A DNA stretch of 64,000 nt from NCBI GenBank assembly GCA_038734945.1, contig JAVYOA010000009.1, positions 186,001-250,000 of the forward strand. The letters run 5' to 3'. Every line of letters begins with the position of its first letter. Positions within the stretch are counted from its first letter, which is position 1. Below the pieces are notes generated by a model. The model saw only the letters and a program-made list of their open reading frames with translations. It searched no databases and was not told the DNA's origin. This document shows, one piece after another, positions 1 through 64,000 of the stretch. This DNA is from Fervidicoccaceae archaeon. Lineage in GTDB: Archaea; Thermoproteota; Thermoprotei_A; Sulfolobales; Fervidicoccaceae. The position numbers and the translations under genes are program-made.

Positions 1-93
1 TGATGAGATCTCCAACTTTTTCCCCCACTCACATTACACCTCGTTCTTTATACTGCACGCATGAGATTATTAAGGATAATATCTTTTCAGCAG

Positions 94-1425
94 CTATCCA
101 TATAAATACACGAGAATGGAGTAGATTCCCAGCACGACAGCTGGGGGAATTGAGCACAATATCACAATTTCAACATCTTCTTTTTTCCTGGATGAAACTA
201 ACGCATAAATTATTTTGTTCGCAATAGCTGCTGATATGGAGAGAAGCGATCCTGTGCTGATTATTCTCATGTCAACAGTGTTGCCCAATGATAGAAGGGA
301 GAGGACTGTTGCCAAAGCATTGACAAGACCCCCCATGAATGATGTTATAAATATAGCATAGCTACCGAAAAACATTGCCACCAGCTTCACTACTATGAGT
401 ATAAACACGTATAATGAGACTCCAACCAGGGCAAGCTTCATATTGAGGGGGCTTGTTATTTTCATTTCTCTATCACTACCATTTCCATCTCTCAGTCTGC
501 GTGAAATGAAATACGCTAGTGAGAAAAGAATTGCTAGACTAAGCATAACTCCAATTAGGACAACTGAGGCAAACCGCACATAGTCCTTTGGTCCTAGAAA
601 CGCAAGGGCGCTTACAAGAACTGTTATTCCAACTCTTATTATCATGGCAGCATTATCTACAGCCACAACTGGCACAAGTATTTTTTCTGTCAAATTCATT
701 TTTAGCAAGTTCATCAATGTCGCTTCACTGTTTATTAGACCTCCTAGGAAGGAGACAATGGGAAGAGACTTTGAGCCAATGATTTTGTACGTCATATAGC
801 TCAAATAAGAAATGGCAAGCACTAAAGCAAAGAATATGTACAGACCCTTGAGACTTAGACCCCAAATAACATAGTTAGTACCAAATGCTAGGGGTCCAAG
901 TATGAACACTATAAATCCAAGTTCAAGTCCGGCCGATAAATCCTCATAGCTCAATTTCTCTACCGAAGCTGTTACAGCTTTCTTTATAGCAAGAATGCCG
1001 GCAATTAGGAAAGTCAAGCTCATGGAAATAATATAGAACCCATAGCCTGTTAGAAATCCAACAACGAAAGTCAATATGAAGACAAAGTAGCTCGTCAAGC
1101 CAGTCATTCCGGATACAAACATTCTATAGCGTATGTAGAAAGCGAGAACCAGCCCAATGAATACCAGACTGAGAGCAGAGAGAAAGAGACCTGAGTATTG
1201 AGAGACCTGAATCTTTCCACTGAGTACGAGAGCAATTACTGTTCCAAGCAAGCTCATTAGTCCATATGTCCTCACGCCTGGGATTTCTTCTCCAACTTTT
1301 TCCTTTTCAATATGTTCTAGCCTAACTTTATACCTCTCCAGGCCAAGTAGACCCCCTTCCAGAAATGAAATCAGAAGAGTTATTATCACATCGATATCAG
1401 TCTCGGTGACTTGGAAGGAAATCAA
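94..1425 (-). CDS. MgtC/SapB-DUF4010 family membrane protein
   Basis: This is a polytopic membrane protein of 443 residues. The N-terminal ~150 residues carry the MgtC/SapB pattern (GGLLGLERY near residue 25, then PGVRTYGLMSLLGT), with about five hydrophobic helices. The C-terminal half is a DUF4010-like bundle of further helices, including a repeat-like GGLVNALATV segment. MgtC relatives are linked to magnesium and phosphate homeostasis and acid adaptation, but the archaeal two-domain form has no assigned substrate, so transport is only an inference. The start is a TTG with GAGGGA about 7 nt upstream. It stands alone on the minus strand. The window's first 93 bases, downstream of its stop, show no gene. 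Confidence 0.75.
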   Translation of the reverse strand: MISFQVTETDIDVIITLLISFLEGGLLGLERYKVRLEHIEKEKVGEEIPGVRTYGLMSLLGTVIALVLSGKIQVSQYSGLFLSALSLVFIGLVLAFYIRYRMFVSGMTGLTSYFVFILTFVVGFLTGYGFYIISMSLTFLIAGILAIKKAVTASVEKLSYEDLSAGLELGFIVFILGPLAFGTNYVIWGLSLKGLYIFFALVLAISYLSYMTYKIIGSKSLPIVSFLGGLINSEATLMNLLKMNLTEKILVPVVAVDNAAMIIRVGITVLVSALAFLGPKDYVRFASVVLIGVMLSLAILFSLAYFISRRLRDGNGSDREMKITSPLNMKLALVGVSLYVFILIVVKLVAMFFGSYAIFITSFMGGLVNALATVLSLLSLGNTVDMRIISTGSLLSISAAIANKIIYALVSSRKKEDVEIVILCSIPPAVVLGIYSILVYLYG

Positions 1426-1543
1426 TTCTTATCCCTCAGCTGGGATTCTTGGACTCATCCGCATATTGCGTCATAGATAGGGCAATCATCATTTTAAAGC
1501 TTCTCTACTAACTAAATAGAATTATAAGTTTTACTAAATATAT

Positions 1544-2044
1544 TTAGCTTTCTTTAGAAGAGGCTTCGCTTAGCTTTCTGACTTCTCTCTCGATTTCTGG
1601 AAGCAGTCTAAGAAGAGTGGAAAGGGGGAAAACGAAGAAGCTCTCTGGAATGGAGAGAGTTTGGTGGAACTTATTATTTGTATTTAAATGCATCTTCTTC
1701 TCGATTCTGAATGGAAGAACTCTGATCTTAATCTCTTTCTCAGACCTCTTCGCAACAAAAAAGGAAAAAATATTATCAGTCTCTATAAATGCTCCGGTTT
1801 GCAGTTTTCCAGCCTCCTTCCCCCAGCACTTTATATCTATTAATGAGTAGCCCTCGAGCGTGTTCTGAAGAATTTTGCCTAAAAGCTCCTCTACCCTCTC
1901 GCATTGTACATTGAATCTCACGCTTAGCAGCTTATCATCATGATAAAAATTTAAACCAGCTTCGGATAGCTTCTCTATGATCAGGGAATGAGAGAGAAAG
2001 TCTTTGGAGAAAACCGTTATCTTGTTCCAGCACAAGCACTTCAT
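1544..2044 (-). CDS. Hypothetical protein, 166 aa
   Basis: No family is recognised. The product is a mixed alpha/beta soluble protein with no membrane segment. It has a Cys pair near the N terminus (KCLCW), one Cys in each of the later segments QCERVEE and IKCWG, and a charged C-terminal helix (PEIEREVRKLSEA). The ATG at 2044 is preferred over the GTG at 2053, because the GTG lies inside the CGGTG Shine-Dalgarno and leaves normal spacing to the ATG. It lies about 120 bp upstream of the DUF4010 gene on the same strand and could share a transcript with it. Coding potential is supported by length and codon use like its neighbours, but function is unknown. Confidence 0.5.
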   Translation of the reverse strand: MKCLCWNKITVFSKDFLSHSLIIEKLSEAGLNFYHDDKLLSVRFNVQCERVEELLGKILQNTLEGYSLIDIKCWGKEAGKLQTGAFIETDNIFSFFVAKRSEKEIKIRVLPFRIEKKMHLNTNNKFHQTLSIPESFFVFPLSTLLRLLPEIEREVRKLSEASSKES

Positions 2045-2465
2045 TTTGTACACCGTTTTCCTAGCTTTGACCTTTTATCACTCAGGCGGGGATAACGCCT
2101 TCATTGCCAGCTGGCTCGAGCCTTCTAAGCTTCATCATCGTGAAGCAATTGGCAAAGCGCTCAGCAACACAGGCCCACATCATTCTGTCAGCTTCTTTAC
2201 ACTATCATCAACGCGCTTCCAAGATACTATTAAAGTATTTGGGTAAAAATAATTTTCACTGCCTTTGATCCTAGCTTTATTGTTCGATATCCCAGAAGAT
2301 TACGAATTTAGATTTGACGATATTGAAGCAATGAGAAAAGACTTAAAGAATAGCACTCACAATAAAAAAACCATAACCCGAAACGTCCACAATATTTGAA
2401 ATAAAAATCCTTTCAGGCTCGAAAGATCACATATGAGTAATTTAGGCACACTGAGGTAAGCTAAA
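2045..2465. other. Intergenic region, about 420 bp, between divergent genes
   Basis: No convincing gene is visible. The right half contains a short open frame (TTG at 2280 to about 2400, LFDIPEDYEFRFDDIEAM...) whose composition looks coding but which has no Shine-Dalgarno and no recognisable family, so it could be a gene remnant. AT-rich TATA-like tracts occur near 2230-2255 and 2395-2410 and would serve the 2466 gene. The segment 2100-2200 is less AT-rich and carries small imperfect hairpins (AAGCTTCATCATCGTGAAGC). Nothing here is firm. Confidence 0.3.
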
Positions 2466-2699
2466 TTGGCTATCAGGCACAAATGCATTGTATGTGGTAA
2501 GGTATTTCATGAGGGTCAGGGGTATGTACTAACGAGAGGTAATATCGTACTGGAATTTCATTCGAGCAAATGCCTTTCCAAATTCTTCTCCAGAGTTTTC
2601 TATGACTCCACCGATATCACATGTATTAATGAAACCATTAAAAAGCTCCTTGAGGAATATCGAGAGCTTGAGGAGAGAAGAGAGAAGAAGCTGGAATAG
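2466..2699 (+). CDS. Small L24e/TRASH-like zinc-finger protein
   Basis: This 77-residue protein begins with a C-x2-C knuckle (CIVCGK, residues 8-11) followed by a second pair in the context FHSSKC about 24 residues later. That is the layout of the ribosomal L24e/TRASH treble-clef fold, except that the third ligand is His rather than Cys. The C-terminal 35 residues form a charged helix (LLEEYRELEERREKK). TRASH-type domains are associated with metal sensing or metallochaperone roles. The gene ends 3 bp before an iron-handling ferritin-VIT1 gene, which suggests a metal-linked role. The start is TTG. It is not ribosomal protein L24e itself, which lacks this charged tail and has four Cys. Confidence 0.6.
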   Translation: MAIRHKCIVCGKVFHEGQGYVLTRGNIVLEFHSSKCLSKFFSRVFYDSTDITCINETIKKLLEEYRELEERREKKLE

Positions 2700-2702
2700 C
2701 TG

Positions 2703-3608
2703 GTGGGCCAGGCAATGGATGATCTGAAGAATAGCTTGGAGAAGTTCTGCATAGACGAATACGTTGATAGCAAAATATATGAAGCTCTTGCCAAGCAGGA
2801 GAAGGATTCAAGGAAAAGAGAAGTTCTCCAGAGGATGAGCTTGGAGGAAAGACAGCATTATGAATTCTGGAAAAGCTTGATAGGATCAGAATGCAGGACA
2901 ACAGGAATCAAAAGAAAAATATTAACTATGCTGATGTTGAGAAAGTTATTTGGACTAACATTCACTTCGCTTTTTCTGGAAAGACATGAAGCCGAAGTTG
3001 TGGAGGCATATGAGAGCATAGCACAGAAGCTTCCACAGCAGTTCTCCAAGATGCTTGAAAAAATTATAGAGGAAGAGGAAAAGCACGAGAGGGAAACGAT
3101 ATCAGAAATAGATGAGAGGATCGTGAAATATATGAGCTTCGTTATACTAGGCCTTGCAGATGCTATTGTTGAGATCAATGGAGTGCATGCCGGTTTTCTA
3201 GGTGTTACTGAGTCCACAATAGTTACTGGCATAGCTGGCCTTGTAGTTGGATTATCTGCAGCAATATCTATGGCTTCAGCAGCCTATCTCCAAGCAAAAC
3301 ATGAAGCAGGAAAATCTCCCAAGACCTCCGCATTGATGACAGGAGTGGCTTATATACTTGCTGTCGTTGCTCTTGCTCTTCCCTATTTTATCATAAGGCA
3401 CATGCTCTCTGCTTTTGCCATCTCTGTTAGTCTAGGAATAGCTATGATAGCGGGCTTCACATTCTACGCTTCTGTCCTGCAGGACAAGAAATTTACAAGG
3501 GAATTCCTCGAATCCGTTGTTCTAATGATGGGGACGGCTCTAGCTTCTTATCTGTTTGGAGATTTGCTTGGAACTGTATTTGGAATAAGGGGCCTCTTAG
3601 GACCTTGA
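2703..3608 (+). CDS. Ferritin-like/VIT1 fusion protein (MbfA-like iron transporter)
   Basis: Residues 1-150 form a rubrerythrin-like four-helix bundle with diiron ligands visible as ExxH pairs (EERQHYEFW near residue 50 and EEEEKHE near 120) plus upstream Glu residues. Residues ~145-301 form a VIT1/CCC1-type membrane domain (GLADAIVEINGVHAGFLG, then GLSAAISMASAAYL) with about five transmembrane helices. Bacterial proteins of this architecture (MbfA) bind iron through the ferritin domain and export it or protect against peroxide. The same role is likely here. The start is GTG at 2703; an ATG four codons downstream is an alternative. It is probably co-transcribed with the zinc-finger gene 3 bp upstream and is convergent with sufB. 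Confidence 0.8.
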   Translation: MGQAMDDLKNSLEKFCIDEYVDSKIYEALAKQEKDSRKREVLQRMSLEERQHYEFWKSLIGSECRTTGIKRKILTMLMLRKLFGLTFTSLFLERHEAEVVEAYESIAQKLPQQFSKMLEKIIEEEEKHERETISEIDERIVKYMSFVILGLADAIVEINGVHAGFLGVTESTIVTGIAGLVVGLSAAISMASAAYLQAKHEAGKSPKTSALMTGVAYILAVVALALPYFIIRHMLSAFAISVSLGIAMIAGFTFYASVLQDKKFTREFLESVVLMMGTALASYLFGDLLGTVFGIRGLLGP

Positions 3609-3627
3609 TCGTTTTTTCATATGGAAA

Positions 3628-4710
3628 TCATCCCTTTGCTTTGCTAATTCTTTCCAATATTGAGTCAACAGCACCTTTCATTGTTCTCGGAAGCTCTGAG
3701 AAACCTGTTTCCAAAAATCCCCTTATTAGCAGTGAAATCGCCTCGTCCTCGCTGAAACCCTTTGTCTCCAAATACTCAAGCTCCTCTCTCTTTATTTTCC
3801 CTATGCTAGCCTCATGAGTTAGTTCAGCATCACTGGATCTCGAGTTAAGCTCTGGAATAGATATTACTTCCGAGCCCTCATCAAGAGTTATTCCTCTACA
3901 TTCAATGTGCCCTTTTACCATTTTTCCTGATGCAAATATCCTAGCCTTTGACCTTATTTTGCTCCTGTTCCTCGCCAAAAGCCTGGATATCATTTGGGAT
4001 GAAGATCCAGATCCGTTCAGAAAAACTTCCGTACTATAAGAAAGTGAGCTTTCCCCACTACCTGCAACAATCTGATCTATTCTCGATGCTGAGTTATTTC
4101 CATCTTGATGAATTGCTGTATTGAAGGAAATTGATTTGGCTTCAGAATAGTTTATGTACAAATCCTGATAGACACCATTATCTTCGATCTCTGCAGCAGT
4201 AAATGCCGAAACGTTTATGCCTGGAAGCCAGTTGTGAAGCATTATTTTGGTGAACTTAGCGTTCCGCATAACATGTATCTCCTCTAAGCTCGAATGAACA
4301 GCTTCATTGACTAAGGTAAAACAACCAGAGACTCCAACAGCACTTGCTCCATCATCTACAACCGTCAAGTTATATACTTTCTGAATCACCCCTCCTCTTC
4401 CAAGAACAAAGCAATTAAATATTGGCTCTTCAACAACAGTTCCCTTAGGCACATATAGAAATATCCCACTGTCAACACGCCTTAAGTCTCCCTGAATTCT
4501 CTTGAAGGCAAATTTTTCAAAGATATCCGGATGCTCCTTTTCTGCCTCATGTATTTCCATATAAATGACTCCCAGCTGCTCCAATCTCTTAGCAATTTTC
4601 TTGTAAGCGAAGGATTCGTTTAAAACAACCCCCCCTCCCTTTTCTAGGTCAAGTCCAAGCTCCTTTGCTCTGGAAATAGCATCTCTAAGCTTATTTTCTT
4701 CCCTGTTCAT
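3628..4710 (-). CDS. sufB: SufB/SufD-family Fe-S scaffold protein (SmsB-like)
   Basis: This 360-residue protein belongs to the SufB/SufD beta-helix family. The diagnostic C-terminal signature is present (SIPELNSRSSDAELTHEASIG, read as ISIPEL then ELTHEASIGKI), followed by the helical EELEYLETKGFSEDEA segment. It is much shorter than bacterial SufB (~470-490 aa) and lacks the long N-terminal region, which fits the minimal archaeal SufBC (SMS) systems. With the SufC ATPase, encoded 3 bp upstream, it would assemble and transfer Fe-S clusters in the cytoplasm. No second SufB/D paralogue, SufS or SufU lies nearby. A GGAGGG-like site precedes the ATG. Client proteins in this window include the Mo-hydroxylase small subunits and PorD. 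Confidence 0.88.
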   Translation of the reverse strand: MNREENKLRDAISRAKELGLDLEKGGGVVLNESFAYKKIAKRLEQLGVIYMEIHEAEKEHPDIFEKFAFKRIQGDLRRVDSGIFLYVPKGTVVEEPIFNCFVLGRGGVIQKVYNLTVVDDGASAVGVSGCFTLVNEAVHSSLEEIHVMRNAKFTKIMLHNWLPGINVSAFTAAEIEDNGVYQDLYINYSEAKSISFNTAIHQDGNNSASRIDQIVAGSGESSLSYSTEVFLNGSGSSSQMISRLLARNRSKIRSKARIFASGKMVKGHIECRGITLDEGSEVISIPELNSRSSDAELTHEASIGKIKREELEYLETKGFSEDEAISLLIRGFLETGFSELPRTMKGAVDSILERISKAKG

Positions 4711-4713
4711 TTC

Positions 4714-5478
4714 CTAACCCTCCCCCTCCACACTGAAGTTGCTGTAGCCTTCAGAAATCACGGTTCTGAGCATTTTCTTAGCATCACCGCCGGGAGAAAT
4801 CTTCCCTCCTATCATGATATATCCTCTCCCCAATTTCCTGAGAAATCTGCTCAACAATCCAGCATGTGTGACCAAGAGGACTGCTACCCCCCTTATAGCA
4901 AGATCATCTATTAACCTCGCAATTCTCTTAACAGAATCAATGTCAACTCCACTGTCGGGCTCATCTAGGAGTGCTACTTTCGGCTTTGAAAGGAGAATCG
5001 TAGCCATTTCAACTCTCTTCATCTCCCCTCCACTGAATCCAGAGAAAGCAGGTCGCTCCAAAAGATGTGGAATCATTGTTTCGGACACTATGCTTTGTAT
5101 TTCACTCTGCGTTCCATAAATATTTGAAATTTTTTCGAATAGCCAGCTAGTTTTCAGTGAGATAGGAGGAGGAGACTGGTTGGCTATTGCTATACCATTG
5201 CGAGCTCTCTCCCAGGGCGGGAGATCTGTTATGTCCTTTGAGTAAAGGAGAATTCTCCCCTCTTTAATTCTATAATTGGGCAATCCCATAATTGTCTTTA
5301 GGAGAGAGGTCTTTCCACTCCCATTCGGTCCCATGAGGACAACTATCTCGCCTGGATTCACATCTAGGCTAGCATTTCTTATTACTAGTTTCCCATTCAC
5401 CTCAACGCTGAGATTTTCAACTGCGAGGGCCCTTTGCTGCAAAACCTTCACCCGGCCATCGAATAAGACTATTTCCAC
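4714..5478 (-). CDS. sufC: SufC-type ABC ATPase for Fe-S cluster assembly
   Basis: This is an ABC ATPase of 254 residues. It has Walker A (GPNGSGKTS, residues ~50-58), the SufC-type signature FSGGEMKRVEM, Walker B ending LLDEPDSGVD, and a switch His (VTHAG). The form FSGGExKRxE followed by DEPDSGxD is characteristic of SufC rather than of transport ATPases, and no permease is adjacent. It energises the SufB partner encoded directly downstream. The listed start is GTG. An alternative TTG about 12 codons in (before QQRALAVENL) is possible, because the TATA-like box at ~5488-5497 leaves almost no leader for the longer form. Confidence 0.9.
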   Translation of the reverse strand: MEIVLFDGRVKVLQQRALAVENLSVEVNGKLVIRNASLDVNPGEIVVLMGPNGSGKTSLLKTIMGLPNYRIKEGRILLYSKDITDLPPWERARNGIAIANQSPPPISLKTSWLFEKISNIYGTQSEIQSIVSETMIPHLLERPAFSGFSGGEMKRVEMATILLSKPKVALLDEPDSGVDIDSVKRIARLIDDLAIRGVAVLLVTHAGLLSRFLRKLGRGYIMIGGKISPGGDAKKMLRTVISEGYSNFSVEGEG

Positions 5479-5633
5479 CTGAAGAGAATATAAGCTTCTT
5501 TCATCGTCATTCCAAAAATTTTCTGAAAAACAGCAAGTTTGCCAAATGGCTGCAGCTGTTTAAGTAAGCAAACTATAGTTTTAAATATAAACATTTAAAA
5601 ATGATATTTTATGGCAATAAAGGTGGGTATCCC
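5479..5633. promoter_or_regulatory. Divergent promoter region, sufC and Mo-hydroxylase operon 1
   Basis: For the rightward operon, a TATA-like tract TTTAAATATA lies at 5580-5590, which places transcription start near 5610-5615. An AGGTGG Shine-Dalgarno follows at 5621-5626, 7 nt before a TTG in frame with the large-subunit gene. This order (TATA, start site, SD, TTG 5634) argues against the upstream ATG at 5601. For sufC, a leftward TATA-like sequence (GCTTATATTC on the minus strand) lies around 5488-5497. Confidence 0.45.
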
Positions 5634-7964
5634 TTGGCTTCTATTGACTTGGAAAGGCTAATGAACAAATGGCTTCAGGCATCAGAATTCTATGTGGTTG
5701 GGAAAAGGGTGGAAAGAACAGATAGTCTAGAGAAGGCTATGGGTATAACAAAATTTACCGAGGATTTCTATATGAAAGACATGCTATTTGTGAAGCAGAT
5801 CCTCAGCAAGCATCCTCATGCCAGGATAGTTTCCATAGATGATTCTGAAGCTAGAAGAGTAAATGGATTTTTGCGAATCGTCAGGGCCTCAGATATACCT
5901 GGAGAAAATCAGGTAGGTTATTCGCTCCCTGATCAACCACTTCTTGCTCACAAAAAGGTCAGATATGTTGGTGAACCAGTAGCCTTGGTGATAGCTAGAG
6001 ATTTCGAATCTGCTATAGAGGCTTCCAGGCTTGTAAGCGTAAGCTATGAACCCATTCCCTATATCATTAATGCAGAGGAGGCAATCAGAGAGAAAAACAT
6101 CCTAGTTCACGAGGAGAACGGCTCCAACATAGCATTCAGGACAAAGGTGAGGAAGGGAGACGTTGAAAAGGGATTTTCCGAATCTCATGTGGTTGTTGAA
6201 AACACATATAGAACAGCTCATCAAGAGCATGCCTATTTGGAAACTGAGGCCGCTATAGCAATTCCAGGCCTCGAAGGAAAGCTCACAATAATTTCTCCTT
6301 CTCAGTATCCTCATCTTACACAAAAAATTGTTTCCAAGGTACTTGGTCTGCCGGCGAGTTCTATAAGAGTTATCGTTCCATATTTAGGAGGGGGATTTGG
6401 TGGAAAAGACGATCAGGGCCCGCTCACATCCGCGAAGGCAGCTCTTGTTTCATATCTTACAGGAAAGCCATCCTTTATAATATATTCAAGAGAAGAGAGC
6501 ATTGCAGTTCATCCAAAAAGAGAAGCCACAACAATAAGGTACAAGAGCGGAGCAGATGCTGAAGGAAAGTTGAAGGCAATAGAAGTGGAAATAATTCATG
6601 ATACAGGGGCATATGCAAACAGAGGACCATTCATACTTTGGAGAGCCACCATGCATGCCTCAGGGCCATATGAGGTGCCCAATGCGAAGGTAGACGGTTA
6701 TTGCGTCTATACTAACAAAATCTATCAGGGATCATTCAGAGGCTTTGGAAACCCCTCGGTCCAGTTCGCAGCGGAAAGCCAAATGGACATTCTTGCTGAG
6801 AAGCTGGGAATTGATCCCCTTGACATTAGACTTAAGAATATTCTGACTCCTGGAGCAAGAACGATCACTGGGCAGGAGCTGGATTCTTCTGTAGGAATTA
6901 AGGATGCCCTAGAGGCTGTTGCAAAAAGAGCAGAATGGAGAGAAAAACGAATTGCATATTCAAGAGAGAGAGGCACACTCAGGAGGGGAATTGGAATAGG
7001 AGTGGCTTGGCATGGAATAAGTACATCTAGAGGTGTTCCCGACTGGTCTGCAGGAACTGTTAAAATAGAACCAGACGGTTCCGTTTCGGTTCTCGTAGGA
7101 ATTGTTGAAATAGGACAGGGATCTCCTTCGTCTTCACACAGACAGATAGTCGCTGAGGTGCTGGGAGCACCTCTCAACATGGTTCACGTCTACTTTGGAA
7201 CTTCAGATGCTCCCGACGGAGGTGCAACCCATGCCTCTAGAGGTACAGGCATAGGTGCTATCGGCATCTATGTTGCATCTATAGAACTTAGAGAGAGACT
7301 AAATGCTCTTGCAGCAAAGCTGTTGGAAACTGAACCAGAGGATATTTCAATTAGCGACGGGATAGTATCATCGAAATCTGATCCCTCTAAGAGGATTAGT
7401 TGGACCGAGCTTATTAAGAAAGCATATTCTAGCGGTATCAACATGACAGCTTCAGGGTATTTCTTTTTACCGAAAGGAAAGTTTTACGACGATATTGGTC
7501 AGGGATTTGCCTATATTTCCTATAGCTACATGGCATTAATAACTGAGGTCCAGGTAGATACGGAGACCGGAGAAGTGAAAGTTCTCAAAGTTTATCCAGC
7601 AATTTCTGCTGGGAAGGTGATAAATCCAGTGCAGGTAGAGGGTCAGATCGAGGGAGGGTTTGTCCAGGGCATGGGAATGGCCCTCATGGAATCTCTCTCT
7701 TTCAATGAAAGAGGAGAGATAGTGAACAAAGACCTAACTGATTATGTGATTCCATCGTCACTCGATGCTCCAGAAATAGAAGAGCCAATTTTCATAGAGG
7801 ACAGATTCAAGTATGGTCCTCTAGGAGCAAAAGGAGTCGGTGAGATGGCTCTAATACCTGCTCCCGCCTCTATAGCAAATGCCGTATCGCATGCTATTGG
7901 AAAAAGAGTAGTGGAACTACCTATTACAGCAGAAAAAGTTCTAAAATTAATAGAGGGGAGGTGA
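5634..7964 (+). CDS. Xanthine dehydrogenase-family molybdopterin large subunit, copy 1
   Basis: This is the Mo-cofactor subunit of a three-component xanthine dehydrogenase/aldehyde oxidase-type hydroxylase. Domain order is the a/b hammerhead (first ~120 residues, ending in the VGEPVALVIA region), then the Mo-binding domains. It retains the family motifs GGGFGGK, GSFRGFGNP, EIGQG (GQG at ~7113-7121) and the C-terminal GPLGAKGVGE, whose Glu is the catalytic base. It lacks the CSFR loop of CO dehydrogenase, so a purine, aldehyde or N-heterocycle substrate is more likely than CO. The start TTG 5634 has AGGTGG 7 nt upstream; ATG 5601 and ATG 5661 are alternatives. It is followed directly by FAD and 2Fe-2S subunits in L-M-S order. 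The true substrate cannot be read from the sequence. Confidence 0.88.
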   Translation: MASIDLERLMNKWLQASEFYVVGKRVERTDSLEKAMGITKFTEDFYMKDMLFVKQILSKHPHARIVSIDDSEARRVNGFLRIVRASDIPGENQVGYSLPDQPLLAHKKVRYVGEPVALVIARDFESAIEASRLVSVSYEPIPYIINAEEAIREKNILVHEENGSNIAFRTKVRKGDVEKGFSESHVVVENTYRTAHQEHAYLETEAAIAIPGLEGKLTIISPSQYPHLTQKIVSKVLGLPASSIRVIVPYLGGGFGGKDDQGPLTSAKAALVSYLTGKPSFIIYSREESIAVHPKREATTIRYKSGADAEGKLKAIEVEIIHDTGAYANRGPFILWRATMHASGPYEVPNAKVDGYCVYTNKIYQGSFRGFGNPSVQFAAESQMDILAEKLGIDPLDIRLKNILTPGARTITGQELDSSVGIKDALEAVAKRAEWREKRIAYSRERGTLRRGIGIGVAWHGISTSRGVPDWSAGTVKIEPDGSVSVLVGIVEIGQGSPSSSHRQIVAEVLGAPLNMVHVYFGTSDAPDGGATHASRGTGIGAIGIYVASIELRERLNALAAKLLETEPEDISISDGIVSSKSDPSKRISWTELIKKAYSSGINMTASGYFFLPKGKFYDDIGQGFAYISYSYMALITEVQVDTETGEVKVLKVYPAISAGKVINPVQVEGQIEGGFVQGMGMALMESLSFNERGEIVNKDLTDYVIPSSLDAPEIEEPIFIEDRFKYGPLGAKGVGEMALIPAPASIANAVSHAIGKRVVELPITAEKVLKLIEGR

Positions 7965-7969
7965 GTAAT

Positions 7970-8845
7970 TTGTTCTATTCACTGCCAAGCTTCGAATATA
8001 CTAGAGCAGATAGCTTAAGCGTGGCATTAGATTTACTGAAGGAAGGGAATTGGAAGCTGCTGGCAGGAGGAACAGATCTGCTAATCGATATAAAGACTGG
8101 GAGGCAAGCTCCAAAAAAACTATTGGATATATCCAGGATCAATGAGATAAGATATGTTAGGCCAAACGAAAATATAATTAGAATAGGGGGAGGCTCAAGG
8201 CTTCAGGAATTGCTCGAAAATATTGTAATCAGAGAGAGGTTGCCATTGCTGGCATCAGCTATACGAGAGATGGCGTCTTGGCAAATAAGAAACGTTGCGA
8301 CGATTGCTGGGAATCTCTGCAATGCATCTCCAGCAGCAGACTCAGCCCCTCCCCTTCTTGTCCACGAAGCAAAAGTCCGGTTGGCCTCAACAGCAGGTTC
8401 CAGAATTGTCCCTCTTAAGGACTTCTTCATAGGTCCTAGGAAAACGGTAATGAGAGATGACGAGATGCTAACAGAGATAGAAGTCCCGTCTCTTGAGGGA
8501 TATTCTTACTGGTACTATAAGCTGGGAAGGAGAAATGCTTTTACCCTCTCTGTAGTCTCTGTTGCTGTTGCCTTGAAAATAGAGGATGGGAAATTCTCAG
8601 ATGTTAGGATAGCCCTCGGATCTGTGGCACCCAAACCTGTAAGAGCCCTCAGCGTCGAGGAGGAACTGGTTGAAAGAAATGCGGATGTCTCATTAGCCTA
8701 CCGGGCAGCCGAGCTCGTCGAAAGGGACATATCGCCTATCAGCGATGTAAGGGCTTCCGCTGATTATAGAATGAAGGTTTCCAAGGTACTTATAAAAAGA
8801 GCTCTTATAGAATCGATAAAACGCTCAAGAGGTGAGCTGCTCTGA
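7970..8845 (+). CDS. Mo-hydroxylase FAD-binding medium subunit, copy 1
   Basis: This is the FAD subunit (PCMH/CoxM family, ~291 residues) that passes electrons between the 2Fe-2S subunit and its acceptor. The two flavin-binding motifs are present: AGGTDLLIDIK near residue 30 and TIAGNLCNASPAADSAPP near residue 110. The C-terminal CO_deh_flav_C region includes ALGSVAPKPVRA. A GTG at 7961 overlaps the large-subunit stop, but it lies inside the GGGGAGGTGA Shine-Dalgarno (7955-7964), so TTG 7970 is the better start. Bases 8303-8377 are identical to 13461-13535 in the second FAD-subunit gene, although the flanks have diverged. Confidence 0.9.
   Translation: MFYSLPSFEYTRADSLSVALDLLKEGNWKLLAGGTDLLIDIKTGRQAPKKLLDISRINEIRYVRPNENIIRIGGGSRLQELLENIVIRERLPLLASAIREMASWQIRNVATIAGNLCNASPAADSAPPLLVHEAKVRLASTAGSRIVPLKDFFIGPRKTVMRDDEMLTEIEVPSLEGYSYWYYKLGRRNAFTLSVVSVAVALKIEDGKFSDVRIALGSVAPKPVRALSVEEELVERNADVSLAYRAAELVERDISPISDVRASADYRMKVSKVLIKRALIESIKRSRGELL
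8303..8377 (+). repeat. 75-bp perfect repeat, copy 1 (with 13461-13535)
   Basis: This segment is identical base for base to 13461-13535, begins ATTGCTGGGAATCTCTGCAA and ends AAGCAAAAGTC. Both copies lie at the same place in paralogous FAD-subunit genes and encode the second flavin-binding motif. Identity stops abruptly on both sides: the preceding base is G here and A there, and the next bases are CGG here and ATC there. Synonymous sites are identical across 25 codons, unlike the rest of the genes, which points to gene conversion. Confidence 0.9.
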
Positions 8846-9306
8846 AAGTTTCCTTTATCTTAAATGGAGAAAAAATTGAGGTCGATGTCCCTCCCAATGA
8901 AATCCTCCTGGATACATTGAGATTAAGGCTCGGGGTTAAGGGGCCAAAGAGAGGGTGTGAGAGGGCTGAGTGCGGCACATGCACTGTGCTGCTGGATGGA
9001 AAGCCCGTTTATTCATGCAATATCTTAACAGTCCAGGCTGATGGAAGGGAAATAATGACTATTGAGAAGATCTCTCAGGAAGCTCTTGGCAGAAAGATAG
9101 CAGAATCATTCTCCAGGGAAGGGGCAGTTCAGTGCGGCTTCTGCACCCCAGGGTTCGTTACTGTAGCATATGCCCTAGCTGCGTCCAATTCAAATCCGAA
9201 TGAAGCTGAAATTAGAAAGAGCATTGAAGGTAATCTATGCAGATGCACTGGCTATAAAAAAATTGTTAATGCAATAATGAAGAGCCTGTCTTCTGAGTCT
9301 AAGTGA
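8842..9306 (+). CDS. Mo-hydroxylase 2Fe-2S small subunit, copy 1 (probable CTG start)
   Basis: This is the iron-sulfur subunit with two [2Fe-2S] clusters. The plant-type cluster motif reads C-ERAE-C-GT-C and then a later C (YSC). The C-terminal helical cluster has QCGFCTPG and LCRCTGYKKI. The frame is open back to a TGA at 8833-8835, and the conserved N-terminal strand (KVSFILNGEKIEVDV) is encoded before any ATG, GTG or TTG; the first of these, TTG 8917, would delete it. CTG at 8842 overlaps the preceding stop as CTGA, has GAGGTGA at 8829-8835 six bases upstream, and gives 154 residues, exactly the length of the paralogue at 14000. CTG initiation is therefore inferred. The gene is convergent with and overlaps the amidohydrolase gene. 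Confidence 0.87.
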   Translation: MKVSFILNGEKIEVDVPPNEILLDTLRLRLGVKGPKRGCERAECGTCTVLLDGKPVYSCNILTVQADGREIMTIEKISQEALGRKIAESFSREGAVQCGFCTPGFVTVAYALAASNSNPNEAEIRKSIEGNLCRCTGYKKIVNAIMKSLSSESK

Positions 9307-10642
9307 ATTTCTTCAACTGCCTTCCAGAACCCTTCCTTCTTATTTCTCCGTTCTCCACTATTATCTCTCCTCTAAGCAACGTCTTTTCAACCTTTCCCTT
9401 CAGCTTCATTCCTATGAAGGGAGTAATGGTACTCTTTGTTATCAACCATTCCTCCTTTACAATTGTTTCTCCATTTTTATCTACTATTACTATATCTCCA
9501 TCGCTTTTTCCAGGAATCAGCTCTCCCTTCATCGGCCATATTCCCAGAAGCTTTGCTGGATTCCTTGAGAGCAATCTTGGAATGTCGGTCAGAGAGATCA
9601 GGTTATCTAGAGCCAAGTTGAGGAGAGAAGGAAGCAGCAACTGCACCCCAATGAATCCAGCCGGAACATCCCATATGCTCTCCCTGCTTTTTTCCTCAGG
9701 AGAATGTGGAGCATGATCTGAGCCCACAGAATAGATGACTCCAGACTTGATGGCCTCTAGCAATGCCTTTCTATGCTCCTCCTCTCTTATAGGAGGATTC
9801 ACCTTCAACTTACTGCCAAAAGTACTGTAATGGCTTCTATCAAAATAGAGGTAGTGGGGGCAAGTTTCCCCCGTCATTCTTACACCCTCCTCGAAAGCTT
9901 TCAATAAAAAGTCCAGAGTTCCCTTTGAGGAAATGTGAGCTACATGCGCCTTTCCCCCAGTCTCCTTTGCTATCATATAAATCTTTGCTACGGCGATTTC
10001 CTCCGTAATAGGAGGTCTTGAAAGGAGATGAGCTGAAGGATCATTCCTTCCTGATGACTTCATTCTCTCGGTGAACAGGCTAATGAGAGAACTATCCTCA
10101 GCATGAAAAACAACTGGAAAATCGTACTTTTTCGAGAGCTCCAGAGCCCTGTAAATCGTAGAATTATCCGGAGATGGAAGATTCCCAGTAGTAGGGCCAA
10201 GGAATGCCTTAAATGCGATCGCACCTTCCTTGAGCATATACTCCAATTTATTTACGCTCTCATCTGTTAGGACTCCGTAGAGAGCAAAATCAACTGTTGC
10301 CTTCTTTTTCAATAGCTCAGCTTTCTCAGCAATTCTTTCTCTACTATCAACAGGCGGTATAGTATTTGGCATCTCAGCGACAGTAGTTACTCCCCCCACA
10401 GCAGCAGCCATTGTTCCATGTTCAAAATCATCCTTATATTCAAGTCCTGGTTCCCTCATATGCACGTGCTCATCAATTATTCCCGGGAAAACAAGCTTTC
10501 CAGTAGCATCTATAACCTCATCTGTCCCTTCTCTCGATAGCTGCTTCCCAATTTTTTCGATCTTGCCATCTGAAATTAGAATATCACCATCGAATACCAG
10601 CTCTGGAGTGACTATGTGTCCACCCTTTATCAAAACATTCAT
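9299..10642 (-). CDS. Dihydroorotase/allantoinase-family cyclic amidohydrolase
   Basis: This 447-residue zinc amidohydrolase opens cyclic amide rings. Visible metal and substrate residues are HVHMREPG (H59, H61, R63), the carboxylated-Lys region IAFKAFLGPT (~residue 147), VVFHAED, HVAHIS and GSDHAPH. The REPGxExKDDF and MPNT elements favour dihydroorotase. The region after GSDHAPH (IWDVPAGFIGVQ) is closer to allantoinase-type relatives. It sits between two Mo-hydroxylase operons, on the opposite strand and 8 bp overlapped with the first. An ATCase gene lies 3.8 kb away, so it may be biosynthetic PyrC or a catabolic hydrolase of purine-ring products. ATG start; divergent promoter shared with the second hydroxylase operon. 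Confidence 0.82.
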   Translation of the reverse strand: MNVLIKGGHIVTPELVFDGDILISDGKIEKIGKQLSREGTDEVIDATGKLVFPGIIDEHVHMREPGLEYKDDFEHGTMAAAVGGVTTVAEMPNTIPPVDSRERIAEKAELLKKKATVDFALYGVLTDESVNKLEYMLKEGAIAFKAFLGPTTGNLPSPDNSTIYRALELSKKYDFPVVFHAEDSSLISLFTERMKSSGRNDPSAHLLSRPPITEEIAVAKIYMIAKETGGKAHVAHISSKGTLDFLLKAFEEGVRMTGETCPHYLYFDRSHYSTFGSKLKVNPPIREEEHRKALLEAIKSGVIYSVGSDHAPHSPEEKSRESIWDVPAGFIGVQLLLPSLLNLALDNLISLTDIPRLLSRNPAKLLGIWPMKGELIPGKSDGDIVIVDKNGETIVKEEWLITKSTITPFIGMKLKGKVEKTLLRGEIIVENGEIRRKGSGRQLKKFT

Positions 10643-10737
10643 GCTTTCAACCTCCCCACAAAACCATAATCCATTTTTTGCTTATAAAATATAAAAATTA
10701 AATAAAAGGAGCCCACAGTTTTTTTTAGTGATAAAGA
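10643..10737. promoter_or_regulatory. Divergent promoter between amidohydrolase and Mo-hydroxylase operon 2
   Basis: A 95-bp AT-rich spacer separates two divergent start codons. For the rightward operon, a TATA-like CTTATAAAATATAAAA lies at about 10680-10695, which predicts transcription from about 10715, a leader of roughly 20 nt, and a weak GTGA site just before ATG 10738. The same tract read on the other strand can serve the amidohydrolase gene, so the two units could be co-regulated. Confidence 0.45.
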
Positions 10738-13101
10738 ATGCAGAAAGAAAAAGGAAAGTTCAAATTTATTGGGACAGATATTCCCAGAAGAGATGCTGAT
10801 AGCAAGATAAGGGGAAGCTTGACATATGCCTCCGACATATCTTTCCCGGGAATGCTCTACGGAAGAATAGTATACAGTCCCTACCCGTTTGCCGATATTG
10901 AAGAAATAGATCCTTCTGAAGCCGAAAGGATGGGAGCTGTGGTTATTACTCCAAAGGACGTTCCGAGCAAGCCCTTCAACATAAGGCTGGTTAGCATAAA
11001 CGAGGTAACATTCAAGGATTGGAGCATTCTAACTCTAACCCCAAGATATCTGGGAGATCCTGTAGCAGCAGTAGCTGCTTCATCAGAGGAGCTAGCTCAG
11101 AAAGCTGCTGAGCTCATCAAATTCAAGTTCAGAAGAATTATGGAACCGATAATCGACCCCTTTGATTCACTGAAGGAGTCATCTCCTCCAATTAGAGAAA
11201 AAATACTGAAGGGAGAAGAGGAGGTCGAAATAAAGAGAAACATAGGAGCATCCCTGAACTATTCAGAAGGAGACATAGAAAGAGGGGAAAAGGAAGCAGA
11301 GATAGTTCTCGAGAGAAATTTCAAAACAAGCAGAAGATATCATTTCCAGCTTGAGCCCAAGGTTTCGGTTTGTTTTCCTGAATCCGATGGAAGGATTTCA
11401 ATATATACAACAACACAAACAATTCACAATACAAGGATATTGGTAGGCCAAGTTTTCGGAATCCCTCTATCTCGCATAACTGTGAAGAGAATTCCAATAG
11501 GAGGATCCTTTGGATCCAGCATTCAAACCAATTTGGTAACTCTCATAAGCGTAGCTCTCTGCCTCAAAGCAAAAAAACCTGTAAAAATTTCCCTGACTAG
11601 AGAGGAAGACATGTATGATCACTCTGACTACGAGATGTATCTGAAGCTGAGAATTGGTGCTAAGAGGAGTGGGGAGCTGACGTTCGGAGAACTTGAGAAC
11701 ATAATGGACATAGGAGCGCATCAAGTCCAAGCTTATCCATTGCTTGGAACAGCGCTGGGGTGGTTTGTATCCCTATACAAATGGAAAAACATCAAATACA
11801 GAGGTCTAGCAGTTTATACAAACAAAACACCATCCTGTGCTTTCAGGGGATATGGAGCCCCCCAAATCTCTTGGGCAGTTGAAACAATTATGGATGAGCT
11901 TGCTGAGGAGCTGAAAATTGATCCTCTTGAGCTAAAGCTGAAGAACTACGTCGGTCTAGGGGATGTTTTCTGGGGGCAAGGGCCCTCAGTAAGGAGCATA
12001 ATAAAGTCGGATGGAGTCAGGGAACTTGTAGAGAGAGGAAAACAGCTAATTGGCTGGGATAGAAGACAGCCGCCTCACTTGAAAAGAGGAAGATTCAGAT
12101 CCGGAATAGGATTTGGCAGATCCTTCCACACATCCGGGGCAGGCGGTCCAATATCTGGGGAAGTGATCGATTATACTGGAGCTACTTTGAAGTTAAACGA
12201 GGATGGAAGCCTTGATTACATAACAGCACTACAGGATCACGGCGGCGGCACATTGGAAGCCCACGTAAAAATAATTGCTGAGGAGCTTGGCGTTCCTCCT
12301 TGGCTAATAAATGTAGTCCCATCTGACACAAGCATTTCCCCCTATGACGTTTGCACACATGCTTCAAGAGGGACATATGTTGGAGGAGAGGCTGCGAGGA
12401 GGGCAGCTCTTGCCGTCAAATCCAAGATATTTGAGTATGCAGCCAGAATATTATCCAAGGCTGTAAACCCCGAATCGTTCAGGTTAGGCTACGATGAAAG
12501 CCTTGAGCAAGCAGTTGTCTACATAGAAGGCATGAAGGATATGAAAATTCCTCTATCAGAAGTAGCTAGAATAGGTTGGCAGAGAAACTGGGGAACCATA
12601 GCTTCCACGATAAGCTATAGAGCAACATCAGCTCCCCCCACATTCACTGTGTTCTTCGTCGAAGTCGAAGTCGATACATATACAGGAAAGGTTATCCCTA
12701 AAAAGGTAGTAGCCGGGGCAGATCTTGGAACTGTCATCAATCCAAAGCTGGCAGAGGGTCAGCTGCATGGCGGATTCGTTATGGGATGGAGCATGGCCTA
12801 TCTGGAGGACACAGAATATGATAAGAGAACAGGAGAGCTTTTGAACAGAGGTATGGTTGTCGACTACAAGATACCAACATTCCAGGATGCTCCAAAACTG
12901 GAGGACTTCAAAGTAATTTTTGCAGAGACAAGTGAACCTACAGGCCCCTACGGAGCAAAAGGATTGGGCGAAGCAGCTTTGAATCCTGTCGCAGGAGCTG
13001 TGGCCAATGCCATCTACAACGCTATTGGCATTAGATTCTACAGGCTTCCAATAACCCCCGAGAAGATTCTTCAGTCCCTAACCGGTGGTGAGACGCAATG
13101 A
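10738..13101 (+). CDS. Xanthine dehydrogenase-family molybdopterin large subunit, copy 2 (divergent motifs)
   Basis: This 787-residue paralogue of the copy-1 large subunit has the same domain order and keeps AFRGYGAPQ and the C-terminal catalytic GPYGAKGLGE. Two conserved motifs differ. The GGGFGGK loop reads GGSFGSS, and the GQG loop that contacts the Mo centre reads HGGGT (G502-G504, at 12241-12249), with Gln replaced by Gly. This predicts a different substrate from copy 1 or an altered Mo ligand environment, not necessarily loss of activity, since the catalytic Glu remains. Start ATG. The medium subunit begins in the ATGA overlap at 13098. No XdhC or MobA maturation gene is in the window. 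Confidence 0.87.
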   Translation: MQKEKGKFKFIGTDIPRRDADSKIRGSLTYASDISFPGMLYGRIVYSPYPFADIEEIDPSEAERMGAVVITPKDVPSKPFNIRLVSINEVTFKDWSILTLTPRYLGDPVAAVAASSEELAQKAAELIKFKFRRIMEPIIDPFDSLKESSPPIREKILKGEEEVEIKRNIGASLNYSEGDIERGEKEAEIVLERNFKTSRRYHFQLEPKVSVCFPESDGRISIYTTTQTIHNTRILVGQVFGIPLSRITVKRIPIGGSFGSSIQTNLVTLISVALCLKAKKPVKISLTREEDMYDHSDYEMYLKLRIGAKRSGELTFGELENIMDIGAHQVQAYPLLGTALGWFVSLYKWKNIKYRGLAVYTNKTPSCAFRGYGAPQISWAVETIMDELAEELKIDPLELKLKNYVGLGDVFWGQGPSVRSIIKSDGVRELVERGKQLIGWDRRQPPHLKRGRFRSGIGFGRSFHTSGAGGPISGEVIDYTGATLKLNEDGSLDYITALQDHGGGTLEAHVKIIAEELGVPPWLINVVPSDTSISPYDVCTHASRGTYVGGEAARRAALAVKSKIFEYAARILSKAVNPESFRLGYDESLEQAVVYIEGMKDMKIPLSEVARIGWQRNWGTIASTISYRATSAPPTFTVFFVEVEVDTYTGKVIPKKVVAGADLGTVINPKLAEGQLHGGFVMGWSMAYLEDTEYDKRTGELLNRGMVVDYKIPTFQDAPKLEDFKVIFAETSEPTGPYGAKGLGEAALNPVAGAVANAIYNAIGIRFYRLPITPEKILQSLTGGETQ

Positions 13102-14003
13102 GCGTGCTCAATAGGATCAACACGAGAGTTATACCAGCATCCTTTGAATACCATGAACCAAAAACCCTCGATGAAGCTCTGAAGCTCTTGAATGAACTTG
13201 GAGATGCTGCTAGGATTCTAGCTGGTGGAACAGATCTGCTGGTCAAGATGAAGAGCAGGTCAATCGAGCCAAAACACATCATTAACATAAAGAGAATTGA
13301 GGGACTTAGATACATATCTGAGGAAGGAGGACTTATAAAGATAGGAGCTCTAACAACATGGAGAGATCTTGAGAGATCCCAGCAGATTAGACAGAAGCTT
13401 CCAGCTCTCTACGATGCTGTTAAATCAATGGGGAGTGTTCAAGTAAGGAGTATGGCCACAATTGCTGGGAATCTCTGCAATGCATCTCCAGCAGCAGACT
13501 CAGCCCCTCCCCTTCTTGTCCACGAAGCAAAAGTCATCGCTGTCAGCCTTAGGGGGAAGAGAACCATTCCAATAGATCAGCTCTTCCTATCTCCAGGTAA
13601 AACTTCTCTATTGCCAAGTGAAATGCTCATTGAGATAGATATACCGCTTCCTCCTTACAACAGCTCCTCATCGTTCCTGAAACTGGCAAGGACTTCCATG
13701 GATCTTGCTAAAGCCAGTGCAGCAGTGTATATAAAAATGAATGGGGATGTGGTGGAAGATGCAAAGATAGCATTGGGTTCCGTGGCACCAACTCCAATCT
13801 TGGCTAAGAAAGCTGCTGCTGAGCTAATCGGAAAGAAAGCTTCAGAAGAGGTAATTTCAAAAGCTTCCAGCATTGTCGCAAGTGAAATTTCCCCAATTGA
13901 TGATATACGGTCAACGGCATTCTATAGAAGAAAAGTTTCTCCTATCTTGGTTTCCGATGCAATTCACATGGCAATTTCTAGACTTCGAGGTGATGGAGCT
14001 TGA
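13098..14003 (+). CDS. Mo-hydroxylase FAD-binding medium subunit, copy 2
   Basis: This is the 301-residue FAD subunit of the second hydroxylase. It carries AGGTDLLVKMKS near residue 42 and TIAGNLCNASPAADSAPP near residue 122, with the CO_deh_flav_C domain after that (ALGSVAPTPILAK). It starts at an ATG overlapping the large-subunit stop (ATGA) and ends in an ATGA overlap with the 2Fe-2S gene, so the operon is translationally coupled. Outside bases 13461-13535 it is only moderately similar to copy 1. Confidence 0.9.
   Translation: MSVLNRINTRVIPASFEYHEPKTLDEALKLLNELGDAARILAGGTDLLVKMKSRSIEPKHIINIKRIEGLRYISEEGGLIKIGALTTWRDLERSQQIRQKLPALYDAVKSMGSVQVRSMATIAGNLCNASPAADSAPPLLVHEAKVIAVSLRGKRTIPIDQLFLSPGKTSLLPSEMLIEIDIPLPPYNSSSSFLKLARTSMDLAKASAAVYIKMNGDVVEDAKIALGSVAPTPILAKKAAAELIGKKASEEVISKASSIVASEISPIDDIRSTAFYRRKVSPILVSDAIHMAISRLRGDGA
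13461..13535 (+). repeat. 75-bp perfect repeat, copy 2 (with 8303-8377)
   Basis: This is the partner of the identical tract at 8303-8377 and lies at the homologous place in the second FAD-subunit gene. The two copies are in direct orientation and about 5.2 kb apart, so the tract is also a possible site for homologous deletion of the intervening amidohydrolase and large-subunit genes. Confidence 0.9.
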
Positions 14004-14464
14004 TGATCAGTTTTAATCTCGATGGAAGAAAAGTCTCGATTGACATTGAGCCGAATGAGCTTCTACTGAATGTCCTCAGAGATAGGCTTGGAGTCAACGT
14101 TCCCAAATATTCCTGTGGGATAGGAGAGTGTGGGGCATGCACTGTTCTCATAGACGGAGAACCCCATCTTTCTTGTTTAACTCTGGCTGTGGACGTCAAT
14201 GGAAAGGATGTCAGGACGGCTTCAGGATTGGATGAAAAAGATCTCTCTATAATTTCGAAGACCTTTGCTGAGGAGGGAGCAGTGCAGTGCGGCTACTGTT
14301 CCCCAGGAATCGCTGTTATGACGTACAGTCTTCTGCAAGAAAAAGAGAAAGTAAGTGAAGATGAAGTGAGAGAGTATTTGAGAGGAAATCTCTGCAGATG
14401 CACCGGCTATGTAAATATCGTGAGAGCTGTTCTAAAGGCAGCTGAAATGAGGGGAAAAAAATGA
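14000..14464 (+). CDS. Mo-hydroxylase 2Fe-2S small subunit, copy 2
   Basis: This is the 154-residue [2Fe-2S] subunit of the second hydroxylase. The first cluster motif is C-GIGE-C-GA-C plus a later C (LSC). The second cluster region has QCGYCSPG and LCRCTGYVNI. ATG 14000 overlaps the medium-subunit stop as ATGA, with GAGGTGA at about 13987-13993 upstream. Its own stop overlaps the start of the ATCase-like gene, also as ATGA. It is the standard against which the CTG start of copy 1 can be judged, since both proteins are then the same length. Confidence 0.93.
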   Translation: MMISFNLDGRKVSIDIEPNELLLNVLRDRLGVNVPKYSCGIGECGACTVLIDGEPHLSCLTLAVDVNGKDVRTASGLDEKDLSIISKTFAEEGAVQCGYCSPGIAVMTYSLLQEKEKVSEDEVREYLRGNLCRCTGYVNIVRAVLKAAEMRGKK

Positions 14465-15384
14465 AAGAGCTAAAGGGAAGAGACATACTTTCATCATTTG
14501 ACTTCGATAGAGAAACTGTAGAGCATCTATTTGCCGTTGCTGATTATCTGAAAAAAGAGCTCAGTGAGAGAAAGCTCAAAATTGCTGAGGGAAGAATACT
14601 GGCAACAGTTTTCTTGGAGCCAAGCACGAGAACTAAGCTGAGCTTCCAGATGGCAATGCTCAAGCTCGGAGGGAGTTACATAGACTTTCTACCTGAAACG
14701 AGCTCCCTCCAGAAGGGAGAAAGCGACATCGATACACTGAAGATCATAGATAACTACGACCCGGATCTGATAGTGTTGAGGCAAAGCAAGCCGTTCTTTC
14801 CACACAAAATCAAGGATGAGCTGAGAGCACCTATCATAAATGGGGGAGATGGCACTAATGAGCATCCGACGCAGGCATTGCTGGATGCCTATACTATTTG
14901 GAAAGAGATAGGATCGCTCGATGGTTTGAAGATCGGCTTCATGGGAGATCTGAAGTATGGTAGAACCGCACCGTCTCTCTCATATCTTCTCTCTTTCTTC
15001 AAGGGAGTAAAGATCTTCTACATTTCTCCGAAGGAGCTGAGAATAAGAGACGAGGTAAAGGAAAAAATCAAATCAAGGGTAACTTTTCAGGAGTTCGAAA
15101 GATTAGAGGAAATCTGCGAGGACCTTGACGTTCTCTATGTAACTAGACTGCAAAAGGAGAGGTTCAGCAATCAGGAAGACTATGAAAGGCTAAAATCAAG
15201 CTATATTGTGGATCGAAGAACTCTGTTAAAATTGAAAAGAATTCCAATAATAATGCATCCCCTCCCAAGAGTTTGGGAGTTGGCAACAGATGTGGACTCC
15301 CTTCCTCAGGCTAAGTACTTTGAGCAGGCTAGAAATGGGATGTTTATTAGAGCAGCCCTTATCAAAGAAATTTTAGGTCTGTAA
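14461..15384 (+). CDS. pyrB: Aspartate carbamoyltransferase catalytic chain
   Basis: This 307-residue protein carries the full ATCase residue set: carbamoyl-phosphate loop STRT (S55-T58), 80s loop SSLQKGES, HPTQ, the ATCase-type MGDLKYGRT, YVTRLQKERF (aspartate-binding Arg/Gln), HPLPR and a final QARNGMFIRAALI. ATCase condenses carbamoyl phosphate with aspartate in pyrimidine synthesis. Two things are odd. It overlaps the 2Fe-2S gene by ATGA, placing it fourth in a molybdenum hydroxylase operon, and no pyrI regulatory chain follows. It may be the biosynthetic enzyme in an unusual operon, or a carbamoyltransferase recruited to catabolism as proposed for ygeW beside xdh genes in E. coli. The residues favour aspartate as acceptor. 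Confidence 0.88.
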   Translation: MKELKGRDILSSFDFDRETVEHLFAVADYLKKELSERKLKIAEGRILATVFLEPSTRTKLSFQMAMLKLGGSYIDFLPETSSLQKGESDIDTLKIIDNYDPDLIVLRQSKPFFPHKIKDELRAPIINGGDGTNEHPTQALLDAYTIWKEIGSLDGLKIGFMGDLKYGRTAPSLSYLLSFFKGVKIFYISPKELRIRDEVKEKIKSRVTFQEFERLEEICEDLDVLYVTRLQKERFSNQEDYERLKSSYIVDRRTLLKLKRIPIIMHPLPRVWELATDVDSLPQAKYFEQARNGMFIRAALIKEILGL

Positions 15385-15499
15385 TTTCATGAAAAGCGTA
15401 ATACTGAAGGATTAAAAAAGGAAAGCAGAAAGAAGCATATGTTGCTTAGACTCCTTTTCATAAATTTTTTAAAATAATTATAGAATGAGCTCTTTTCTG

Positions 15500-15640
15500 C
15501 ATTATATTAGCTAATTTTTAAATTATAAACTAACACATGATCAACATATCATATTATTGAATTTCTTCGCTTCTTCTTTCGGAACAGATTTAGTTGCTCA
15601 GGTCATAAGTTATGATCCTCGTTCGAGGGTGAAACGTTAA
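15500..15640 (+). promoter_or_regulatory. Promoter and structured 5' leader of the purine permease gene
   Basis: A TATA-like tract (TTTTTAAATTATAAAC) lies at about 15514-15530, which predicts transcription from about 15550 and a leader near 90 nt, longer than usual here. The leader holds an inverted repeat CATAAGTTATG (15604-15614) and the hairpin CCTCGTTCGAGG (15617-15628). The 3' arm of that hairpin overlaps the Shine-Dalgarno GAGGGTGA (15625-15632), 8 nt before the ATG. Folding would partly hide the ribosome site. Confidence 0.4.
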
Positions 15641-17101
15641 ATGAGCCTCTCAAACATGCTGAATAGATTCTTCGAAATCGATAAAAGAAATACAACCATA
15701 AAAATTGAAATAATAGCAGGAATAACTACTTTCCTGTCTATGGCATACATACTTTTTGTCAATCCTACAATACTTACAGAAGGTTTTTCAATTGCTCTTC
15801 ATCAGTCGCTTGGAATACCAATTGGGGATCCTCTGCCTGAACAATATCTCAATCTCCTCTATAATGTCAGATTGGGATTTACAGCGGCTACTGCTATTTC
15901 TGCTGCTGTTGCCACGCTAGTTATGGCTCTATACGCGAGACTGCCTTTTGCCCTTGCCCCAGGAATGGGAGAAAACGCATTTGTGGCCTACACGATAATC
16001 CCTCTATTCAACGAACTCATTCTCTCTAGCGGGGCAGTTCAAGGACCGGCTGCTTCTCAGCTTGCTATATATTTGGCCTTAATATCTGTTCTCTTCAACG
16101 GAATTCTATTTTTAATTTTCTCAATAGGAAAAATCAGAGAATTCATAATAAACTCCGTTCCCGAATCTCTCAAGCTAGGAATCGGCATTGGAATAGGTCT
16201 TTTCATAACGCTAATAGGATTTGCTGATGTTGGGATCGTCAAGGGGGGAATAGCTACTCCAATAACATTCAACTCAAGTGCTCTAACGAGCCTTCCCTTC
16301 TATATAGGAATGCTCAGCTTCTTAGTCGCCTCAGTACTTCTAGTAAAAAAGGTAATAGGAGGATTCATAATAGCAATCCTATCATCGACATTTGTAGCAG
16401 CCCTCCTTGGAATGATCTCCCTACCATCTTCAATTGTTGTAGCCCCCTCCCTTACAACATCTATTCTAAACGAGCTGCCAAAATCATTTTATCTCTATCT
16501 ATCTCTATTCGGCATAGGTTTTCCAATAGCCTTCTCTCTCTTCCTAGTTGATTTCTTCGATGGCATAGGAACGATAACAGGACTCGCTACCAAGGCAAAT
16601 CTTCTTGAGAACGGAAGAATAGTAGGAATAAACAGGGCTCTTATAACTGATGCTTTTGCATCAATACTAGCGCCATTCTTTGGCACATCTACGGTAGTTA
16701 TCTACATAGAGAGCGCTTCCGGAATAGAGCAAGGAGGAAGGACAGGTCTCACTGCCTTGGTTGTGTCATTGCTCTTCTTCATCTCTGTACTGCTTACTCC
16801 ACTGTTCACTGCAATACCATCCTACGCTACTGGAGGAGTTCTTATGCTGGTGGGCTTGCTTTTTCTTTCCCTATCTGGCAATCTTGCTAAGCTAGAGGAC
16901 TACAGCGAGCTTATCCCAGCATTTGTCACAATAACATCAATTCCGTTCTCGTACAGCATTACTACTGGAATAGGGCTTGGCTTCATAACATATACGCTCA
17001 TTAAGCTGCTCTCGGGCAAATTCAGAGACTTGAAACCGGGAGTGCTGATAATAACCCTGCTCTTCGCGATCTTCTTCGTGCTCACGGCAAAGGGGTTCTA
17101 G
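15641..17101 (+). CDS. AzgA/NCS2-type purine (guanine/hypoxanthine/adenine) permease
   Basis: This is a membrane transporter of 486 residues with about 12-14 hydrophobic helices. Family marks are the N-terminal RFFEIDKRNTTIKIEIIAGI, the MAYILFVNP segment, GMGENAFVAY (equivalent to the G-x-N-AFF motif of AzgA permeases), the LFLVDFFDGIGT motif in the middle and a terminal bundle of hydrophobic helices. Characterised relatives (AzgA, PbuG, YjcD) are proton-coupled importers of adenine, guanine or hypoxanthine. The location just after two Mo-hydroxylase operons supports uptake of an oxidisable purine. It has its own promoter and a structured leader. Confidence 0.87.
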   Translation: MSLSNMLNRFFEIDKRNTTIKIEIIAGITTFLSMAYILFVNPTILTEGFSIALHQSLGIPIGDPLPEQYLNLLYNVRLGFTAATAISAAVATLVMALYARLPFALAPGMGENAFVAYTIIPLFNELILSSGAVQGPAASQLAIYLALISVLFNGILFLIFSIGKIREFIINSVPESLKLGIGIGIGLFITLIGFADVGIVKGGIATPITFNSSALTSLPFYIGMLSFLVASVLLVKKVIGGFIIAILSSTFVAALLGMISLPSSIVVAPSLTTSILNELPKSFYLYLSLFGIGFPIAFSLFLVDFFDGIGTITGLATKANLLENGRIVGINRALITDAFASILAPFFGTSTVVIYIESASGIEQGGRTGLTALVVSLLFFISVLLTPLFTAIPSYATGGVLMLVGLLFLSLSGNLAKLEDYSELIPAFVTITSIPFSYSITTGIGLGFITYTLIKLLSGKFRDLKPGVLIITLLFAIFFVLTAKGF

Positions 17102-17154
17102 TTTTCTAAATACAAATATTTTTTCCTCTTTTTGTTAGTGTAAGATGATGGCAA

Positions 17155-18285
17155 ATGAAGAGAATAGCTCTCATTGTTAATCCCGTGGCAGGCATAGGAG
17201 GACCATTGTCCTTGAAAGGAAGCGATGGAGTATCCTGGGGAGAAATTGGCGTTTACATGGGCCCTTCTTTTAAGACTTCCATTATCTTTGCCAGGGAGAT
17301 CAAAAAAGCTCTCTTCAAAGCCAGAGAAAGCTTTGAGCTTCTTGCTCCTAGGGGCTTGATGGGAGAGATTTCGGCTAGGGAGATAGGAATCGATCCCAGG
17401 ATAATATGCAGACCTAAATATCCAAGCAAAGCTGAAGATACGAAGATCTGTTCACAATCGGCATATAGAGAAAAGGCAGATCTAATAGTATTTGTAGGTG
17501 GAGATGGGACTGCTTGGGACATTTACGATGGAGCAAATGGAGAAATTCCAATTTTCGGGGTTCCTGGGGGAACCAAAATTTACAGCTCGATATTCGCCAA
17601 GAGCATCAATGCAGCAACAAGGCTATTTCTCTCCTTTGTAAATGATAGCTACTATATAGCTGAGGGGGAGATAATTGTTGTGGATGAAGATAAGCTGAGA
17701 AGAAGCGGACAATTCTCCATAGTGAGGTCAGCTCTAGCTAAAACAATTGAATCAAGAGAAGAAACCCTTCATCAGCATAGCAAGGATCCATATGCTTCAA
17801 GAGAAGATGAAATAGAGGAATTGGCAGAATGTATAGCAGAAGAGATTGACAATAGCATTCCACTTATAATCGGTCCTGGAAGAACAGCTGGAGCAATAGC
17901 TGAGAAGCTGAAAATAAGAAGAAAAGATATTCTGAGCGTTTCAGCTGGATGGAAGGGGAAAACGTACTGTGATGATTGCTCTTCCCAGGATCTTCTCAGA
18001 TTTCTAGAAGAGATAAAGGATCCAGAGATGCTTAGAATAATTGTTTCACCTTTGGGAAGCTCTGGTTTCCTCCTTGGCAGAGGAAACCAGCAAATACCTC
18101 TAGCACTTCTGAGGATTGTGAGCCTCAATAATTTTATAATAGTTTCCACTAGGTCTAAGGCCATGCGTCTGAAAAATCTTCTAGTTGATTTAAAGGACGA
18201 CAGGCTCGAGCAAAAGTTTTCTAATTATGTGAGAGTTAGAACAGGATGCAATGAGGAAACGATCATGAAAATAATTCCAGCTTAA
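17155..18285 (+). CDS. ATP-NAD kinase-like (AcoX family) protein
   Basis: This 376-residue protein of the NAD-kinase/diacylglycerol-kinase fold starts with the phosphate-binding strand KRIALIVNPVAGIGG and carries the diagnostic VGGDGTAWDI (~residue 105) and FGVPGGTKIYSS. The length and the C-terminal ~170 residues match the AcoX-like branch (COG3199) rather than NadK proper. AcoX proteins often lie beside dehydrogenase or catabolic operons, but their substrate is undefined. It is 53 bp after the permease and may share its transcript. NAD or another diphosphate nucleotide as substrate is an inference from fold only. Confidence 0.8.
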   Translation: MKRIALIVNPVAGIGGPLSLKGSDGVSWGEIGVYMGPSFKTSIIFAREIKKALFKARESFELLAPRGLMGEISAREIGIDPRIICRPKYPSKAEDTKICSQSAYREKADLIVFVGGDGTAWDIYDGANGEIPIFGVPGGTKIYSSIFAKSINAATRLFLSFVNDSYYIAEGEIIVVDEDKLRRSGQFSIVRSALAKTIESREETLHQHSKDPYASREDEIEELAECIAEEIDNSIPLIIGPGRTAGAIAEKLKIRRKDILSVSAGWKGKTYCDDCSSQDLLRFLEEIKDPEMLRIIVSPLGSSGFLLGRGNQQIPLALLRIVSLNNFIIVSTRSKAMRLKNLLVDLKDDRLEQKFSNYVRVRTGCNEETIMKIIPA

Positions 18286-18408
18286 AACTCTTCTTCTCAT
18301 TGAGGCAATTTTACCGTATTACCTCTTTTACATGAGAAAATAAACAATCTTTGTAAAAGCAATATTAGAGAGAAAATTAAGATCTGCTTATTGAAAGGTA
18401 AAGGCAAA

Positions 18409-21117
18409 ATGACCTATGCTGCTAAGAAAAAAAGAAACAACACCACCCTCATGGATTTCATCAGGAAAGATGAAGAGAAAAAAATAGGAGGAGATGCCAA
18501 AGCAATAGCAATGGAACTAGCTAACAGCAGCAAGGAAAAAAGCAACTCTCCTTCTGCAATTGAATCTAAAAATGAAGAGAAAAATGAGAGAGGCAAATTT
18601 ATAGTTTGGTTCAGCATTGTAGATGAGGCCATTGTGGAGGAAGGGCATCTTCTATCATATTACTATGACCCAGATAGAAATGCTGCTCTTCTATGCTTCT
18701 ATGACGAGAAGAGGAAGAGATTGGCATATTGGTACGATAAGACCCAGCATAAGCCGTACTTCATTGTAGCAGAAGAACCTGAAGAAGTGGAAAGAAAACT
18801 GCTCAGAGAAAAATCAAAGGAAGCAGTTTATGCTATCGAGAGAATTGAGAAGATTAATCCTCTAACTATGAAGAGAGAGAAGTTCACAAAGATAGTAGTT
18901 AATGACCCACTGGCTGTGAGAGAGCTTAGAGGAATTTTCAAGGAAAGTTGGGAAAGCAAGATAAAATATCATCAGAACTTCATTTATGACAGAGGGCTCA
19001 TACCAGGATATAAATACAAAGTCAGTGGAAAAACTCTCTCTCCAGTTGAGGTAAGCATCTCATCTAAGGATGAGCTCAAGAAGGTCTTCGAGGGGGAGAG
19101 CGAGGAGGTCAAGAGGTTTGCTGAGGAATTGAGCACACTGTTTGAGCTTTCCCCTCCTCTTCCCTCGATGGTGGCAATTGACGTTGAAGTCTTTTCCCCA
19201 TATGCAAATAGACTACCTAATGTTGCTACTGCCCCATACCCAATACTCTCAATAGCTTTAGTTGGCAATGATGGTAGGAAAAAAGTCCTTGCCCTCGCAT
19301 ATCCGCATGCTTCAAAATCTCCAATTAGAAGCAGGATATCAGCTGATGCTGACATTGAAGTATTCGACAGCGAGCGCGCAATGCTCCTTGAGGCCTTTAG
19401 AATAATTGGACAGTATCAAGTTATTTATTCCTACAACGGAGACAACTTCGACTTGCCTTATATGAGGAATAGAGCAAGAGTTCTCGGTTTTAAACCGCAA
19501 GAGGTTCCAATAAAGGAATTTCAAGAATACTATACATTGAAAGGAGGAATACACATAGATCTCTACAAGGTCTTCGAAAACAAAGCCCTTAAAACTTATG
19601 CATTCGGTGGAAATTACAGAGAGAACACCCTTGACAGTGTGGCTCAAAGCATTATAGGAATTGGAAAGGTTAAGATCGACGAAAATCCAGGCATGCTGGG
19701 AATATCAAAGCTGATTGAGTACAACCTAAGAGATGCCGAGATAACTCTTTCTCTGGCAACATGGAAAAGTAATTTAACGTGGAAACTTCTGATTCTTCTC
19801 TCCCGTCTCACGAAGACTGGAATTGAGGAGCTGAGCAGAACACAGATAAGCAACTGGATAAGAAACATGCTCTATTGGGAGCACAGAAGGAGGAACTATC
19901 TAATACCTAGACAGGAAGATATCCTGCAGTACAAAAGAGAAATAAAGAGCAAGGCCGTCATAAAGGGAAAGAAATACGCTGGAGCAATAGTACTGGATCC
20001 CCCTGTGGGAGTATTTTTCAATATTCTTGTTCTTGACTTTGCAAGTCTGTATCCATCTATAATGAAGGTATGGAATCTGAGCTATGAGACTGTGAACCCC
20101 TCATATGATTGTAAGAATAAGAAGGAGATTCCAGATGTGAAACATGTTGTATGCATGGATAAAAAGGGGATGACCTCCCTCATAATAGGGACGATGAGAG
20201 ATCTGAGAGTAAAAGTTTATAAGAAGAAAGGCAAGGAGAAAGGTCTCAGCGCTGAGCAAAAAGAATGGTACAATGCTGTTCAATCGGCATTGAAGGTACT
20301 TCTGAATGCCAGCTATGGCGTGTTTGGAAGCGATGCTTTCTCTCTTTATGCACCTCCAGTGGCTGAGAGCGTGACAGCAATTGGAAGGTTCACGATTATG
20401 AGCACAATAAAGAAGGCCGTTTCTCTTGGTCTGAAGGTTCTCTACGGCGACACCGATAGCATGTTCATATGGAATCCTGAAAAGGAATCTTTGTCAAGGC
20501 TGATAAGCGAGGTAGAGAAGGAATTTTCTTTGGACTTGGATGTTGACAAGGAATTCAGATATGTTGCTTTTTCTGGCCTGAAGAAGAACTATCTCGCAGT
20601 AACACCCGGAGACGAGATTGTCATAAAGGGACTGCTTGGAAAGAAAAGGAACCAGCCTGAATTTCTCAAGAACTCTTTTAACGAAGTAATATCATTGCTG
20701 AAGGAGATAAAAGCTCCAAGCGACTTCACAAAAGTACACGAGCAAATAAGAGGAAAAGTGAAGGATATATATAGAAAGCTCAAAGGCATGGGATTCATGC
20801 TAGACGAATTGGCATTCAATGTTATGCTCAATAAGGACATTGATGGTTATGTCAAGAATACCCCGCAGCACGTTAAGGCTGCTATGCTACTGAAGAACTT
20901 CGATAAAAAGCTCGTCAAGGGGGACATAATCTCTTATGTCAAGGTAAAGGGAAAAGATGGAGTAAAGCCCGTTTCCCTAGCAAAGCTCTCAGAAGTCGAT
21001 GTTGACAAATATTTAGAAATAACGAAGACAACGTTCGAGCAGGTGCTTCGAACAATAAACATTAGCTGGGAAGATATCGAGGGAATGGCAAGGCTCGAGA
21101 GCTTCTTTAATAAATAG
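18409..21117 (+). CDS. polB1: Family B DNA polymerase, crenarchaeal PolB1 type
   Basis: This replicative DNA polymerase has about 902 residues from the ATG at 18409 (an in-frame TTG at 18391 is the alternative; AAAGG sites precede the ATG). The proofreading domain is intact: Exo I AIDVEVF (D258, E260), Exo II SYNGDNFDLPY and Exo III YNLRDAE. Polymerase motif A is DFASLYPSIM (D543), motif B KVLLNASYGVFGS and motif C YGDTDS (D681, D683). N-terminal strings such as TKIVVNDPLAVRELR and RGLIPGYKY match the PolB1 rather than the PolB3 branch. An N-terminal NTTLMDFI resembles a PCNA-interacting box with Q replaced by N. It lies between catabolic genes with its own ~100-bp upstream spacer. Confidence 0.95.
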   Translation: MTYAAKKKRNNTTLMDFIRKDEEKKIGGDAKAIAMELANSSKEKSNSPSAIESKNEEKNERGKFIVWFSIVDEAIVEEGHLLSYYYDPDRNAALLCFYDEKRKRLAYWYDKTQHKPYFIVAEEPEEVERKLLREKSKEAVYAIERIEKINPLTMKREKFTKIVVNDPLAVRELRGIFKESWESKIKYHQNFIYDRGLIPGYKYKVSGKTLSPVEVSISSKDELKKVFEGESEEVKRFAEELSTLFELSPPLPSMVAIDVEVFSPYANRLPNVATAPYPILSIALVGNDGRKKVLALAYPHASKSPIRSRISADADIEVFDSERAMLLEAFRIIGQYQVIYSYNGDNFDLPYMRNRARVLGFKPQEVPIKEFQEYYTLKGGIHIDLYKVFENKALKTYAFGGNYRENTLDSVAQSIIGIGKVKIDENPGMLGISKLIEYNLRDAEITLSLATWKSNLTWKLLILLSRLTKTGIEELSRTQISNWIRNMLYWEHRRRNYLIPRQEDILQYKREIKSKAVIKGKKYAGAIVLDPPVGVFFNILVLDFASLYPSIMKVWNLSYETVNPSYDCKNKKEIPDVKHVVCMDKKGMTSLIIGTMRDLRVKVYKKKGKEKGLSAEQKEWYNAVQSALKVLLNASYGVFGSDAFSLYAPPVAESVTAIGRFTIMSTIKKAVSLGLKVLYGDTDSMFIWNPEKESLSRLISEVEKEFSLDLDVDKEFRYVAFSGLKKNYLAVTPGDEIVIKGLLGKKRNQPEFLKNSFNEVISLLKEIKAPSDFTKVHEQIRGKVKDIYRKLKGMGFMLDELAFNVMLNKDIDGYVKNTPQHVKAAMLLKNFDKKLVKGDIISYVKVKGKDGVKPVSLAKLSEVDVDKYLEITKTTFEQVLRTINISWEDIEGMARLESFFNK

Positions 21118-21128
21118 CTTTCAGGACT

Positions 21129-22214
21129 TTATAAGATTCTGAGCTCCAGGGGATACTCTCCGACCAGATCGATCCCTTTCTTCCAAGCAATCAGATCCAC
21201 CTCGAGCCTGATGCCGAATTTTCCTGCATAATACACTCCTGGCTCAACAGTGAAAACGCTTCTCTCTTCTATTGTATCCAACGATGCTGGTGCTATGTTT
21301 GGGAGCTCATGAACTTCTATTCCCAATCCATGGCCTGTTCTGTGAGTGAAGAAATTTTCCATCCCATTTCTTCTAATTTCCTCTCTCACAGCCGAATCCA
21401 CAACATTTCCCTGGAGTCCAACCTTGACTGAGCTCATTCCCTTCTCTACTGCACTACTCACAACTTCAAATGTTCTCCTTACTTCCTCACTGGGTTCCCC
21501 TAAGGAATAGACTCTTGTCAAGTCGGCATAATATCCATCGACTGAGAGAGCCAAATCGAGCAATACCAAATCACCCCTCTTCATAACCCTATCAGAATAT
21601 TCATGGTGAGGAAGAGCAGTGTTTGGTCCGCTCTGAACAGAGAAGAGCTGCGATTCATCGGCACCAAGCTTACTTGAGAGGAGAATTAAATTCATGTAAA
21701 CTTCAGCTTCAGTTACCCCCTCAGAAATCATGCTTTCTGCCTCCTTGAAAAGTCTATCCAATATTGAAGAGGCTTTTACTATGCTCTCCAGCTCATAGTC
21801 ATCCTTTTTCATTCTCTCATATAGGATAGCTTCTTTGGCGCTAACCAGGGAAAAATCCGAAAGTACCCTCGCAACGCTGAAGTAGGTATCAATATTCATA
21901 TTCGGATCTAGACCAATTTTGTCCTTGCTCCTTATCCCTAAGGACCTTGTTTCTGGAGAGAGAAAAAAGAAGGGATCTTCGCCATCCTTATATAAAATAG
22001 TATCCCCACAGTTTATGTCAGCGATTCTCTCTTCTTCAAATTTTGGAGCTACAACTAGACAGTCATCTCTCGTTGCCAAGAGAAGCAACGGTCTCTCAAA
22101 GCTTTTTATATTTTTTCCCGTCAGATAGAAAAAGTTAGGACCTGCTACTACTAAAACTGCAGAGAGATCGTGAGAGAGAATCCGTCTCGCTCTAGCCTTT
22201 TCAAATCCAACCAA
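21129..22214 (-). CDS. Xaa-Pro aminopeptidase/dipeptidase, M24B family
   Basis: This is a 361-residue metallopeptidase with a creatinase-type N-terminal domain (~1-130) and a pita-bread catalytic domain. Metal ligands are visible in order: the two Asp of LLDLALSVDGYYADLTR, the His of TGHGLGIEVHELP, the Glu of FTVEPGVYY and the Glu of GIRLEVD. It would remove residues next to proline from peptides in the cytoplasm. It is convergent with polB1 and lies upstream, on the same strand, of nothing in its own operon. The adjacent oligopeptide-type binding protein and Dpp-type importer make a role in using imported peptides plausible. ATG start. Confidence 0.88.
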   Translation of the reverse strand: MVGFEKARARRILSHDLSAVLVVAGPNFFYLTGKNIKSFERPLLLLATRDDCLVVAPKFEEERIADINCGDTILYKDGEDPFFFLSPETRSLGIRSKDKIGLDPNMNIDTYFSVARVLSDFSLVSAKEAILYERMKKDDYELESIVKASSILDRLFKEAESMISEGVTEAEVYMNLILLSSKLGADESQLFSVQSGPNTALPHHEYSDRVMKRGDLVLLDLALSVDGYYADLTRVYSLGEPSEEVRRTFEVVSSAVEKGMSSVKVGLQGNVVDSAVREEIRRNGMENFFTHRTGHGLGIEVHELPNIAPASLDTIEERSVFTVEPGVYYAGKFGIRLEVDLIAWKKGIDLVGEYPLELRIL

Positions 22215-22277
22215 CTTTTAACCCTCTCTCTTAACATCCAATAAGATAACTTCATCTTTAATTAAAAGGATAAAAAA

Positions 22278-24095
22278 CTAATTTATTCTGCCCTTCTGAA
22301 TAGCAGTTACCAGGAAGGCTGACATATATAGAAGAGAGGAAAGCACTGCTATCAATGCTATTTCCACCTGACTCAAGGACTTGGTAGCAGTAGTAGTTCC
22401 AGAAAGCAACTCTGCTCTCTTCTCTGGGAAAACCTGTATGGTCCTGAGATCAATGGAATATCCATAGAGCATTACGCCTTCTCCTCTTGCCTGTGGCCAA
22501 TCAACATAGTAGCTTTGATATGCGTGCTTTTCTAGCTGCTCAAATGTAAATATGGTTGGGACCAAATCTATTATGTACTGCTGAATTTGATAGTACTTCT
22601 GATATCTTTCAGTTTGATTTATAGTTCTCAGAGCATCCATTATCATTGAATCTAACTTTGTGTCCATCAGCCACTCATTCTGCTCCCACGTCCCTAGGCT
22701 CTGACTCGAATATCTTGCAAGGAGCAAAGGACCGATATCATAAATAACTGGACCATCAAAAATTGAGACGATGTTGGGGGAAGTTGATAAGTTTGCCATT
22801 TCCTGCACTACTGAGAGCCATGGCTTCTTCACAACGTTGACTGTTATCCCGAGCTGTTGCATATTTGCTTTGAAGAGTAGGGCAACTTTTTCTTCATCTG
22901 GAACTTCTGCTACCCAATGATATTCTACGGGATACTTGTCCAGCTGTCCATAGTACTTGCTCTGCTTAAGTGCTTCAAGAGCCTTCTCTGGATTGTATGT
23001 ATAACAAGTTGCATTAGGGAGAGAACCGGGGAGACTCGGAGCAATAGGCCCGCAGGCTCTTGGGCTTCCTGGAAATATCTGATTGATAACTGTGTTGTAA
23101 TCGAATCCCCATGCCATTGCTTTCCTGAAGTTTATGTCATCAGTTGGTGGAAGCTTTGTATTAAGCATGAGATAGAAGACGTCTCCAGAGGGGATGTTGG
23201 CTATACTTATTCCAGCAACATTAGAAAGGAAATCGTAGTTCTCCTTTGGTTGCCATTGATCACTTATCTCCAGCTCTCTCTTCATCATCAAGGTTCTAAT
23301 AGTTGATGGATCCGTAGTGCCTATGAAGATAGCTGTATCTGGGGAGTTTGGTTTGAGACCTGCCCAGTACTTGTCGAATTTCTGAAGAATTATCTGCGAT
23401 TCGAGCTGAAAGCTTTTGACCATATATGGCCCACTCCCTGCATCATGCGTGAGAAGCCAGTTCCTTCCGTAATCTCCATATTGACCATAATTGTACTGAG
23501 TACTATTGTAAATTATATGCTGCATGACCAGCTTGCTGTTTAAAATGTAGAATCTGGTAAGAGAGTCGAGAAATGGACCATAGGGGGCCTTCAGCTTGAA
23601 AACTACAGTATAGTTGTCGATCGCACTTACAGAATCGACATATGGGAGGAAGAGATAGGAGAAACCCTCCTTAATTGTCAATAGTCTGTTCATGCTGAAG
23701 ACAACATCGTTGGCTGTGAGCTCAGAACCATCATGAAACAGTATACCCTTCCTTATGTGAAATGTCCAAGTTAGACCATCACTGCTAACATTCCAGCTTT
23801 CTGCTACCCATGGTATGACTCCTCCTCCTGGTTTGGGATATACGAGTGGATCATATAGGTTGTTTATAGTTGTTGCACTTGCGTAGTCATTTCCCACTGC
23901 TGGATCAATATAGTTTGGCCATGCAAATGAGACTCTGAGAACGCTGCCTCCTGTTGGTTGGGTTGTGGTGTTTGAAACCGCAGTATTAGTAGTGGTTGTA
24001 GTTTGCTGGCCCCCTCTGTTGATTACGAGCAATGTAGCAGCTATGACAATTACAACTGCCAGGGCAACACCAAGAATTAACTTTGAAGAAGGCAT
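22278..24095 (-). CDS. ABC transporter substrate-binding protein, family 5 (peptide/Dpp type)
   Basis: This extracellular solute receptor has ~605 residues. An N-terminal hydrophobic segment (LILGVALAVVIVIAATLLVI) is followed by a Thr-rich linker (TTTTTNTAVSNTTTQP), the SBP_bac_5 domain (NLYDPLVYP, AESWNVSSDGLTWTFHIRKG, LTANDVVFSMNRLL) and a second hydrophobic helix close to the C terminus (IALIAVLSSLLYMSAFLV) before a short basic tail. It therefore seems anchored at the C terminus as well, as in many crenarchaeal binding proteins. ATG 24095 has CAGGTGAT just upstream; the longer GTG form would start inside that site. It is transcribed divergently from hyuA and the dppBCDF genes, whose importer it likely serves. 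Confidence 0.88.
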   Translation of the reverse strand: MPSSKLILGVALAVVIVIAATLLVINRGGQQTTTTTNTAVSNTTTQPTGGSVLRVSFAWPNYIDPAVGNDYASATTINNLYDPLVYPKPGGGVIPWVAESWNVSSDGLTWTFHIRKGILFHDGSELTANDVVFSMNRLLTIKEGFSYLFLPYVDSVSAIDNYTVVFKLKAPYGPFLDSLTRFYILNSKLVMQHIIYNSTQYNYGQYGDYGRNWLLTHDAGSGPYMVKSFQLESQIILQKFDKYWAGLKPNSPDTAIFIGTTDPSTIRTLMMKRELEISDQWQPKENYDFLSNVAGISIANIPSGDVFYLMLNTKLPPTDDINFRKAMAWGFDYNTVINQIFPGSPRACGPIAPSLPGSLPNATCYTYNPEKALEALKQSKYYGQLDKYPVEYHWVAEVPDEEKVALLFKANMQQLGITVNVVKKPWLSVVQEMANLSTSPNIVSIFDGPVIYDIGPLLLARYSSQSLGTWEQNEWLMDTKLDSMIMDALRTINQTERYQKYYQIQQYIIDLVPTIFTFEQLEKHAYQSYYVDWPQARGEGVMLYGYSIDLRTIQVFPEKRAELLSGTTTATKSLSQVEIALIAVLSSLLYMSAFLVTAIQKGRIN

Positions 24096-24124
24096 CCAGA
24101 ATATCACCTGCTCTTTAAAGTTCT

Positions 24125-24215
24125 GTAATGGGATAATCCATATAGTATTTAAATTTAATGTTACAATTAGAACATTTTTTTAAAATTATTCTAATTAATT
24201 TATAATATAAAAAAC
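24125..24215. promoter_or_regulatory. Divergent promoter with inverted-repeat operator candidate
   Basis: The leftward TATA-like TTTAAATACT (minus strand, ~24145-24156) serves the binding-protein gene. The rightward TTTATAATATAAAA (~24198-24213) serves hyuA. Between them lies a perfect 8-bp inverted repeat, AATTAGAA (24165-24172) and TTCTAATT (24189-24196), with 16 bp between arms. The repeat sits where a bound dimer could block or activate both promoters. No dedicated regulator gene is adjacent. Confidence 0.4.
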
Positions 24216-24270
24216 ATTTAAAAGTGTTTTATCCCACATGCATAAAAGTCAACTCGGAGGTCACTTCAAT

Positions 24271-26340
24271 TTGCTCTCTAAACCCATCAGAATAGGAGTC
24301 GATATTGGGGGCGCATTCACGGATCTTGTAGCCTACAACGAGGAGACAGGAGAGCTTACATGGAAAAAGGTCGAGACCACCCCAAACGACCCATCTGAAG
24401 GAGTGATTGAAGCGATCGTGAAGAGCGGAATAGACATTTCCAAGGCCTATGCATTCATCCACGGTCAAACTCTCGTCATAAATACCATCTTGACAAGAAG
24501 CGGTGCGAAGGTTGGGCTACTTACTACCAAAGGATTCAGAGATGTTCTCGAACTACAGAGATCCAATAGGAGGGATATGTACAACTTCAGATACAGAAAG
24601 CCAGAACCATTTGTCCCCAGATACCTCAGGAGAGAAATTAGCGAGAGGATTTCGAGCGATGGATCAGTGATAACTCCTCTTAACGAAAATGAACTGAGAA
24701 AGGAGGTTGAAGTCTTGTTGAGAGAAGGAGTAGAATCGATAGCAATATCCTTCTTCAACTCATATGCTAATCCAAAGCATGAAAAGGAAGCGATGTATTG
24801 GATAAAGTCAAACTATCCAGAGATCCCTGTAACAACAAGCTATGATATTACTAGAGAATGGAGAGAGTATGAAAGAACTTCAACAGCAGTATTGAACGCG
24901 TATGTGAAGCCAAAAATGAAGAGATATCTGGAGAAACTGGAAAAATCCCTGAAGTCCTTGGGCTTTCTTGGAACTTCATATGCAATGCTGAGCAATGGAG
25001 GGATGGGTACTTTTTCCTATGTGGCAGAATATCCTATTACCAGCGTTGAGTCAGGACCTGTCGCCGGAGTTATTGGCGCTATTCAGATAGCAAAGTTGGT
25101 AGGAGAGAGAAATATCATAGCACTTGACGGAGGTAGTACGACGACCAAAGCAAGTTTGGTTGAAGGACTGGTTCCAAAGGTAACTACTGAGTACTTCGTG
25201 GAGAGGGATCGATGGAGAGCCGGCTATCCAATTCGCGTTCCAGTTGTCGAAACCGTTGAGGTTGGAAGCGGTGGAACTAGCATAGCTTGGATAGATGAAA
25301 TTGGCAACCTGAGGGTTGGGCCAAAAGCAGCAGGCGCCCTCCCCGGTCCTGCTTGCTACATGAAAGGAGGAACCGAGCCCACAGTTACCGATGCTTACGT
25401 GGTAGCTGGCATTTTGAATCCAAGCTATTTGTTGGCTGGTGAGCTGAAGATTAGCAGGGAAGCTGCCATACAGGCAGTCAACAAAATAGCAACTTTCTTC
25501 AATGTATCAACCGAAGAAGCCGCTTGGGGAATAATCAGGATAGCGAATGAGAATGCTTCCAACATTATAAGAATAATAAGCATACAGAAGGGGTATGATC
25601 CCAGGGATTTTGCATTAGTAGCATATGGAGGTTCTGGCCCTCTATTTGCTCCATTCATCGCGAGAGAGCTTGAAATAAGGAAAATAATAGTTCCAGCGAT
25701 ACCTCCAGGAGTGTTTTCAGCTTGGGGTCTGCTCGCTACTGATATTAGGCATGATGCAGTGAAAACCGATGTTGTGCCCCTTGTTGAGGAAAAAACAGAG
25801 AAAATAGAGGAGAGCTTCAGAGAGCTAGAAGAAAGTCTGTACAATATATTTGAGCAAGAAGGACTTAAGGGGAGAGAGGTAGTTATTGTAAGGAATGCTG
25901 ATCTAAGATATTACGGCCAAGAGCACACTGTAAAAGTCACATTACCGTTCAAAAAAATTGAGAAGAACGACATTGAAAGAATAAGAAAAATATTTCACGA
26001 AGCACATAGGAAAGAGTATGAGTTCTCCCTCCCAGACAATCCAATTGAGATAGTTAATTTCCACGTTACGGGCTATGTCATTGTAAAGAAGGTTCAGCTA
26101 TCCGAAATAAAAGATACAAGAGCGTCTACTCTAGAGGAAGCAGTTTCCGGCGAAAGGAAAGCATTCGTAGATGGCGAAACAATCAGCATCCCCGTTTACT
26201 ACAAACCACTTATTCCTCCAGAGAAGGATATATTCGGACCGGCTATTATTGAGGATCCAACCTCAACTATGCTGGTTCTGAGGGAAATGAAAGTACACTC
26301 GGACAAATACGGGAATCTGATAGCGAGGTGGTTGCAATGA
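24271..26340 (+). CDS. hyuA: Hydantoinase/oxoprolinase subunit A (HyuA)
   Basis: This is the ATP-binding subunit of the ATP-dependent cyclic-amide hydrolase family (N-methylhydantoinase A, 5-oxoprolinase, acetone carboxylase beta). The N-terminal Hydant_A_N region has GVDIGGAFTDLV, and the hydantoinase_A domain carries the second phosphate loop ALDGGSTTTKASLV, GGTSIAW and GPACYMKGG. TTG 24271 is preferred because CGGAGGTCA lies 7 nt upstream; ATG 24238 would place the promoter too close. It ends in an ATGA overlap with hyuB. The substrate (hydantoin, 5-oxoproline or another lactam) cannot be told apart by sequence reading. Confidence 0.88.
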   Translation: MLSKPIRIGVDIGGAFTDLVAYNEETGELTWKKVETTPNDPSEGVIEAIVKSGIDISKAYAFIHGQTLVINTILTRSGAKVGLLTTKGFRDVLELQRSNRRDMYNFRYRKPEPFVPRYLRREISERISSDGSVITPLNENELRKEVEVLLREGVESIAISFFNSYANPKHEKEAMYWIKSNYPEIPVTTSYDITREWREYERTSTAVLNAYVKPKMKRYLEKLEKSLKSLGFLGTSYAMLSNGGMGTFSYVAEYPITSVESGPVAGVIGAIQIAKLVGERNIIALDGGSTTTKASLVEGLVPKVTTEYFVERDRWRAGYPIRVPVVETVEVGSGGTSIAWIDEIGNLRVGPKAAGALPGPACYMKGGTEPTVTDAYVVAGILNPSYLLAGELKISREAAIQAVNKIATFFNVSTEEAAWGIIRIANENASNIIRIISIQKGYDPRDFALVAYGGSGPLFAPFIARELEIRKIIVPAIPPGVFSAWGLLATDIRHDAVKTDVVPLVEEKTEKIEESFRELEESLYNIFEQEGLKGREVVIVRNADLRYYGQEHTVKVTLPFKKIEKNDIERIRKIFHEAHRKEYEFSLPDNPIEIVNFHVTGYVIVKKVQLSEIKDTRASTLEEAVSGERKAFVDGETISIPVYYKPLIPPEKDIFGPAIIEDPTSTMLVLREMKVHSDKYGNLIARWLQ

Positions 26341-28088
26341 TTGATCCTTTCACATTGGAAATTCTGAAGAGGAATCTAGTAGTATCAGCTGAGGAAATGT
26401 TCTATGCTTTTGGCAGAACTGCAATGAGTCCCGTAATATACGAAGTCCTGGACTATGCTGTTGGAATAGCAGATAGCAAGGGAGAACTTGTGGCCCAAGC
26501 TCCAGGAGTCCCAGGCTTTTCCGGTGTTCTGGATTTCGTAGCAGCTGAAGTGCTAAGAAAATTTGGAAGAGACTTGAAAGAAGGAGACGTCATAGCGAGC
26601 AATGTTCCCTACGAATCAGGAACCCACCTGAACGATGTGGCCTTAACTCTGCCAGTATTTCATAAAGATGAGCTCATAGCGCTAGTCATCAACAAAGGTC
26701 ACTGGAGCGAGGTCGGCGGAATGCACTTCGGTAGTTGGACAAGCGACAGCACAGAGATCTTCCAGGAAGGGCTTCTACTTCCCTCAATAAAGATCTACTC
26801 AGAGGGAAAACCAAACAGAGATGTTCTCGATCTGATATTTGCTAACAATAGATTGCCTAGACTCACGAGAGGAGATATGGAAGCTCAGATCGCTAGCATG
26901 AGAGTAGCAGCAAGAAGAATAAAAGGACTAATTGAAAAGTACGGAATAGATTCTGTCAGGCTGGCAATGAGAAAGATCCTGGATGATGGGGAGAGAGCTG
27001 CTAAGCTAAAGCTAAGGGAGCTCCCAAAGGGCACCTTCGAAGCCGAAGATTACATAGACGACGATGGGTTTGGAAATAGCGAAGTTTATGTTAAAGTAAG
27101 AGTTACAATAGATGAGGAAAAATTTGTAGCTGACTTCACAGGCAGCAGCCAGCAGGTCAAGGGGTCAATAAACAGTCCATATCCAGCAACAGTATCAGCA
27201 GTGAGAGAGACCTACATGGCTGTAACTGATCCTCATGCTGAGCCTAACGGGGGATTCTTCAGGCCAATAAGAGTAATAGCACCAAAGGGCAGCATCTTCA
27301 ATCCAGTTTTTCCTGCTCCAACATCTACCTATTGGGAAAGCATGGCCTATGCCACCGATCTTGTCTGGAAGGCTCTTGCCCCACACATACCTCAGAAGCT
27401 CTCAGCAGGACACTTCCTCTCAATCTTAGCTACGATACTAGGAGGAATTGATGATAGAACAGGGGAACCATTCGCTATTGTAGAGCCTCAGCCGGGAGGA
27501 TGGGGAGCATGGGATGGAGGGGATGGAGAAAGTGGACTAGTTGCATGTGGTGACGGAGAAACCTACATTGCTAGCAACGAAGTTTATGAGAGAAGGCATC
27601 CGATAAGAGTGGAGAGATTCGAGCTCAATGTTTCCGATGGAACAGGTCATGGAAAGTATAGAGGAGGTTTTGGAGTAATAAAGGACTACAGAGTTCTATC
27701 GAGCAAAGCATATTTAACTCTCTCCATTGGTAGGAGCAAGTTCCCACCATGGGGTGTAAATGGTGGGATGCAGGGCACTCCAAACTATGCTGTGATTATT
27801 GGGAAGGACGGCAGTGAGAGAAAAGTCAGGAGGATTGCTAATCATGAGATGCAGAAAGGAGAGCTTGTAAGTTTGAGAAGTGGGGGAGGAGGTGGATGGG
27901 GAGATCCTCTTGAGAGGGATCCAAGGTTAGTAGCTATGGATGTTAAGAATGAGTACATAACCTTAGAAACTGCGAGGGAAGTCTACGGTGTAGTGCTCAA
28001 TCCAACAACCCTTGAGGTGGATTTTGAACTAACTGATAGACTCAGACAACAGAAGAGAAGGCTAAAGGAAATGGGGGTGGAGAAGTGA
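26337..28088 (+). CDS. hyuB: Hydantoinase/oxoprolinase subunit B (HyuB)
   Basis: This is the partner subunit of HyuA, with ~583 residues. Family marks are MIDPFTLEILKRNLVVSAEEM at the start, VPYESGTHLNDV, HWSEVGGMHFGSW, GHGKYRGGFGVI and the Gly-rich C-terminal SGGGGGWGDPLERDP. ATG 26337 overlaps the hyuA stop, with GAGGTGG upstream; the GTG three codons earlier lies inside that site. It is followed by the ABC permease through a GTGA overlap, so hydrolase and importer are one transcription unit, which argues that the importer supplies the HyuAB substrate. Confidence 0.9.
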   Translation: MIDPFTLEILKRNLVVSAEEMFYAFGRTAMSPVIYEVLDYAVGIADSKGELVAQAPGVPGFSGVLDFVAAEVLRKFGRDLKEGDVIASNVPYESGTHLNDVALTLPVFHKDELIALVINKGHWSEVGGMHFGSWTSDSTEIFQEGLLLPSIKIYSEGKPNRDVLDLIFANNRLPRLTRGDMEAQIASMRVAARRIKGLIEKYGIDSVRLAMRKILDDGERAAKLKLRELPKGTFEAEDYIDDDGFGNSEVYVKVRVTIDEEKFVADFTGSSQQVKGSINSPYPATVSAVRETYMAVTDPHAEPNGGFFRPIRVIAPKGSIFNPVFPAPTSTYWESMAYATDLVWKALAPHIPQKLSAGHFLSILATILGGIDDRTGEPFAIVEPQPGGWGAWDGGDGESGLVACGDGETYIASNEVYERRHPIRVERFELNVSDGTGHGKYRGGFGVIKDYRVLSSKAYLTLSIGRSKFPPWGVNGGMQGTPNYAVIIGKDGSERKVRRIANHEMQKGELVSLRSGGGGGWGDPLERDPRLVAMDVKNEYITLETAREVYGVVLNPTTLEVDFELTDRLRQQKRRLKEMGVEK

Positions 28089-29110
28089 GCTGGGTAAAGT
28101 ATTTACTCAAGAGAGCACTCAGCTTAGCGTTCGTTCTTCTAGGACTTTCCATTCTGATCTTCGTCATATCAAGAGTTTTACCAGGGGATCCCGCTAGGCT
28201 AGCGCTTGGACCGAGGGCTAGCGAGGAGGCAGTAGAAGCTCTTAGGAAGCAGCTTCATCTCGATCAACCATATCTAGTTCAGTACTTCTATTGGTTGAAG
28301 GACGCTCTGAGTGGAAGCTTGGGACAGTCCCTCTATACATTTAGAGATGTATCTCAGGATATAAGGGAATTTTATCCAGCCACACTTGAATTGGTACTCT
28401 ATGCTGCCATATTCAATGCAATAGGAGCTATAACATTGGGAGTCCTAGCTGGCAGGCACGCTGGAAAGCTTCTTGACCATATAACTAGAATATTTTCTTA
28501 TGTAAGTGTTGCCGTTCCCAGCTTTATCTTCGCCATATTATTCCAGCTCATATTTTCCTATTATCTGAACATTTTCCCAGCCTACGGCAGGCTGTCAAAC
28601 AACATTGCTCCTCCTCATACGATTACAGGTCTCATCACAATAGACTCTCTTTTGACTGGAAACTTTCCAGCATTCATAGATGCTTTGAAGCACTTGCTCC
28701 TTCCAAGCATTTCGCTGGCCCTTGGGATGATGGGACAGGAGGCCAGAATAACGAGATCAAGCATTGTAGATAATTCCACTAAGGACTTCATAATCAACAT
28801 GGAGAGCCACGGCGTGTCGGAGAGGAAGATAATGTTCAAATATCTTTTGAAACCAAGCATCATTCCCACAGTTTCAGTCATGGGTCTTGATGTAGCTGGG
28901 ACAATAGCAAATGCTTTCCTGGTGGAGACAATTTTCAATTGGCCAGGATTTTCAAGGTATGGAGTCAACGTTATGCTGAGAAAGGACTTGAACGGCATCG
29001 TTGGTGTGGTAATGGTAGTCGGCATAACTTTCGCAGTGATAAACCTCCTCGTCGATCTCTTCGTGGCTTACTTAGATCCCAGAATAAGATATTCCGAGGA
29101 AGGGAGGTAG
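28085..29110 (+). CDS. dppB: Dpp-type ABC transporter permease (DppB)
   Basis: This is an inner-membrane permease of 341 residues. The first helix is followed by the typical PGDPARLALGPRASEEAVEAL periplasmic segment and DQPYLVQYFYWLKDALSGSLG. The C-terminal BPD_transp_1 domain has about five helices and the EAA loop AYLV-ETIFNWPGFSRYG. GTG 28085 overlaps the hyuB stop. It would pair with the next permease and the two ATPases, with the divergently encoded binding protein as receptor. The ligand could be di/oligopeptides, cyclic peptides or lactams. Confidence 0.92.
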   Translation: MSWVKYLLKRALSLAFVLLGLSILIFVISRVLPGDPARLALGPRASEEAVEALRKQLHLDQPYLVQYFYWLKDALSGSLGQSLYTFRDVSQDIREFYPATLELVLYAAIFNAIGAITLGVLAGRHAGKLLDHITRIFSYVSVAVPSFIFAILFQLIFSYYLNIFPAYGRLSNNIAPPHTITGLITIDSLLTGNFPAFIDALKHLLLPSISLALGMMGQEARITRSSIVDNSTKDFIINMESHGVSERKIMFKYLLKPSIIPTVSVMGLDVAGTIANAFLVETIFNWPGFSRYGVNVMLRKDLNGIVGVVMVVGITFAVINLLVDLFVAYLDPRIRYSEEGR

Positions 29111-29118
29111 CTCTGGAG

Positions 29119-30000
29119 ATGTTGAGCATTATAACGAAGAGAGCAAGCATGGAAAGAAAAGAGGTTCTGAGAAGGAGATGGTATAAATTCAGAAGCAATC
29201 CTCTCTCTCTTCTCGGCCTCTTCATTGTATCAACCGTAATCTTTGGGGCTATATTCGCTCCATACATTATCCCATATCCAGAGAGCGTTGGTCTCTACAT
29301 GAATTTTTCACAGGCATTTCAGCCTCCAAGCCTGAAGCATCCATTTGGAACTGATGACTATGGAAGGGATGTTTTCAGTAGAACAATATATGGCTTCCGC
29401 TACAGCCTTCTTCTTGCTGCTGTTGTTCTAAGCATAGTCGTTGTTCCCGGAACTTTGCTTGGGATGATTGCTGGATATTTCAGAGATACAAAGATTGAGC
29501 TGGCAATTATGAGAATAACAGACATATTTCTCGGAGTACCCCCATTGATATTAGCATTGGCAATAGCTAGTGTTCTCTCTCCAAATTTAGTGAACTCAAT
29601 GTTAGCAATTACTCTCATGTGGTGGCCATGGTACACAAGACTAGCATACAGCTCAACTAGTGCAGTTATAAACGAACCATTTGTGAAAGCAGCACAATTG
29701 ATAGGAGCAGGTCTAAAGCACATACTGTTCAGAGAGATAGCTCCGAACATAATGGGAAGCATACTAACCAAAGTCACTCTGGATGTTGGATGGGTAATTC
29801 TGATTGGAGCCAGCTTGAGTTTCCTTGGTCTTGGAGCTCAGCCCCCAACACCAGATTTGGGAACAATGGTTGCAGAGGGAGCAAAGTATCTTCCATATTA
29901 CTGGTGGATCTCTCTATTCCCAGCAGGTGCTATAGTCTACATAATCCTGGGTTTCAATCTGCTAGGAGACGGTCTGAAGGATGCATTTTTCAGCGAGTGA
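29119..30000 (+). CDS. dppC: Dpp-type ABC transporter permease (DppC)
   Basis: This is the second permease, with 293 residues. An N-terminal OppC_N helix (FRSNPLSLLGLFIVS) is followed by HPFGTDDYGRDVFSRTIYG, the family hallmark, and then the BPD_transp_1 helices ending in SFLGLGAQPPTPDLGTMVAEG. The frame is open further upstream inside dppB, but the conserved protein begins at ATG 29119, with GGGAGGT at 29102-29108. It is followed 12 bp later by the first ATPase gene. Confidence 0.92.
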   Translation: MLSIITKRASMERKEVLRRRWYKFRSNPLSLLGLFIVSTVIFGAIFAPYIIPYPESVGLYMNFSQAFQPPSLKHPFGTDDYGRDVFSRTIYGFRYSLLLAAVVLSIVVVPGTLLGMIAGYFRDTKIELAIMRITDIFLGVPPLILALAIASVLSPNLVNSMLAITLMWWPWYTRLAYSSTSAVINEPFVKAAQLIGAGLKHILFREIAPNIMGSILTKVTLDVGWVILIGASLSFLGLGAQPPTPDLGTMVAEGAKYLPYYWWISLFPAGAIVYIILGFNLLGDGLKDAFFSE

Positions 30001-30012
30001 GGTTGTTGGAAA

Positions 30013-31002
30013 ATGGGAGAAACCCTTCTGGAGATCAAGGGGCTTCACGTCTCATACACAGTGTATGGTCGCAGATATCATGTTCTGAACGGGATAGGAC
30101 TCAGAGTTGAAAGGGGAGAAAAAGTTGGAATAATTGGAGAAAGCGGATGTGGAAAAACAACAACATTGAAGTCCATATTGAGAATTCTTCCCCAAAATGC
30201 TGTAATTGAAGGTGGAGACATTCTCTTCAATTCAAGGAGCATCTTGAAGATGAGTAGAGATGAACTGAGGAAAATCAGGAGAACAAGAATCTCAATGATA
30301 TTTCAGGATCCTACAGCTGCTCTCAACCCAGTTTTCAGGATAGGGGAGCAGCTTTCCGATATAATAAGAGCAAAGTATGAAGAAGAGGGGAGGCGGATAA
30401 ACAAGAAGGAGCTACAGCAAGAATCAGAGGAACTCATTAGGCAGGTTATGCTCCCAGAGCCAGAGAGAATACTTCGCAGCTATCCTTTTCAGCTCAGCGG
30501 AGGAATGAGGCAGAGGGTTATGATAGCAATGGCACTTGCTTCAGGAAAAGATCTTCTTCTGGCAGATGAGCCAACAACCAATCTAGATGTCACAATTCAG
30601 GACCAGATTCTCAAGCTAATTCACAAGATTGTAACTGAAAAAAAGCTCTCAATTGTTCTAGTCTCTCATGCTCTCGGAGCAGTGAGAAGAATGGTGGACA
30701 GAGTATATGTTATGTATGCGGGGACTATTGTTGAGGAGGGAAAAACTGAGAAGGTCTTTGGAAATCCTCAGCATCCTTACACTAGAATGCTGCTGGCTAG
30801 CGCTCCAAAGCTGAGTGGAGGAGGGATTTCAGAGGGAATTCCTGGAAGAGTTCCTGACTATGCCTCTCCTCCTTTTGGCTGCAGGTTCAATCCCAGGTGT
30901 CCCCATGTTATGCCTGCCTGTAGATATAAGCCTCCCAGAATGGTGGAAGTTGAAAATGATCACAGAGTAGCGTGCTATTTATATGATTTGGAGATGAAAT
31001 AG
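30013..31002 (+). CDS. dppD: Dpp/Opp-type ABC transporter ATPase (DppD)
   Basis: This is an ATPase of 329 residues with Walker A GESGCGKTT (~43-51), Q-loop MIFQDPTAALNP, signature LSGGMRQRV, Walker B LLLADEPTTNLD and switch His in VSHALG. The C-terminal oligo_HPY extension carries Cys residues in CRFNPRCP and later CRYKPP and ACY, the pattern seen in Opp/Dpp ATPases with a metal or Fe-S site. It acts at the cytoplasmic face with DppF and the two permeases. Confidence 0.93.
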   Translation: MGETLLEIKGLHVSYTVYGRRYHVLNGIGLRVERGEKVGIIGESGCGKTTTLKSILRILPQNAVIEGGDILFNSRSILKMSRDELRKIRRTRISMIFQDPTAALNPVFRIGEQLSDIIRAKYEEEGRRINKKELQQESEELIRQVMLPEPERILRSYPFQLSGGMRQRVMIAMALASGKDLLLADEPTTNLDVTIQDQILKLIHKIVTEKKLSIVLVSHALGAVRRMVDRVYVMYAGTIVEEGKTEKVFGNPQHPYTRMLLASAPKLSGGGISEGIPGRVPDYASPPFGCRFNPRCPHVMPACRYKPPRMVEVENDHRVACYLYDLEMK

Positions 31003-31003
31003 C

Positions 31004-32008
31004 ATGAGCGAAATTCTCAGCGTTATATCTCTTACAAAGCACTTCAAGACCCCAAAAGGTATAGTTCATGCTGTAGATGACATCACTTTCTCGGTGAAGG
31101 AGGGAAGGACACTTGGATTGGTGGGAGAAAGTGGTAGCGGAAAAAGCACTACTGGACATGTTATAGCGGGCATATACCCCCCAACAAGAGGAAAAGTGAT
31201 TTTCAATGGAGTTGATATAAGCACTGATGCAAGAAGGAGGCCTCTTTTCATTAAGAAGCAAATAGGAATGGTATTTCAGGATCCCAGTACAAGTCTTAAT
31301 CCAAAGCAAACTATTGAGGAAATTCTATCGCTTCCCCTGAAAGTTCACATGAAGATAACAAGATATGAGGAATTGAGAAAGGCAACAAAGGAACTACTGG
31401 AGAAAGTTCAGCTCCCATCAGATTATGTGAGCAGATATCCAAGAGATCTTGGAGGGGGAGAGAGACAGCTAGTAGCTATAGCGAGAGCCCTCGCTAGTGA
31501 GCCAAGGCTGATAATTCTCGATGAACCTACCAGTGCTCTGGATGTTAGCGTGCAGGCAAAAATAATCACAACTCTCATGAAGCTCCAGAAGGAAATGGGG
31601 CTGACATATATATTCATAACTCATGATTTAAGCCTGATGAGAAACGTAGCTGATGAGGTTGCTATAATGTACCTAGGGAAAATATACGAGCTTTCAGAAA
31701 CAAGAGAGTTCTTCGAGAGGCCTCTGCATCCATATACAATGATGCTGATTTCCTCAATTCCAACTCTGTCTGAGGAGGAGGAGAAACTCAAGCCACCAGG
31801 GATTGAATCGAAAGGAGAGATACCAAGTGCTGTTGATCCACCGAAGGGATGCCGGTTCAACACAAGATGTCCATTTGCTAGTGAAAAATGCAGAGAAATT
31901 GAACCTGAATTCGAAGCAGTTAATGGAAGCAGAAAAGTTGCTTGTCACTATTGGAGGGAAATAGCTGGGAAACTGAGAAATCATGGAGGAGGACATAGGA
32001 GCGGTTAA
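31004..32008 (+). CDS. dppF: Dpp/Opp-type ABC transporter ATPase (DppF)
   Basis: This is the second ATPase, with 334 residues. It has Walker A GESGSGKST, Q-loop MVFQDPSTSLNP, Walker B LIILDEPTSALDVS and a switch His in FITHDLSL. The signature reads LGGGERQLV instead of LSGGxxQR, with Ser replaced by Gly, a tolerated change in some DppF proteins. The C-terminal extension has CRFNTRCPFASEKC. The gene begins 1 bp after dppD and overlaps the convergent dtdA by 4 bp at its end. Confidence 0.93.
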   Translation: MSEILSVISLTKHFKTPKGIVHAVDDITFSVKEGRTLGLVGESGSGKSTTGHVIAGIYPPTRGKVIFNGVDISTDARRRPLFIKKQIGMVFQDPSTSLNPKQTIEEILSLPLKVHMKITRYEELRKATKELLEKVQLPSDYVSRYPRDLGGGERQLVAIARALASEPRLIILDEPTSALDVSVQAKIITTLMKLQKEMGLTYIFITHDLSLMRNVADEVAIMYLGKIYELSETREFFERPLHPYTMMLISSIPTLSEEEEKLKPPGIESKGEIPSAVDPPKGCRFNTRCPFASEKCREIEPEFEAVNGSRKVACHYWREIAGKLRNHGGGHRSG

Positions 32009-32790
32009 AAGTAGTTTACCCTAACTTTTCTCAGCATTGCAGCTTTCTCTATCTGTTCTCTGAATATCCTGTTTCCAGCCTTCTTCTCCACATATGCGCT
32101 CTCTATTCCCTCATAGTTTTTGTCGAACATTTCTGAAAGGACCTTCTCGCTCAACCCCTCCCTAATCGCATGCTTAGGCGCTATATGGCCAAAACATACC
32201 CCCCTTGTCAAAGTGAGCTCAGTATGCCTTTCACTGTAGTGGCCACCCCCAAATCCAATTGCCTTCTCACATTCAGGCAGGCTATTCTCTGTGAGCAGCT
32301 CGTGAGCCTCATAGACTGTTTCGGCTACAAGAAAATGGAGATCTTCCCTTTTCCACATACTTTCATCGCTTCCAATCTCAATGAATGTTATTGGTTTGTT
32401 TAGGTTGCTTGGACCATGATGCGTAGCTTCATATGTAACTCTCAGCTCTCCCAGCAGTCCAGCCTTCTCAGCCCTCCTTCTCAACCCCTTCAGAAGAAAG
32501 CCATTGAGTCTGGGGAAGCTCATTGAGAGCTCTTCCCCCCTTCCTCCAAGAATTGCAGTCTTCAGGAGATTTCCTGTAGAGTGTACAGTCAGACATGGAA
32601 TCTTCGACTCACTTCTGTGTCTCGATAGAATGAGGAAAGAATCAAATTCCTTGAAATTCTCCAGAAAGCTGAACTCAACAACGCTTTCCGCAAACCCTCT
32701 AACAGCTTCATCACCTACCATTCCCTTCAAGCTCTTGGCAATTCCAACTCCAGCTATGTCCTGCTCGCTATATGCATAAAGGATCCTCAT
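32005..32790 (-). CDS. dtdA: D-aminoacyl-tRNA deacylase, archaeal DTD2 type
   Basis: This enzyme of ~261 residues removes D-amino acids (and related adducts) from tRNA. The archaeal/plant DTD2 (GEK1) marks are present: VTYEATHHGPSNL in the middle and AIGFGGGHYSERHTE further on, both with the zinc-binding His residues. ATG 32790 is preferred; the GTG three codons upstream is part of the AGGTG Shine-Dalgarno. The gene stands alone, convergent with the ABC transporter operon. Confidence 0.92.
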   Translation of the reverse strand: MRILYAYSEQDIAGVGIAKSLKGMVGDEAVRGFAESVVEFSFLENFKEFDSFLILSRHRSESKIPCLTVHSTGNLLKTAILGGRGEELSMSFPRLNGFLLKGLRRRAEKAGLLGELRVTYEATHHGPSNLNKPITFIEIGSDESMWKREDLHFLVAETVYEAHELLTENSLPECEKAIGFGGGHYSERHTELTLTRGVCFGHIAPKHAIREGLSEKVLSEMFDKNYEGIESAYVEKKAGNRIFREQIEKAAMLRKVRVNYF

Positions 32791-32851
32791 CCCGAGCACC
32801 TAAGGAAAGCTTTTTTCCCCGAGCTTAAGAGCTTATCCATAAGGATCTAAA

Positions 32852-33766
32852 ATGATAGAGGGTTTTATAGGTAGATTGAAGAGCAGCTATTGGATTGCAA
32901 GAACTTACTATGATATATCTGGCAAGAGATTAGTTATCCCAAGATATCTTGAGAAGATGGGCTCTCTTACCGCTATTAAGGAAGCAGAGGAATCAATTTC
33001 TATCGCAGAGAAAATTCTTCCAACTGGACTGGAGCTTTCTGAGTGTTTTGGAAGGCTAGTCCCCCTGCTATTTCCCTCTTCATTCGATGAAATCCTGGAT
33101 CCTAGATCAGGACCGAAAATAAAAAGCGACAAGGTTGCTATGAGAGCCCTTGAGCTCATGAAAAGGCTGAGGGATTTAAGCGGAAGTGAGGATATTGGTG
33201 TTACTGGAGGCCTATTGGTGGGAAAAAGGACAGAAGATATAGATATCGTAGTCTATGGAAGAAGAACCTGCGAGCAAATATACGGCATCTTGGAAAGAGA
33301 AAATTTACTGGAAAAATATTCTGAGAGAGAAGCTTTTGAGCTCCTTATTAAGAGAGGACAAAAGCCAATAACAATGGAACTTATAGATAGAGAAGCTAGA
33401 AAGAGACTTCAGGGCAAGTACAGGGGAATTGATGTCTACATAAGGCTCATTCCAGCAATACCAGAGAAGCCCCTTGAATGCCAAAGAAAAGTGAGAAAGA
33501 TTGGGGAGGTTGAAAGAAAGGTAAAAATTCTTGATGCCAGAGCAAATTATCTATATCCATGCAAATATATTGCCGAGGAAATCTCAACTGGTGCTAGGAT
33601 ATCAATACAATCCGATAGAGGAAGATTCTGCGAGCTGTTCGAAGAGGATGAGATAGCACTAGTTAAAGGCGAGCTTGAAGTTGTCAGTGAGGAGAACAAG
33701 AATGAGCTCTCGATATATTTATGGAGGAAGGAGCACTTCATGATTCCATTTAGGAAGGTTGTTTGA
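32852..33766 (+). CDS. Archaeal predicted nucleotidyltransferase (COG1665-like)
   Basis: This 304-residue protein has a Pol-beta-type nucleotidyltransferase core: VTGGLLVGKRTEDIDIVVYG (~residues 118-137), the G-(x)n-DxD pattern that binds metal and NTP. A possible third carboxylate lies in GIDVYIRL. N-terminal and C-terminal regions are specific to the archaeal family and lack known motifs; the tail includes an OB-like stretch (EDEIALVKGELEVV). It heads a four-gene run with DUF447-like, CitG-like and winged-helix genes, overlapping or nearly touching one another. The transferred nucleotide and acceptor are unknown. Confidence 0.7.
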   Translation: MIEGFIGRLKSSYWIARTYYDISGKRLVIPRYLEKMGSLTAIKEAEESISIAEKILPTGLELSECFGRLVPLLFPSSFDEILDPRSGPKIKSDKVAMRALELMKRLRDLSGSEDIGVTGGLLVGKRTEDIDIVVYGRRTCEQIYGILERENLLEKYSEREAFELLIKRGQKPITMELIDREARKRLQGKYRGIDVYIRLIPAIPEKPLECQRKVRKIGEVERKVKILDARANYLYPCKYIAEEISTGARISIQSDRGRFCELFEEDEIALVKGELEVVSEENKNELSIYLWRKEHFMIPFRKVV

Positions 33767-33767
33767 A

Positions 33768-34388
33768 ATGAAGCAGCTATCTTCTCCAGGAAAATGGAGA
33801 AACGAACTGAAGGGATTCTATGTGGAATCTCTTGCTCTGCATAGGGCATTGGGAAACAGGCCTGCCTTTCTTGGAGTAAAAATCCTATCTGAGAAAGAAG
33901 GAGAAGCAAACGTCTATCCAGGAAGCAGAATTTATTCTTTGCTCCTTTCGAATTTCGGTTTAGTAGAGAAAGAAATTTTCCTCAACTTCACCAGCTCTCC
34001 AGGGCTTCTGCTAAATGCTTTTGAGGGCAGCAGAGTGAAGATCCATTGGGAAGAATATCCTCCAAGGATAGAAGGAGCATATATGATTGTCAGAGCTGTC
34101 GTAGAATCAGCTGCAATGGGGGATCCTGCTAAAATCATCTTGTCTCTAGAAGAAGAGTGGATAGATGAAAACAGCGTTTTTCCCCTCACGAGAGCTACTG
34201 GGTTAATGATTGAAGCTCTAATAGAAGCAAGCAGATTCGACATAGGAAGAAGAGAAGAGAGGATAAGAAATTTCCTTTTCTTCATCGATAGATTGAAGAG
34301 GGTTGCCGAAGATGAGACCTTGCTTTCAGCACTTGAGAAAATCGAAGGGAGAGCAAGAAAAAATGAAGAACATCGAGAGAAAGATTGA
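33768..34388 (+). CDS. DUF447-like conserved archaeal protein
   Basis: This soluble protein of ~206 residues has an N-terminal part (FYVESLALHR, AFLGVKIL, YPGSRIYSLLLSN, LNFTSSPGLLLNAF) that resembles the flavin-reductase-like beta barrel of DUF447. The C-terminal ~60 residues form a charged helix bundle (IEALIEASRFDIGRREERI). The assignment is by pattern only and is not certain. The ATG at 33768 follows the previous stop directly. DUF447 and CitG-like genes are neighbours in several archaea and in methylotrophs, where they have been linked to methanopterin-type cofactor synthesis. That link is only a lead here. Confidence 0.5.
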   Translation: MKQLSSPGKWRNELKGFYVESLALHRALGNRPAFLGVKILSEKEGEANVYPGSRIYSLLLSNFGLVEKEIFLNFTSSPGLLLNAFEGSRVKIHWEEYPPRIEGAYMIVRAVVESAAMGDPAKIILSLEEEWIDENSVFPLTRATGLMIEALIEASRFDIGRREERIRNFLFFIDRLKRVAEDETLLSALEKIEGRARKNEEHREKD

Positions 34389-35169
34389 GAGGGCAATTGC
34401 TCTAGCAGTCATGCTGGAACCTACAGGTTGGGGTGTAGCCTTGAACGTTTCGAGGAAAAGAGATCATGACGACAAGAAGCTCCAGGATTTCGTGGTTTTC
34501 GGATATGATCTGGGAAGCATGATTATGGAGAAGCTCTACTCCGAGGATGGCAGCGGAAAAGGGTTCACAGAAATTGTTGAAGAGCAGAGCAAAATGTTTG
34601 GTACAAACTTAGCTTTTGGAGAGATCTTTTTGCTCTACCTGAATTCCTATGGAGCTCTATTCAATAGCAGCCTGAGTCCGGATACAGCAGCAGAAGGTGG
34701 GACAAGCCTTCTATATACAATGGACCCTGAGAACTATATCAAGGCAATAAGAATCTCATCCCCAAGCTTTATTGGAAGATTCTCATCTTCTATTATTCCC
34801 TCTGTCCTACAGATGTTTGAAGCAAAGGAAAGAAGAATGAGATTGGTTGATATCTTGAGGCTCAATCCATTTGATCCTGTATCATTTGAGACATCGAGAG
34901 GATTTCCATATACGCGATCTCTCTCAGCTAGCTTAGTAAAAAAACTATCTTGTCGAATACCAAGTTCGTCTGCTCTGGATTCTCTATTTTCCAGCCTTTG
35001 CTGCATTTTCACAGATTACCTAACTTATAGGAGAAAGGGGATAGAAAGAGCCGAAATCGCCTCAAGAGATTGCTGCTATAGCAATTCGGCAAATGAGTCC
35101 CTCGGATCGATCTCAGATCTGGTTGCTTTAACTCTCTTTTACTATTTTCTAAAGTGCTCCGGAGGGTGA
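34363..35169 (+). CDS. CitG-like (triphosphoribosyl-dephospho-CoA synthase family) protein
   Basis: This helical protein of ~268 residues has an N-terminal ALAVMLEPTGWGVALNVSRKRDHDD, followed by KKLQDFVVFGYDLG and NLAFGEIFLL. These follow the CitG/MdcB order (Leu-Glu segment, then Asp/His pair, then an N-x-x-x-G-x-I-F motif). In bacteria CitG makes the 2'-(5''-triphosphoribosyl)-dephospho-CoA prosthetic group precursor. Archaeal homologues occur without citrate lyase and probably act on another nucleotide. The start ATG 34363 has GAAGGGAGAG upstream and overlaps the previous gene by 26 bp. Several Cys (SSLCCIF, RDCCYSN) near the C terminus are unusual. Confidence 0.65.
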   Translation: MKNIERKIERAIALAVMLEPTGWGVALNVSRKRDHDDKKLQDFVVFGYDLGSMIMEKLYSEDGSGKGFTEIVEEQSKMFGTNLAFGEIFLLYLNSYGALFNSSLSPDTAAEGGTSLLYTMDPENYIKAIRISSPSFIGRFSSSIIPSVLQMFEAKERRMRLVDILRLNPFDPVSFETSRGFPYTRSLSASLVKKLSCRIPSSSALDSLFSSLCCIFTDYLTYRRKGIERAEIASRDCCYSNSANESLGSISDLVALTLFYYFLKCSGG

Positions 35170-35175
35170 GAGAAC

Positions 35176-35682
35176 ATGGTAAGGAAAACGCTGAAGGAAT
35201 TCACGGATGTGAAAAGTGAGGAAGATGAATGCTGCCGCGAAGTTCTGAAAAAGCTTGAAGAAATTGAGCAAAGTATCTTTGCAATTGAGAAAAGACTAGA
35301 AGGATTGGAAGGAACTATAAAGGAAATGAAATCACCATTTTCCTCTAAAATTACTGATGAAATGGATGAAGCTCTAAAGCTACTTAAAGAAAGGGGGTTC
35401 GTGAGAGAGAGCGTCGACTTAGCTAAAACAAAGCAGGGCAGAAGGATAAGCGAGAGGCTCAGAGCTCTTGGAGCAATCGAGCTAAAGGGAAGCAGTGAGA
35501 CGTATCTGATTCATCCAAGGAAATTCGAAGAGCTCTTGAAGCAGATAGAGAGCATCGATGAGAGCGATCCAATTTTGGCGTCGGAAAAAATGAAAGAGCT
35601 AAGGGATCTTTTCCTAGAGATGCAGAGAACTGGAGTAATATATTTCGATGCTAAGGAGAGAAGATGGAAACTCATATCCTAG
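35176..35682 (+). CDS. Coiled-coil and winged-helix protein, 168 aa
   Basis: No named family is recognised. Residues ~15-55 form a heptad-like coiled coil (VLKKLEEIEQSIFAIEKRLE). Residues ~58-115 look like a winged helix (DEALKLLKERGFVRESVDLA followed by RISERLRALGAIELK). The remainder is a helix and a short beta hairpin. It could be a DNA-binding regulator of the three upstream genes, with the coiled coil for dimerisation, but nothing shows a target site. It is the last gene of the run and overlaps the convergent HAD gene by 4 bp. Confidence 0.6.
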   Translation: MVRKTLKEFTDVKSEEDECCREVLKKLEEIEQSIFAIEKRLEGLEGTIKEMKSPFSSKITDEMDEALKLLKERGFVRESVDLAKTKQGRRISERLRALGAIELKGSSETYLIHPRKFEELLKQIESIDESDPILASEKMKELRDLFLEMQRTGVIYFDAKERRWKLIS

Positions 35683-36080
35683 AAAGGAGAAGGATTTCCC
35701 TCTACATACACGAATAGCCTTGTGCCCTTAAAGAGGGGATCTTTCTTAAGAGACCAGAGTAATAATTCATCATCGTCGTGAACTTCACAAATATGCTCTT
35801 CCTCTGCCAGATTTCTCAGAGTCCTTAGCTTCCAACTTCTTGGATCCTCATCTTCTGTTCTGAAAATGAACTGATAAACATCACCTGGACTGAGACCTCT
35901 GCTTTTCAGTTCATCCATGATTCTTCTTCTCTCCTTGAGAGGCCTCCCAGTTATTACAACTATTTTTCCTTTCTTCGCTCTCTCCTTGAGCAATAGCATT
36001 CCCTGAACAGGATCCTTTTCTTTTTCTTTCCCTAGAAGAACCCCATCCACATCAAATATATAGAGGCACTCATCCATCAT
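35679..36080 (-). CDS. HAD-superfamily hydrolase, small
   Basis: This phosphatase-like protein of 133 residues has motif I FDVDGVLLG (nucleophile Asp and second Asp), motif II VITGRP, a conserved Lys (SWKLRTL) and an acidic motif (VHDDDELL). There is no cap domain, which suggests a macromolecular or polynucleotide 5'/3'-phosphate substrate in other small HADs of this kind. It overlaps the DUF429 gene by 4 bp at its start and belongs to the serS operon. Substrate unknown. Confidence 0.75.
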   Translation of the reverse strand: MMDECLYIFDVDGVLLGKEKEKDPVQGMLLLKERAKKGKIVVITGRPLKERRRIMDELKSRGLSPGDVYQFIFRTEDEDPRSWKLRTLRNLAEEEHICEVHDDDELLLWSLKKDPLFKGTRLFVYVEGNPSPF

Positions 36081-36676
36081 AGCAACACCGGCAAAACAAA
36101 AACATCTTTCCCATCGCTCGAAACAATTTCAATAACCTTTCCAAATAGCAGCATGATTCCCACAATGCAGCAAGCAGCTGCATCTGCATAGTCCTTGCTC
36201 AGCTTAAGGGTCAATATCTTCTCCGCCATTTCTCTTGCATCGTGAAACCCCATAGCTCTGGCTGCACTTCTGGGATGAGTTTCAACAACTATTGCATCTT
36301 TTCGTAATTTTTTCATTACTTTGGAAATTTCGATCCCCCTCTTTGCCAGTTCCCTAATGCTTGGAAACGATACAGGAAGAACTTTTCCTCCAATCATGGT
36401 AACCAGCCTATCTAGATCTCTATATTTCTTCTCAACTGATAAGGGAGCGTCAATAACCACGATTATTCTATACCTTTTGGACTTTGCAATTGAATATTGA
36501 ATTATATCATCGTTGCTCATTGCCTTTCTAAAAATGAACTTCCTCCCTCCCCAATGATATATGCATAAATAAGTTTCTCTACGAAGTGAGAGATCTATTC
36601 CAACTATTACGGCTCTTTCTCCCCAATTTGCTTTATTTCTCTTTCGGCCTGAGCTCATCCACAGGCGCCTTCTCAA
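36077..36676 (-). CDS. DUF429 predicted nuclease (RNase H-like fold)
   Basis: The protein has the DUF429 layout: a first strand AVIVGIDLS with an Asp, then VVIDAPLS, LAKRGIEISKVM, VVETHPRSAARAMG and a final KDYADAAACCIVG, with acidic residues in RNase H-like positions. The start is unclear. Conserved sequence begins around residue 24, just after the serS stop (36633-36635), but no ATG, GTG or TTG is in frame there. The nearest starts (ATG 36658 and the listed 36676) lie inside serS. A GGGGAG site after the serS stop suggests that a non-standard codon could be used. Function unproven. Confidence 0.65.
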   Translation of the reverse strand: MRRRLWMSSGRKRNKANWGERAVIVGIDLSLRRETYLCIYHWGGRKFIFRKAMSNDDIIQYSIAKSKRYRIIVVIDAPLSVEKKYRDLDRLVTMIGGKVLPVSFPSIRELAKRGIEISKVMKKLRKDAIVVETHPRSAARAMGFHDAREMAEKILTLKLSKDYADAAACCIVGIMLLFGKVIEIVSSDGKDVFVLPVLL

Positions 36677-38012
36677 TAGGTTCCAAGTACTTTCTCAGGA
36701 CCTTTGGTATTATCACTCTCCCATCTGCTTCCTGGAAGTTCTCAAGGATGGCAGTTATTGCCCTTGATGTTGGTATTCCCGTACCATTAAGCGTATGGAG
36801 ATACTCTCTCCTTCCATCAGCAGCTCTTAGATACGTCAAATTAGCCCTGAAGGCTTGCCAGTCCAGCACTTGGCTAATACTTGCTATTTCCCTGTACTTT
36901 CCCTGAGATGGATACCAGACTTCAATATCATATTTCTTTGCAGCTGGAAGCCCAAGTTCACCACTCACAACATTCACAACCCTATAGGGAAGTTCGAGTC
37001 CTCTCAATATTTCCTCAGTATTTTCAACCATTTCATCCAGATGCTTCCAGCTGTTTTCTGGATGGGCAAATATGAATTGCTCTATCTTGTGAAACTGATG
37101 AACTCTGAATATCCCCTTTATATCTCTATTTCCAGCTCCTGCCTCTTTTCTGAAGCAAGGGCTCCAACCAACAAGCTTTAAAGGAAGCTCCTGTTCCTTC
37201 AGAGGATTTTCAAAGGCGAGGGCCATGAGAGGATGCTCTGCAGTTCCTATCAGGTTAAGATCTTCTCCCTCAATCTTATATATCATATCCTTGAATGAGG
37301 AATAGTCAATTGCTCCCTCAAGCACCTCGGTTCTAAGCATGTATGGAGGAATAACGGGAGTGAAGCCCTTTCTTGTAAGCAAATCAAGAGCATACATGCT
37401 TATAGCGAAATCCAGCCAAACTATATCCCCAATAAGATAATAGAATCTGGATCCAGCAACCTTTGCTGCCTGAAGAGTATCCCCCATCTTCAGAACTTTT
37501 TCTAGCATATCTGCATGTCCTACTATTTTCCTATTCTCAATTAATTCATACTCAATTTCAAAACCCCACCTTTTTGTCTGATTTAAGAATTCCTCTAGGC
37601 TTTCTCTCATAACTTTTGGCTTTCCCCAGAACCTAACAGGCACATTTTCTTCATCGGAAAAACCTACTGGAACATCATCTGCTAATATATTGGGGAGTTT
37701 CTTCATTGTCTCCATCCACTTGCTCTCTATCTCTGCCAGCTCTCTTTCCTTCATGGCAACTTTTTCCTCAATACTTTTGGCCCTCTGCAAAAGATCCTTT
37801 CTTGTACTTTCATCTTTGCTCTTGGAGATCTCCCTGCTGAGGAGATTATGCTCTTTCCTTAATTGCTCTATTTCTTTCATGAATTCTCTTCGCTTACTAT
37901 CTATATCGATAGCTTCATGAACTATTGAAACATCCATTCCTCTTTTTCTGACCATTTCCATGTATTTTTCCGGAGAGCTTCTTATTACTTCTATTACTGT
38001 CCATCTGGGCAT
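36633..38012 (-). CDS. serS: Serine--tRNA ligase
   Basis: This is a class II synthetase of 459 residues. The N-terminal two-helix coiled-coil arm that grips the tRNA-Ser long variable arm runs over residues ~30-110 (rich in KEIEQLRKEHNLLSREI-type heptads). The catalytic core has motif 2 (CFRKEAGAGNRDIKGIFRVHQF), read as FRKEAGAG then RVHQFHK, and motif 3 LNGTGIPTSRAITAILE. It is the common bacterial/eukaryotic-type enzyme, not the rare methanogen form. It is the first gene of a run with DUF429 and HAD genes. Confidence 0.96.
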   Translation of the reverse strand: MPRWTVIEVIRSSPEKYMEMVRKRGMDVSIVHEAIDIDSKRREFMKEIEQLRKEHNLLSREISKSKDESTRKDLLQRAKSIEEKVAMKERELAEIESKWMETMKKLPNILADDVPVGFSDEENVPVRFWGKPKVMRESLEEFLNQTKRWGFEIEYELIENRKIVGHADMLEKVLKMGDTLQAAKVAGSRFYYLIGDIVWLDFAISMYALDLLTRKGFTPVIPPYMLRTEVLEGAIDYSSFKDMIYKIEGEDLNLIGTAEHPLMALAFENPLKEQELPLKLVGWSPCFRKEAGAGNRDIKGIFRVHQFHKIEQFIFAHPENSWKHLDEMVENTEEILRGLELPYRVVNVVSGELGLPAAKKYDIEVWYPSQGKYREIASISQVLDWQAFRANLTYLRAADGRREYLHTLNGTGIPTSRAITAILENFQEADGRVIIPKVLRKYLEPIEKAPVDELRPKEK

Positions 38013-38193
38013 TGGAATGCACCTCTTCCTATGAATAATAGATGAGCATTTTTTGCTGAAATTTCATTTTTAATGCGAGCACTTATCATTGCTATGCACG
38101 CTCACATTCATGGAGCTCACTTGAACGGTATTCCTAATAAGCTTTTTAGCAAGGTTAAAAATAGCTGATCGAAGTACTTTAAATCAGTTTACT

Positions 38194-38799
38194 TTATGGT
38201 TTAGAGATCACGAATTTTGCTGCTTCTCTCAAAATGCTATCGAGATCGTTGAGAACGCTTATAGATGAGGATTTGAATTCAACAAATAGTATTTTATTCT
38301 CATAGCTTATTCGTAAAAAGTCCTTCTGATTCCTCAGAAATCCCAGCATATTGAAAAGCTTTCCAGCATCTTTCCCGCACATCGTGAAGTTCTTTCCCGC
38401 ATATCTAATTTTTTCTCCCTCCTTACAGAACTTCTTTTTTCTCTCTATTGTGCTTGGCTTCAAATCCAAGTTCTCCACATACTCCACTTTAAGAATAAGC
38501 TTATCGTATCTCGAAGTAATTTTGGAAATCGGATAGTAGACCAGAGAGTGCCTGGGCAAGAGGAGGAGAACGGCTTCTGCTCTCTTTATTCCATCTCTAT
38601 CCAGCCTATAAAGTGCTCGGAACCCGAGAGAAGTTCCCAGCAAAGTGTATATCTTATCTTTAGGCTTTAGCATTTTCTCTAGTCCTTCACTTATCTCCTT
38701 CATTTTCCTAACGTTCCTATTGTGCTCTCTAAAGAAAACAATCGGCATGAGAATGGCCAAAATTACTATGATAGCAAGAAGTACATATTCTATGTTCAT
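38194..38799 (-). CDS. Single-span membrane protein coupled to Get3-type ATPase
   Basis: This 201-residue protein has one N-terminal transmembrane helix (YVLLAIIVILAILMPIVFF), a basic amphipathic segment (REHNRNVRKMKEISEGLEKM) and a soluble alpha/beta domain with two Cys (FCKEG, MCGKD). No family is recognised. Its ATG overlaps the stop of the Get3-type gene as ATGA, so the two are co-translated. A membrane anchor with a cytosolic positively charged helix next to a tail-anchored-protein ATPase suggests a receptor or docking role, but this is inference only. Confidence 0.6.
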   Translation of the reverse strand: MNIEYVLLAIIVILAILMPIVFFREHNRNVRKMKEISEGLEKMLKPKDKIYTLLGTSLGFRALYRLDRDGIKRAEAVLLLLPRHSLVYYPISKITSRYDKLILKVEYVENLDLKPSTIERKKKFCKEGEKIRYAGKNFTMCGKDAGKLFNMLGFLRNQKDFLRISYENKILFVEFKSSSISVLNDLDSILREAAKFVISKP

Positions 38800-39710
38800 T
38801 CTATCACCTTCACTTCTCTCAAGAGGTGAAGTAATCTCTCCTTACCAATAATATTCGAGCTATCATGAGACGGAATCAAGACTATTGGGATACCTTGATA
38901 TTGACTTCTAATTCTCTCTAAAACATCTCTGTCTCTGCTTTCATTATACTTGTTTAGCACGATTCCGATAATTTTCACCATTTTCTTTTTTAGCTCTACA
39001 ATTAATCTTTCCATATCCAAAAGAGGTAACCTTTCAGGAATTGTCACTACAAAAACTCCAAACTCTTTTGAGTCTCTCAGCAAATTTATTTTTGTGGAGA
39101 CTTCTTCCCTCATTTTCAATAGCTCATACAATATTTTATCGTCAATCTCTACTTTTTTTCCCATCTTTATAGAGTCGATGGACTCCTTCAACCCAACTAT
39201 TTTGGCTCTAAGCTCAATGAGCTTCTGTAACCACATTTCCTGGATCCACGGAAAGCTCAAAATCCTTAGGGTAGGTCCCGTTGGTGGAGTATCCACAATT
39301 GTAACCACATCTTCCTTGAAATAGGAAAACAAGTGCTCAGCAACTGCCTCCTCCTCAATCCCAGGTGCATACTTCAAAACATCAAAGAACTTCTCCAGAT
39401 TCAACGCACTGGTTGCTTTGTAAGTTCTTTTGAGAAACTCGCTTTCCTTTCTTAAGTAATTTTCAACCAGAATATCCATATTCAACTCGGCAGCTCTTAA
39501 ATTATCGAGAATTTTCCTTTCTTCGTGACTGAGCTCTGTCTCAAGAACGTCTCCCAAGTGATGAGAGGGATCTATTGAAACAACACGAACATCTTTTTCA
39601 TATGGTGCTATTGCAAGGGAAAGAAGGGCAGAAAATGTTGTTTTTCCCACACCCCCCTTTCCTGTTACCAATATTACCCTGCTCAAGCCCTCCTTCGAGC
39701 TCAGCAGCAA
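38796..39710 (-). CDS. Get3/ArsA-family ATPase
   Basis: This deviant P-loop ATPase of 304 residues has GKGGVGKTT (~residues 16-24), switch I SIDPSHHLGD, switch II VDTPPTGPTLR and the base-recognition VLNKYNE. The single-domain length matches Get3 rather than tandem ArsA. No CxxC pair is visible, and no ars genes are nearby, so targeting of tail-anchored or other membrane proteins is more likely than arsenite efflux. The start is TTG, and the exact first codon is uncertain because an AAGGAGGG site lies a few codons inside. It is flanked by two small membrane-protein genes on the same strand. Confidence 0.85.
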   Translation of the reverse strand: MLLSSKEGLSRVILVTGKGGVGKTTFSALLSLAIAPYEKDVRVVSIDPSHHLGDVLETELSHEERKILDNLRAAELNMDILVENYLRKESEFLKRTYKATSALNLEKFFDVLKYAPGIEEEAVAEHLFSYFKEDVVTIVDTPPTGPTLRILSFPWIQEMWLQKLIELRAKIVGLKESIDSIKMGKKVEIDDKILYELLKMREEVSTKINLLRDSKEFGVFVVTIPERLPLLDMERLIVELKKKMVKIIGIVLNKYNESRDRDVLERIRSQYQGIPIVLIPSHDSSNIIGKERLLHLLREVKVIE

Positions 39711-39714
39711 AATC

Positions 39715-40002
39715 TCAAGCCTCCATATTCAGTATACCGAACAAATCTCCAAACTCATCATCCAGGCGATTTGCCTTCGCTATCATGTGTTTTATATCTT
39801 CATTCAGCAGTGGGATCAATCTGATTGTTATTGAAGCAGGAACAGGAAGACCCACGAAGCTTCCAATAGCAATAACGGAAAAAATATTCACAAGCTCTGA
39901 ATACATTCCTTCTAGAGAGGAGATCGCTTGTTGTCCTGAATAAATTCTAAAAAAACTAACTAAAGAGGAAAAAAAGAGCTTAATTTTTTTAAGCAGTAGC
40001 AT
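39715..40002 (-). CDS. Small membrane protein upstream of Get3-type ATPase
   Basis: This protein of about 95 residues has a basic amphipathic N terminus (LLLKKIKLFFSSLVSFFRIY), a central hydrophobic segment (LVNIFSVIAIGSFVGLPVPA) and a polar tail (AKANRLDDEFGDLFGILN). No family is recognised. ATG 40002 has AAGGAGG upstream and is preferred over a longer form at 40032. It overlaps the end of cstA by 14 bp and ends 4 bp before the Get3-type gene, so it probably belongs to the same transcript. It may be a substrate or membrane partner of the ATPase; there is no direct evidence. Confidence 0.55.
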   Translation of the reverse strand: MLLLKKIKLFFSSLVSFFRIYSGQQAISSLEGMYSELVNIFSVIAIGSFVGLPVPASITIRLIPLLNEDIKHMIAKANRLDDEFGDLFGILNMEA

Positions 40003-41746
40003 TTTTATTTTTCCTCCTTTTTGCAGCAACATTTAGGAATTCTGCCATCAGCATTAGGTCGAGAGCTACTAGTATAATCACTATAACAGTCAGAGCTAAT
40101 CCCATGTACATCGTTGACATATTGCCAGCAGCTAATCCCTTTGTGAAAGTTGGATATGCTACATTCAGCAGATACCAAACTAAAGCCGTTGTCACAGTTC
40201 CCCAGAGGAAGAATGCTGGTATGAATATTGCTAGTGCTACCTTCATAGGCTTTTTCAATACGTAAAAGACCCACGAGGATGTAGTAATTAGAGCAAGAGC
40301 AGCTAATAGCTGGTTTGCTCCCGAGAAAGCTGGCCAAACATATGAGATCGATCCTGTATATGCGAGGCTACCCCCTATTGCCAGTGGAATCAGAGATGCT
40401 ATATATCGATTGTTCAATATAGAATGCAGCGTCGGTGTTCTATTTCTAAGAGGCTCAATGATCTCCATCCATGTGAACCTTGCTAATCTATTAGCGGTAT
40501 CAAGCACAGCGAAATCAAAAGTTGCAAACCATAGACCAGCAAATATTGCTCCGTATATTATGTCAATACCGAAGGCATTGTGAACAACAATTCCGTATCC
40601 TTGGGTGAATGCTCCTAGAGTATTAGCAACAACAAACGTGAATGGATTTTTATCAACTCCAGCTGGCCAAGATGTTGTTGACGAGAGCATTTGAAAACTT
40701 TGGGGAAGAGTGCTGGCAACGGAAAAAGCGACTACCAGAGCTACTAGACCCTCAGTGAACATCCCCCCATATCCTATCATGAGGGCATCGAGTTCGCTGC
40801 TCAACTGTCTTGCTGTGGTTCCAGAAGCTACTAAACTATGGAAACCTGAGAGAGCTCCACATGCTATAACGAGGACAATTACAGGCCATACTGGAGATGG
40901 CTTGTATCCTACAAGAGGTTGAGTTAGTGATGTTACTGCAGGTATTTGTATACTAGCCATTGATACAATCAATGCAACGGCTCCAATTATTATCCCTCCC
41001 CACATTATGTATACGTTCAGGAAGTCCCTCGGTTGCAGCAGATACCAAAGTGGAAGCCACCCAGCTAGCCATCCAAATATAAGCAGGAGAGTTACCCATA
41101 CATTGTAGTTTGTAATGACCAACGGAATGTGGTATCCAACGTAAATAGCTCCAATAATTAGCAGAAGTCCTACTGCAACAGCATAGGGCAGGGGAAAGTT
41201 CAGCTTATAAATTAGCACTCCAACAATTATGGCTATTGGCATGAAAAGCATAATCGCTGTAGCAACCTGAGGCCTAGTCATAAAAACATTAACATCAAAG
41301 ATGACGAAAGCAGCAATAATAAGAATTAACGAGAACAGCATAAACCAAAGGAATATGTACTTAACTCTGTCTGAGAGAACCTTTCCAGCAACAGTTCCTA
41401 TGGTCTTAGATTCATATCTAATCGAGGACATCAAAGCAAGATAGTCATGAACAGCTCCTATAACTGCATTAGCAAGAAGGATCCACAGGAAAGCCGGCAA
41501 CCATCCCCAAGCCATTGCCATAGTGGGTCCCGCAATGGGCCCAGTTCCTGCTATTGCTCCTACATGATGTCCGTAGAGCACATATTTGTTGGCAGGAACG
41601 TAATCAATACCATCAAAAAGCCTATGAGCAGGTGTTATGTTTTTGTCGTCAGCATTTACTACTCTTTTTTGTAGAAAACGACCATACGTAAAATAAAAAG
41701 CAATATACCAAACAACAGCTACCAATAAAAGAAGCAAGACATTCAT
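39989..41746 (-). CDS. cstA: CstA family carbon starvation/peptide transporter
   Basis: This polytopic membrane protein of 585 residues has about 15 hydrophobic helices. CstA marks include the N-terminal DDKNITPAHRLFDGIDYVPANK region, GHHVGAIAGTGPIAGP, WGWLPAFLWILLANAVIGAVHDY, LQPRDFLNVYIM, SGFHSLVASGTT and FAVLDTANRLAR. Characterised members import peptides or pyruvate under carbon starvation. Here it could feed the Por and acyl-CoA synthetase pathways further right. It starts in an ATGA overlap with an 85-residue membrane protein gene. Confidence 0.93.
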   Translation of the reverse strand: MNVLLLLLVAVVWYIAFYFTYGRFLQKRVVNADDKNITPAHRLFDGIDYVPANKYVLYGHHVGAIAGTGPIAGPTMAMAWGWLPAFLWILLANAVIGAVHDYLALMSSIRYESKTIGTVAGKVLSDRVKYIFLWFMLFSLILIIAAFVIFDVNVFMTRPQVATAIMLFMPIAIIVGVLIYKLNFPLPYAVAVGLLLIIGAIYVGYHIPLVITNYNVWVTLLLIFGWLAGWLPLWYLLQPRDFLNVYIMWGGIIIGAVALIVSMASIQIPAVTSLTQPLVGYKPSPVWPVIVLVIACGALSGFHSLVASGTTARQLSSELDALMIGYGGMFTEGLVALVVAFSVASTLPQSFQMLSSTTSWPAGVDKNPFTFVVANTLGAFTQGYGIVVHNAFGIDIIYGAIFAGLWFATFDFAVLDTANRLARFTWMEIIEPLRNRTPTLHSILNNRYIASLIPLAIGGSLAYTGSISYVWPAFSGANQLLAALALITTSSWVFYVLKKPMKVALAIFIPAFFLWGTVTTALVWYLLNVAYPTFTKGLAAGNMSTMYMGLALTVIVIILVALDLMLMAEFLNVAAKRRKNKNATA

Positions 41747-42000
41747 TTTTGCTCCCCTTCCTTAGCTCCAAGTGCCTCTTTCCTCACTCTTGAAAGTACT
41801 TCCTTTGGAACCTCACCGAGCCAATATCCTGGGCCTGCTATGAGCAAATAAGTTCCAACAATGAAGGTTAGAGAGTCCTCCCCAAAAATTCCTCTCGGAT
41901 TGTGGGTCAATCCTATGTAGAGGCCATGAAGGAGAAGCACTGCCCCCAGAAAAGTCATTATCATTCCTAGTATATTCTTCAATCCCAAACAGCACTTCAC
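41743..42000 (-). CDS. Small two-helix membrane protein preceding CstA
   Basis: This 85-residue protein has two hydrophobic segments (ILGMIMTFLGAVLLLHGLYIG and SLTFIVGTYLLIAGPGYWLG) and a basic cytosolic tail (VLSRVRKEALGAKEGEQK). An N-terminal KCCLG is notable. No family is recognised. It is translated just before CstA with a 4-bp overlap. Small accessory proteins accompany CstA in bacteria (YbdD/YjiX), but those are soluble and unlike this one. A role as a CstA subunit is inferred from coupling alone. Confidence 0.6.
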   Translation of the reverse strand: MKCCLGLKNILGMIMTFLGAVLLLHGLYIGLTHNPRGIFGEDSLTFIVGTYLLIAGPGYWLGEVPKEVLSRVRKEALGAKEGEQK

Positions 42001-42020
42001 CCCCTATTTTTCAAGTTAAG

Positions 42021-42055
42021 ATAAAATATTATTAAAAAAATTTAAATATATAAAG
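42021..42055 (-). promoter_or_regulatory. TATA-like promoter of the cstA-get3 unit
   Basis: On the minus strand, TTTATATATTTA lies at 42042-42053 and would start transcription near 42020, giving a ~20-nt leader to the 85-residue gene at 42000. A second AT tract (AATATTTTAT, 42021-42030) would give a leaderless transcript. The 42001-42208 spacer is otherwise AT-rich without visible structure. Confidence 0.35.
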
Positions 42056-42208
42056 TTATCTCAAATTTTTTAATAATATTTCAAATAAAATTCTATCATT
42101 ATATACCTAATATACCTATAATTTTTATTCTAATTTTTATTTTTAACCTAATTTAGAAAATCATTTAGGGTTTAAATTTTCAGTATAAGAAAAATATTTT
42201 AATAAGAA

Positions 42209-42283
<75 letters not shown>

Positions 42284-42385
42284 ACTTTCGGTTATGAATT
42301 TCTTTGCTTCCTAATTATCTTTTCGTTGTTAATTTAATAAGTCATAATAACCTATCATCTATTTTGTGAGAAAGGTGGGAACAGA

Positions 42386-43177
42386 ATGTCAAACTTCAAT
42401 ATAAACGGCACAAGAGTTCTCGTTACAGCTTCGACAAGAGGGATAGGCTTTGGGATTTCAAAGGTACTATTGGAAAATGGAGCTAGAGTTGTTATAAACG
42501 GAAGAACAAAAGAAGGGGTTTCCAAGGCACTTGATAGATTGCCAGAAACACACAGGAGCAGAGCGATTGGAGTAGTAGCTGATATAACAAAGAAGGAAGA
42601 AATCAGTAGGCTCGTTAGAGAAACTGCTCAGAACTTAGATGGACTTGATTCATTAGTTTACGTCACAGGACCTCCAAGGCCGGGATACTTCAGCGATCTA
42701 AGCTATGAAGACTGGGAAGAGGGGATAAAGCTACTTGTTACTTCGGCAATTTTCTTGGCAAGGGAGACTATACCATATCTGAAAAAATCAAGTAATCCCT
42801 CCATGGTATTTTTAAGCAGTATAGCAGTGAAGGAACCCATACCCAACATTGCCCTTTCAAACGTTCTGAGGATAACTGTTCATGGTCTTGTGAAGACCCT
42901 ATCCAGAGAGCTTGCTCAATATGGGATAAGGGTCAATGCTGTCCTTCCAGGTCACATAGAAACGGAAAGATCTATTCAACTTGCAGCCGATAGAGCCAGG
43001 AGAGAGGGAAGAAAAATAGATGAAGTTCTAGCTGAAATGAGCAAGGAAATTCCGCTCGGTAGGCTAGGAAGACCAGAGGAAGTAGGCTATGCAGTAGCAT
43101 TTTTGATAAGCCCCTTTGCCTCCTACATAACAGGTGCCTTCATCCCAGTAGATGGAGGAATTCTGAGATCACTTTAA
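42386..43177 (+). CDS. Short-chain dehydrogenase-like protein lacking catalytic Tyr/Lys
   Basis: This is a Rossmann-fold SDR protein of 263 residues. The N-terminal TASTRGIGFGISK replaces the standard TGxxxGIG cofactor loop, and YVTGPPRPG stands where NNAG is usual. The catalytic Ser is present (FLSSIAVKEP), but the YxxxK motif is absent: the equivalent stretch is PNIALSNVLRITVHGLVKTL. The SDR C-terminal VNAVLPGHIETE and PVDGG are normal. This fits an SDR subgroup annotated as ketoacyl-ACP-reductase-like with incomplete active sites. Reductase activity is therefore doubtful, and a ligand-binding or altered role is possible. ATG start with AAGGTGG 10 nt upstream. Confidence 0.85.
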   Translation: MSNFNINGTRVLVTASTRGIGFGISKVLLENGARVVINGRTKEGVSKALDRLPETHRSRAIGVVADITKKEEISRLVRETAQNLDGLDSLVYVTGPPRPGYFSDLSYEDWEEGIKLLVTSAIFLARETIPYLKKSSNPSMVFLSSIAVKEPIPNIALSNVLRITVHGLVKTLSRELAQYGIRVNAVLPGHIETERSIQLAADRARREGRKIDEVLAEMSKEIPLGRLGRPEEVGYAVAFLISPFASYITGAFIPVDGGILRSL

Positions 43178-43356
43178 GTTATTTTTTCCTGTGAGATAGA
43201 TCAAACATAAGTTAATTTTCCTGGCAAAGCGGTTTATTGATCTAATAGAATAAGTTCTCAAAAATTTTTGAAATATTTTTTCACATATTCATTTTATTGC
43301 GAGAACCATTTTTCTTTTAGCTTGAAAATTTAAATTCACTAGCGTTAGAATACTAT

Positions 43357-43419
43357 ATGGAGAAAAAAATAATAATATCTATACTGATTGTCCATAAGGA
43401 GGTAAAAATTGATGGTTAG
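43357..43419 (+). CDS. Putative leaderless upstream ORF, 20 codons
   Basis: A 20-codon frame starts at ATG 43357 and stops at TAG 43417-43419. It overlaps the first codons of the next gene (ATG 43412) in another frame. A TATA-like AAATTTAAAT at 43326-43335 lies ~26 bp upstream, so transcription would begin at or next to this ATG. The peptide is Ile-rich and basic (starts MEKKIIISILIV). The Shine-Dalgarno of the main gene (AAGGAGGT, 43396-43403) lies inside it, so its translation could affect the downstream start. It could be chance. Confidence 0.3.
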   Translation: MEKKIIISILIVHKEVKIDG

Positions 43420-43699
43420 AGACAAAGCAATTGGTATATCATTGCTTGCCATTTCTGCCCTAGTTATAGTTCTTTATGCATACCTTGTATTCCTTACCAC
43501 TTATGACATTTTACTTCTAAAATTGACAGGATTTCTTGCTATTGCTGGAATATTTGGAATTCTCGCTTGGATCGGATATACCCTAGCTACAACTCCACCT
43601 CCAAAGCCAATTGAAGAGATAGAGAAGGAAATAGAGAATGAGCTCAAAAAGCTCGATGAAGAAAGCAAGAAGGAAGAGCAGGAGAAAGGGCAATCATAA
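43412..43699 (+). CDS. Small two-helix membrane protein with acidic coiled-coil tail
   Basis: This 95-residue protein has two hydrophobic helices (IGISLLAISALVIVLYAYLVF and LLLKLTGFLAIAGIFGILAWIGY), a Pro-rich hinge (TTPPPKPIEE) and a strongly charged helical tail (IEKEIENELKKLDEESKKEE). No family is recognised. The ATG has AAGGAGGT 8 nt upstream; the TTG one codon before is less well spaced. The tail could be a cytosolic interaction surface. A short upstream ORF overlaps its start. It lies between the SDR gene and a tRNA gene on the opposite strand. Confidence 0.65.
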   Translation: MVRDKAIGISLLAISALVIVLYAYLVFLTTYDILLLKLTGFLAIAGIFGILAWIGYTLATTPPPKPIEEIEKEIENELKKLDEESKKEEQEKGQS

Positions 43700-43731
43700 A
43701 ATAATTCAGCATGTTCTCTAAAATAAAGAGA

Positions 43732-43843
43732 AGCCGCCGGCGGGGATCGAACCCGCGGCCCCCGGCTTTCTCTGGCGACCTCCTTTCTATTTTACTACTT
43801 CACCGTACGAGGCCGGTGCTCTACCGGGCTGAGCTACGGCGGC
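43732..43843 (-). tRNA. tRNA-Thr (CGT anticodon) with a 38-nt intron
   Basis: Exons fold as a 74-nt tRNA. The acceptor GCCGCCG pairs with CGGCGGC, the D arm is GCTC...GAGC, the anticodon stem is CCGGC/GCCGG with anticodon CGT (reads ACG), the variable loop is GGGCC, the T arm is GCGGG-TTCGATC-CCCGC, and the discriminator is U. The intron occupies 43768-43805, after position 37. The junction forms a bulge-helix-bulge: bulges TA|C and AA|A, a central helix of CTC/GAG plus one G-A mismatch, and an inner stem GGTGA/TCGCC. Confidence 0.95.
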
Positions 43844-43925
43844 AGACAGATCAATTAATTCCTCTTTTCTCTTAGAGAATCAAAAAAATTATAAAGCTTT
43901 GCTTAGAACAAAGAGCTGGAGCAAG

Positions 43926-44186
43926 ATGATCGAGATGGCTCCCCTGACTGCCTTCATATTAATAAACACAAAAATCGGAAAGGAGGATATAGTCTCTCAG
44001 GAAATAAATGAACTTATTAAGAATTCACATGATCTCAAGGAAGGAAAGGCTTATTCTTTATTTGGAGAATATGACCTAATTGTTGTTATAAGTGCTGAGA
44101 GAATAGAATCAGTAGAGAAGTTCGTCTCAGCTCTGAGAAAGATGGAGAATGTAACTAGAACTACTACGCTTGTTTCAAGCACATAA
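43926..44186 (+). CDS. Stand-alone RAM (AsnC/Lrp ligand-binding) domain protein
   Basis: This ~86-residue protein consists only of the Lrp/AsnC C-terminal RAM fold. The first strand is TAFILINTKIGKE, then a helix, EGKAYSLFGEYDLIVVISAE, a second helix and the last strand VTRTTTLVSS. The DNA-binding helix-turn-helix is absent and the frame does not extend upstream into one. Such stand-alone modules bind amino acids or effectors and can pair with full Lrp proteins. ATG 43926 is the likely start; ATG 43935 is possible. It lies between the tRNA gene and thiM. Confidence 0.8.
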   Translation: MIEMAPLTAFILINTKIGKEDIVSQEINELIKNSHDLKEGKAYSLFGEYDLIVVISAERIESVEKFVSALRKMENVTRTTTLVSST

Positions 44187-44285
44187 TAAAAATAACTTAG
44201 CACTCAGATTAATCAACGATTTTCAGATATTAATACTAATAATTTATTTATATTATTCTTGATTAATTGATTATAGGTGATTTTA

Positions 44286-45095
44286 ATGAGCTGGGTAGGC
44301 GAATCTCTCGAGAAGCTCAGAGAAAAGAGGCCTCTCGTTCACAACATAACAAATTACGTTGTAATGAATACTACAGCAAATGCGCTTCTAGCAATAGGGG
44401 CTTCTCCCATAATGGCCCATTCTCCGGAGGAGCTCAATGATATAGTTTCCATGGCCGATGCTATAGTTATCAATATTGGAACACTTGATGAAAGATGGAT
44501 CTACTCTATGCTCAAGGCAGCTAGAATAGCTAGCGAGAACAAGAAGCCTGTAATTCTAGATCCAGTTGGAGCAGGTGCCACAAAGCTTAGAACAGAAATA
44601 TCTCTTATGCTGCTAAGCAGCGGAAATATCAGCGTTGTGAAGGGCAACTATGGAGAAATCCTTTCACTTCTCGGAGAAATGGGAAAGACCAAGGGAGTAG
44701 ATTCAGCTGCTTATGTACCTGAAAGAGCAAAGAGCATAGTGAAGGAAGTAGCAGAAAAGTACAATGTTGTTGCTGGAATAACGGGGCCCATAGATTTTGT
44801 AAGTGATGGGAAGGAAGTCTATTCAATACAAAATGAGATAACCAAGGTAAGAAATGTTATCGACAGAGTTACAGGCTTAGGATGCATGGTTTCCGCCATT
44901 ATTGGTGCTTTCCTTGCAGTTGACACTCCTCTGAGAGCAACGATTGGAGGGATGGCAGCATTCAAGGCTGCATCTACTTTGGCAGCCACGGAAACCCAGC
45001 TGCCAGGAAGCTTCCACATAAAGCTATATGATTGGTTATTTAAGATTGACGGAGAATCCATAAATAATACAGTCAAAATAAACAAAATTCTCTAG
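44286..45095 (+). CDS. thiM: Hydroxyethylthiazole kinase
   Basis: This ribokinase-fold enzyme of ~269 residues phosphorylates 4-methyl-5-(2-hydroxyethyl)thiazole in thiamine salvage. Marks are RPLVHNITNYVVMNTTANALLAIGASP near the N terminus (read as HNITNYVVMN and ANALLAIGASP), DPVGAGAT, VKGNYGE and the active-site VTGLGCMVSA with its Cys. ATG 44286 has AGGTGAT upstream; the GTG at 44277 is part of that site. No other thiamine gene and no TPP riboswitch is visible. The reading frame ends intact just before an IS605-like hairpin. Confidence 0.94.
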   Translation: MSWVGESLEKLREKRPLVHNITNYVVMNTTANALLAIGASPIMAHSPEELNDIVSMADAIVINIGTLDERWIYSMLKAARIASENKKPVILDPVGAGATKLRTEISLMLLSSGNISVVKGNYGEILSLLGEMGKTKGVDSAAYVPERAKSIVKEVAEKYNVVAGITGPIDFVSDGKEVYSIQNEITKVRNVIDRVTGLGCMVSAIIGAFLAVDTPLRATIGGMAAFKAASTLAATETQLPGSFHIKLYDWLFKIDGESINNTVKINKIL

Positions 45096-45107
45096 CTTTT
45101 ACCAAAC

Positions 45108-45141
45108 CGAAAGCCTCTCCTTTAGGACAGGAGGAAGTCAG
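45108..45141 (+). mobile_element. IS200/IS605 right-end-like hairpin (solo remnant candidate)
   Basis: The segment CGAAAGCC-TCTCCTTTAGGACAGGAGG-AAGTCAG resembles the right ends of IS200/IS605-family elements (the 3' end of the TnpB-associated guide RNA), which commonly read GAAGCCCC...TCCTTTAGGA...GGGGAGGATGTCAG. The stem is CCTC-TCC / GGA-CAG-GAGG with loop TTTA and a CAG bulge (45114-45134). No tnpA or tnpB is near; thiM ends 13 bp upstream. It could be a scar, a miniature element, or a terminator that looks similar by chance. Confidence 0.4.
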
Positions 45142-45274
45142 AAGGATCTTTTCCCCAGATATGAAAATTTCAAAAATCCTATTATCATGAAATCAAAGAA
45201 TTTAATCCTAATACCTTCCAAGCTGCGAGAAAGATTTTCTTTATATATGAAAAAAGGCTGAAAAATCATTAAGG

Positions 45275-45580
45275 ATGATTAATTTGCCAGAGCTAATAAG
45301 AATAGAGGGAGTCTCGGTCAAACCTCTGCCAGGTAAGCCTGGAAGCTATACAGTAAGAGTTTTTATAAAGAATGTTGGCGATGAAATCTCAGAAATAAAT
45401 AGTGTGTACGTTTTCAATATATATGGAAACGTTTATTGCGCGGACATTTTTCAACTAAAGCTCTCACCGGGAGAAGTTAACTCAATTACGCTAGAATGCG
45501 AGCTGGAGAAGATGGCTCAATATTTTGTGAAAGCTTCTACTAAGAAAGGCTACGAATCTCTCTATTCAATATCTCTTTGA
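45275..45580 (+). CDS. Small Ig-like/CARDB-type beta-sandwich protein
   Basis: This 101-residue protein is all beta in outline: ELIRIEGVSVKPLPGKPGSY, YTVRVFIKNVGDE, INSVYVFNI, KLSPGEVNSITLECEL, AQYFVKASTKKGY. That is the order of a CARDB/Ig-like domain (strand, VxNxG turn, SPGExxxI strand). There is no signal peptide, so it is likely cytosolic. Two Cys are present. No function can be given. A TATA-like TTTATATATG at ~45240-45249 could give a leaderless transcript starting at ATG 45275; TTG 45284 is an alternative start. Confidence 0.55.
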   Translation: MINLPELIRIEGVSVKPLPGKPGSYTVRVFIKNVGDEISEINSVYVFNIYGNVYCADIFQLKLSPGEVNSITLECELEKMAQYFVKASTKKGYESLYSISL

Positions 45581-45616
45581 AATAAAAGAGAACTCATATT
45601 AATATATCGCTTTATT

Positions 45617-45629
45617 TCAGATCATCTGA
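45617..45629. promoter_or_regulatory. 13-bp palindrome upstream of nop5
   Basis: TCAGATCATCTGA is a perfect 6+1+6 inverted repeat. It lies ~35 bp upstream of a TATA-like GGTTTTAATAGG (~45653-45664) that would drive the nop5-fibrillarin operon from about 45685. The position suits an activator or repressor site for that operon, but a single short palindrome can arise by chance. Confidence 0.25.
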
Positions 45630-45699
45630 TAAGTAAAAATAAAGATATTGAAGGTTTTAATAGGCTAGTTTGAGAAAAAATTAGGGAGTGATCATTAAA

Positions 45700-46956
45700 A
45701 TGAAAATTTACCTAATACAACATGCTATTGGAACATTTGCTGTCAAAGAGGACGGCTCTCTTGCTGATTATGAGCATGAGGCAAAGGACATCGATGAAAA
45801 CGTAGAACAGCTCCTCAAATACGAAGCAGGACAGCCAACGAGCAGCATGATCAGGCTCATTGAGCGAATGAATAGGAGCGATGAGATACTTGTAGAGATA
45901 GAGGGAATTGCTAGGGCACTTAGCACGAGCTATCAGGGTCTTCAGATATATGTAAGGCCGCATGAGGAGATTTTCAGAAAATTCAGACAAAGCATTGAAG
46001 AAATAGCCGTTCAAACAGGATACTTTAAAACGAAGGAAGAATATAGAAGCTTCATGCACCTTCTATCAATGGAGTATACTAGGAGGAAGCTTAGAAAGGC
46101 TGCACAGAAAAGAGATCAACTAGCAGCACAGGCGATAAGAGCAATTGATGATTTGGATAAGACTTACAATCTATACGTCATCAGGTTGAGAGAGTGGTAC
46201 AGCGTTCATTTCCCTGAGCTCGATAGTCTAATTCCAAATCATGAGCAATACGTGAAGCTAGTCATGGAGCTAGGTCACAGGGAGAACTTCACGGGCGAGA
46301 ACCTTTTAAGATTGGGCATATCGCAGGACAAGGTTGAAAAAATAGAGAGTGCAGCAAAAGAAAGCATTGGAGCTGATCTCAGTGACTTTGACATAAAACC
46401 AGTTCAAACGCTAGCTAGAATGGCTTGGGATATATATACGCTGAGGCAAGAGCTTGCCGATTACATAGATGGAGTTATGAAGGAAGTTGCTCCAAATATA
46501 ACTGCTTTGGTAGGAAGCCTCCTAGGAGCCAGACTTATAAGTTTAGCAGGAAGCCTTGAATCCCTAGCCAGGCTTCCAGCTAGCACCATACAGGTTCTAG
46601 GGGCAGAGAAGGCGCTTTTCAGATCGCTGAAAACGGGAACAAAACCGCCTAAGCACGGAATCATTTTCCAATATCCTGAAATCCACAAGGCGCCAAGGTG
46701 GCAGAGAGGTAAAATGGCTAGAACTCTAGCAGCTAAGCTAGCAATAGCAGCCAAGGTCGATGCGTTCACAGGAAGATGGATCGGAGATAAGCTTGTTGAA
46801 GATCTCACGCGGAGAATAGAGGAGATAAAAAAGCTCTACGCTAAACCCCCACTCAGAGCAGCAGCCCCCCAAAAGGAAGCAGTCAGGCCTCATAGGAAGG
46901 AGGAAAGGAGAGGAAAAGGAGGAAAGGAAAGGAAAAAGAAATTTGGAGGTAGATGA
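45700..46956 (+). CDS. nop5: Nop5 (Nop56/58-related) C/D box sRNP core protein
   Basis: This ~418-residue protein bridges fibrillarin and L7Ae-bound C/D guide RNA for rRNA and tRNA 2'-O-methylation. The N-terminal domain (~1-120) binds fibrillarin. A coiled coil runs over ~130-230, and the NOP domain holds NITALVGSLLGARLISLAGSLESLARLPAS, read as VGSLLGARLI then SLARLPASTIQVLGAEKALFR, followed by HGIIFQYPEIHKAPRWQRGK. The C-terminal tail is Lys/Arg-rich. ATG 45700 is preferred over a GTG at 45688 that belongs to the GGGAGTGATC ribosome site. It overlaps fibrillarin, its direct partner. Confidence 0.96.
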   Translation: MKIYLIQHAIGTFAVKEDGSLADYEHEAKDIDENVEQLLKYEAGQPTSSMIRLIERMNRSDEILVEIEGIARALSTSYQGLQIYVRPHEEIFRKFRQSIEEIAVQTGYFKTKEEYRSFMHLLSMEYTRRKLRKAAQKRDQLAAQAIRAIDDLDKTYNLYVIRLREWYSVHFPELDSLIPNHEQYVKLVMELGHRENFTGENLLRLGISQDKVEKIESAAKESIGADLSDFDIKPVQTLARMAWDIYTLRQELADYIDGVMKEVAPNITALVGSLLGARLISLAGSLESLARLPASTIQVLGAEKALFRSLKTGTKPPKHGIIFQYPEIHKAPRWQRGKMARTLAAKLAIAAKVDAFTGRWIGDKLVEDLTRRIEEIKKLYAKPPLRAAAPQKEAVRPHRKEERRGKGGKERKKKFGGR

Positions 46957-46958
46957 AA

Positions 46959-47663
46959 ATGAGCGAACCAGTAAAAATTAGAGAGCTCGAGATCAATAGG
47001 AGAATATATGAAATAGAGTTCGACGATGGCTCGAGAAAGCTATCAACGATGAACCTTGTTCCTGGAAAAAGGGTCTATGGCGAAAGACTCTATAGGATAG
47101 CGGGTGTAGAGTACAGGGAGTGGATCCCATATAGAAGCAAGCTAGCAGGGGCAATATTGAAAGGTCTCTCAGCCGTTCCAATAGAAGAAGGCAGCAAGGT
47201 TCTCTACTTGGGAGCTGCTGCAGGAACGACACCGAGCCATGTTAGCGATATAGTTGGAAACAACGGGATAGTGTATTCTGTCGAATTTGCCCCAAGAGTA
47301 ATGAGAGAGTTTCTTCTTGTGGCGAAGGATCGAAGGAATCTAGTGCCAATCCTAGCAGATGCTAGATTACCCTCAACTTACTCTCACATCGTTGATCTAT
47401 GTGATGTCATTTACGCTGATGTGGCTCAACCAGAACAGGCATCTCTTGTCATAGAGAATGCCAAATGGTTCTTGAAGGATGGAGGGCACGTTTTCCTTGC
47501 TATAAAAGCGAGGAGCATTGATGTCACGAAGGAACCTACAGAAGTGTTTAAGCGTGAGATATCCACTCTTGAAAAGGGAGGATTTGAGACGATAAGCGTC
47601 GTTCATCTAGACCCATATGATAAGGATCACGCTATGGTTCTCGCTAAATACAAGGGAAAGTAG
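46959..47663 (+). CDS. flpA: Fibrillarin-like rRNA/tRNA 2'-O-methyltransferase
   Basis: This ~234-residue SAM-dependent methyltransferase is the catalytic subunit of C/D box sRNPs. SAM-binding LYLGAAAGTTPSHVSDIVG (~80-98) is present, followed by YSVEFAPRV, ADARLP, YADVAQPEQA and FLAIKARSID, with the catalytic Lys, Asp and Lys/His also in LDPYDKDHAMV. ATG 46959 is favoured, since GGAGGT at 46946-46951 is too close to the ATG at 46953 that overlaps the nop5 stop. It is part of the nop5-flpA-DUF61-HTH run. Confidence 0.96.
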   Translation: MSEPVKIRELEINRRIYEIEFDDGSRKLSTMNLVPGKRVYGERLYRIAGVEYREWIPYRSKLAGAILKGLSAVPIEEGSKVLYLGAAAGTTPSHVSDIVGNNGIVYSVEFAPRVMREFLLVAKDRRNLVPILADARLPSTYSHIVDLCDVIYADVAQPEQASLVIENAKWFLKDGGHVFLAIKARSIDVTKEPTEVFKREISTLEKGGFETISVVHLDPYDKDHAMVLAKYKGK

Positions 47664-47678
47664 GTGCAGGATCTGTAG

Positions 47679-48107
47679 ATGGAAGGAATACATGACAGCA
47701 ATGCAATAGCTAAAATAGAAATGAAAGTATTGGAGGATCTGAAAAGGATAAATGATGATGTTGTTGAGTACATAACATTAGAAAATGCTAATAATAAGGA
47801 CATGGAAATAGCATTGAAGTCTGGGGAAAAAATAATACTCAGATGCGAAGACATTGAAAAACTGAAGAGAAAAATACCAGGTCATCTCAGGTCCAAATTG
47901 AAGCTTCCAATTGAGATAAATATAATAATCAGCGAAGAGCAGATCATGTATAGAATTAATGGAGATCTATGGCAGATTAGGATGGTGAATTACATAAGGA
48001 ACGAGAAGCTAATGTGGAAACCATCCGAAGAAATCAATGCGGAATATCTCTCAGACCTTATCACTAACTATCCCTCGCTGATCAGGTTAAAGCTGGTGAT
48101 GAGGTGA
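47679..48107 (+). CDS. DUF61 (UPF0216) family archaeal protein
   Basis: This 142-residue protein matches the archaeal DUF61 layout: an N-terminal helix with LEDLKRINDDVVEYITLE, then KSGEKIILRCEDIEKLKRKIPGHLRSKLKLPIEI, whose IPxHLRSKLKLPI string is the strongest mark, then a beta region. No biochemical function is established for the family. Its persistent presence in archaea and its place directly after fibrillarin hint at an RNA-related role. It overlaps the next gene's Shine-Dalgarno. Confidence 0.75.
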   Translation: MEGIHDSNAIAKIEMKVLEDLKRINDDVVEYITLENANNKDMEIALKSGEKIILRCEDIEKLKRKIPGHLRSKLKLPIEINIIISEEQIMYRINGDLWQIRMVNYIRNEKLMWKPSEEINAEYLSDLITNYPSLIRLKLVMR

Positions 48108-48112
48108 TAAAA

Positions 48113-49078
48113 ATGAAGCTGAGCGAAGAAATATCTGCTAGACTACTCAGAGATATCTTCGAGGAAGTTCATAATGAGCTGAAAAAGTCAAATTTTAGAT
48201 ATGTAAAGATCGAAAGGCCCGAGAGATCGGATAAAAGGAGCATCGACATAATAGCATGGTCTCAGAACGATAACAAAAAGAGGATACACCTAAAAATAAC
48301 TGTGGATAGTGCTCAGATCAGCGGGGATGAGTTGAGAGATCTCAAGGCAATGAGCAGAGCCTCGAGCTCTAAGCCTCTTATCATAGGAGAGTTTGAGAGG
48401 AAAATCGATCTGCATGATGAAGTAATATACATGAAAGACGATGTTCCAGTGATAAATCCAACAACTCTCAGCAGGTTACTGGAAAAATCAAAAGATTTGT
48501 ACATAATATCAAGGAGAGGCGAATTCGTAGTGAAGATAAAGGGAGAAAAGCTTAGGAAGAAGAGAGAAGAATTGGGTTACAGCCTGGGTGAAGTCGCAGA
48601 AAGATTGGGAGTTTCCAGAAAAGCAATATACGAGTACGAGAGGAATACGTTTGGAGTTAGAATTGATTATGCGGAAGATCTTCTTGATATGTTTGGTGAG
48701 GACATAGCAGAGCCATTCGACATATTCTCACATGAGCCCAAAATTGTTCCATCTCAGGAGAAAGTGGAGAGCAGAGTTGAAAGGGAAATAGCTGAAGTTT
48801 TGAGAAGCTTGGGAGCAGATATCTATAGTACTAAGAAAACATTTTTTGATTTAGCGGCAAAGGTTGGAAGCAAGGGACTCTTGATAGGCTATGAGAGAGC
48901 CTCATCTCCACTTAGCATAAGAGAAAAAGCAGAGGAGCTTGCCAAAATCAGCGAGTTTGATGATATAATGGGGATCATTGTCCTTAGAGAGGGAAGCGAG
49001 AAAATGAGGGAGCTGAGCGAAGGAGAAGTGAAATATGTTGAGGAGAGAAGAATTGGGAGTATAAAGGAACTCATATGA
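48113..49078 (+). CDS. Archaeal HTH (XRE-like) regulator, COG1395 type
   Basis: This ~321-residue protein has an N-terminal nuclease-like alpha/beta domain (SIDIIAWSQNDNKKRIHLKI and later SSSKPLIIGE) and a central XRE helix-turn-helix at ~140-195 (LRKKREELGYSLGEVAERLG followed by SRKAIYEYERN). The C-terminal domain begins near RVEREIAEVLRSLGADI and recalls a PD-(D/E)xK-like fold as well (STKKTFFDLAAK). Archaeal members are annotated as putative transcriptional regulators; targets are unknown. ATG 48113 has GAGGTGAT 6 nt upstream; the GTG 48104 is inside that site. It ends the nop5 operon. Confidence 0.8.
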   Translation: MKLSEEISARLLRDIFEEVHNELKKSNFRYVKIERPERSDKRSIDIIAWSQNDNKKRIHLKITVDSAQISGDELRDLKAMSRASSSKPLIIGEFERKIDLHDEVIYMKDDVPVINPTTLSRLLEKSKDLYIISRRGEFVVKIKGEKLRKKREELGYSLGEVAERLGVSRKAIYEYERNTFGVRIDYAEDLLDMFGEDIAEPFDIFSHEPKIVPSQEKVESRVEREIAEVLRSLGADIYSTKKTFFDLAAKVGSKGLLIGYERASSPLSIREKAEELAKISEFDDIMGIIVLREGSEKMRELSEGEVKYVEERRIGSIKELI

Positions 49079-49174
49079 AGAATGTGAATTTCAGGCTCTA
49101 GTTCTCTCTCATTTATATACTAAATCCTCAATTCAAGTGAGGAAAAGTCTAAGGAGCAGTCATTTCATTCTACG

Positions 49175-49738
49175 GTGATTAAATTGGTTGTGAAAATATT
49201 CATCACAGGTCCTCCTCGCTCTGGAAAGACTACGCTAATAAGAAGACTTCTCTCATTCATGAATGAGCACAATATATCATATTCTGGATTTTTCACTCCA
49301 GAAATTAGAAAGAATGGCTTCAGAGCAGGTTTCCAGCTCGTCTTCCTTCCATCTTGGAGAACAGTAGAGCTGGCTTCAATAGAGAAAAAACCTGGATATG
49401 AAATGAGGCATGGAAAGTATTGGCTAAATCCAGCAGCTGGAGGAGAAATTTTATCTGCTCTGAGCTCCGCTATTGAGAGTAGCAGCGTCCAGGTCATTGT
49501 CATAGATGAAATAGGCCCTATGGAGCTTGTATATCACAAAGCAGAAGAAGCCTTTTTGGAGGCAATTATTTCAGATAAGAATCTTCTTTCCACATTTCAC
49601 ATTTCATTGAAATTTCGCAGTCCAAGACTATATGCAGAAATAAAAGAAAAGGGAAATATAATAAACCTCGGCGAGATGGAAGCAGAGAAGGCATATTCAG
49701 TTGCCTCAACCCAGCTTAGTTCATTAGGGAGGCAATGA
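49175..49738 (+). CDS. THEP1-family nucleoside-triphosphatase
   Basis: This P-loop NTPase of 187 residues has Walker A GPPRSGKT (residues 12-19), Walker B VIVIDEIGPMEL (~106-117) and the THEP1 context YSGFFTPEIRKNGFRAGF after the first helix. Characterised archaeal and human homologues hydrolyse NTPs with broad specificity in vitro; the cellular role is unclear. GTG 49175 is listed; TTG 49184 and GTG 49190 are in frame and also possible. A CCTCA...TGAGG inverted repeat lies at about 49127-49143 near the expected transcription start. It overlaps trm1 by 4 bp (ATGA). Confidence 0.85.
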   Translation: MIKLVVKIFITGPPRSGKTTLIRRLLSFMNEHNISYSGFFTPEIRKNGFRAGFQLVFLPSWRTVELASIEKKPGYEMRHGKYWLNPAAGGEILSALSSAIESSSVQVIVIDEIGPMELVYHKAEEAFLEAIISDKNLLSTFHISLKFRSPRLYAEIKEKGNIINLGEMEAEKAYSVASTQLSSLGRQ

Positions 49739-50964
49739 GAGCATTTGTAAGAACATCTTCAGCTCAAACTCAAAAAGGGGAAAATGAATTGATGGAGAAA
49801 ATAGCGAGGGAGGGAAAAGCGCTATTTTTCATTCCAATTTCTCCCTCATTCATGAGACGGGATGGAAAAATAGAACCTTCTTGGATGCCTTTCTTCTACA
49901 ATCCATATTCTGTGCTTAATAGAGATCTGACAGTTCTAGCAATTAGGGCCTACCGCAGGAAAGAGGGAAGAATAAGGACTTTTGTTGAACCTCTTTCAGG
50001 TATTTGTGTGAGATCTATCAGAGTTCTTCTGGAAGCATCTGAAGAAGAAACAATGGCCTACGCTTCAGACATAAACCCACTAGCAATCGAACAGTGCAGA
50101 AGAAATGCAGAGCTAAATCATCTTCGAACTAGGATGTTTGCAGAGAGAAACGATGCTAGACTCTTCCTACTTTCACTTGATAGCAACGGCGTTCCAGTTG
50201 ACTCCATTGACATAGATCCCTATGGAAGTCCAATATACTATTTTGAATCTGCTCTTAAGGCCATTGGAAAAAAGGGAATAGTGAGCGTAACTGCTACAGA
50301 TCTAGGCGCTTTAACAGGAAGGTACAAAGATGTAGCTCTCCGAAGATATGGTTCCAATCTAACAAGAACACAGTTTTCAAGAGAAGTAGGAACTAGAGTT
50401 CTCATAGGATCCTTTGTTCGCACATCTTCATATTTGGATAGAGCAGCTCACCCTCTTTTCTCTTTTTACCATGAGCACTTCCTCAAAGTGCTATTTCTTG
50501 TTAGAAGGGAGAGAAATGGAGCTACAAGAGCAATGGAGAAACTGGGCTACTTATGCATAAATGAGGAAGGGGGCATCTCTTCAATCATCAACTTGAACGA
50601 TTTTGGAACAGATGAGTGCAAAAAAGCAATAGGGCCTCTCTGGATAGATAACATTTGGAATGAAGAATTTACTGAGCAAATGAAGAATGAGCTGAAGGAC
50701 TCACAATATCTTTCTAGTGAATTGAAGAGAACCCTCTCTTTGATAGAAAGAGAAATCAAAGTAAATTCCATCGGCTACTATAGAATCGATGAAGTGTGCT
50801 CAGCGATGAGAAAAAACATTCCCCCCTTCTCAGTCTTGATAAACGAACTGGAGAAAATGGGATACAGGGCTTCACGAACACATTTTGATAAAAGGGGAAT
50901 TAGAACAAATGCTCCACTAGAAGACCTGAAAAGGGCAATTGAAGAAGCTTCAAGCAGATTATAA
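49735..50964 (+). CDS. trm1: tRNA (guanine-26-N2)-dimethyltransferase Trm1
   Basis: This 409-residue enzyme dimethylates G26 of tRNA. It has the N-terminal FYNPYSVLNRDLTVLAI, the SAM motif TFVEPLSGICVRSIR, a following ASDINPLAIEQCRRN, the family-specific DIDPYGSP and VTATDLGALTG with RRYGSNLTR. The C-terminal domain (~300-409) is the tRNA-binding part. Position 26 is G in the tRNA-Thr(GGT) of this window and A in the CGT isoacceptor. ATG overlaps the THEP1 stop, with GGGAGGC upstream. Confidence 0.95.
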   Translation: MRAFVRTSSAQTQKGENELMEKIAREGKALFFIPISPSFMRRDGKIEPSWMPFFYNPYSVLNRDLTVLAIRAYRRKEGRIRTFVEPLSGICVRSIRVLLEASEEETMAYASDINPLAIEQCRRNAELNHLRTRMFAERNDARLFLLSLDSNGVPVDSIDIDPYGSPIYYFESALKAIGKKGIVSVTATDLGALTGRYKDVALRRYGSNLTRTQFSREVGTRVLIGSFVRTSSYLDRAAHPLFSFYHEHFLKVLFLVRRERNGATRAMEKLGYLCINEEGGISSIINLNDFGTDECKKAIGPLWIDNIWNEEFTEQMKNELKDSQYLSSELKRTLSLIEREIKVNSIGYYRIDEVCSAMRKNIPPFSVLINELEKMGYRASRTHFDKRGIRTNAPLEDLKRAIEEASSRL

Positions 50965-51108
50965 TGATATAGGGCAAAATCTTGAAAAAAATTCGAAGCA
51001 GAAATTTGACAAAAAGTTTTTTCTGCATTGAGAGAAAATAACATTGAGCGGATGAGGTAGGGAAAAATCTGAATGGTGAGGAAAAGGCATTTGTCCGACG
51101 CTCGGTTA

Positions 51109-53037
51109 TTACTTATTTTCTCCAAGCATTTTCCTGAGCTCCTCATCTATCAATCTTGCAACGAGCTCTCCAGGAGCTTTTCCTCTCAACTCCCTCATTG
51201 CCAATCCCATCAAAACGTTTTTCGCCTTTCTTTCCTTCTCCCTAATAACATTCTCATTCTCTCTAATTATCCTTCTAACAAATGCCCTCACTTCCTCCTC
51301 GCTCATACTCAGAAGTCCTGCCCTCCTTGCAAGCTCCATTGGGTCGCTTCCAGGTTCCTGTGCTAGAAGCTTTACAAGCTCTGGGAGTCCCTCCTTAGTT
51401 ATCTTACCATCAGCCAAGAGCAGGAGAGAGTCCAAAAGCTCCTTCTCCCCAACTCTTTCTACCGGTACTCCCTCCCTCTTCAGAGAGATCATGTGAACCA
51501 TGAGAAGTGAAGCAACAGTGGTAGCATCAACCTTTCCATTTAACCTCTCAATAAGCCTTTCAAAAAGCTCCTGTTGCTCTCCTCCAACAAGCCTTTCAGC
51601 TAAGCTTAGGCTCAGGCCTAGGTTCTCCACGTAATACTTCAACTTCTTTTCTGGGGTTGGGGGGCGAAGTGATTCAGCCTCTCTAATTATTTCATCTGTG
51701 ACAACAATAGGTGCTATATCCGTCTCCGGATACATTCTCGCAGCTCCCGGCTGGGGTCTCATGAATTTGCTTGTTCCGTCGGGAAGAACAGCACGTGTTT
51801 CTTTTGGAACCCCCTCTAGAGCCGCTTTAATTCGTTCAACAGCCGCTTTAAGTGAGCGAAGAGCTTTATTCTCTTCATCTACAATTAAGATGAAGCTGTC
51901 CTCGCTTGGATTCCCCCCTATAGTTTCATAAATTTTTTCAACCTCTTGCTCTGTTATTCCATATCCAGGTAGCTCATCTCCATGGAATAAACCCATGACA
52001 TCCCCATAGAATCTAGCATAATCGGCCAGTTCAGTTCCAAAGCGTCTATTCGGTTGAAGCTCATACTTTAGTAGCCCTTTGAATTTACGTAGAAGCACAG
52101 CGTATGCTTTTCCTCCTGGCTTTGATAGGTTCTTTTCCACTATTTTGCTCTTTGACTCTTTTAGTATATGTGAAACATCGATTGGAACGAATGAAATTTC
52201 TCCCTTATTTATTCCTCTCTTCCTCATCTCTTCTCTTAGCTCAAGAAGTCTCATCTGTCTAAGTGCCTCATATGCGATAGCCTTTGGAAGCAGTTCCAGC
52301 TCTTGGACTCCTTTTATCTCTACTTTTTCCCCTCCCTCTATCGAAACGTTAAGATCTTGCCTTATGCTTCCGATTCCTCTCCTGACATTTCCAGTGAGCC
52401 TGAGAAGAGTGCCTATCCAAGAAGCAACTTCTTGTGCTTCCTCTGGACTCTCTATGTCTGGAGCAGTCGAAATTTCTATCAAGGGAATTCCAAGCCTATC
52501 AAGAATATAGGAAGTTCTATCTCCTTTTTCCTCTCCTTTTCTAGCGGCATCTTCTTCAACACAAATGGTCTGAATCTTATGCTTTTTCCCCTTTACCTCG
52601 AATTCCCCTCCTATGGAAACAAGAGCAGTTCTCTGAAAACCTGTTGTGTTCGAACCATCAATGACAATCTTTCTCATCACATGAATTTCGTCGACGGGTG
52701 TTGAATTAAGAGCCAGGGCTATGCCAAGAGAAATTTTGATAGCTTCCAAATTCATCTGATGAGGCGGCTCTTCATCTGCCTCAACCAGACATGATGCTTG
52801 TCTTGGGGCATGATACTCATAGCTTTTTCCTTTCTGCCATTCAAAATAAGCAGCTATGTCCACTTCTCCAAGCTCACTTCTTGTTGGTCTCAATCTTCGT
52901 TCGAACACCTCCTCTTCTCCGCCTTCTATTAATACTGCAGGACAGTTGCAGAATAGCTTTCTATGCGTGTGGAGTTGCTGATGAATTTCCAATCCTACTT
53001 TCAGTCCCAGCTTTTTCCAATCAATAGCATTTTCCAT
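51109..53037 (-). CDS. gatE: Glutamyl-tRNA(Gln) amidotransferase subunit E
   Basis: This archaeal GatE has ~642 residues. The cradle domain shows KVGLEIHQQLHTHRKLFCNCP, HAPRQASCLVEADEEPPHQMN (read as CLVEADEEPP), RKIVIDGSNTTGFQRT and the GatB/E signature IGSIRQDLNVSIEGG. A GatE-specific AspRS-like insert follows, and the C-terminal YqeY-like tail ends the protein. With GatD it converts Glu-tRNA(Gln) to Gln-tRNA(Gln). ATG 53037 is chosen because GAGGTG lies 6 nt upstream, just after the gatD stop; the longer frame to 53109 runs into gatD. Order gatD-gatE, minus strand. Confidence 0.96.
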   Translation of the reverse strand: MENAIDWKKLGLKVGLEIHQQLHTHRKLFCNCPAVLIEGGEEEVFERRLRPTRSELGEVDIAAYFEWQKGKSYEYHAPRQASCLVEADEEPPHQMNLEAIKISLGIALALNSTPVDEIHVMRKIVIDGSNTTGFQRTALVSIGGEFEVKGKKHKIQTICVEEDAARKGEEKGDRTSYILDRLGIPLIEISTAPDIESPEEAQEVASWIGTLLRLTGNVRRGIGSIRQDLNVSIEGGEKVEIKGVQELELLPKAIAYEALRQMRLLELREEMRKRGINKGEISFVPIDVSHILKESKSKIVEKNLSKPGGKAYAVLLRKFKGLLKYELQPNRRFGTELADYARFYGDVMGLFHGDELPGYGITEQEVEKIYETIGGNPSEDSFILIVDEENKALRSLKAAVERIKAALEGVPKETRAVLPDGTSKFMRPQPGAARMYPETDIAPIVVTDEIIREAESLRPPTPEKKLKYYVENLGLSLSLAERLVGGEQQELFERLIERLNGKVDATTVASLLMVHMISLKREGVPVERVGEKELLDSLLLLADGKITKEGLPELVKLLAQEPGSDPMELARRAGLLSMSEEEVRAFVRRIIRENENVIREKERKAKNVLMGLAMRELRGKAPGELVARLIDEELRKMLGENK

Positions 53038-53047
53038 TTTCGACACC

Positions 53048-54382
53048 TCAATCATGCTTCCACTTGGGGAAATAGGAAGGAAGCTCCCTATCTTCGATCT
53101 CTCCAGCAATATTTTTCAACAGAACTTCCTTCACTTCTTCATCTCTGAAGTTTCCGAGAGCCCAAGAGAGCTTCACCAGAGCTGTTTCAGGTATCATGTT
53201 CCCCAGTCCAATTACTCCAGCTTTTAGTAGAAGCCTGCCCGTGCTGTACACATTTAGGTTAACAGAACCAAAAATGCATTGAGAAGTCATAACAACAGTA
53301 ACTCCTTTTTCCACTGCATTCTTTATACCTTCAATGAGCCCCTCATTTACATGACCTAGTCCAGTTCCCTCAATTACTAACCCCTTAATACCTCTTTCTA
53401 CGAGGAAATCTAAGATTTCACTTCTCATACCTGGATAGAATTTCAGAAGTGCCACCCTGTCGGAGAAGTGCAGCTTCACTTCTTCCTGGGGATACTCTCT
53501 TTTATTACCGCACTTTCTAGCATCATTCCTCAACTGAACAATTTTGCCAGAATAGGGATAGATTTTTGCTATTGGAAGCGAGGAGATGCTCTGGAATGCA
53601 TCTCTCCTACTCGTATGCATCTTTCTCACTCTTGTCCCCCTGTGAGCTAGGGCATACGTATCACCACTTTCCCCATGCATTACTGCAGCAACTTCACATA
53701 TGTCTGCGCTTGTGTATATAGACCCAGCTATTAGGTTGAAAGCTGAATCGCTGCTAGGCCTATCGCTGCTTCTCTGAGAGCCCAGAATAGCTACAGGAGA
53801 GGGTATCTTACCAAGCGCAAAGCTTAAGGCTGCTGCTGTATAGCCAAGAGTATCTGTTCCATGAGTTATAACCACTCCCTTTTCAGGATCATTCTTTAGA
53901 ATCTCGTGAACATGACGTGAAATGATTTCCCAGTGCTTGGGTTCCATATTTTCACTGAAAATGCTCATTAGAATCTCGCTGGAAATTTCCGCTATTTCTC
54001 CCAGTTCGGGAATCATCTCCAAGAGCTCCTCAGTGCTGAGGACTGGTGTTACTCCTCCTGTAATGTAATCAATTTTGCTTGCTATTGTACCTCCAGTTGC
54101 TATGATGTGCACTCTTTTGCCTCTCTTTTTTCCTCCCGCAGGTGCCTCAAGCTCAAATCCTTCAGCTCTTACCCTTTTGCCTTCAGGAAGCTCCTCCACT
54201 TTAAGTATGTTGTTAATTTTTATTCCTACATTGTAGCCATTGTCAAGTTTTATAGTCACATAGCCAGGATCGAAAATCTCATATCTTTGTAACACCAGAC
54301 CCTCAAGAACTAAGCCATTCTTTGTCTCAATTTTTACTCTTTTCCCAGGAACAAGCAATGAGTCTTTCTCAGCTCTATCCAA
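53048..54382 (-). CDS. gatD: Glutamyl-tRNA(Gln) amidotransferase subunit D
   Basis: This asparaginase-type subunit has 444 residues and releases ammonia for GatE. The N-terminal beta domain (~1-85) includes LDNGYNVGIKI. Catalytic motifs are IIATGGTIASK (first Thr) and VVITHGTDTLGYTAAALSF (Thr-Asp pair with a later Lys), as in L-asparaginase I. The listed start is TTG with GAGGGG upstream; a TATA-like AATATTTAGTT lies at about 54430-54440. The stop is 11 bp before the gatE ATG. Confidence 0.95.
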   Translation of the reverse strand: MDRAEKDSLLVPGKRVKIETKNGLVLEGLVLQRYEIFDPGYVTIKLDNGYNVGIKINNILKVEELPEGKRVRAEGFELEAPAGGKKRGKRVHIIATGGTIASKIDYITGGVTPVLSTEELLEMIPELGEIAEISSEILMSIFSENMEPKHWEIISRHVHEILKNDPEKGVVITHGTDTLGYTAAALSFALGKIPSPVAILGSQRSSDRPSSDSAFNLIAGSIYTSADICEVAAVMHGESGDTYALAHRGTRVRKMHTSRRDAFQSISSLPIAKIYPYSGKIVQLRNDARKCGNKREYPQEEVKLHFSDRVALLKFYPGMRSEILDFLVERGIKGLVIEGTGLGHVNEGLIEGIKNAVEKGVTVVMTSQCIFGSVNLNVYSTGRLLLKAGVIGLGNMIPETALVKLSWALGNFRDEEVKEVLLKNIAGEIEDRELPSYFPKWKHD

Positions 54383-54499
54383 ACTGAACCCCTCTATTCA
54401 ATACTGCTCTCCTCTAACATAATTTTTTGAACTAAATATTATCAATGCTCTACTTGAAGAAAAAAGATTCGAAATAGAATTGATTGAATTGAGGAAGAG

Positions 54500-55408
54500 C
54501 TATTTTTTCTGCATCTCTTCCGAGCTATCTTCTGTGCCGCTGTAGAGAGCTATTAAATCTTCAAAGGTGATCCTTCCCTTTGTCTTAAGCTTCTCCTCGG
54601 CTTCTTTTCTTTTCTTCTCTAAAATTTCACTCTCTCTCTTCTTGTAGATGCTCTCTCTTATTGCAGCGCTTCTTTCCTGAAGCTTCTTGAGTTCCTCATA
54701 TTTCTGATCGATCTTTTCCTTCAGAGAGTTCAGAGTACTGCTCTTCTCTGTTATCTGCTTCCCCAGTTCATTTATTTTTGGAGAGATCTCATCCATCCTC
54801 TCCGAAAGCTCTTTTAGCTTCTTTCTTACACTATCCAGCTGTGCTATTTTCCCTCTCATCCTCTCCTTGACATCCCTCATCTTTATCTTGAGGCTTGCTA
54901 GCTCTGCCTTCAGTTCCATGTTAACTGAATCAAGTTCCTTGGCCTTCATCAGCTTCTCATATAGCTGTGTTAACCGCTCTATTTCTAGCAACAGCTTTTT
55001 TTCATCCTCTACTGAAAGAGGTGTAGTTTGCTGTTTCCAAGTAAGCTGATCGATCTTCCTTTTCAGTGCGCCTAGAGAAGTCCTATTTCCATCCTTTTCT
55101 GCGCTCAGTTTAACTTCATTGTTCTTCCTCAACAGCTCTGCTATCTCTTCGTACCTCTTGTTTATTTTCTCCTTCTCCTCTTTGAGTTCTCTCAGCTCAA
55201 CCAGCAGCTTATTCTTTTCCTCTCTCTGTTTTTTTACCTGGGCTGAAATTTCCTTGCTTTTTTCGATTAGATTCGCTCTTTCTCCTCTCAGCTCTTGAAG
55301 TTCTTGAATGAGCCTCATTCTTTCTTCCTTGAGCTTAACTATCTCTTCCTTCAGCTGATGAATTTGATCGCTGATTTTTTCGAGCTCTTCTGAGGCAGTT
55401 GATTCCAT
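54500..55408 (-). CDS. Long coiled-coil protein (archaeal COG1340-like)
   Basis: Nearly all of the 302 residues form heptad-rich coiled coil (EELEKISDQIHQLKEEIVKL, then ELRELKEEKEKINKRYEEI), with a short globular C terminus (GRITFEDLIALYSG) before an acidic end. No catalytic motif or membrane segment is visible. The family is widespread in archaea and has been called phosphoserine-phosphatase-like by weak similarity. A structural or RNA/ribosome-associated scaffold role is more plausible, but unproven. It lies between the gat genes and an acyl-CoA synthetase subunit, same strand. Confidence 0.75.
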   Translation of the reverse strand: MESTASEELEKISDQIHQLKEEIVKLKEERMRLIQELQELRGERANLIEKSKEISAQVKKQREEKNKLLVELRELKEEKEKINKRYEEIAELLRKNNEVKLSAEKDGNRTSLGALKRKIDQLTWKQQTTPLSVEDEKKLLLEIERLTQLYEKLMKAKELDSVNMELKAELASLKIKMRDVKERMRGKIAQLDSVRKKLKELSERMDEISPKINELGKQITEKSSTLNSLKEKIDQKYEELKKLQERSAAIRESIYKKRESEILEKKRKEAEEKLKTKGRITFEDLIALYSGTEDSSEEMQKK

Positions 55409-55433
55409 TACATAGGTACACCTTTTCCGCTAT

Positions 55434-56138
55434 TCACATATTGAGAATAAATCTCGCATCTACTGCGAATGCACCTTTATCGTAAACTATAACAGGATTT
55501 ATGTCCATTTCCTTCAGCTCTTGATTCTCGTAAATGAGTTTAGCAGCCTTCACAATTATCTCAGCTATGGCTTTCTTGTCCTTAGGTGTATCTCCTCTAT
55601 ATCCTTCTAATAGGCTTTTTGACTTGATTTCGTCAATCATATCGAGAGCCTCTTTTTCTTTCAGAGGAGCTATTCTGAATGAAACGTCTCTGAAAATTTC
55701 AACAAAAATTCCTCCAAGTCCGAACATTATTGTGGCATCAAAAACAGGATCCCTTATTCCTCCTACTATTACTTCTATTCCTCCTTTTGGTAGCATCTTC
55801 TGTGCTAAGAAGCCTGCTATCTGAGCGCCCGGCTTATTCTTCTCCACGTTTTCCTTAATCTTATTCACAGCATTTTTCATTTCCTCTAGGCTGTTAATTC
55901 CTATAATGACTCCGCCAACATCTGACTTATGAACGATATCAGGAGATACTATTTTGAGAACAGCTGGGAATCCAACCTTTTCTGCTGCTTTTACTACATC
56001 TTTTTCATCTTTAATGAAAAAATAAGGAGCTACGGGTATATCATAGGCCTCAAGAAGGGCCATAGATTCATGTTCAAGAAGCTTTTTTCTACCCTGTTTT
56101 TTTGCCTCAGCAATTATATCCTTAACCTTTTCTGACAT
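55434..56138 (-). CDS. acdB: ADP-forming acetate/acyl-CoA synthetase, beta (ATP-grasp) subunit
   Basis: This ATP-grasp subunit has 234 residues. It has LLEHESMALLEAYDIPVAPY, VGFPAVLKIVSPDIVHKSDVGGV (read as PAVLKIVSPDI and HKSDVGGV), the IGINSLEEM region, FDATIMFGLGGIFVEIFRDVSFR (read as MFGLGGIFVEI) and DINPVIVYDKGAFAVDAR. With an alpha subunit it makes ATP from acyl-CoA, ADP and phosphate, the usual energy step after ferredoxin oxidoreductases such as the Por genes 4 kb away. The alpha subunit is not in this window. ATG start. Confidence 0.93.
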   Translation of the reverse strand: MSEKVKDIIAEAKKQGRKKLLEHESMALLEAYDIPVAPYFFIKDEKDVVKAAEKVGFPAVLKIVSPDIVHKSDVGGVIIGINSLEEMKNAVNKIKENVEKNKPGAQIAGFLAQKMLPKGGIEVIVGGIRDPVFDATIMFGLGGIFVEIFRDVSFRIAPLKEKEALDMIDEIKSKSLLEGYRGDTPKDKKAIAEIIVKAAKLIYENQELKEMDINPVIVYDKGAFAVDARFILNM

Positions 56139-56266
56139 TCGTTATCCCTCTAGCCAGATCTAGCTTGAGTTCCATTTTAAAGCTAAAAATCGTTTTTCTG
56201 TTCTTCATCAAGGAATAAAATACTTTTGCCCCACCTTTTTTTAGGGTTTTTTCAGAATATTTTTTT

Positions 56267-56545
56267 GTGGTGAAGCGAGTGAGTGATAACGATGCTATAG
56301 CAATAAAAAGAATTTTAAAAGCTCTCCATGAGAAAGGAGCTGCTAATGCCGGAGATATAGTTAATGCTACAGGTCTTCCGAGATACTATGTATTAGCAGC
56401 TTTTCAGATTCTTCACGAGCTCGGTTACATAAACCTAATCTACAGCAAGGGGTCACACAAAGTATATGAGATAAGTGAAAGGGGAAGAGAATTTCTCGAA
56501 GAAAAAATTGAGGGATCTCATGAGGAAGAAAAGGCAGAAACCTAA
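56267..56545 (+). CDS. Small winged-helix regulator
   Basis: This 92-residue protein is one winged helix-turn-helix: ILKALHEKGAANAGDIVNATG as helices 1-2, LPRYYVLAAFQILHELGYI as the recognition helix and NLIYSKGSHKVYEISERG as the wing, then an acidic tail. It is probably a DNA-binding regulator of the PadR/MarR-like size class, with no ligand domain. GTG start; a second GTG three codons downstream is possible. Its stop overlaps the convergent tandem-HTH gene by 4 bp. Confidence 0.75.
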   Translation: MVKRVSDNDAIAIKRILKALHEKGAANAGDIVNATGLPRYYVLAAFQILHELGYINLIYSKGSHKVYEISERGREFLEEKIEGSHEEEKAET

Positions 56546-57723
56546 TATTTCAGAAGCTCAAGAAACTTCTGCTTCATTACGTCCATCAACTGCTGATCTA
56601 AATCCCATTCCTTCAATTCTCTATTATACGATATAAAAGGAATTGTATAGGATGCTACCGAGTTCTTATTTAGTATTCCAATGAAATAATTTTTCCCCAG
56701 AATTTCCCCAAAAATTTTATGCAGATGCTTATCCAATTTCTCCATATCCTCGTTTTTAATCATAAAAAGCACAATGTAGTCAGCGGTTCTTGAGTTATAT
56801 AACATGGAAATAAATTCCCAAGTTTTAGAAATGTATCTGGCAACTATACGCAACAGAGAAACGCTTTCAGCCTTTCCCTTTATTATGATGATGAGATTTG
56901 CTGGGTCGTTCAAATTCATTGTCCTTCTTTTCAATGAATTGCCCTCAATTATTCTTTGTCCGATTAGATGGGTCTGTAAATGCCTATTTACTTTACTTAC
57001 GCTTATACCTAGAGTTCTAGCTATCTCGCTCATCGAAGTAAGTGAATTATTTTGTAGCTTTGCAAGGATCACTATATCAATGAGATCTATATGCTTCAGC
57101 TCTTGCTCTCTTCCTATATCATCCTGGTTGCTTACGTTATTTGTTTTTTCGATATCCCCCATAATCTTATTAAGAACGTTTTTCCATCTTTTTTCTCTGT
57201 CATTGTATAAGGCATCCTCCCTTAAATCAAGATTATCATATACCGTAATATCGAACTCTATTACTTCTTCTATCTCAGGCAGACCATTTTTCGTGAGAAG
57301 TTTAATGAAGTTTTCCCTCACATCGATGTTGAACGGTGTATAGAAGAGAGCAATTCCCCACGGCCTCGGTAAATTTACATTGCCTCTCCATCTGAGAATG
57401 TATGAGAGGTTCTCGTCCAATCCCTTTATTCTAGTCTTTGAATCGAGCAATATTGGTTGTCTAAAGAAGATCCCAAGCGTTGAAAGGCCAACCTTCCTCA
57501 TATCGAAGTTTGTTCTGAACCCCAAACCAGCTTTTTCCAGCTTTTTCAGCCTTCTCCTCACATAGTCCTCAGTTACCCCCATTTCCTTTGCAACATTCCT
57601 TATCTTAATTGGGGGAAGTTGATGCTTCATAGCGTTAATTAGCTCAATTATATCATAGCGTGATGCTATCTTTTGGGGATCCTTGCTGATTTCTCTCCTC
57701 ATACTATCAACAGCAACCGCCAT
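56542..57723 (-). CDS. Tandem helix-turn-helix regulator, Lrp-like, 393 aa
   Basis: The protein has two DNA-binding modules in one chain: IRNVAKEMGVTEDYVRRRLKKLEKAG near residue 45 and LTSMSEIARTLGISVSKVNRHL near residue 235. Each is followed by a ~150-residue alpha/beta domain with Lrp/RAM-like strands (LSTLGIFFRQPILLD; LIIIIKGKAESVSLL). It looks like an internal duplication of an HTH plus sensor unit that has diverged. Effector and targets are unknown. A TATA-like TATTTAAACTT at ~57728-57738 is so close that ATG 57702 (eight codons in) may be the real leaderless start. Confidence 0.65.
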   Translation of the reverse strand: MAVAVDSMRREISKDPQKIASRYDIIELINAMKHQLPPIKIRNVAKEMGVTEDYVRRRLKKLEKAGLGFRTNFDMRKVGLSTLGIFFRQPILLDSKTRIKGLDENLSYILRWRGNVNLPRPWGIALFYTPFNIDVRENFIKLLTKNGLPEIEEVIEFDITVYDNLDLREDALYNDREKRWKNVLNKIMGDIEKTNNVSNQDDIGREQELKHIDLIDIVILAKLQNNSLTSMSEIARTLGISVSKVNRHLQTHLIGQRIIEGNSLKRRTMNLNDPANLIIIIKGKAESVSLLRIVARYISKTWEFISMLYNSRTADYIVLFMIKNEDMEKLDKHLHKIFGEILGKNYFIGILNKNSVASYTIPFISYNRELKEWDLDQQLMDVMKQKFLELLKY

Positions 57724-58235
57724 ATAAGTTTAAATAGAAATTATGTTTTTTCAAATAAAAATTTTACTTTCTTCAGAACTTCCAAGAAAAGATCTCCTTT
57801 TGCAAATCTATGATCCTTAATCAGCAAAAATATAACAAACCTCATCCAAGATGATGACTTAAGCTTAAACTATTTTTGGTATCTTGCTACTTTCTAAAAA
57901 TAAAAACAGCTATGACTGCATCAAATAAAGCTCTTCTCATTGTAGTTGAAAAAACTTGAGAAAAATTTTAAAACCTCTTTCAATTTAGAAAGCTATATCA
58001 TCCCTCTCCCAGTTGAGCATCCCTTTTCCCCTCCTAAATGCTTTTAAATGCGCGATCGGAGTAATAGCAGGCTCGAAAACACCCGCATTATGGGCGGGTG
58101 ATCCACGCTTTGATACTGCCAAACATAGCACCAAACAATAAAATGCAGAAAATGCACTTTGGTTTTTCTTCAATGAAAAGAAAAAACTATGATGCATTTT
58201 TTTCATTATATGAAAAATAGATAGGTGAAAATGAT
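57724..58235. other. Largest gene-free stretch, with a GC-rich structured element
   Basis: This 512-bp stretch is AT-rich except for 57995-58125. There the sequence holds a strong hairpin, CACCCGC-ATTATGG-GCGGGTG (58079-58099), preceded by GCAGGCTCGAAAA and followed by GATCCACGC; a weaker pairing GCAT...ATGC spans 58017-58040. No tRNA fold works, because the T arm and acceptor are missing. The minus strand has an open frame across it (57985-58284) with no recognisable family. An RNA gene, a decayed transposon end or a regulatory hairpin are the options. Confidence 0.35.
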
Positions 58236-59063
58236 TTGTATAGTAAGCGGAACATGAAAGGCATCGCTTTACTTCCAGCAGCAAGAATTAGAAAAATAAT
58301 AAATGAAATCTGCTATATTATTGAGGTCGTAGATGCTATAAATCCCGAAGGAACAAGATCACTCACACTTGAAAGAATTATTGGAAAATATAGAAAGCCA
58401 TTTATTCTTGTTCTAAATAAAATCGATCTTCTTCCAAGAAAAGCGAGAGAGGCTTGGATTAATTATTATAAATCAAAGGGAATTGATCCCATTCCTGTTT
58501 CAGCAAAGAAGGGCAAAGGAAAAAAAGAACTAATTGATGCAATTCTCTCTCTTGCGGATAAATGCGAAGGAAAGAAGGCTATCGGCATGGTATGTGGAGT
58601 TCCAAAGACAGGCAAGTCATCCATAATCAACATGCTGAAAAAGAAAGAGTCCGCTCAGACAAGCCCATATCCTGGGAAGCCTGGATATACAAAATCGATA
58701 ACATTATACAAAATCACAGGAAACGTATACATTTATGATTCCCCGGGCATATTCCCAGATCCAAGAGATCCCATAGAGAAAATCATTCGCTCCAGATCTC
58801 CTGAGAAGATAGAGGATCCAGTGAAGCCAGCAATCAGTATATTGAAGAGCGCAATATCCTCGCGACCTGAAGTTATAGCAGAGCTCTATGATTTAGAGAG
58901 CTTTACAACAGAATATGAAATTCTCGAAAAAATAGCAATAAAAAGGGGATGGGTTGAGAGGATTTCCAAGGATCCCTTAATAGATCTTGCAGCTGTCAGG
59001 GTTATAATGGACTATCTTAGCGGAAAGCTCAGAGTTTATAGGCTACCTCCCACAAGCCTTTAA
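58236..59063 (+). CDS. Circularly permuted GTPase (YlqF/RbgA/Nog2-like)
   Basis: This 275-residue GTPase has motifs in permuted order: G4 NKID (61-64), a SAK G5 (89-91), G1 GVPKTGKSS (121-129), a G2 Thr in GYTKS and G3 DSPG (168-171). Proteins of this type assist large-subunit ribosome assembly, so a role in 50S maturation is likely. A C-terminal helical domain of ~100 residues follows. The TTG start is uncertain; the ATG at 58254 (MKGIALLP) is as plausible. It overlaps the convergent htpX gene by 4 bp. Confidence 0.88.
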   Translation: MYSKRNMKGIALLPAARIRKIINEICYIIEVVDAINPEGTRSLTLERIIGKYRKPFILVLNKIDLLPRKAREAWINYYKSKGIDPIPVSAKKGKGKKELIDAILSLADKCEGKKAIGMVCGVPKTGKSSIINMLKKKESAQTSPYPGKPGYTKSITLYKITGNVYIYDSPGIFPDPRDPIEKIIRSRSPEKIEDPVKPAISILKSAISSRPEVIAELYDLESFTTEYEILEKIAIKRGWVERISKDPLIDLAAVRVIMDYLSGKLRVYRLPPTSL

Positions 59064-60199
59064 ATCTTTGAGATCTCTCTTCTCAGATTTTCCAGGAATC
59101 TGAGCCTCTTCGGAGTGGATGGGTGTGAGCTGAACAACTCAAGGAAAGCACTCTCCTTCTTCTTCATTAGCTCCTCTACAGCCGCATCTATATCTATATC
59201 TTTGGGGGGAACATAGGTCTTTCTTCTATTAGGGAACCAATACTCTGAAGGCTCAAAGGCGAATCCCCCTGTCATTGATATGAAGTAATTTACTATAAAT
59301 AGCATCGCTGCTGATTTGTTGATCTCTTCCCCCATTCTCGGATTGTTCTCGTAAATCAGCGTGAGCCTAGCCAAACCTCTCTGCAACAACCGCGGATTTC
59401 CAGTGAGCTTTGCACTGAAAGAATCAGCAAAGTATTCCCTTAATCTGCTGAAATGCGTAACTAGAAACTGGAATAGAAAGCCGGCTACAAATAAAATTGC
59501 TCCTATTGCCACATAAAGGAGAGGTCCATTGCTTCTCTCTCTCCCATTACCAGCCAGCCAACCCCAAGTTAACAACATCCTTCCTAAGAAGAAAATAGCA
59601 GAAGGTATTAAGCTTATTGCCAAGAGTGCAGCAACATCCCGATGCTTCAGATGTCCTAGTTCATGTCCAAGAACGGCCTCTATTTCCTCTCTAGGGAGGA
59701 GATTCAGGAGTCCTCTTGTTACAGCAACATAGTTTCCTGAAAGTGGTGCTCCAAAGGCGAAAGCATTTGGAGCAGAAACTTCAGCTATTAAAACTCTCGG
59801 AGCCTCCTTCAGACCAGCCTTTTTGCTTAGGTCAGCAACAGAATTAACGAGCCAGACTTCCTCGCTCTTTGGGGTCCTTGTATGATAAATTGCTTTGATA
59901 AGTATAGGGCTCATTAGCCACTGAAGCACCATGAAAATGGCAACAAGAGCTACTGTTGAATAGAGCCAGTCTGCTCCCAATCCGAAATACGCCCCTACAA
60001 GATATATTACTGCTATGCTCCCCATGAAAGTCACTACAACTGTTGTGAGCATTGATGCTTTCAGCCCCATCAATGACTTTGGTGGGCCTCTCACTATTTT
60101 GTCGGCAGAGACAGCCAAAATACCAATAATGACAGCAGCTAGCAGCGAAGCCAATAACATACCGAACATTAAGAATGTGGGAGAGTATATGAGCAGCAT
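59060..60199 (-). CDS. htpX: HtpX-like membrane zinc protease (M48B)
   Basis: This integral membrane protease of 379 residues has two N-terminal helix pairs, a catalytic domain with HELGH (H179, E180, H183) and two more hydrophobic segments, then the third-ligand region REYFADSFSAKLTGN. HtpX degrades damaged membrane proteins. The order PNAFAFGAPLSGNYVAVTRGLL before the zinc motif is typical. The C terminus ends with the SSHPSTPKRLRFLENL signature. ATG start. It stands alone on the minus strand, divergent from the por operon. Confidence 0.92.
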   Translation of the reverse strand: MLLIYSPTFLMFGMLLASLLAAVIIGILAVSADKIVRGPPKSLMGLKASMLTTVVVTFMGSIAVIYLVGAYFGLGADWLYSTVALVAIFMVLQWLMSPILIKAIYHTRTPKSEEVWLVNSVADLSKKAGLKEAPRVLIAEVSAPNAFAFGAPLSGNYVAVTRGLLNLLPREEIEAVLGHELGHLKHRDVAALLAISLIPSAIFFLGRMLLTWGWLAGNGRERSNGPLLYVAIGAILFVAGFLFQFLVTHFSRLREYFADSFSAKLTGNPRLLQRGLARLTLIYENNPRMGEEINKSAAMLFIVNYFISMTGGFAFEPSEYWFPNRRKTYVPPKDIDIDAAVEELMKKKESAFLELFSSHPSTPKRLRFLENLRREISKI

Positions 60200-60428
60200 T
60201 TTATTCCCCTTGGTATCGTCTTCTTTTTTTAATATTAGAAAGCACAGACAGTTATAAACTTATACTGAAGTTCACTGTCCACATTAACAGAGTTTATAAT
60301 TGTACGCATGCGAATATATACTATCAACCTATTAAACGATAAACAATTTTAAAAAATAATTGATAAAACGAACAATGATTATAAAAAATTTTGAGGTGCC
60401 GTTCTTGTCGAATATTAACAATGAGGAA

Positions 60429-61010
60429 ATGATAGAGATAACCTGGTTAGGAAGAGGGGGACAGGGTGCTGTTACAGCGGCAGAGCTCTTAGCAATTGCT
60501 GCTATAGGAGAGGGAAAAGCAGCCGTTGCTATTCCAGAGTTCGGAGCAGAGAGAAGAGGGGCTCCAGTGAGAGCCTATAACAGGCTTTCCTCCTCTATGA
60601 AGGAGCTTCCAAAAACCCCCATAGTTTCCCCAAACATTCTGGTAGTCATAGATCCAAGCTTGGTAACAAAGGCAGAGCAGTATGTTAATTTTGAGAGATT
60701 GCGCTATGTAGTTTCCAATACAAGCATGTCCAGAGAGGATCTAAATCGCTTCTATGGTGGGAGGCTCTCCAATAAGGAGATATTCACAGTTGATGCATCT
60801 AAGATTGCTCTAGAAATATTCGGAAGACCCATTTACAACACCATAATGCTAGGAGCACTTGTGGGTTCAATCCCGCTTGTTAAAATTGAGAACCTTGAAA
60901 ACGTCATAAAGAAGAACTTTTCCGGAAAACTCGTTGAATTGAACATGAAGGCCGTCTCTTCAGGTATAAACATGGTGAAGAGAACAGTTTCTGCAGGTGG
61001 TGGAATTTGA
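60429..61010 (+). CDS. porG: Pyruvate/2-oxoacid:ferredoxin oxidoreductase gamma subunit
   Basis: This is the gamma subunit of a four-subunit 2-oxoacid:ferredoxin oxidoreductase, ~193 residues. It starts with EITWLGRGGQGAVTAAELLA, a fold-typical GRGGQG, followed by PEFGAERRGAPVRAY. ATG 60429 gives the family length. An in-frame ATG at 60375 would be leaderless with respect to the TATA-like TTTAAAAAAT at 60348-60357 but adds a non-conserved N terminus. It ends in a TTGA overlap with porD. The complex oxidises pyruvate to acetyl-CoA and reduces ferredoxin in the cytoplasm. Confidence 0.93.
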   Translation: MIEITWLGRGGQGAVTAAELLAIAAIGEGKAAVAIPEFGAERRGAPVRAYNRLSSSMKELPKTPIVSPNILVVIDPSLVTKAEQYVNFERLRYVVSNTSMSREDLNRFYGGRLSNKEIFTVDASKIALEIFGRPIYNTIMLGALVGSIPLVKIENLENVIKKNFSGKLVELNMKAVSSGINMVKRTVSAGGGI

Positions 61011-61321
61011 AGGAATTTAAGAGCTGGAAGGATTATCCCATCGGAGGAATCATTAGTGAGCCAGGAAGCACTCTTGAATTAGACGTTAGTGGATGGAGAA
61101 ACGAGAGGCCGCAGATCGATCAGGAGAAATGTATTAGGTGCAGAATATGCTGGATTTTCTGTCCAGATGCTGCTATTATAGAAGAAGAAAAGCCATACAC
61201 GACTAAAACAGGTAAGAGCTATAGGCTCACATACAGCGTTGATTATGTTCATTGCAAGGGCTGTGGTATATGTGCTCAGGAGTGCCCTGCCAAAGCTATA
61301 CAAATGATTCCGGAGGTGTGA
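61007..61321 (+). CDS. porD: Pyruvate:ferredoxin oxidoreductase delta subunit (2[4Fe-4S])
   Basis: This 104-residue ferredoxin-like subunit has two cluster motifs, C-IR-C-RI-C-WIF-CP and C-KG-C-GI-C-AQE-CP, both complete CxxCxxCxxxCP. TTG 61007 overlaps the porG stop, with AGGTGGTGG upstream. It passes electrons from the TPP site to external ferredoxin. Confidence 0.95.
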   Translation: MKEFKSWKDYPIGGIISEPGSTLELDVSGWRNERPQIDQEKCIRCRICWIFCPDAAIIEEEKPYTTKTGKSYRLTYSVDYVHCKGCGICAQECPAKAIQMIPEV

Positions 61322-61324
61322 GAA

Positions 61325-62533
61325 ATGACAGCGGTTATCGAAAGAAGGAAAGAAATGAAGGCACTGTCAACCAACAAGGCAGTAGCTGAAGCAGTCAAGG
61401 ACTCAGATGTAGATGTTGTTGCTGCATATCCTATAACTCCTCAGACAACAGTTGTCGAGAGAATTGCTGAGCTAATAGGAGAAGGCCAGCTTGAAGCCGA
61501 GATCATTCATGTAGAAAGTGAGCATAGCGCCCTAAGTGCCGTTATCGGAGCATCTGCAGTTGGAGCAAGGGTCTTCACAGCAACAGCAAGTCAAGGGCTA
61601 GCTCTCATGCATGAGGTTCTTCATATAACCAGTGGCTTGAGACTTCCAGTTGTAATGAGTGTTGCCATGAGATCTCTCTCTGCTCCGATAAGCATTTTCA
61701 ACGACCACAGTGATGTAATGAACCAGAGAGATAGTGGATGGATAATGATCTTTGCTAGCACTGCTCAAGAAGCCTATGATTCAATAATACAGGCATATAG
61801 AATAGCTGAGAATCCAGAGGTACTCTTGCCTGTCATGGTGACATATGATGGGTACCTGATGAGCCATACAATCGAGCCTGTTGAAGTTCTTGGCAAATAT
61901 GTGAGCGAGGAATACATACCAAAGAAACAAACGTGGAATGTCTTAGATCCAGACAAACCTATTACCATGGGGACAATAACATCACCTGACTACTACTACG
62001 AGTTCAAATATTCGCAGGCAGTAGCGCTAGAGGGATCACTTCCTCACATTATAAAAGCAGACGAGGATTTCAGAAAACTGTATGGAAGAGGCTATGGAGT
62101 TGTGGACAGCTACAGATTAGAGGATGCTGAAATAGCAGTTCTAGCAACATCTTCATACTATATCAACCTAAAGTATGCTGTAGATGAGGTAAGGAAGAGA
62201 GGAATAAAGGCGGGAGCAATAAAGCTGAGGGTTTACAGACCTTTCCCAAGAGAGCAATTGTACTCAATGATCAAAGGGCTGAGTGCACTAGGAGTAATTG
62301 ATAGATCTGTTAGCTTCGGCATGACTCCGAGTGGACCAATTGCACTGGACATAATGTCCTCCTACAGATACAGAGATGCTCCTCCCGTTCAGAGTTTCAT
62401 AGCTGGTCTTGGGCAGAGAAGGATGCTTATTGAGGATTTCGTAAAAATATTCGAGATATTGGAGAAGAGAGCTGCAACCAATTCAATTTCTGAGAAGAGC
62501 ATATTCTATGGGGTGAAGGGAGTTGAGCTTTGA
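61325..62533 (+). CDS. porA: Pyruvate:ferredoxin oxidoreductase alpha subunit
   Basis: This 402-residue subunit contains the POR N-terminal (TPP pyrimidine-binding) domain with AYPITPQTTVVERIAE, EIIHVESEHSALSAVIGAS (read as VESEHSALSA), TATASQGLALMHEVL and FNDHSDVMNQRDSGW. Domain II follows (EIAVLATSSYY) and ends with a C-terminal QSFIAGLGQRR. The HSDVMNQRD string fits pyruvate enzymes rather than 2-oxoisovalerate or indolepyruvate forms. ATG with GGAGGTG upstream. It overlaps porB by 11 bp. Confidence 0.95.
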   Translation: MTAVIERRKEMKALSTNKAVAEAVKDSDVDVVAAYPITPQTTVVERIAELIGEGQLEAEIIHVESEHSALSAVIGASAVGARVFTATASQGLALMHEVLHITSGLRLPVVMSVAMRSLSAPISIFNDHSDVMNQRDSGWIMIFASTAQEAYDSIIQAYRIAENPEVLLPVMVTYDGYLMSHTIEPVEVLGKYVSEEYIPKKQTWNVLDPDKPITMGTITSPDYYYEFKYSQAVALEGSLPHIIKADEDFRKLYGRGYGVVDSYRLEDAEIAVLATSSYYINLKYAVDEVRKRGIKAGAIKLRVYRPFPREQLYSMIKGLSALGVIDRSVSFGMTPSGPIALDIMSSYRYRDAPPVQSFIAGLGQRRMLIEDFVKIFEILEKRAATNSISEKSIFYGVKGVEL

Positions 62534-63479
62534 GGAAACCAGAATAAAAACACTGTGGGACATACCTAAAGAGGAGCACTTCGTTGGAGGGCATTCTCTC
62601 TGTGCTGGATGCACTGCTTCAACAATAGTAAGACATCTTCTCAAAGTAGCAGGACGAAACACAATCGTTGTCAATGCCACAGGCTGTGTAGAGGTCTCAA
62701 CCACTTCATTCCCATATACAGCCTGGAGAGTTCCGTGGCTTCATGTAGCTTTCGAAAATGCTGGAGCTGTTGCCTCAGGAGTTGAATCGGCAATAAAGGC
62801 GATGAAAGCCAAGGGAATGATTCCCTTCGAGAAGGAAATAAACGTTATAGCTCTTGCTGGGGATGGAGGCAGCTTTGATATTGGATTCCAGGCACTGAGC
62901 GGTCTCATGGAAAGAGGCCACAAAGTGATGTTCGTCATCTATGATAATGAGGCATACATGAACACGGGGATTCAGAGAAGCGGTGCCACTCCATTTGGAG
63001 CTTGGACAACAACAACACCTGTGACAAGGAGAATAAGGGGTGAATGGAGGACAAAGAAGGACATGTTCGATATAGCTATAGCACATGGGCTGGATTATGT
63101 TGCTACAGCTAATCCAGCATACCCAGTGGACATGGATGTTAAGTTCCAGAAGGGTCTCAACACCGATGGCCCTTCCTTAGTTCACGTGATCATGCCATGC
63201 ACCACAGGTTGGAGATTCGAGCCAAGATATGGAATAACCATAGCGAAGCTAGCTACAGAAACTGCCGTGTGGATAAACATGGAATATGATAGGGGTAACT
63301 TCAGCGTAACTGTACCAGTGAGAAAGAGGAAGCACGTGAGAGAATATCTGAAGCTGCAAGGAAGATACTCTCACCTGAGCGATTTAGAAATAGAGCTCAT
63401 TCAGCAGCAGATCGATAGAAAAGTGGAGGAAATAAACAGAAGAGCCGGAAAGGAAGTTATCGGCCCCCTCGAGGCTTAA
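62523..63479 (+). CDS. porB: Pyruvate:ferredoxin oxidoreductase beta subunit
   Basis: This TPP-binding subunit has 318 residues. It has GHSLCAGCTAS near the N terminus (cluster Cys pair), NATGCVEVST, the TPP/Mg motif GDGGSFDIGFQAL...YDNEAYMNTGIQ and HVIMPCTTGW with a further Cys. These Cys bind the proximal [4Fe-4S]. TTG start, 11 bp inside porA. It completes the porGDAB operon and overlaps the convergent gatB by 4 bp. Confidence 0.95.
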   Translation: MSFEETRIKTLWDIPKEEHFVGGHSLCAGCTASTIVRHLLKVAGRNTIVVNATGCVEVSTTSFPYTAWRVPWLHVAFENAGAVASGVESAIKAMKAKGMIPFEKEINVIALAGDGGSFDIGFQALSGLMERGHKVMFVIYDNEAYMNTGIQRSGATPFGAWTTTTPVTRRIRGEWRTKKDMFDIAIAHGLDYVATANPAYPVDMDVKFQKGLNTDGPSLVHVIMPCTTGWRFEPRYGITIAKLATETAVWINMEYDRGNFSVTVPVRKRKHVREYLKLQGRYSHLSDLEIELIQQQIDRKVEEINRRAGKEVIGPLEA

Positions 63480-64000
63480 ACCCTCCTTTTTTGTTTATAT
63501 TCATCTATTCTTTTAGCTAAAAGCTCATAGGTTTCCTTCGGATCAGCCTTCTTGTTGGTAGCTTCCATCACCTTTCCAATCAAAAATTGGATAGCCCTTG
63601 GATTGTTAATAGCATCTTCGACAGCCTTTCTGTTTTCGGAAACTATCTTTTCAATAACTTTGGAGAGCTCCTCACCACTAACTTTCCCGATCCAACCTCT
63701 TGCATTGAGAATATCCTCCAATCTCTTTCCAGAGACTAACTCAGGAATTACTTCCTTAGCAATTTTTATGGAAATAGCTTCAGTTCTTAAGAGCTCTAAC
63801 AGTTTGGCCATTTCGGACGGAGGAACAACATTTCCTATCTCCTTGATTCTCTCAGCACCTATCCACCCAACTAGATCATTGGCTATAAGCGCTGCTGCTC
63901 TTTCAGCATTTATAGTAGTACCCTTCATCACCTCCTCAAAATATTCAGCCAATCTTCTGTTAGAAGAGATTGCATGAGCCAAGTATTCGCTAATCCCATA
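63476..64000 (-). CDS. gatB: Aspartyl/glutamyl-tRNA amidotransferase subunit B (3' part, cut by window end)
   Basis: Only the last ~174 codons are visible; the frame is open to the window edge (YGISEYLAHAISSNRRLAEYFEE). This is the C-terminal helical plus YqeY-like tail of GatB: the YGxSEY linker, then IANDLVGWIG, PPSEMAKLLELLRTEAISIKIAKE (read as LLRTEAISIKIAKEV) and NPRAIQFLIGKVMEATNKKADP. With GatDE also present, it most likely serves a GatCAB that makes Asn-tRNA(Asn). The true start lies outside the window; apparent internal TTG 63982 is not the start. Confidence 0.9.
   Translation of the reverse strand, partial: YGISEYLAHAISSNRRLAEYFEEVMKGTTINAERAAALIANDLVGWIGAERIKEIGNVVPPSEMAKLLELLRTEAISIKIAKEVIPELVSGKRLEDILNARGWIGKVSGEELSKVIEKIVSENRKAVEDAINNPRAIQFLIGKVMEATNKKADPKETYELLAKRIDEYKQKRRV

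Follow-up and report, generated by a model that had tools for sequence, protein, structure and literature searches.

Two FAD-subunit genes and their common tract

The window, by which the whole 64-kb stretch of analysed DNA is meant, harbors two operon-like rows of genes, both arranged in the order large subunit, FAD subunit and [2Fe-2S] subunit. The following features are used throughout, where the genes of the large and [2Fe-2S] subunits served as unconverted controls:

5601-7964, plus strand: Mo-cofactor (large) subunit, operon A, unconverted control (Pfam MoCoBD_1/2)
7961-8845, plus strand: gene A, FAD subunit of a molybdopterin hydroxylase (xanthine dehydrogenase family), first operon (FAD_binding_5, 9e-49; CO_deh_flav_C, 3e-25)
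8303-8377, plus strand: identical tract, gene A copy, codons of TIAGNLCNASPAADSAPPLLVHEAKV from I on (75/75 identical to 13461-13535)
8842-9306, plus strand: [2Fe-2S] subunit, operon A, unconverted control (Pfam Fer2_2; start set by the tool at TTG 8917)
10738-13101, plus strand: Mo-cofactor (large) subunit, operon B, unconverted control (Pfam)
13098-14003, plus strand: gene B, paralogous FAD subunit, second operon (Pfam FAD_binding_5, 1e-50; CO_deh_flav_C, 6e-23)
13461-13535, plus strand: identical tract, gene B copy (75/75 identical to 8303-8377)
14000-14464, plus strand: [2Fe-2S] subunit, operon B, unconverted control (Pfam)

Both FAD subunits contain the two domains of the XdhB/CoxM-type molybdenum hydroxylases, FAD_binding_5 and CO_deh_flav_C, and have relatives in the PDB (4zoh_B and 1ffu_C). 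The nearest NCBIfam families are XdhB and the beta subunit of glyceraldehyde dehydrogenase, with all curated cut-offs missed; for the XdhB equivalog, A scores 240.7 and B 228 against a cut-off of 310.

For the [2Fe-2S] gene of operon A, no ATG, GTG or TTG is present ahead of the conserved start (8842-8916), and the frame is open upstream only to a stop at 8833-8835. Its translation therefore likely starts at the CTG at 8842, overlapping the stop of the FAD gene. The hydroxylase operons are adjoined by an amidohydrolase (9299-10642, minus strand), and an aspartate/ornithine-type carbamoyltransferase (14461-15384) as well as a gene of the xanthine/uracil permease family (15641-17101) lie nearby. 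The neighbourhood from 9299 to 17101 might be a cluster for the use of purines or hydantoins.

The two tract copies are in frame, span 25 codons and are spaced by 5158 bp. They form the sole direct repeat of at least 40 nt in the window, and no third copy turned up when the 1.34-Mb genome was searched with this segment. A preliminary description had claimed a perfect 75-bp identity including all synonymous sites, ending at once on both sides, within genes that are otherwise only moderately similar. This is borne out: 75 of 75 nt and 25 of 25 codons agree, the first differing bases are those given there, and outside the tract A and B share 47% of their DNA. The codon comparison proposed there as a check gives, against the complete agreement inside, identical synonymous codons at 33 of 89 conserved residues outside (0.37), which is not above the value for A and B of unrelated genomes (0.36). 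The match of 25 out of 25 codons has a probability of ~10^-11 under the codon usage of both genes. An identity of 75 nt was reached in none of 1000 codon-preserving shuffles, the longest run being 32 nt, and chance is thus excluded as the origin of the tract. The same description had pointed out that the tract, as a direct repeat, could delete 5.2 kb; the repeat is real, but nothing was seen that shows such a deletion.

Tracts and trees across the order

Within the order, 214 genomes were searched, yielding 33 sets of A and B including the window, which were codon-aligned; tract coordinates were set by the maximum-scoring segment. Identical A/B runs of 70-156 nt are present in 12 genomes and all lie at a single location, the block around TIGGNLCNASPAADTAPPLL. 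The longest are those of G169 (156 nt), G034 (155), G171 (115), G046 (113), G155 (101) and G161 (98), followed by G165 (80), G132 (78), the window (75), G020 (74), G116 (72) and G163 (71), with the rest being shorter. If one mismatch is tolerated, G046, G171 and G161 likewise have tracts of 155-156 nt. The observed run exceeds all 1000 codon shuffles in 21 of the 33 genomes. No tract is present in G119, G121, G122, G156 and G037.

In G018 and G170, contigs (L088, L089, L086 and L087) end inside the tract with exact overlaps of 127 and 133 nt. Since these short-read assemblies break at the tract, as they would at a true repeat, its frequency in draft genomes is probably underestimated.

Phylogenetic trees of the 33 genomes differ between flanks and core. 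In the flank tree, an A clade is separated from a B clade by one label change (support 99/95), and not a single A-B pair of the same genome is present. The core tree, built on 96 nt and weakly resolved in places, contains 27 A/B label changes, of which at least 15 are forced by well-supported branches, and 18 same-genome A-B pairs including that of the window (99/62). Here, the congeners of the window, G001 and G002, each pair their own A with their own B separately. Of the 66 genes, 42 have their closest match in the core in the paralogue of the same genome and not in an orthologue; in the flanks, this holds for 0 of 66.

Core synonymous identity of a genome's own A-B pair is 0.782, in comparison to a mean of 0.386 after shuffling of the B partners (10,000 rounds; sd 0.025, maximum 0.507). 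Ten-codon windows over the block give an own-genome synonymous identity of 0.82 versus 0.37-0.38 for A against B of other genomes. Furthermore, tracts of sister species differ: G046 and G169 share 65 of 81 core nt, whereas A and B within G169 share all 81, so that homogenisation went on after speciation.

Taken together, own-genome likeness, a duplication that predates the species, occurrence in separate lineages and sharp edges were found, as expected for recurrent concerted evolution. Since A and B are split in the flanks, pair by genome in the tract and differ in their tract codons among species, gene conversion is supported as the sole reading of the window tract that fits all data, in agreement with the recent conversion between diverged FAD-subunit genes that had been proposed for the window. 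The same segment has been homogenised repeatedly on separate lineages, with the remainder of both genes kept distinct.

The preliminary description had pictured a single short, non-reciprocal exchange between tandem operons. The exchange stands, but at least 15 conversions took place and a tandem arrangement is not required. The two genes are arranged in tandem in, among others, the window, its congeners G001 and G002, and G034, whereas they occupy opposite strands in G046, G161, G163, G116 and G010 and different large contigs in G155; since divergently oriented as well as unlinked copies convert too, tandem order is dispensable. Between inverted copies, a crossover would lead to an inversion and not to a deletion.

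The direction of transfer, for which a comparison with orthologues had been suggested, is mixed among genomes. The right part of the G034 tract is nearer to A of its sister (48 versus 41 of 69), leaning toward A to B, and the core of G116 is nearer to B of G010 (71 versus 62 of 81), leaning toward B to A. For the window tract there is no donor signal, because its congeners are themselves homogenised at the tract.

Outside the order, G408 displays a 41-nt run and 20 of 23 identical core codons between A and B, so that the hotspot may predate the order or extend beyond it. Neither such a run nor such a core codon match was present in the pairs of G269, G303, G343, G348, G385 and G502, likewise from outside the order.

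Edges, mechanism and competing explanations

For the edges, codons are numbered relative to the motif Thr codon (8300-8302 in A):

8279-8281, plus strand: codon -7 of gene A, Trp; the longest tracts of other genomes have their left edge here
13437-13439, plus strand: codon -7 of gene B, Val
8438-8440, plus strand: codon +47 of gene A, Arg; in seven other genomes, the longest tracts have their right edge here
13596-13598, plus strand: codon +47 of gene B, Gly

Trp is present at -7 in A of all 33 genomes and in B of 6, and left edges often lie at -6, directly after this codon. The six B genes with Trp belong to the g61 group (one genus), in which the tract begins at -9 in G155, thereby crossing -7, and at -7 in G154. 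On the right side, seven genomes (G034, G046, G161, G163, G165, G169 and G171) have their edge at +46.7 to +47. Codon +47 is Arg in A (one Lys) and Gly or Lys in B, and within any genome the two are never identical. An exact run necessarily ends at some difference, so a lone edge proves nothing; the weight lies in the recurrence of the same two edge codons in separate genera. These edges could reflect either a limit by selection or the point where similarity ends.

The exchange is specific for the FAD subunit. No comparable tract was found in the partner genes, where the longest runs are 32 nt in the [2Fe-2S] genes (31 genomes) and 37 nt in the Mo genes (24 genomes), with own/cross synonymous identities of 0.465/0.372 and 0.436/0.357, respectively. 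The best 60-nt window across genomes reaches 0.77 in the FAD block versus 0.70 and 0.67 in the partner genes, and the longest identical protein run is 12 versus 9 and 7. This somewhat higher likeness of the FAD block suggests a seed for recombination, although the difference is modest. A third paralogue with a similar motif has little or no tract in the same genomes, and the same was observed for the Sulfolobaceae-type paralogues. Given the third paralogue, conservation of the motif alone may be insufficient to create the hotspot.

On the sequence evidence, the tracts are very probably explained best by non-reciprocal homologous recombination, i.e. ectopic gene conversion, between the anciently diverged FAD-subunit paralogues. 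Because the segment with the second FAD-binding loop (T-I-G/A-G-N...ASPAAD..PPLL) is nearly identical as protein in both enzymes, the two genes never lose a stretch of DNA there that is similar enough to be used. RadA-dependent strand invasion would occur within this conserved patch, followed by repair as a short patch without crossover. Conversions reaching Trp at -7 or Arg versus Gly/Lys at +47 would be lost to selection, and this purging at paralogue-specific edge residues would keep the tracts at or below ~156 nt.

RadA was present in all six genomes searched. Short-patch, non-reciprocal conversion has been described in Sulfolobus acidocaldarius, and hyperthermophilic archaea have been described as devoid of MutSL homologues (reviewed in PMC4471258). 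Absence of the MutS-MutL pair might make recombination between diverged DNA easier. Here, MutL was absent from all 18 genomes searched, MutS-type proteins were found in three of these, including that of the window, as tandem MutS-like genes, and NucS was found in 14 of the 18 and is absent from the genus of the window. The tandem MutS-like genes in three genomes and NucS in most others would count against a role of missing mismatch repair.

In the genome of the window, which lacks MutL, the MutS-like genes are two adjacent MutS_V-type reading frames of >500 aa each (G000:C9:385444-387365, L133); similar pairs are present only in G001 and G130 among the 18 genomes searched. The RadA of this genome (L132, 241-1764, minus strand; G000:C9:16500-18400) displays a small intein-like insert at the Walker A loop (GEFGTGK-C...LHN-TQ), and the Rad51 matches in the congeners G001 and G002 are broken at about the same place.

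Among the competing explanations, one holds that selection and not the recombination machinery makes the hotspot, since both enzymes need the same FAD module, for example for a shared electron acceptor, with the result that converted variants have an advantage and become widespread. The restriction to one module of one subunit, with partner genes lacking the tract, fits to this, as do the edges at residues that are kept different and the long tracts of the seven genomes named above, which in their right part homogenise residues that are otherwise not conserved. However, since most of the core is identical at the protein level from the outset, conversion often leaves every residue unchanged and then requires no selection, and several genomes, the five listed above, have no tract. 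This explanation is regarded as rather unlikely. Put more specifically, two functionally different molybdenum hydroxylases would be selected to share one interchangeable FAD module, which conversion re-synchronises while the edges are kept different; we consider this a tentative idea. If true, the FAD module would evolve as one unit carried in two genes.

A site-specific break in the motif, at an endonuclease target or a fork-stalling site, could start the conversions at a location that is constant over the order, and would be compatible with the third paralogue and the partner genes being largely spared. The tract DNA differs among species, which argues against a fixed target sequence and renders such a break improbable.

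A constraint at the nucleotide level, such as codon choice, RNA structure or an overlapping element, would keep the copies identical without any exchange, and the protein block is indeed highly conserved in A as well as in B throughout the 33 genomes. Nevertheless, core codons agree between genomes no more than elsewhere in the gene (0.37-0.39 versus ~0.36), and the window tract shares only 11 of 23 (A) and 7 of 23 (B) synonymous codons with its congener G002; the constraint is thereby ruled out for practical purposes. Identical codons in both copies of distant relatives had been named beforehand as an observation that would speak against conversion. They were found within genomes and not across them, and identity of this kind is the mark of concerted evolution rather than of constraint.

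That an assembly or binning artefact copied the segment into the other gene is hardly credible, since, although assemblers are error-prone at the tract, as the broken short-read assemblies of G018 and G170 illustrate, such breaks are the behaviour of a true repeat, the tract codons vary from genome to genome, and the tract is present in many independent assemblies, including the single-contig genomes G034 (155 nt) and G116 (72 nt).

Relation to known systems and significance

Gene conversion of this kind is already known from mtrA, RF1/RF2 and a set of 26 concerted genes, whereas for the FAD genes it was not found reported: a literature search for conversion of xanthine dehydrogenase paralogues in archaea yielded no paper.

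Like the FAD genes, mtrA-1 and mtrA-2 of methanogens are archaeal paralogues that have long been homogenised over one domain while the rest differs (PMC4632066). There, homogenisation covers the entire MtrA domain of a gene pair sharing one operon, in contrast to a unit of 25-53 codons within a domain, located in separate and sometimes unlinked operons and flanked by DNA of ~50-60% identity. RF1 and RF2 also underwent partial conversion of a functionally interchangeable segment between ancient paralogues in varying direction, but this comprised two events seen at the protein level (PMC4530459), compared with at least 15 in the FAD genes, many of which are so recent that the synonymous codons still agree.

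The 26 prokaryote genes with recurrent concerted evolution resemble the present case in that own-genome paralogues are closer than orthologues across an order. They were, however, detected with whole-gene trees and are described as similar across almost their entire length, and neither xanthine dehydrogenase nor FAD-subunit genes are mentioned among them (PMC6053082). A whole-gene method would probably miss the FAD case, because the flanks support the split of A and B. Sulfolobus acidocaldarius, finally, is likewise a thermophilic archaeon that lacks the MutS-MutL pair and shows short tracts of non-reciprocal exchange, and its machinery is the one proposed for the FAD genes; its tracts stem from laboratory crosses between alleles (PMC4471258), and the FAD case is a natural exchange between diverged paralogues. 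The FAD case stands out by how small the unit is, how many independent events occurred and how strongly the sequences on either side have diverged.

For studies based on sequence comparison, the case is a warning that such genes give misleading trees and identity scores if their conserved motifs are used, and that events below the size of a gene can escape scans for concerted evolution at the gene level. For the biology of these archaea, the FAD-subunit genes represent a natural, replicated record of ectopic recombination, in which a single site was converted independently at least 15 times, in recent as well as older stages, between genes of otherwise only ~50-60% identity. This allows asking how much similarity archaeal recombination needs, what limits its tracts and whether selection or machinery stands behind hotspots.

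Follow-up and report, generated by a model that had tools for sequence, protein, structure and literature searches.

Non-canonical CTG Starts in Bacteria and Archaea

CUG accounts for 0.024% of the start codons in bacteria, and in Escherichia coli it yields 0.86% of the output of AUG (PMC11497404). Evolutionary switches from AUG to CUG were found for two of 61,358 ancestral AUG starts in an analysis of 36 genome triplets (PMC5622118). In archaea, a CTG start has been assigned to 5% of the unannotated small open reading frames (sORFs) of Methanosarcina mazei on the basis of Ribo-seq (PMC11456600), and for HVO_1510 of Haloferax volcanii an in-frame CTG was proposed as start codon; peptides map upstream of Met-93 in this case, but the exact start is uncertain (PMC8305020). 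At overlapping archaeal gene pairs, translation can proceed by termination-reinitiation, for which a distal Shine-Dalgarno (SD) sequence is important (reviewed in PMC7531240). In a partial search of the literature, we found no report of a CTG start in Thermoproteota. The gene described here, which encodes a 2Fe-2S subunit and presumably starts with CTG, is a further example of this rare, already known kind of start.

The First 2Fe-2S Subunit Gene and Its Operon

The window, by which we mean the whole stretch of 64,000 nucleotides that was analyzed, is part of contig C9 of genome G000 (1.34 Mb, 9 contigs, 99.95% complete), which stems from a hot-spring archaeon, a Fervidicoccus-like member of the Thermoproteota. 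The features that are relevant for the start codon assignment are the following (window coordinates):

5601 to 7964, plus strand: molybdopterin-binding large subunit, same operon as the 2Fe-2S gene (domain matches)
7961 to 8845, plus strand: FAD subunit, upstream gene (domain matches FAD_binding_5 and CO_deh_flav_C), with CTC as last codon and TGA as stop
8829 to 8835, plus strand: Shine-Dalgarno sequence GAGGTGA within the 3' end of the upstream gene, perfect 7-nt anti-SD match, spacer of 6 nt
8842 to 8844, plus strand: CTG, inferred start codon, aligned with the canonical starts of relatives and overlapping the upstream stop as CTGA
8842 to 9306, plus strand: 2Fe-2S subunit (154 aa) of a molybdenum hydroxylase from the xanthine dehydrogenase family (Fer2 and Fer2_2 domains; CutS/CoxS-type structures)
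8845 to 8916, plus strand: codons 2–25, coding only with the CTG start, N-terminal Fer2 stretch (pN/pS; Fer2 match)
8917 to 8919, plus strand: TTG, first canonical in-frame start, probably an internal Leu codon (SD scan; codons of relatives)
14000 to 14464, plus strand: paralogous 2Fe-2S subunit with SD sequence GAGGTGAT, start at TTG 14000 or ATG 14003

The 154-aa protein matches the Pfam models Fer2 with 29.9 bits (cut-off 21) and Fer2_2 with 95.6 bits (cut-off 30.3), and its eight cluster-ligand cysteines (C39, C44, C47, C59, C98, C101, C133, and C135) are all invariant in alignment A1. The scores stay below the equivalog cut-offs of the NCBIfam models NF041020 (glyceraldehyde dehydrogenase gamma; 174.8 versus 290 bits) and NF043084 (XdhC; 163.8 versus 217 bits). 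Judged by its sequence, the gene product is a molybdenum hydroxylase small subunit that belongs to the xanthine dehydrogenase/CO dehydrogenase family. The two molybdenum hydroxylase operons of the window are interleaved with an amidohydrolase gene (9299–10642), which scores above the cut-offs of the allantoinase and the dihydroorotase models alike, and with a gene that exceeds the cut-off for aspartate carbamoyltransferase (14461–15384), a neighborhood that would fit either pyrimidine synthesis or purine breakdown.

The Reading Frame Offers No Canonical Start Upstream of TTG 8917

The 2Fe-2S frame is bounded upstream by an in-frame TGA (8833–8835), which is itself part of the GAGGTGA motif, and continues openly from there as GCT GCT CTG AAA GTT TCC TTT ATC TTA AAT GGA and so on. 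Between this stop and TTG 8917 there is no ATG, GTG, or TTG in the frame. The initial annotation had described the frame in this way and had expected annotation tools to truncate the gene by 25 residues; both statements are borne out by the sequence, the latter for gene finders that are limited to ATG, GTG, and TTG, as the protein comprises 154 aa from CTG 8842 but 129 aa from TTG 8917. It had also placed GAGGTGA 6 nt before CTG 8842 and noted that the CTG overlaps the stop codon of the previous gene as CTGA. We found the motif at 8829–8835, where it matches the 3' end of the host 16S rRNA, and the 4-nt overlap at 8842–8845.

For the paralogous gene the picture had to be corrected. An ATGA overlap had been suggested at position 14000, but the sequence there reads TTGATGA, so that the overlap is TTGA, with the TTG at 14000–14002 and the TGA at 14001–14003. 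Accordingly, the earlier statement that both proteins have exactly 154 residues holds for the first gene when it is read from CTG, whereas for the paralogue it holds only if TTG 14000 is the start; from ATG 14003 the protein has 153 residues.

In order to judge the strength of the ribosome-binding site, we compared it with the 16S rRNA 3' end of the same genome, GGATCACCTCCT, with which GAGGTGA pairs over 7 nt without mismatch. As background, 459 gene calls from a 464-kb sample of the genome were used. An anti-SD match of at least 7 nt at a spacing of 4–9 nt occurs at 0.23% of 102,997 internal codons, compared to 9% of the best start candidates. Since such a match is present at only 9% of the best starts, the GAGGTGA site is stronger than that of most starts in the genome. 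At TTG 8917, no SD match of 5 nt or more to the host anti-SD was found. The other near-cognate codons before TTG 8917 (ATC 8857, ATT 8875, and ATC 8902) have either no SD match or one of 4 nt at best, which agrees with the earlier view that CTG 8842 is the sole near-cognate codon in the right context.

Relatives Carry ATG or GTG at the Aligned Position

The position was compared with the two congeneric genomes G001 and G002, the closest relatives among the genomes compared, whose loci match the records L034 (a Thermoprotei MAG) and L035 (a Fervidicoccus sp. MAG). In both congeners, the proteins of which share 73–74% identity with the protein of the window, the codon that aligns with CTG 8842 is ATG. 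Further out in the order, six orthologue records have ATG at this position (L007, L008, and L011 to L014) and seven have GTG (L009, L010, L015 to L018, and L036). The check proposed at the outset, namely whether close relatives have ATG at this position, thus had a positive outcome for both congeners, with ATG or GTG further out. In none of the other relatives found is there a CTG at the aligned start. One of the orthologous matches, L015 (G046:C1:736506-736952) from another genome, was reported with one internal TAA.

The gene arrangement is shared as well. In L034, the ATG of the orthologue (position 4089) overlaps the upstream stop as ATGA, which is the same 4-nt architecture as CTGA, whereas in L035 a stop and a short spacer separate the FAD gene from the 2Fe-2S start. 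Operon order and spacing agree with the congeners, and both of these keep a second 2Fe-2S copy about 5.15 kb downstream. L034 has ATG and L035 has TTG at the start that aligns with that of the paralogue at 14000. At the position of TTG 8917, the relatives have Leu codons (CTC, TTG, CTG, or CTA).

Codons 2–25 Are Conserved as Protein

The initial annotation had further held that a conserved N terminus is encoded before TTG 8917, and this is supported both by the selection on codons 2–25 and by the Fer2 domain, which starts in this stretch. Against the two congeners, pN amounts to 0.159 and 0.163 for codons 2–25, with a pS of about 1.0, and to 0.168 and 0.188 for codons 26–148; at synonymous sites, both parts are close to saturation. 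Since pN in codons 2–25 equals that of the rest of the gene, the stretch before TTG 8917 is kept as protein. The Pfam Fer2 match (residues 6–59) disappears when the protein is made to begin at TTG 8917, and solved CutS/CoxS-type small subunits (for example, 4zoh_C and 1ffu_A) align with the 154-aa protein from residue 2–7 onward.

Other Probable Non-canonical Starts in the Genome

The 464-kb sample of G000 with its 459 gene calls was also surveyed for genes with a coding signal that extends far beyond the first canonical start in the 5' direction. At least 3 of the 459 sampled genes have no plausible canonical start (two with CTG and one with ATT). The second SD-led CTG belongs to an ABC transporter permease gene (BPD_transp_1; C9:106365, minus strand; L120:6365), where GGTGAT lies 5 nt upstream; in the congeners, the start of this gene is a TTG one codon further in. 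This CTG is a second probable CTG start in the genome. The ATT (C9:91069, plus strand) belongs to a radical SAM gene (L173), in which the first GTG comes only behind the CxxxCxxC motif, and this ATT aligns with ATG in G001 and G004. In the congener G002, the aligned start is ATA, with GAGGTGA at a spacing of 5 nt.

Three further genes gave no clear case of a non-canonical start. A cation-efflux (CDF) gene at C9:159445-159453 reads GTG ACT TGA TCC and so on, with TGA at codon 3, where the congener G001 has AGA; here, the TGA could represent a premature stop, an error, or a sign of a different start. It is the only candidate for a premature stop in the survey, which detects only part of such cases. 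In a cstA-like gene (C9:171466 to approximately 173600, minus strand), a few hundred extra bases separate the two parts of the gene, and this extra sequence is possibly the remnant of a mobile element. The third is a serine-recombinase-like ORF at G000:C2:342049 (IS607 TnpA type, as judged by eye), which shows an apparent frame break near GGGGGATGAAGGAGG.

At least three genes out of 459, together with a radical SAM gene that has near-cognate starts in two species (ATT here and ATA in G002), could be read as a sign of relaxed start-codon discrimination in the Fervidicoccus lineage, in which near-cognate starts (CTG, ATT, and ATA) would be much more frequent than usual, with strong SD sequences and overlapping gene ends as compensation. 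We regard this idea as conceivable but rather doubtful.

Interpretation of CTG 8842 and Rival Explanations

Overall, the reading proposed at the beginning is supported by the ATG or GTG in relatives, the selection on codons 2–25, and the fit of the SD sequence, and translation of the first 2Fe-2S subunit gene probably does begin at CTG 8842 (estimated probability about 0.86). We infer initiation at this codon from the sequence, the alignment, the SD match, and the selection. The 7-bp SD/anti-SD helix would hold either ribosomes that terminate on the FAD gene or 30S subunits that GAGGTGA has recruited, and the 6-nt spacer would place the CUG in the P site. There, the initiator Met-tRNA (CAU) would read CUG with a mismatch at the first position, presumably with methionine as first residue. 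The strong SD sequence and the 4-nt overlap, the latter by termination-reinitiation, plausibly offset the weak codon, so that translation of the two genes may be coupled and expression adequate. The ancestral codon would have been ATG or GTG, from which a single base change leads to CTG. An initiator tRNA-Met with an unusual anticodon stem could possibly relax the discrimination against CUG and was searched for with this in mind, but no initiator tRNA-Met was located in G000 by ARAGORN, an Rfam tRNA search, or two anticodon-stem patterns; the gene may be interrupted by an intron, split, or located in a gap.

Several points stand against a CTG start: CUG is a poor start codon, no relative found shares the CTG, and nothing in the upstream gene forces a C at 8842. 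This base is at the same time the final position of CTC (Leu), with which the coding part of the FAD gene ends; any base at 8842 would be silent there, and a canonical start would result from A, G, or T alike. Since all four bases are silent upstream, the CTG is no by-product of the gene overlap, and coding constraint in the upstream gene was rejected as a cause of C 8842. The same silence would fit a base-calling or assembly error at C 8842 that hides a true ATG, GTG, or TTG, and so would the canonical codon in all relatives at the aligned position. Yet in the sampled genes the possible substitutions that create a stop outnumber those that destroy a start by 15:1 and those that give CTG by 106:1. 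If the three lost canonical starts (two CTG and one ATT) were due to errors, tens of premature stops would be predicted, but at most one candidate was seen. The broken cstA gene has extra sequence between its two parts and no lone indel, and with 9 contigs the assembly reaches a completeness of 99.95%. Since premature stops are almost absent, we judge a random base error to be unlikely. Somewhat less probable still is that the start was lost recently, so that the CTG barely initiates, little subunit is made, and the gene is heading to decay. The weakness of CUG in E. coli and the restriction of the CTG to this genome among those found would be in line with such a loss, but the remainder of the gene, in which all eight cluster cysteines are present, is intact and evolves under selection, the SD sequence is strong, and the operon keeps the order and spacing seen in the congeners.

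That translation begins at TTG 8917 and yields 129 aa, the annotation to be expected from gene finders that accept only ATG, GTG, and TTG, can be considered highly improbable. TTG 8917 is the first canonical start in the frame, but it lacks an SD sequence, its use would cost the N-terminal region of Fer2, the codons before it are under selection at the protein level, and relatives have an ordinary Leu codon there. Hardly any weight is to be given, either, to a fusion of the FAD and 2Fe-2S subunits by a -1 frameshift where the FAD gene ends. The two frames do overlap at 8836–8845, but no slippery heptamer was seen in the sequence and the proteins are separate in the relatives, in L035 even with a stop and spacer in between, so that this fusion was rejected.

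Comparison With Known CTG Starts and Small Subunits

The CTG start proposed here resembles the rare CUG starts of bacteria (PMC11497404, PMC5622118) in that a near-cognate codon stands where relatives have a canonical one. It differs from them in that the gene belongs to an archaeon with initiation of the aIF2 type, whereas theirs is of the IF2 type, and in that the start is deduced by comparison. With HVO_1510 it shares the archaeal host, the trouble with start assignment, the conserved N-terminal region, and the in-frame CTG. HVO_1510 has peptides but an uncertain start, whereas here the position is set by the SD sequence and the congeners. Like the sORFs of M. mazei, the gene is an archaeal ORF with an assigned CTG start, but those are new short ORFs, whereas the gene of the window encodes a conserved enzyme subunit. 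Compared to the small subunits of the CoxS/XdhC type (PDB 4zoh_C, 1ffu_A, and 1n5w_A), the protein has the same Fer2 and Fer2_2 domains, the same eight cysteines, and the same large–FAD–small operon; it is the start codon alone that is unusual here. Its scores stay below the NCBIfam subfamily cut-offs. The assignment would correct an N-terminal truncation made by gene finders that are limited to ATG, GTG, and TTG, and it would add a CTG start from an archaeon, with its position fixed by the SD sequence, the overlap, and the congeners. Together with the two further cases in the genome, it would form a small set for testing how strictly archaeal initiation of the aIF1/aIF2 type discriminates against near-cognate codons, for which the efficiency figures that we found are from E. 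coli only.
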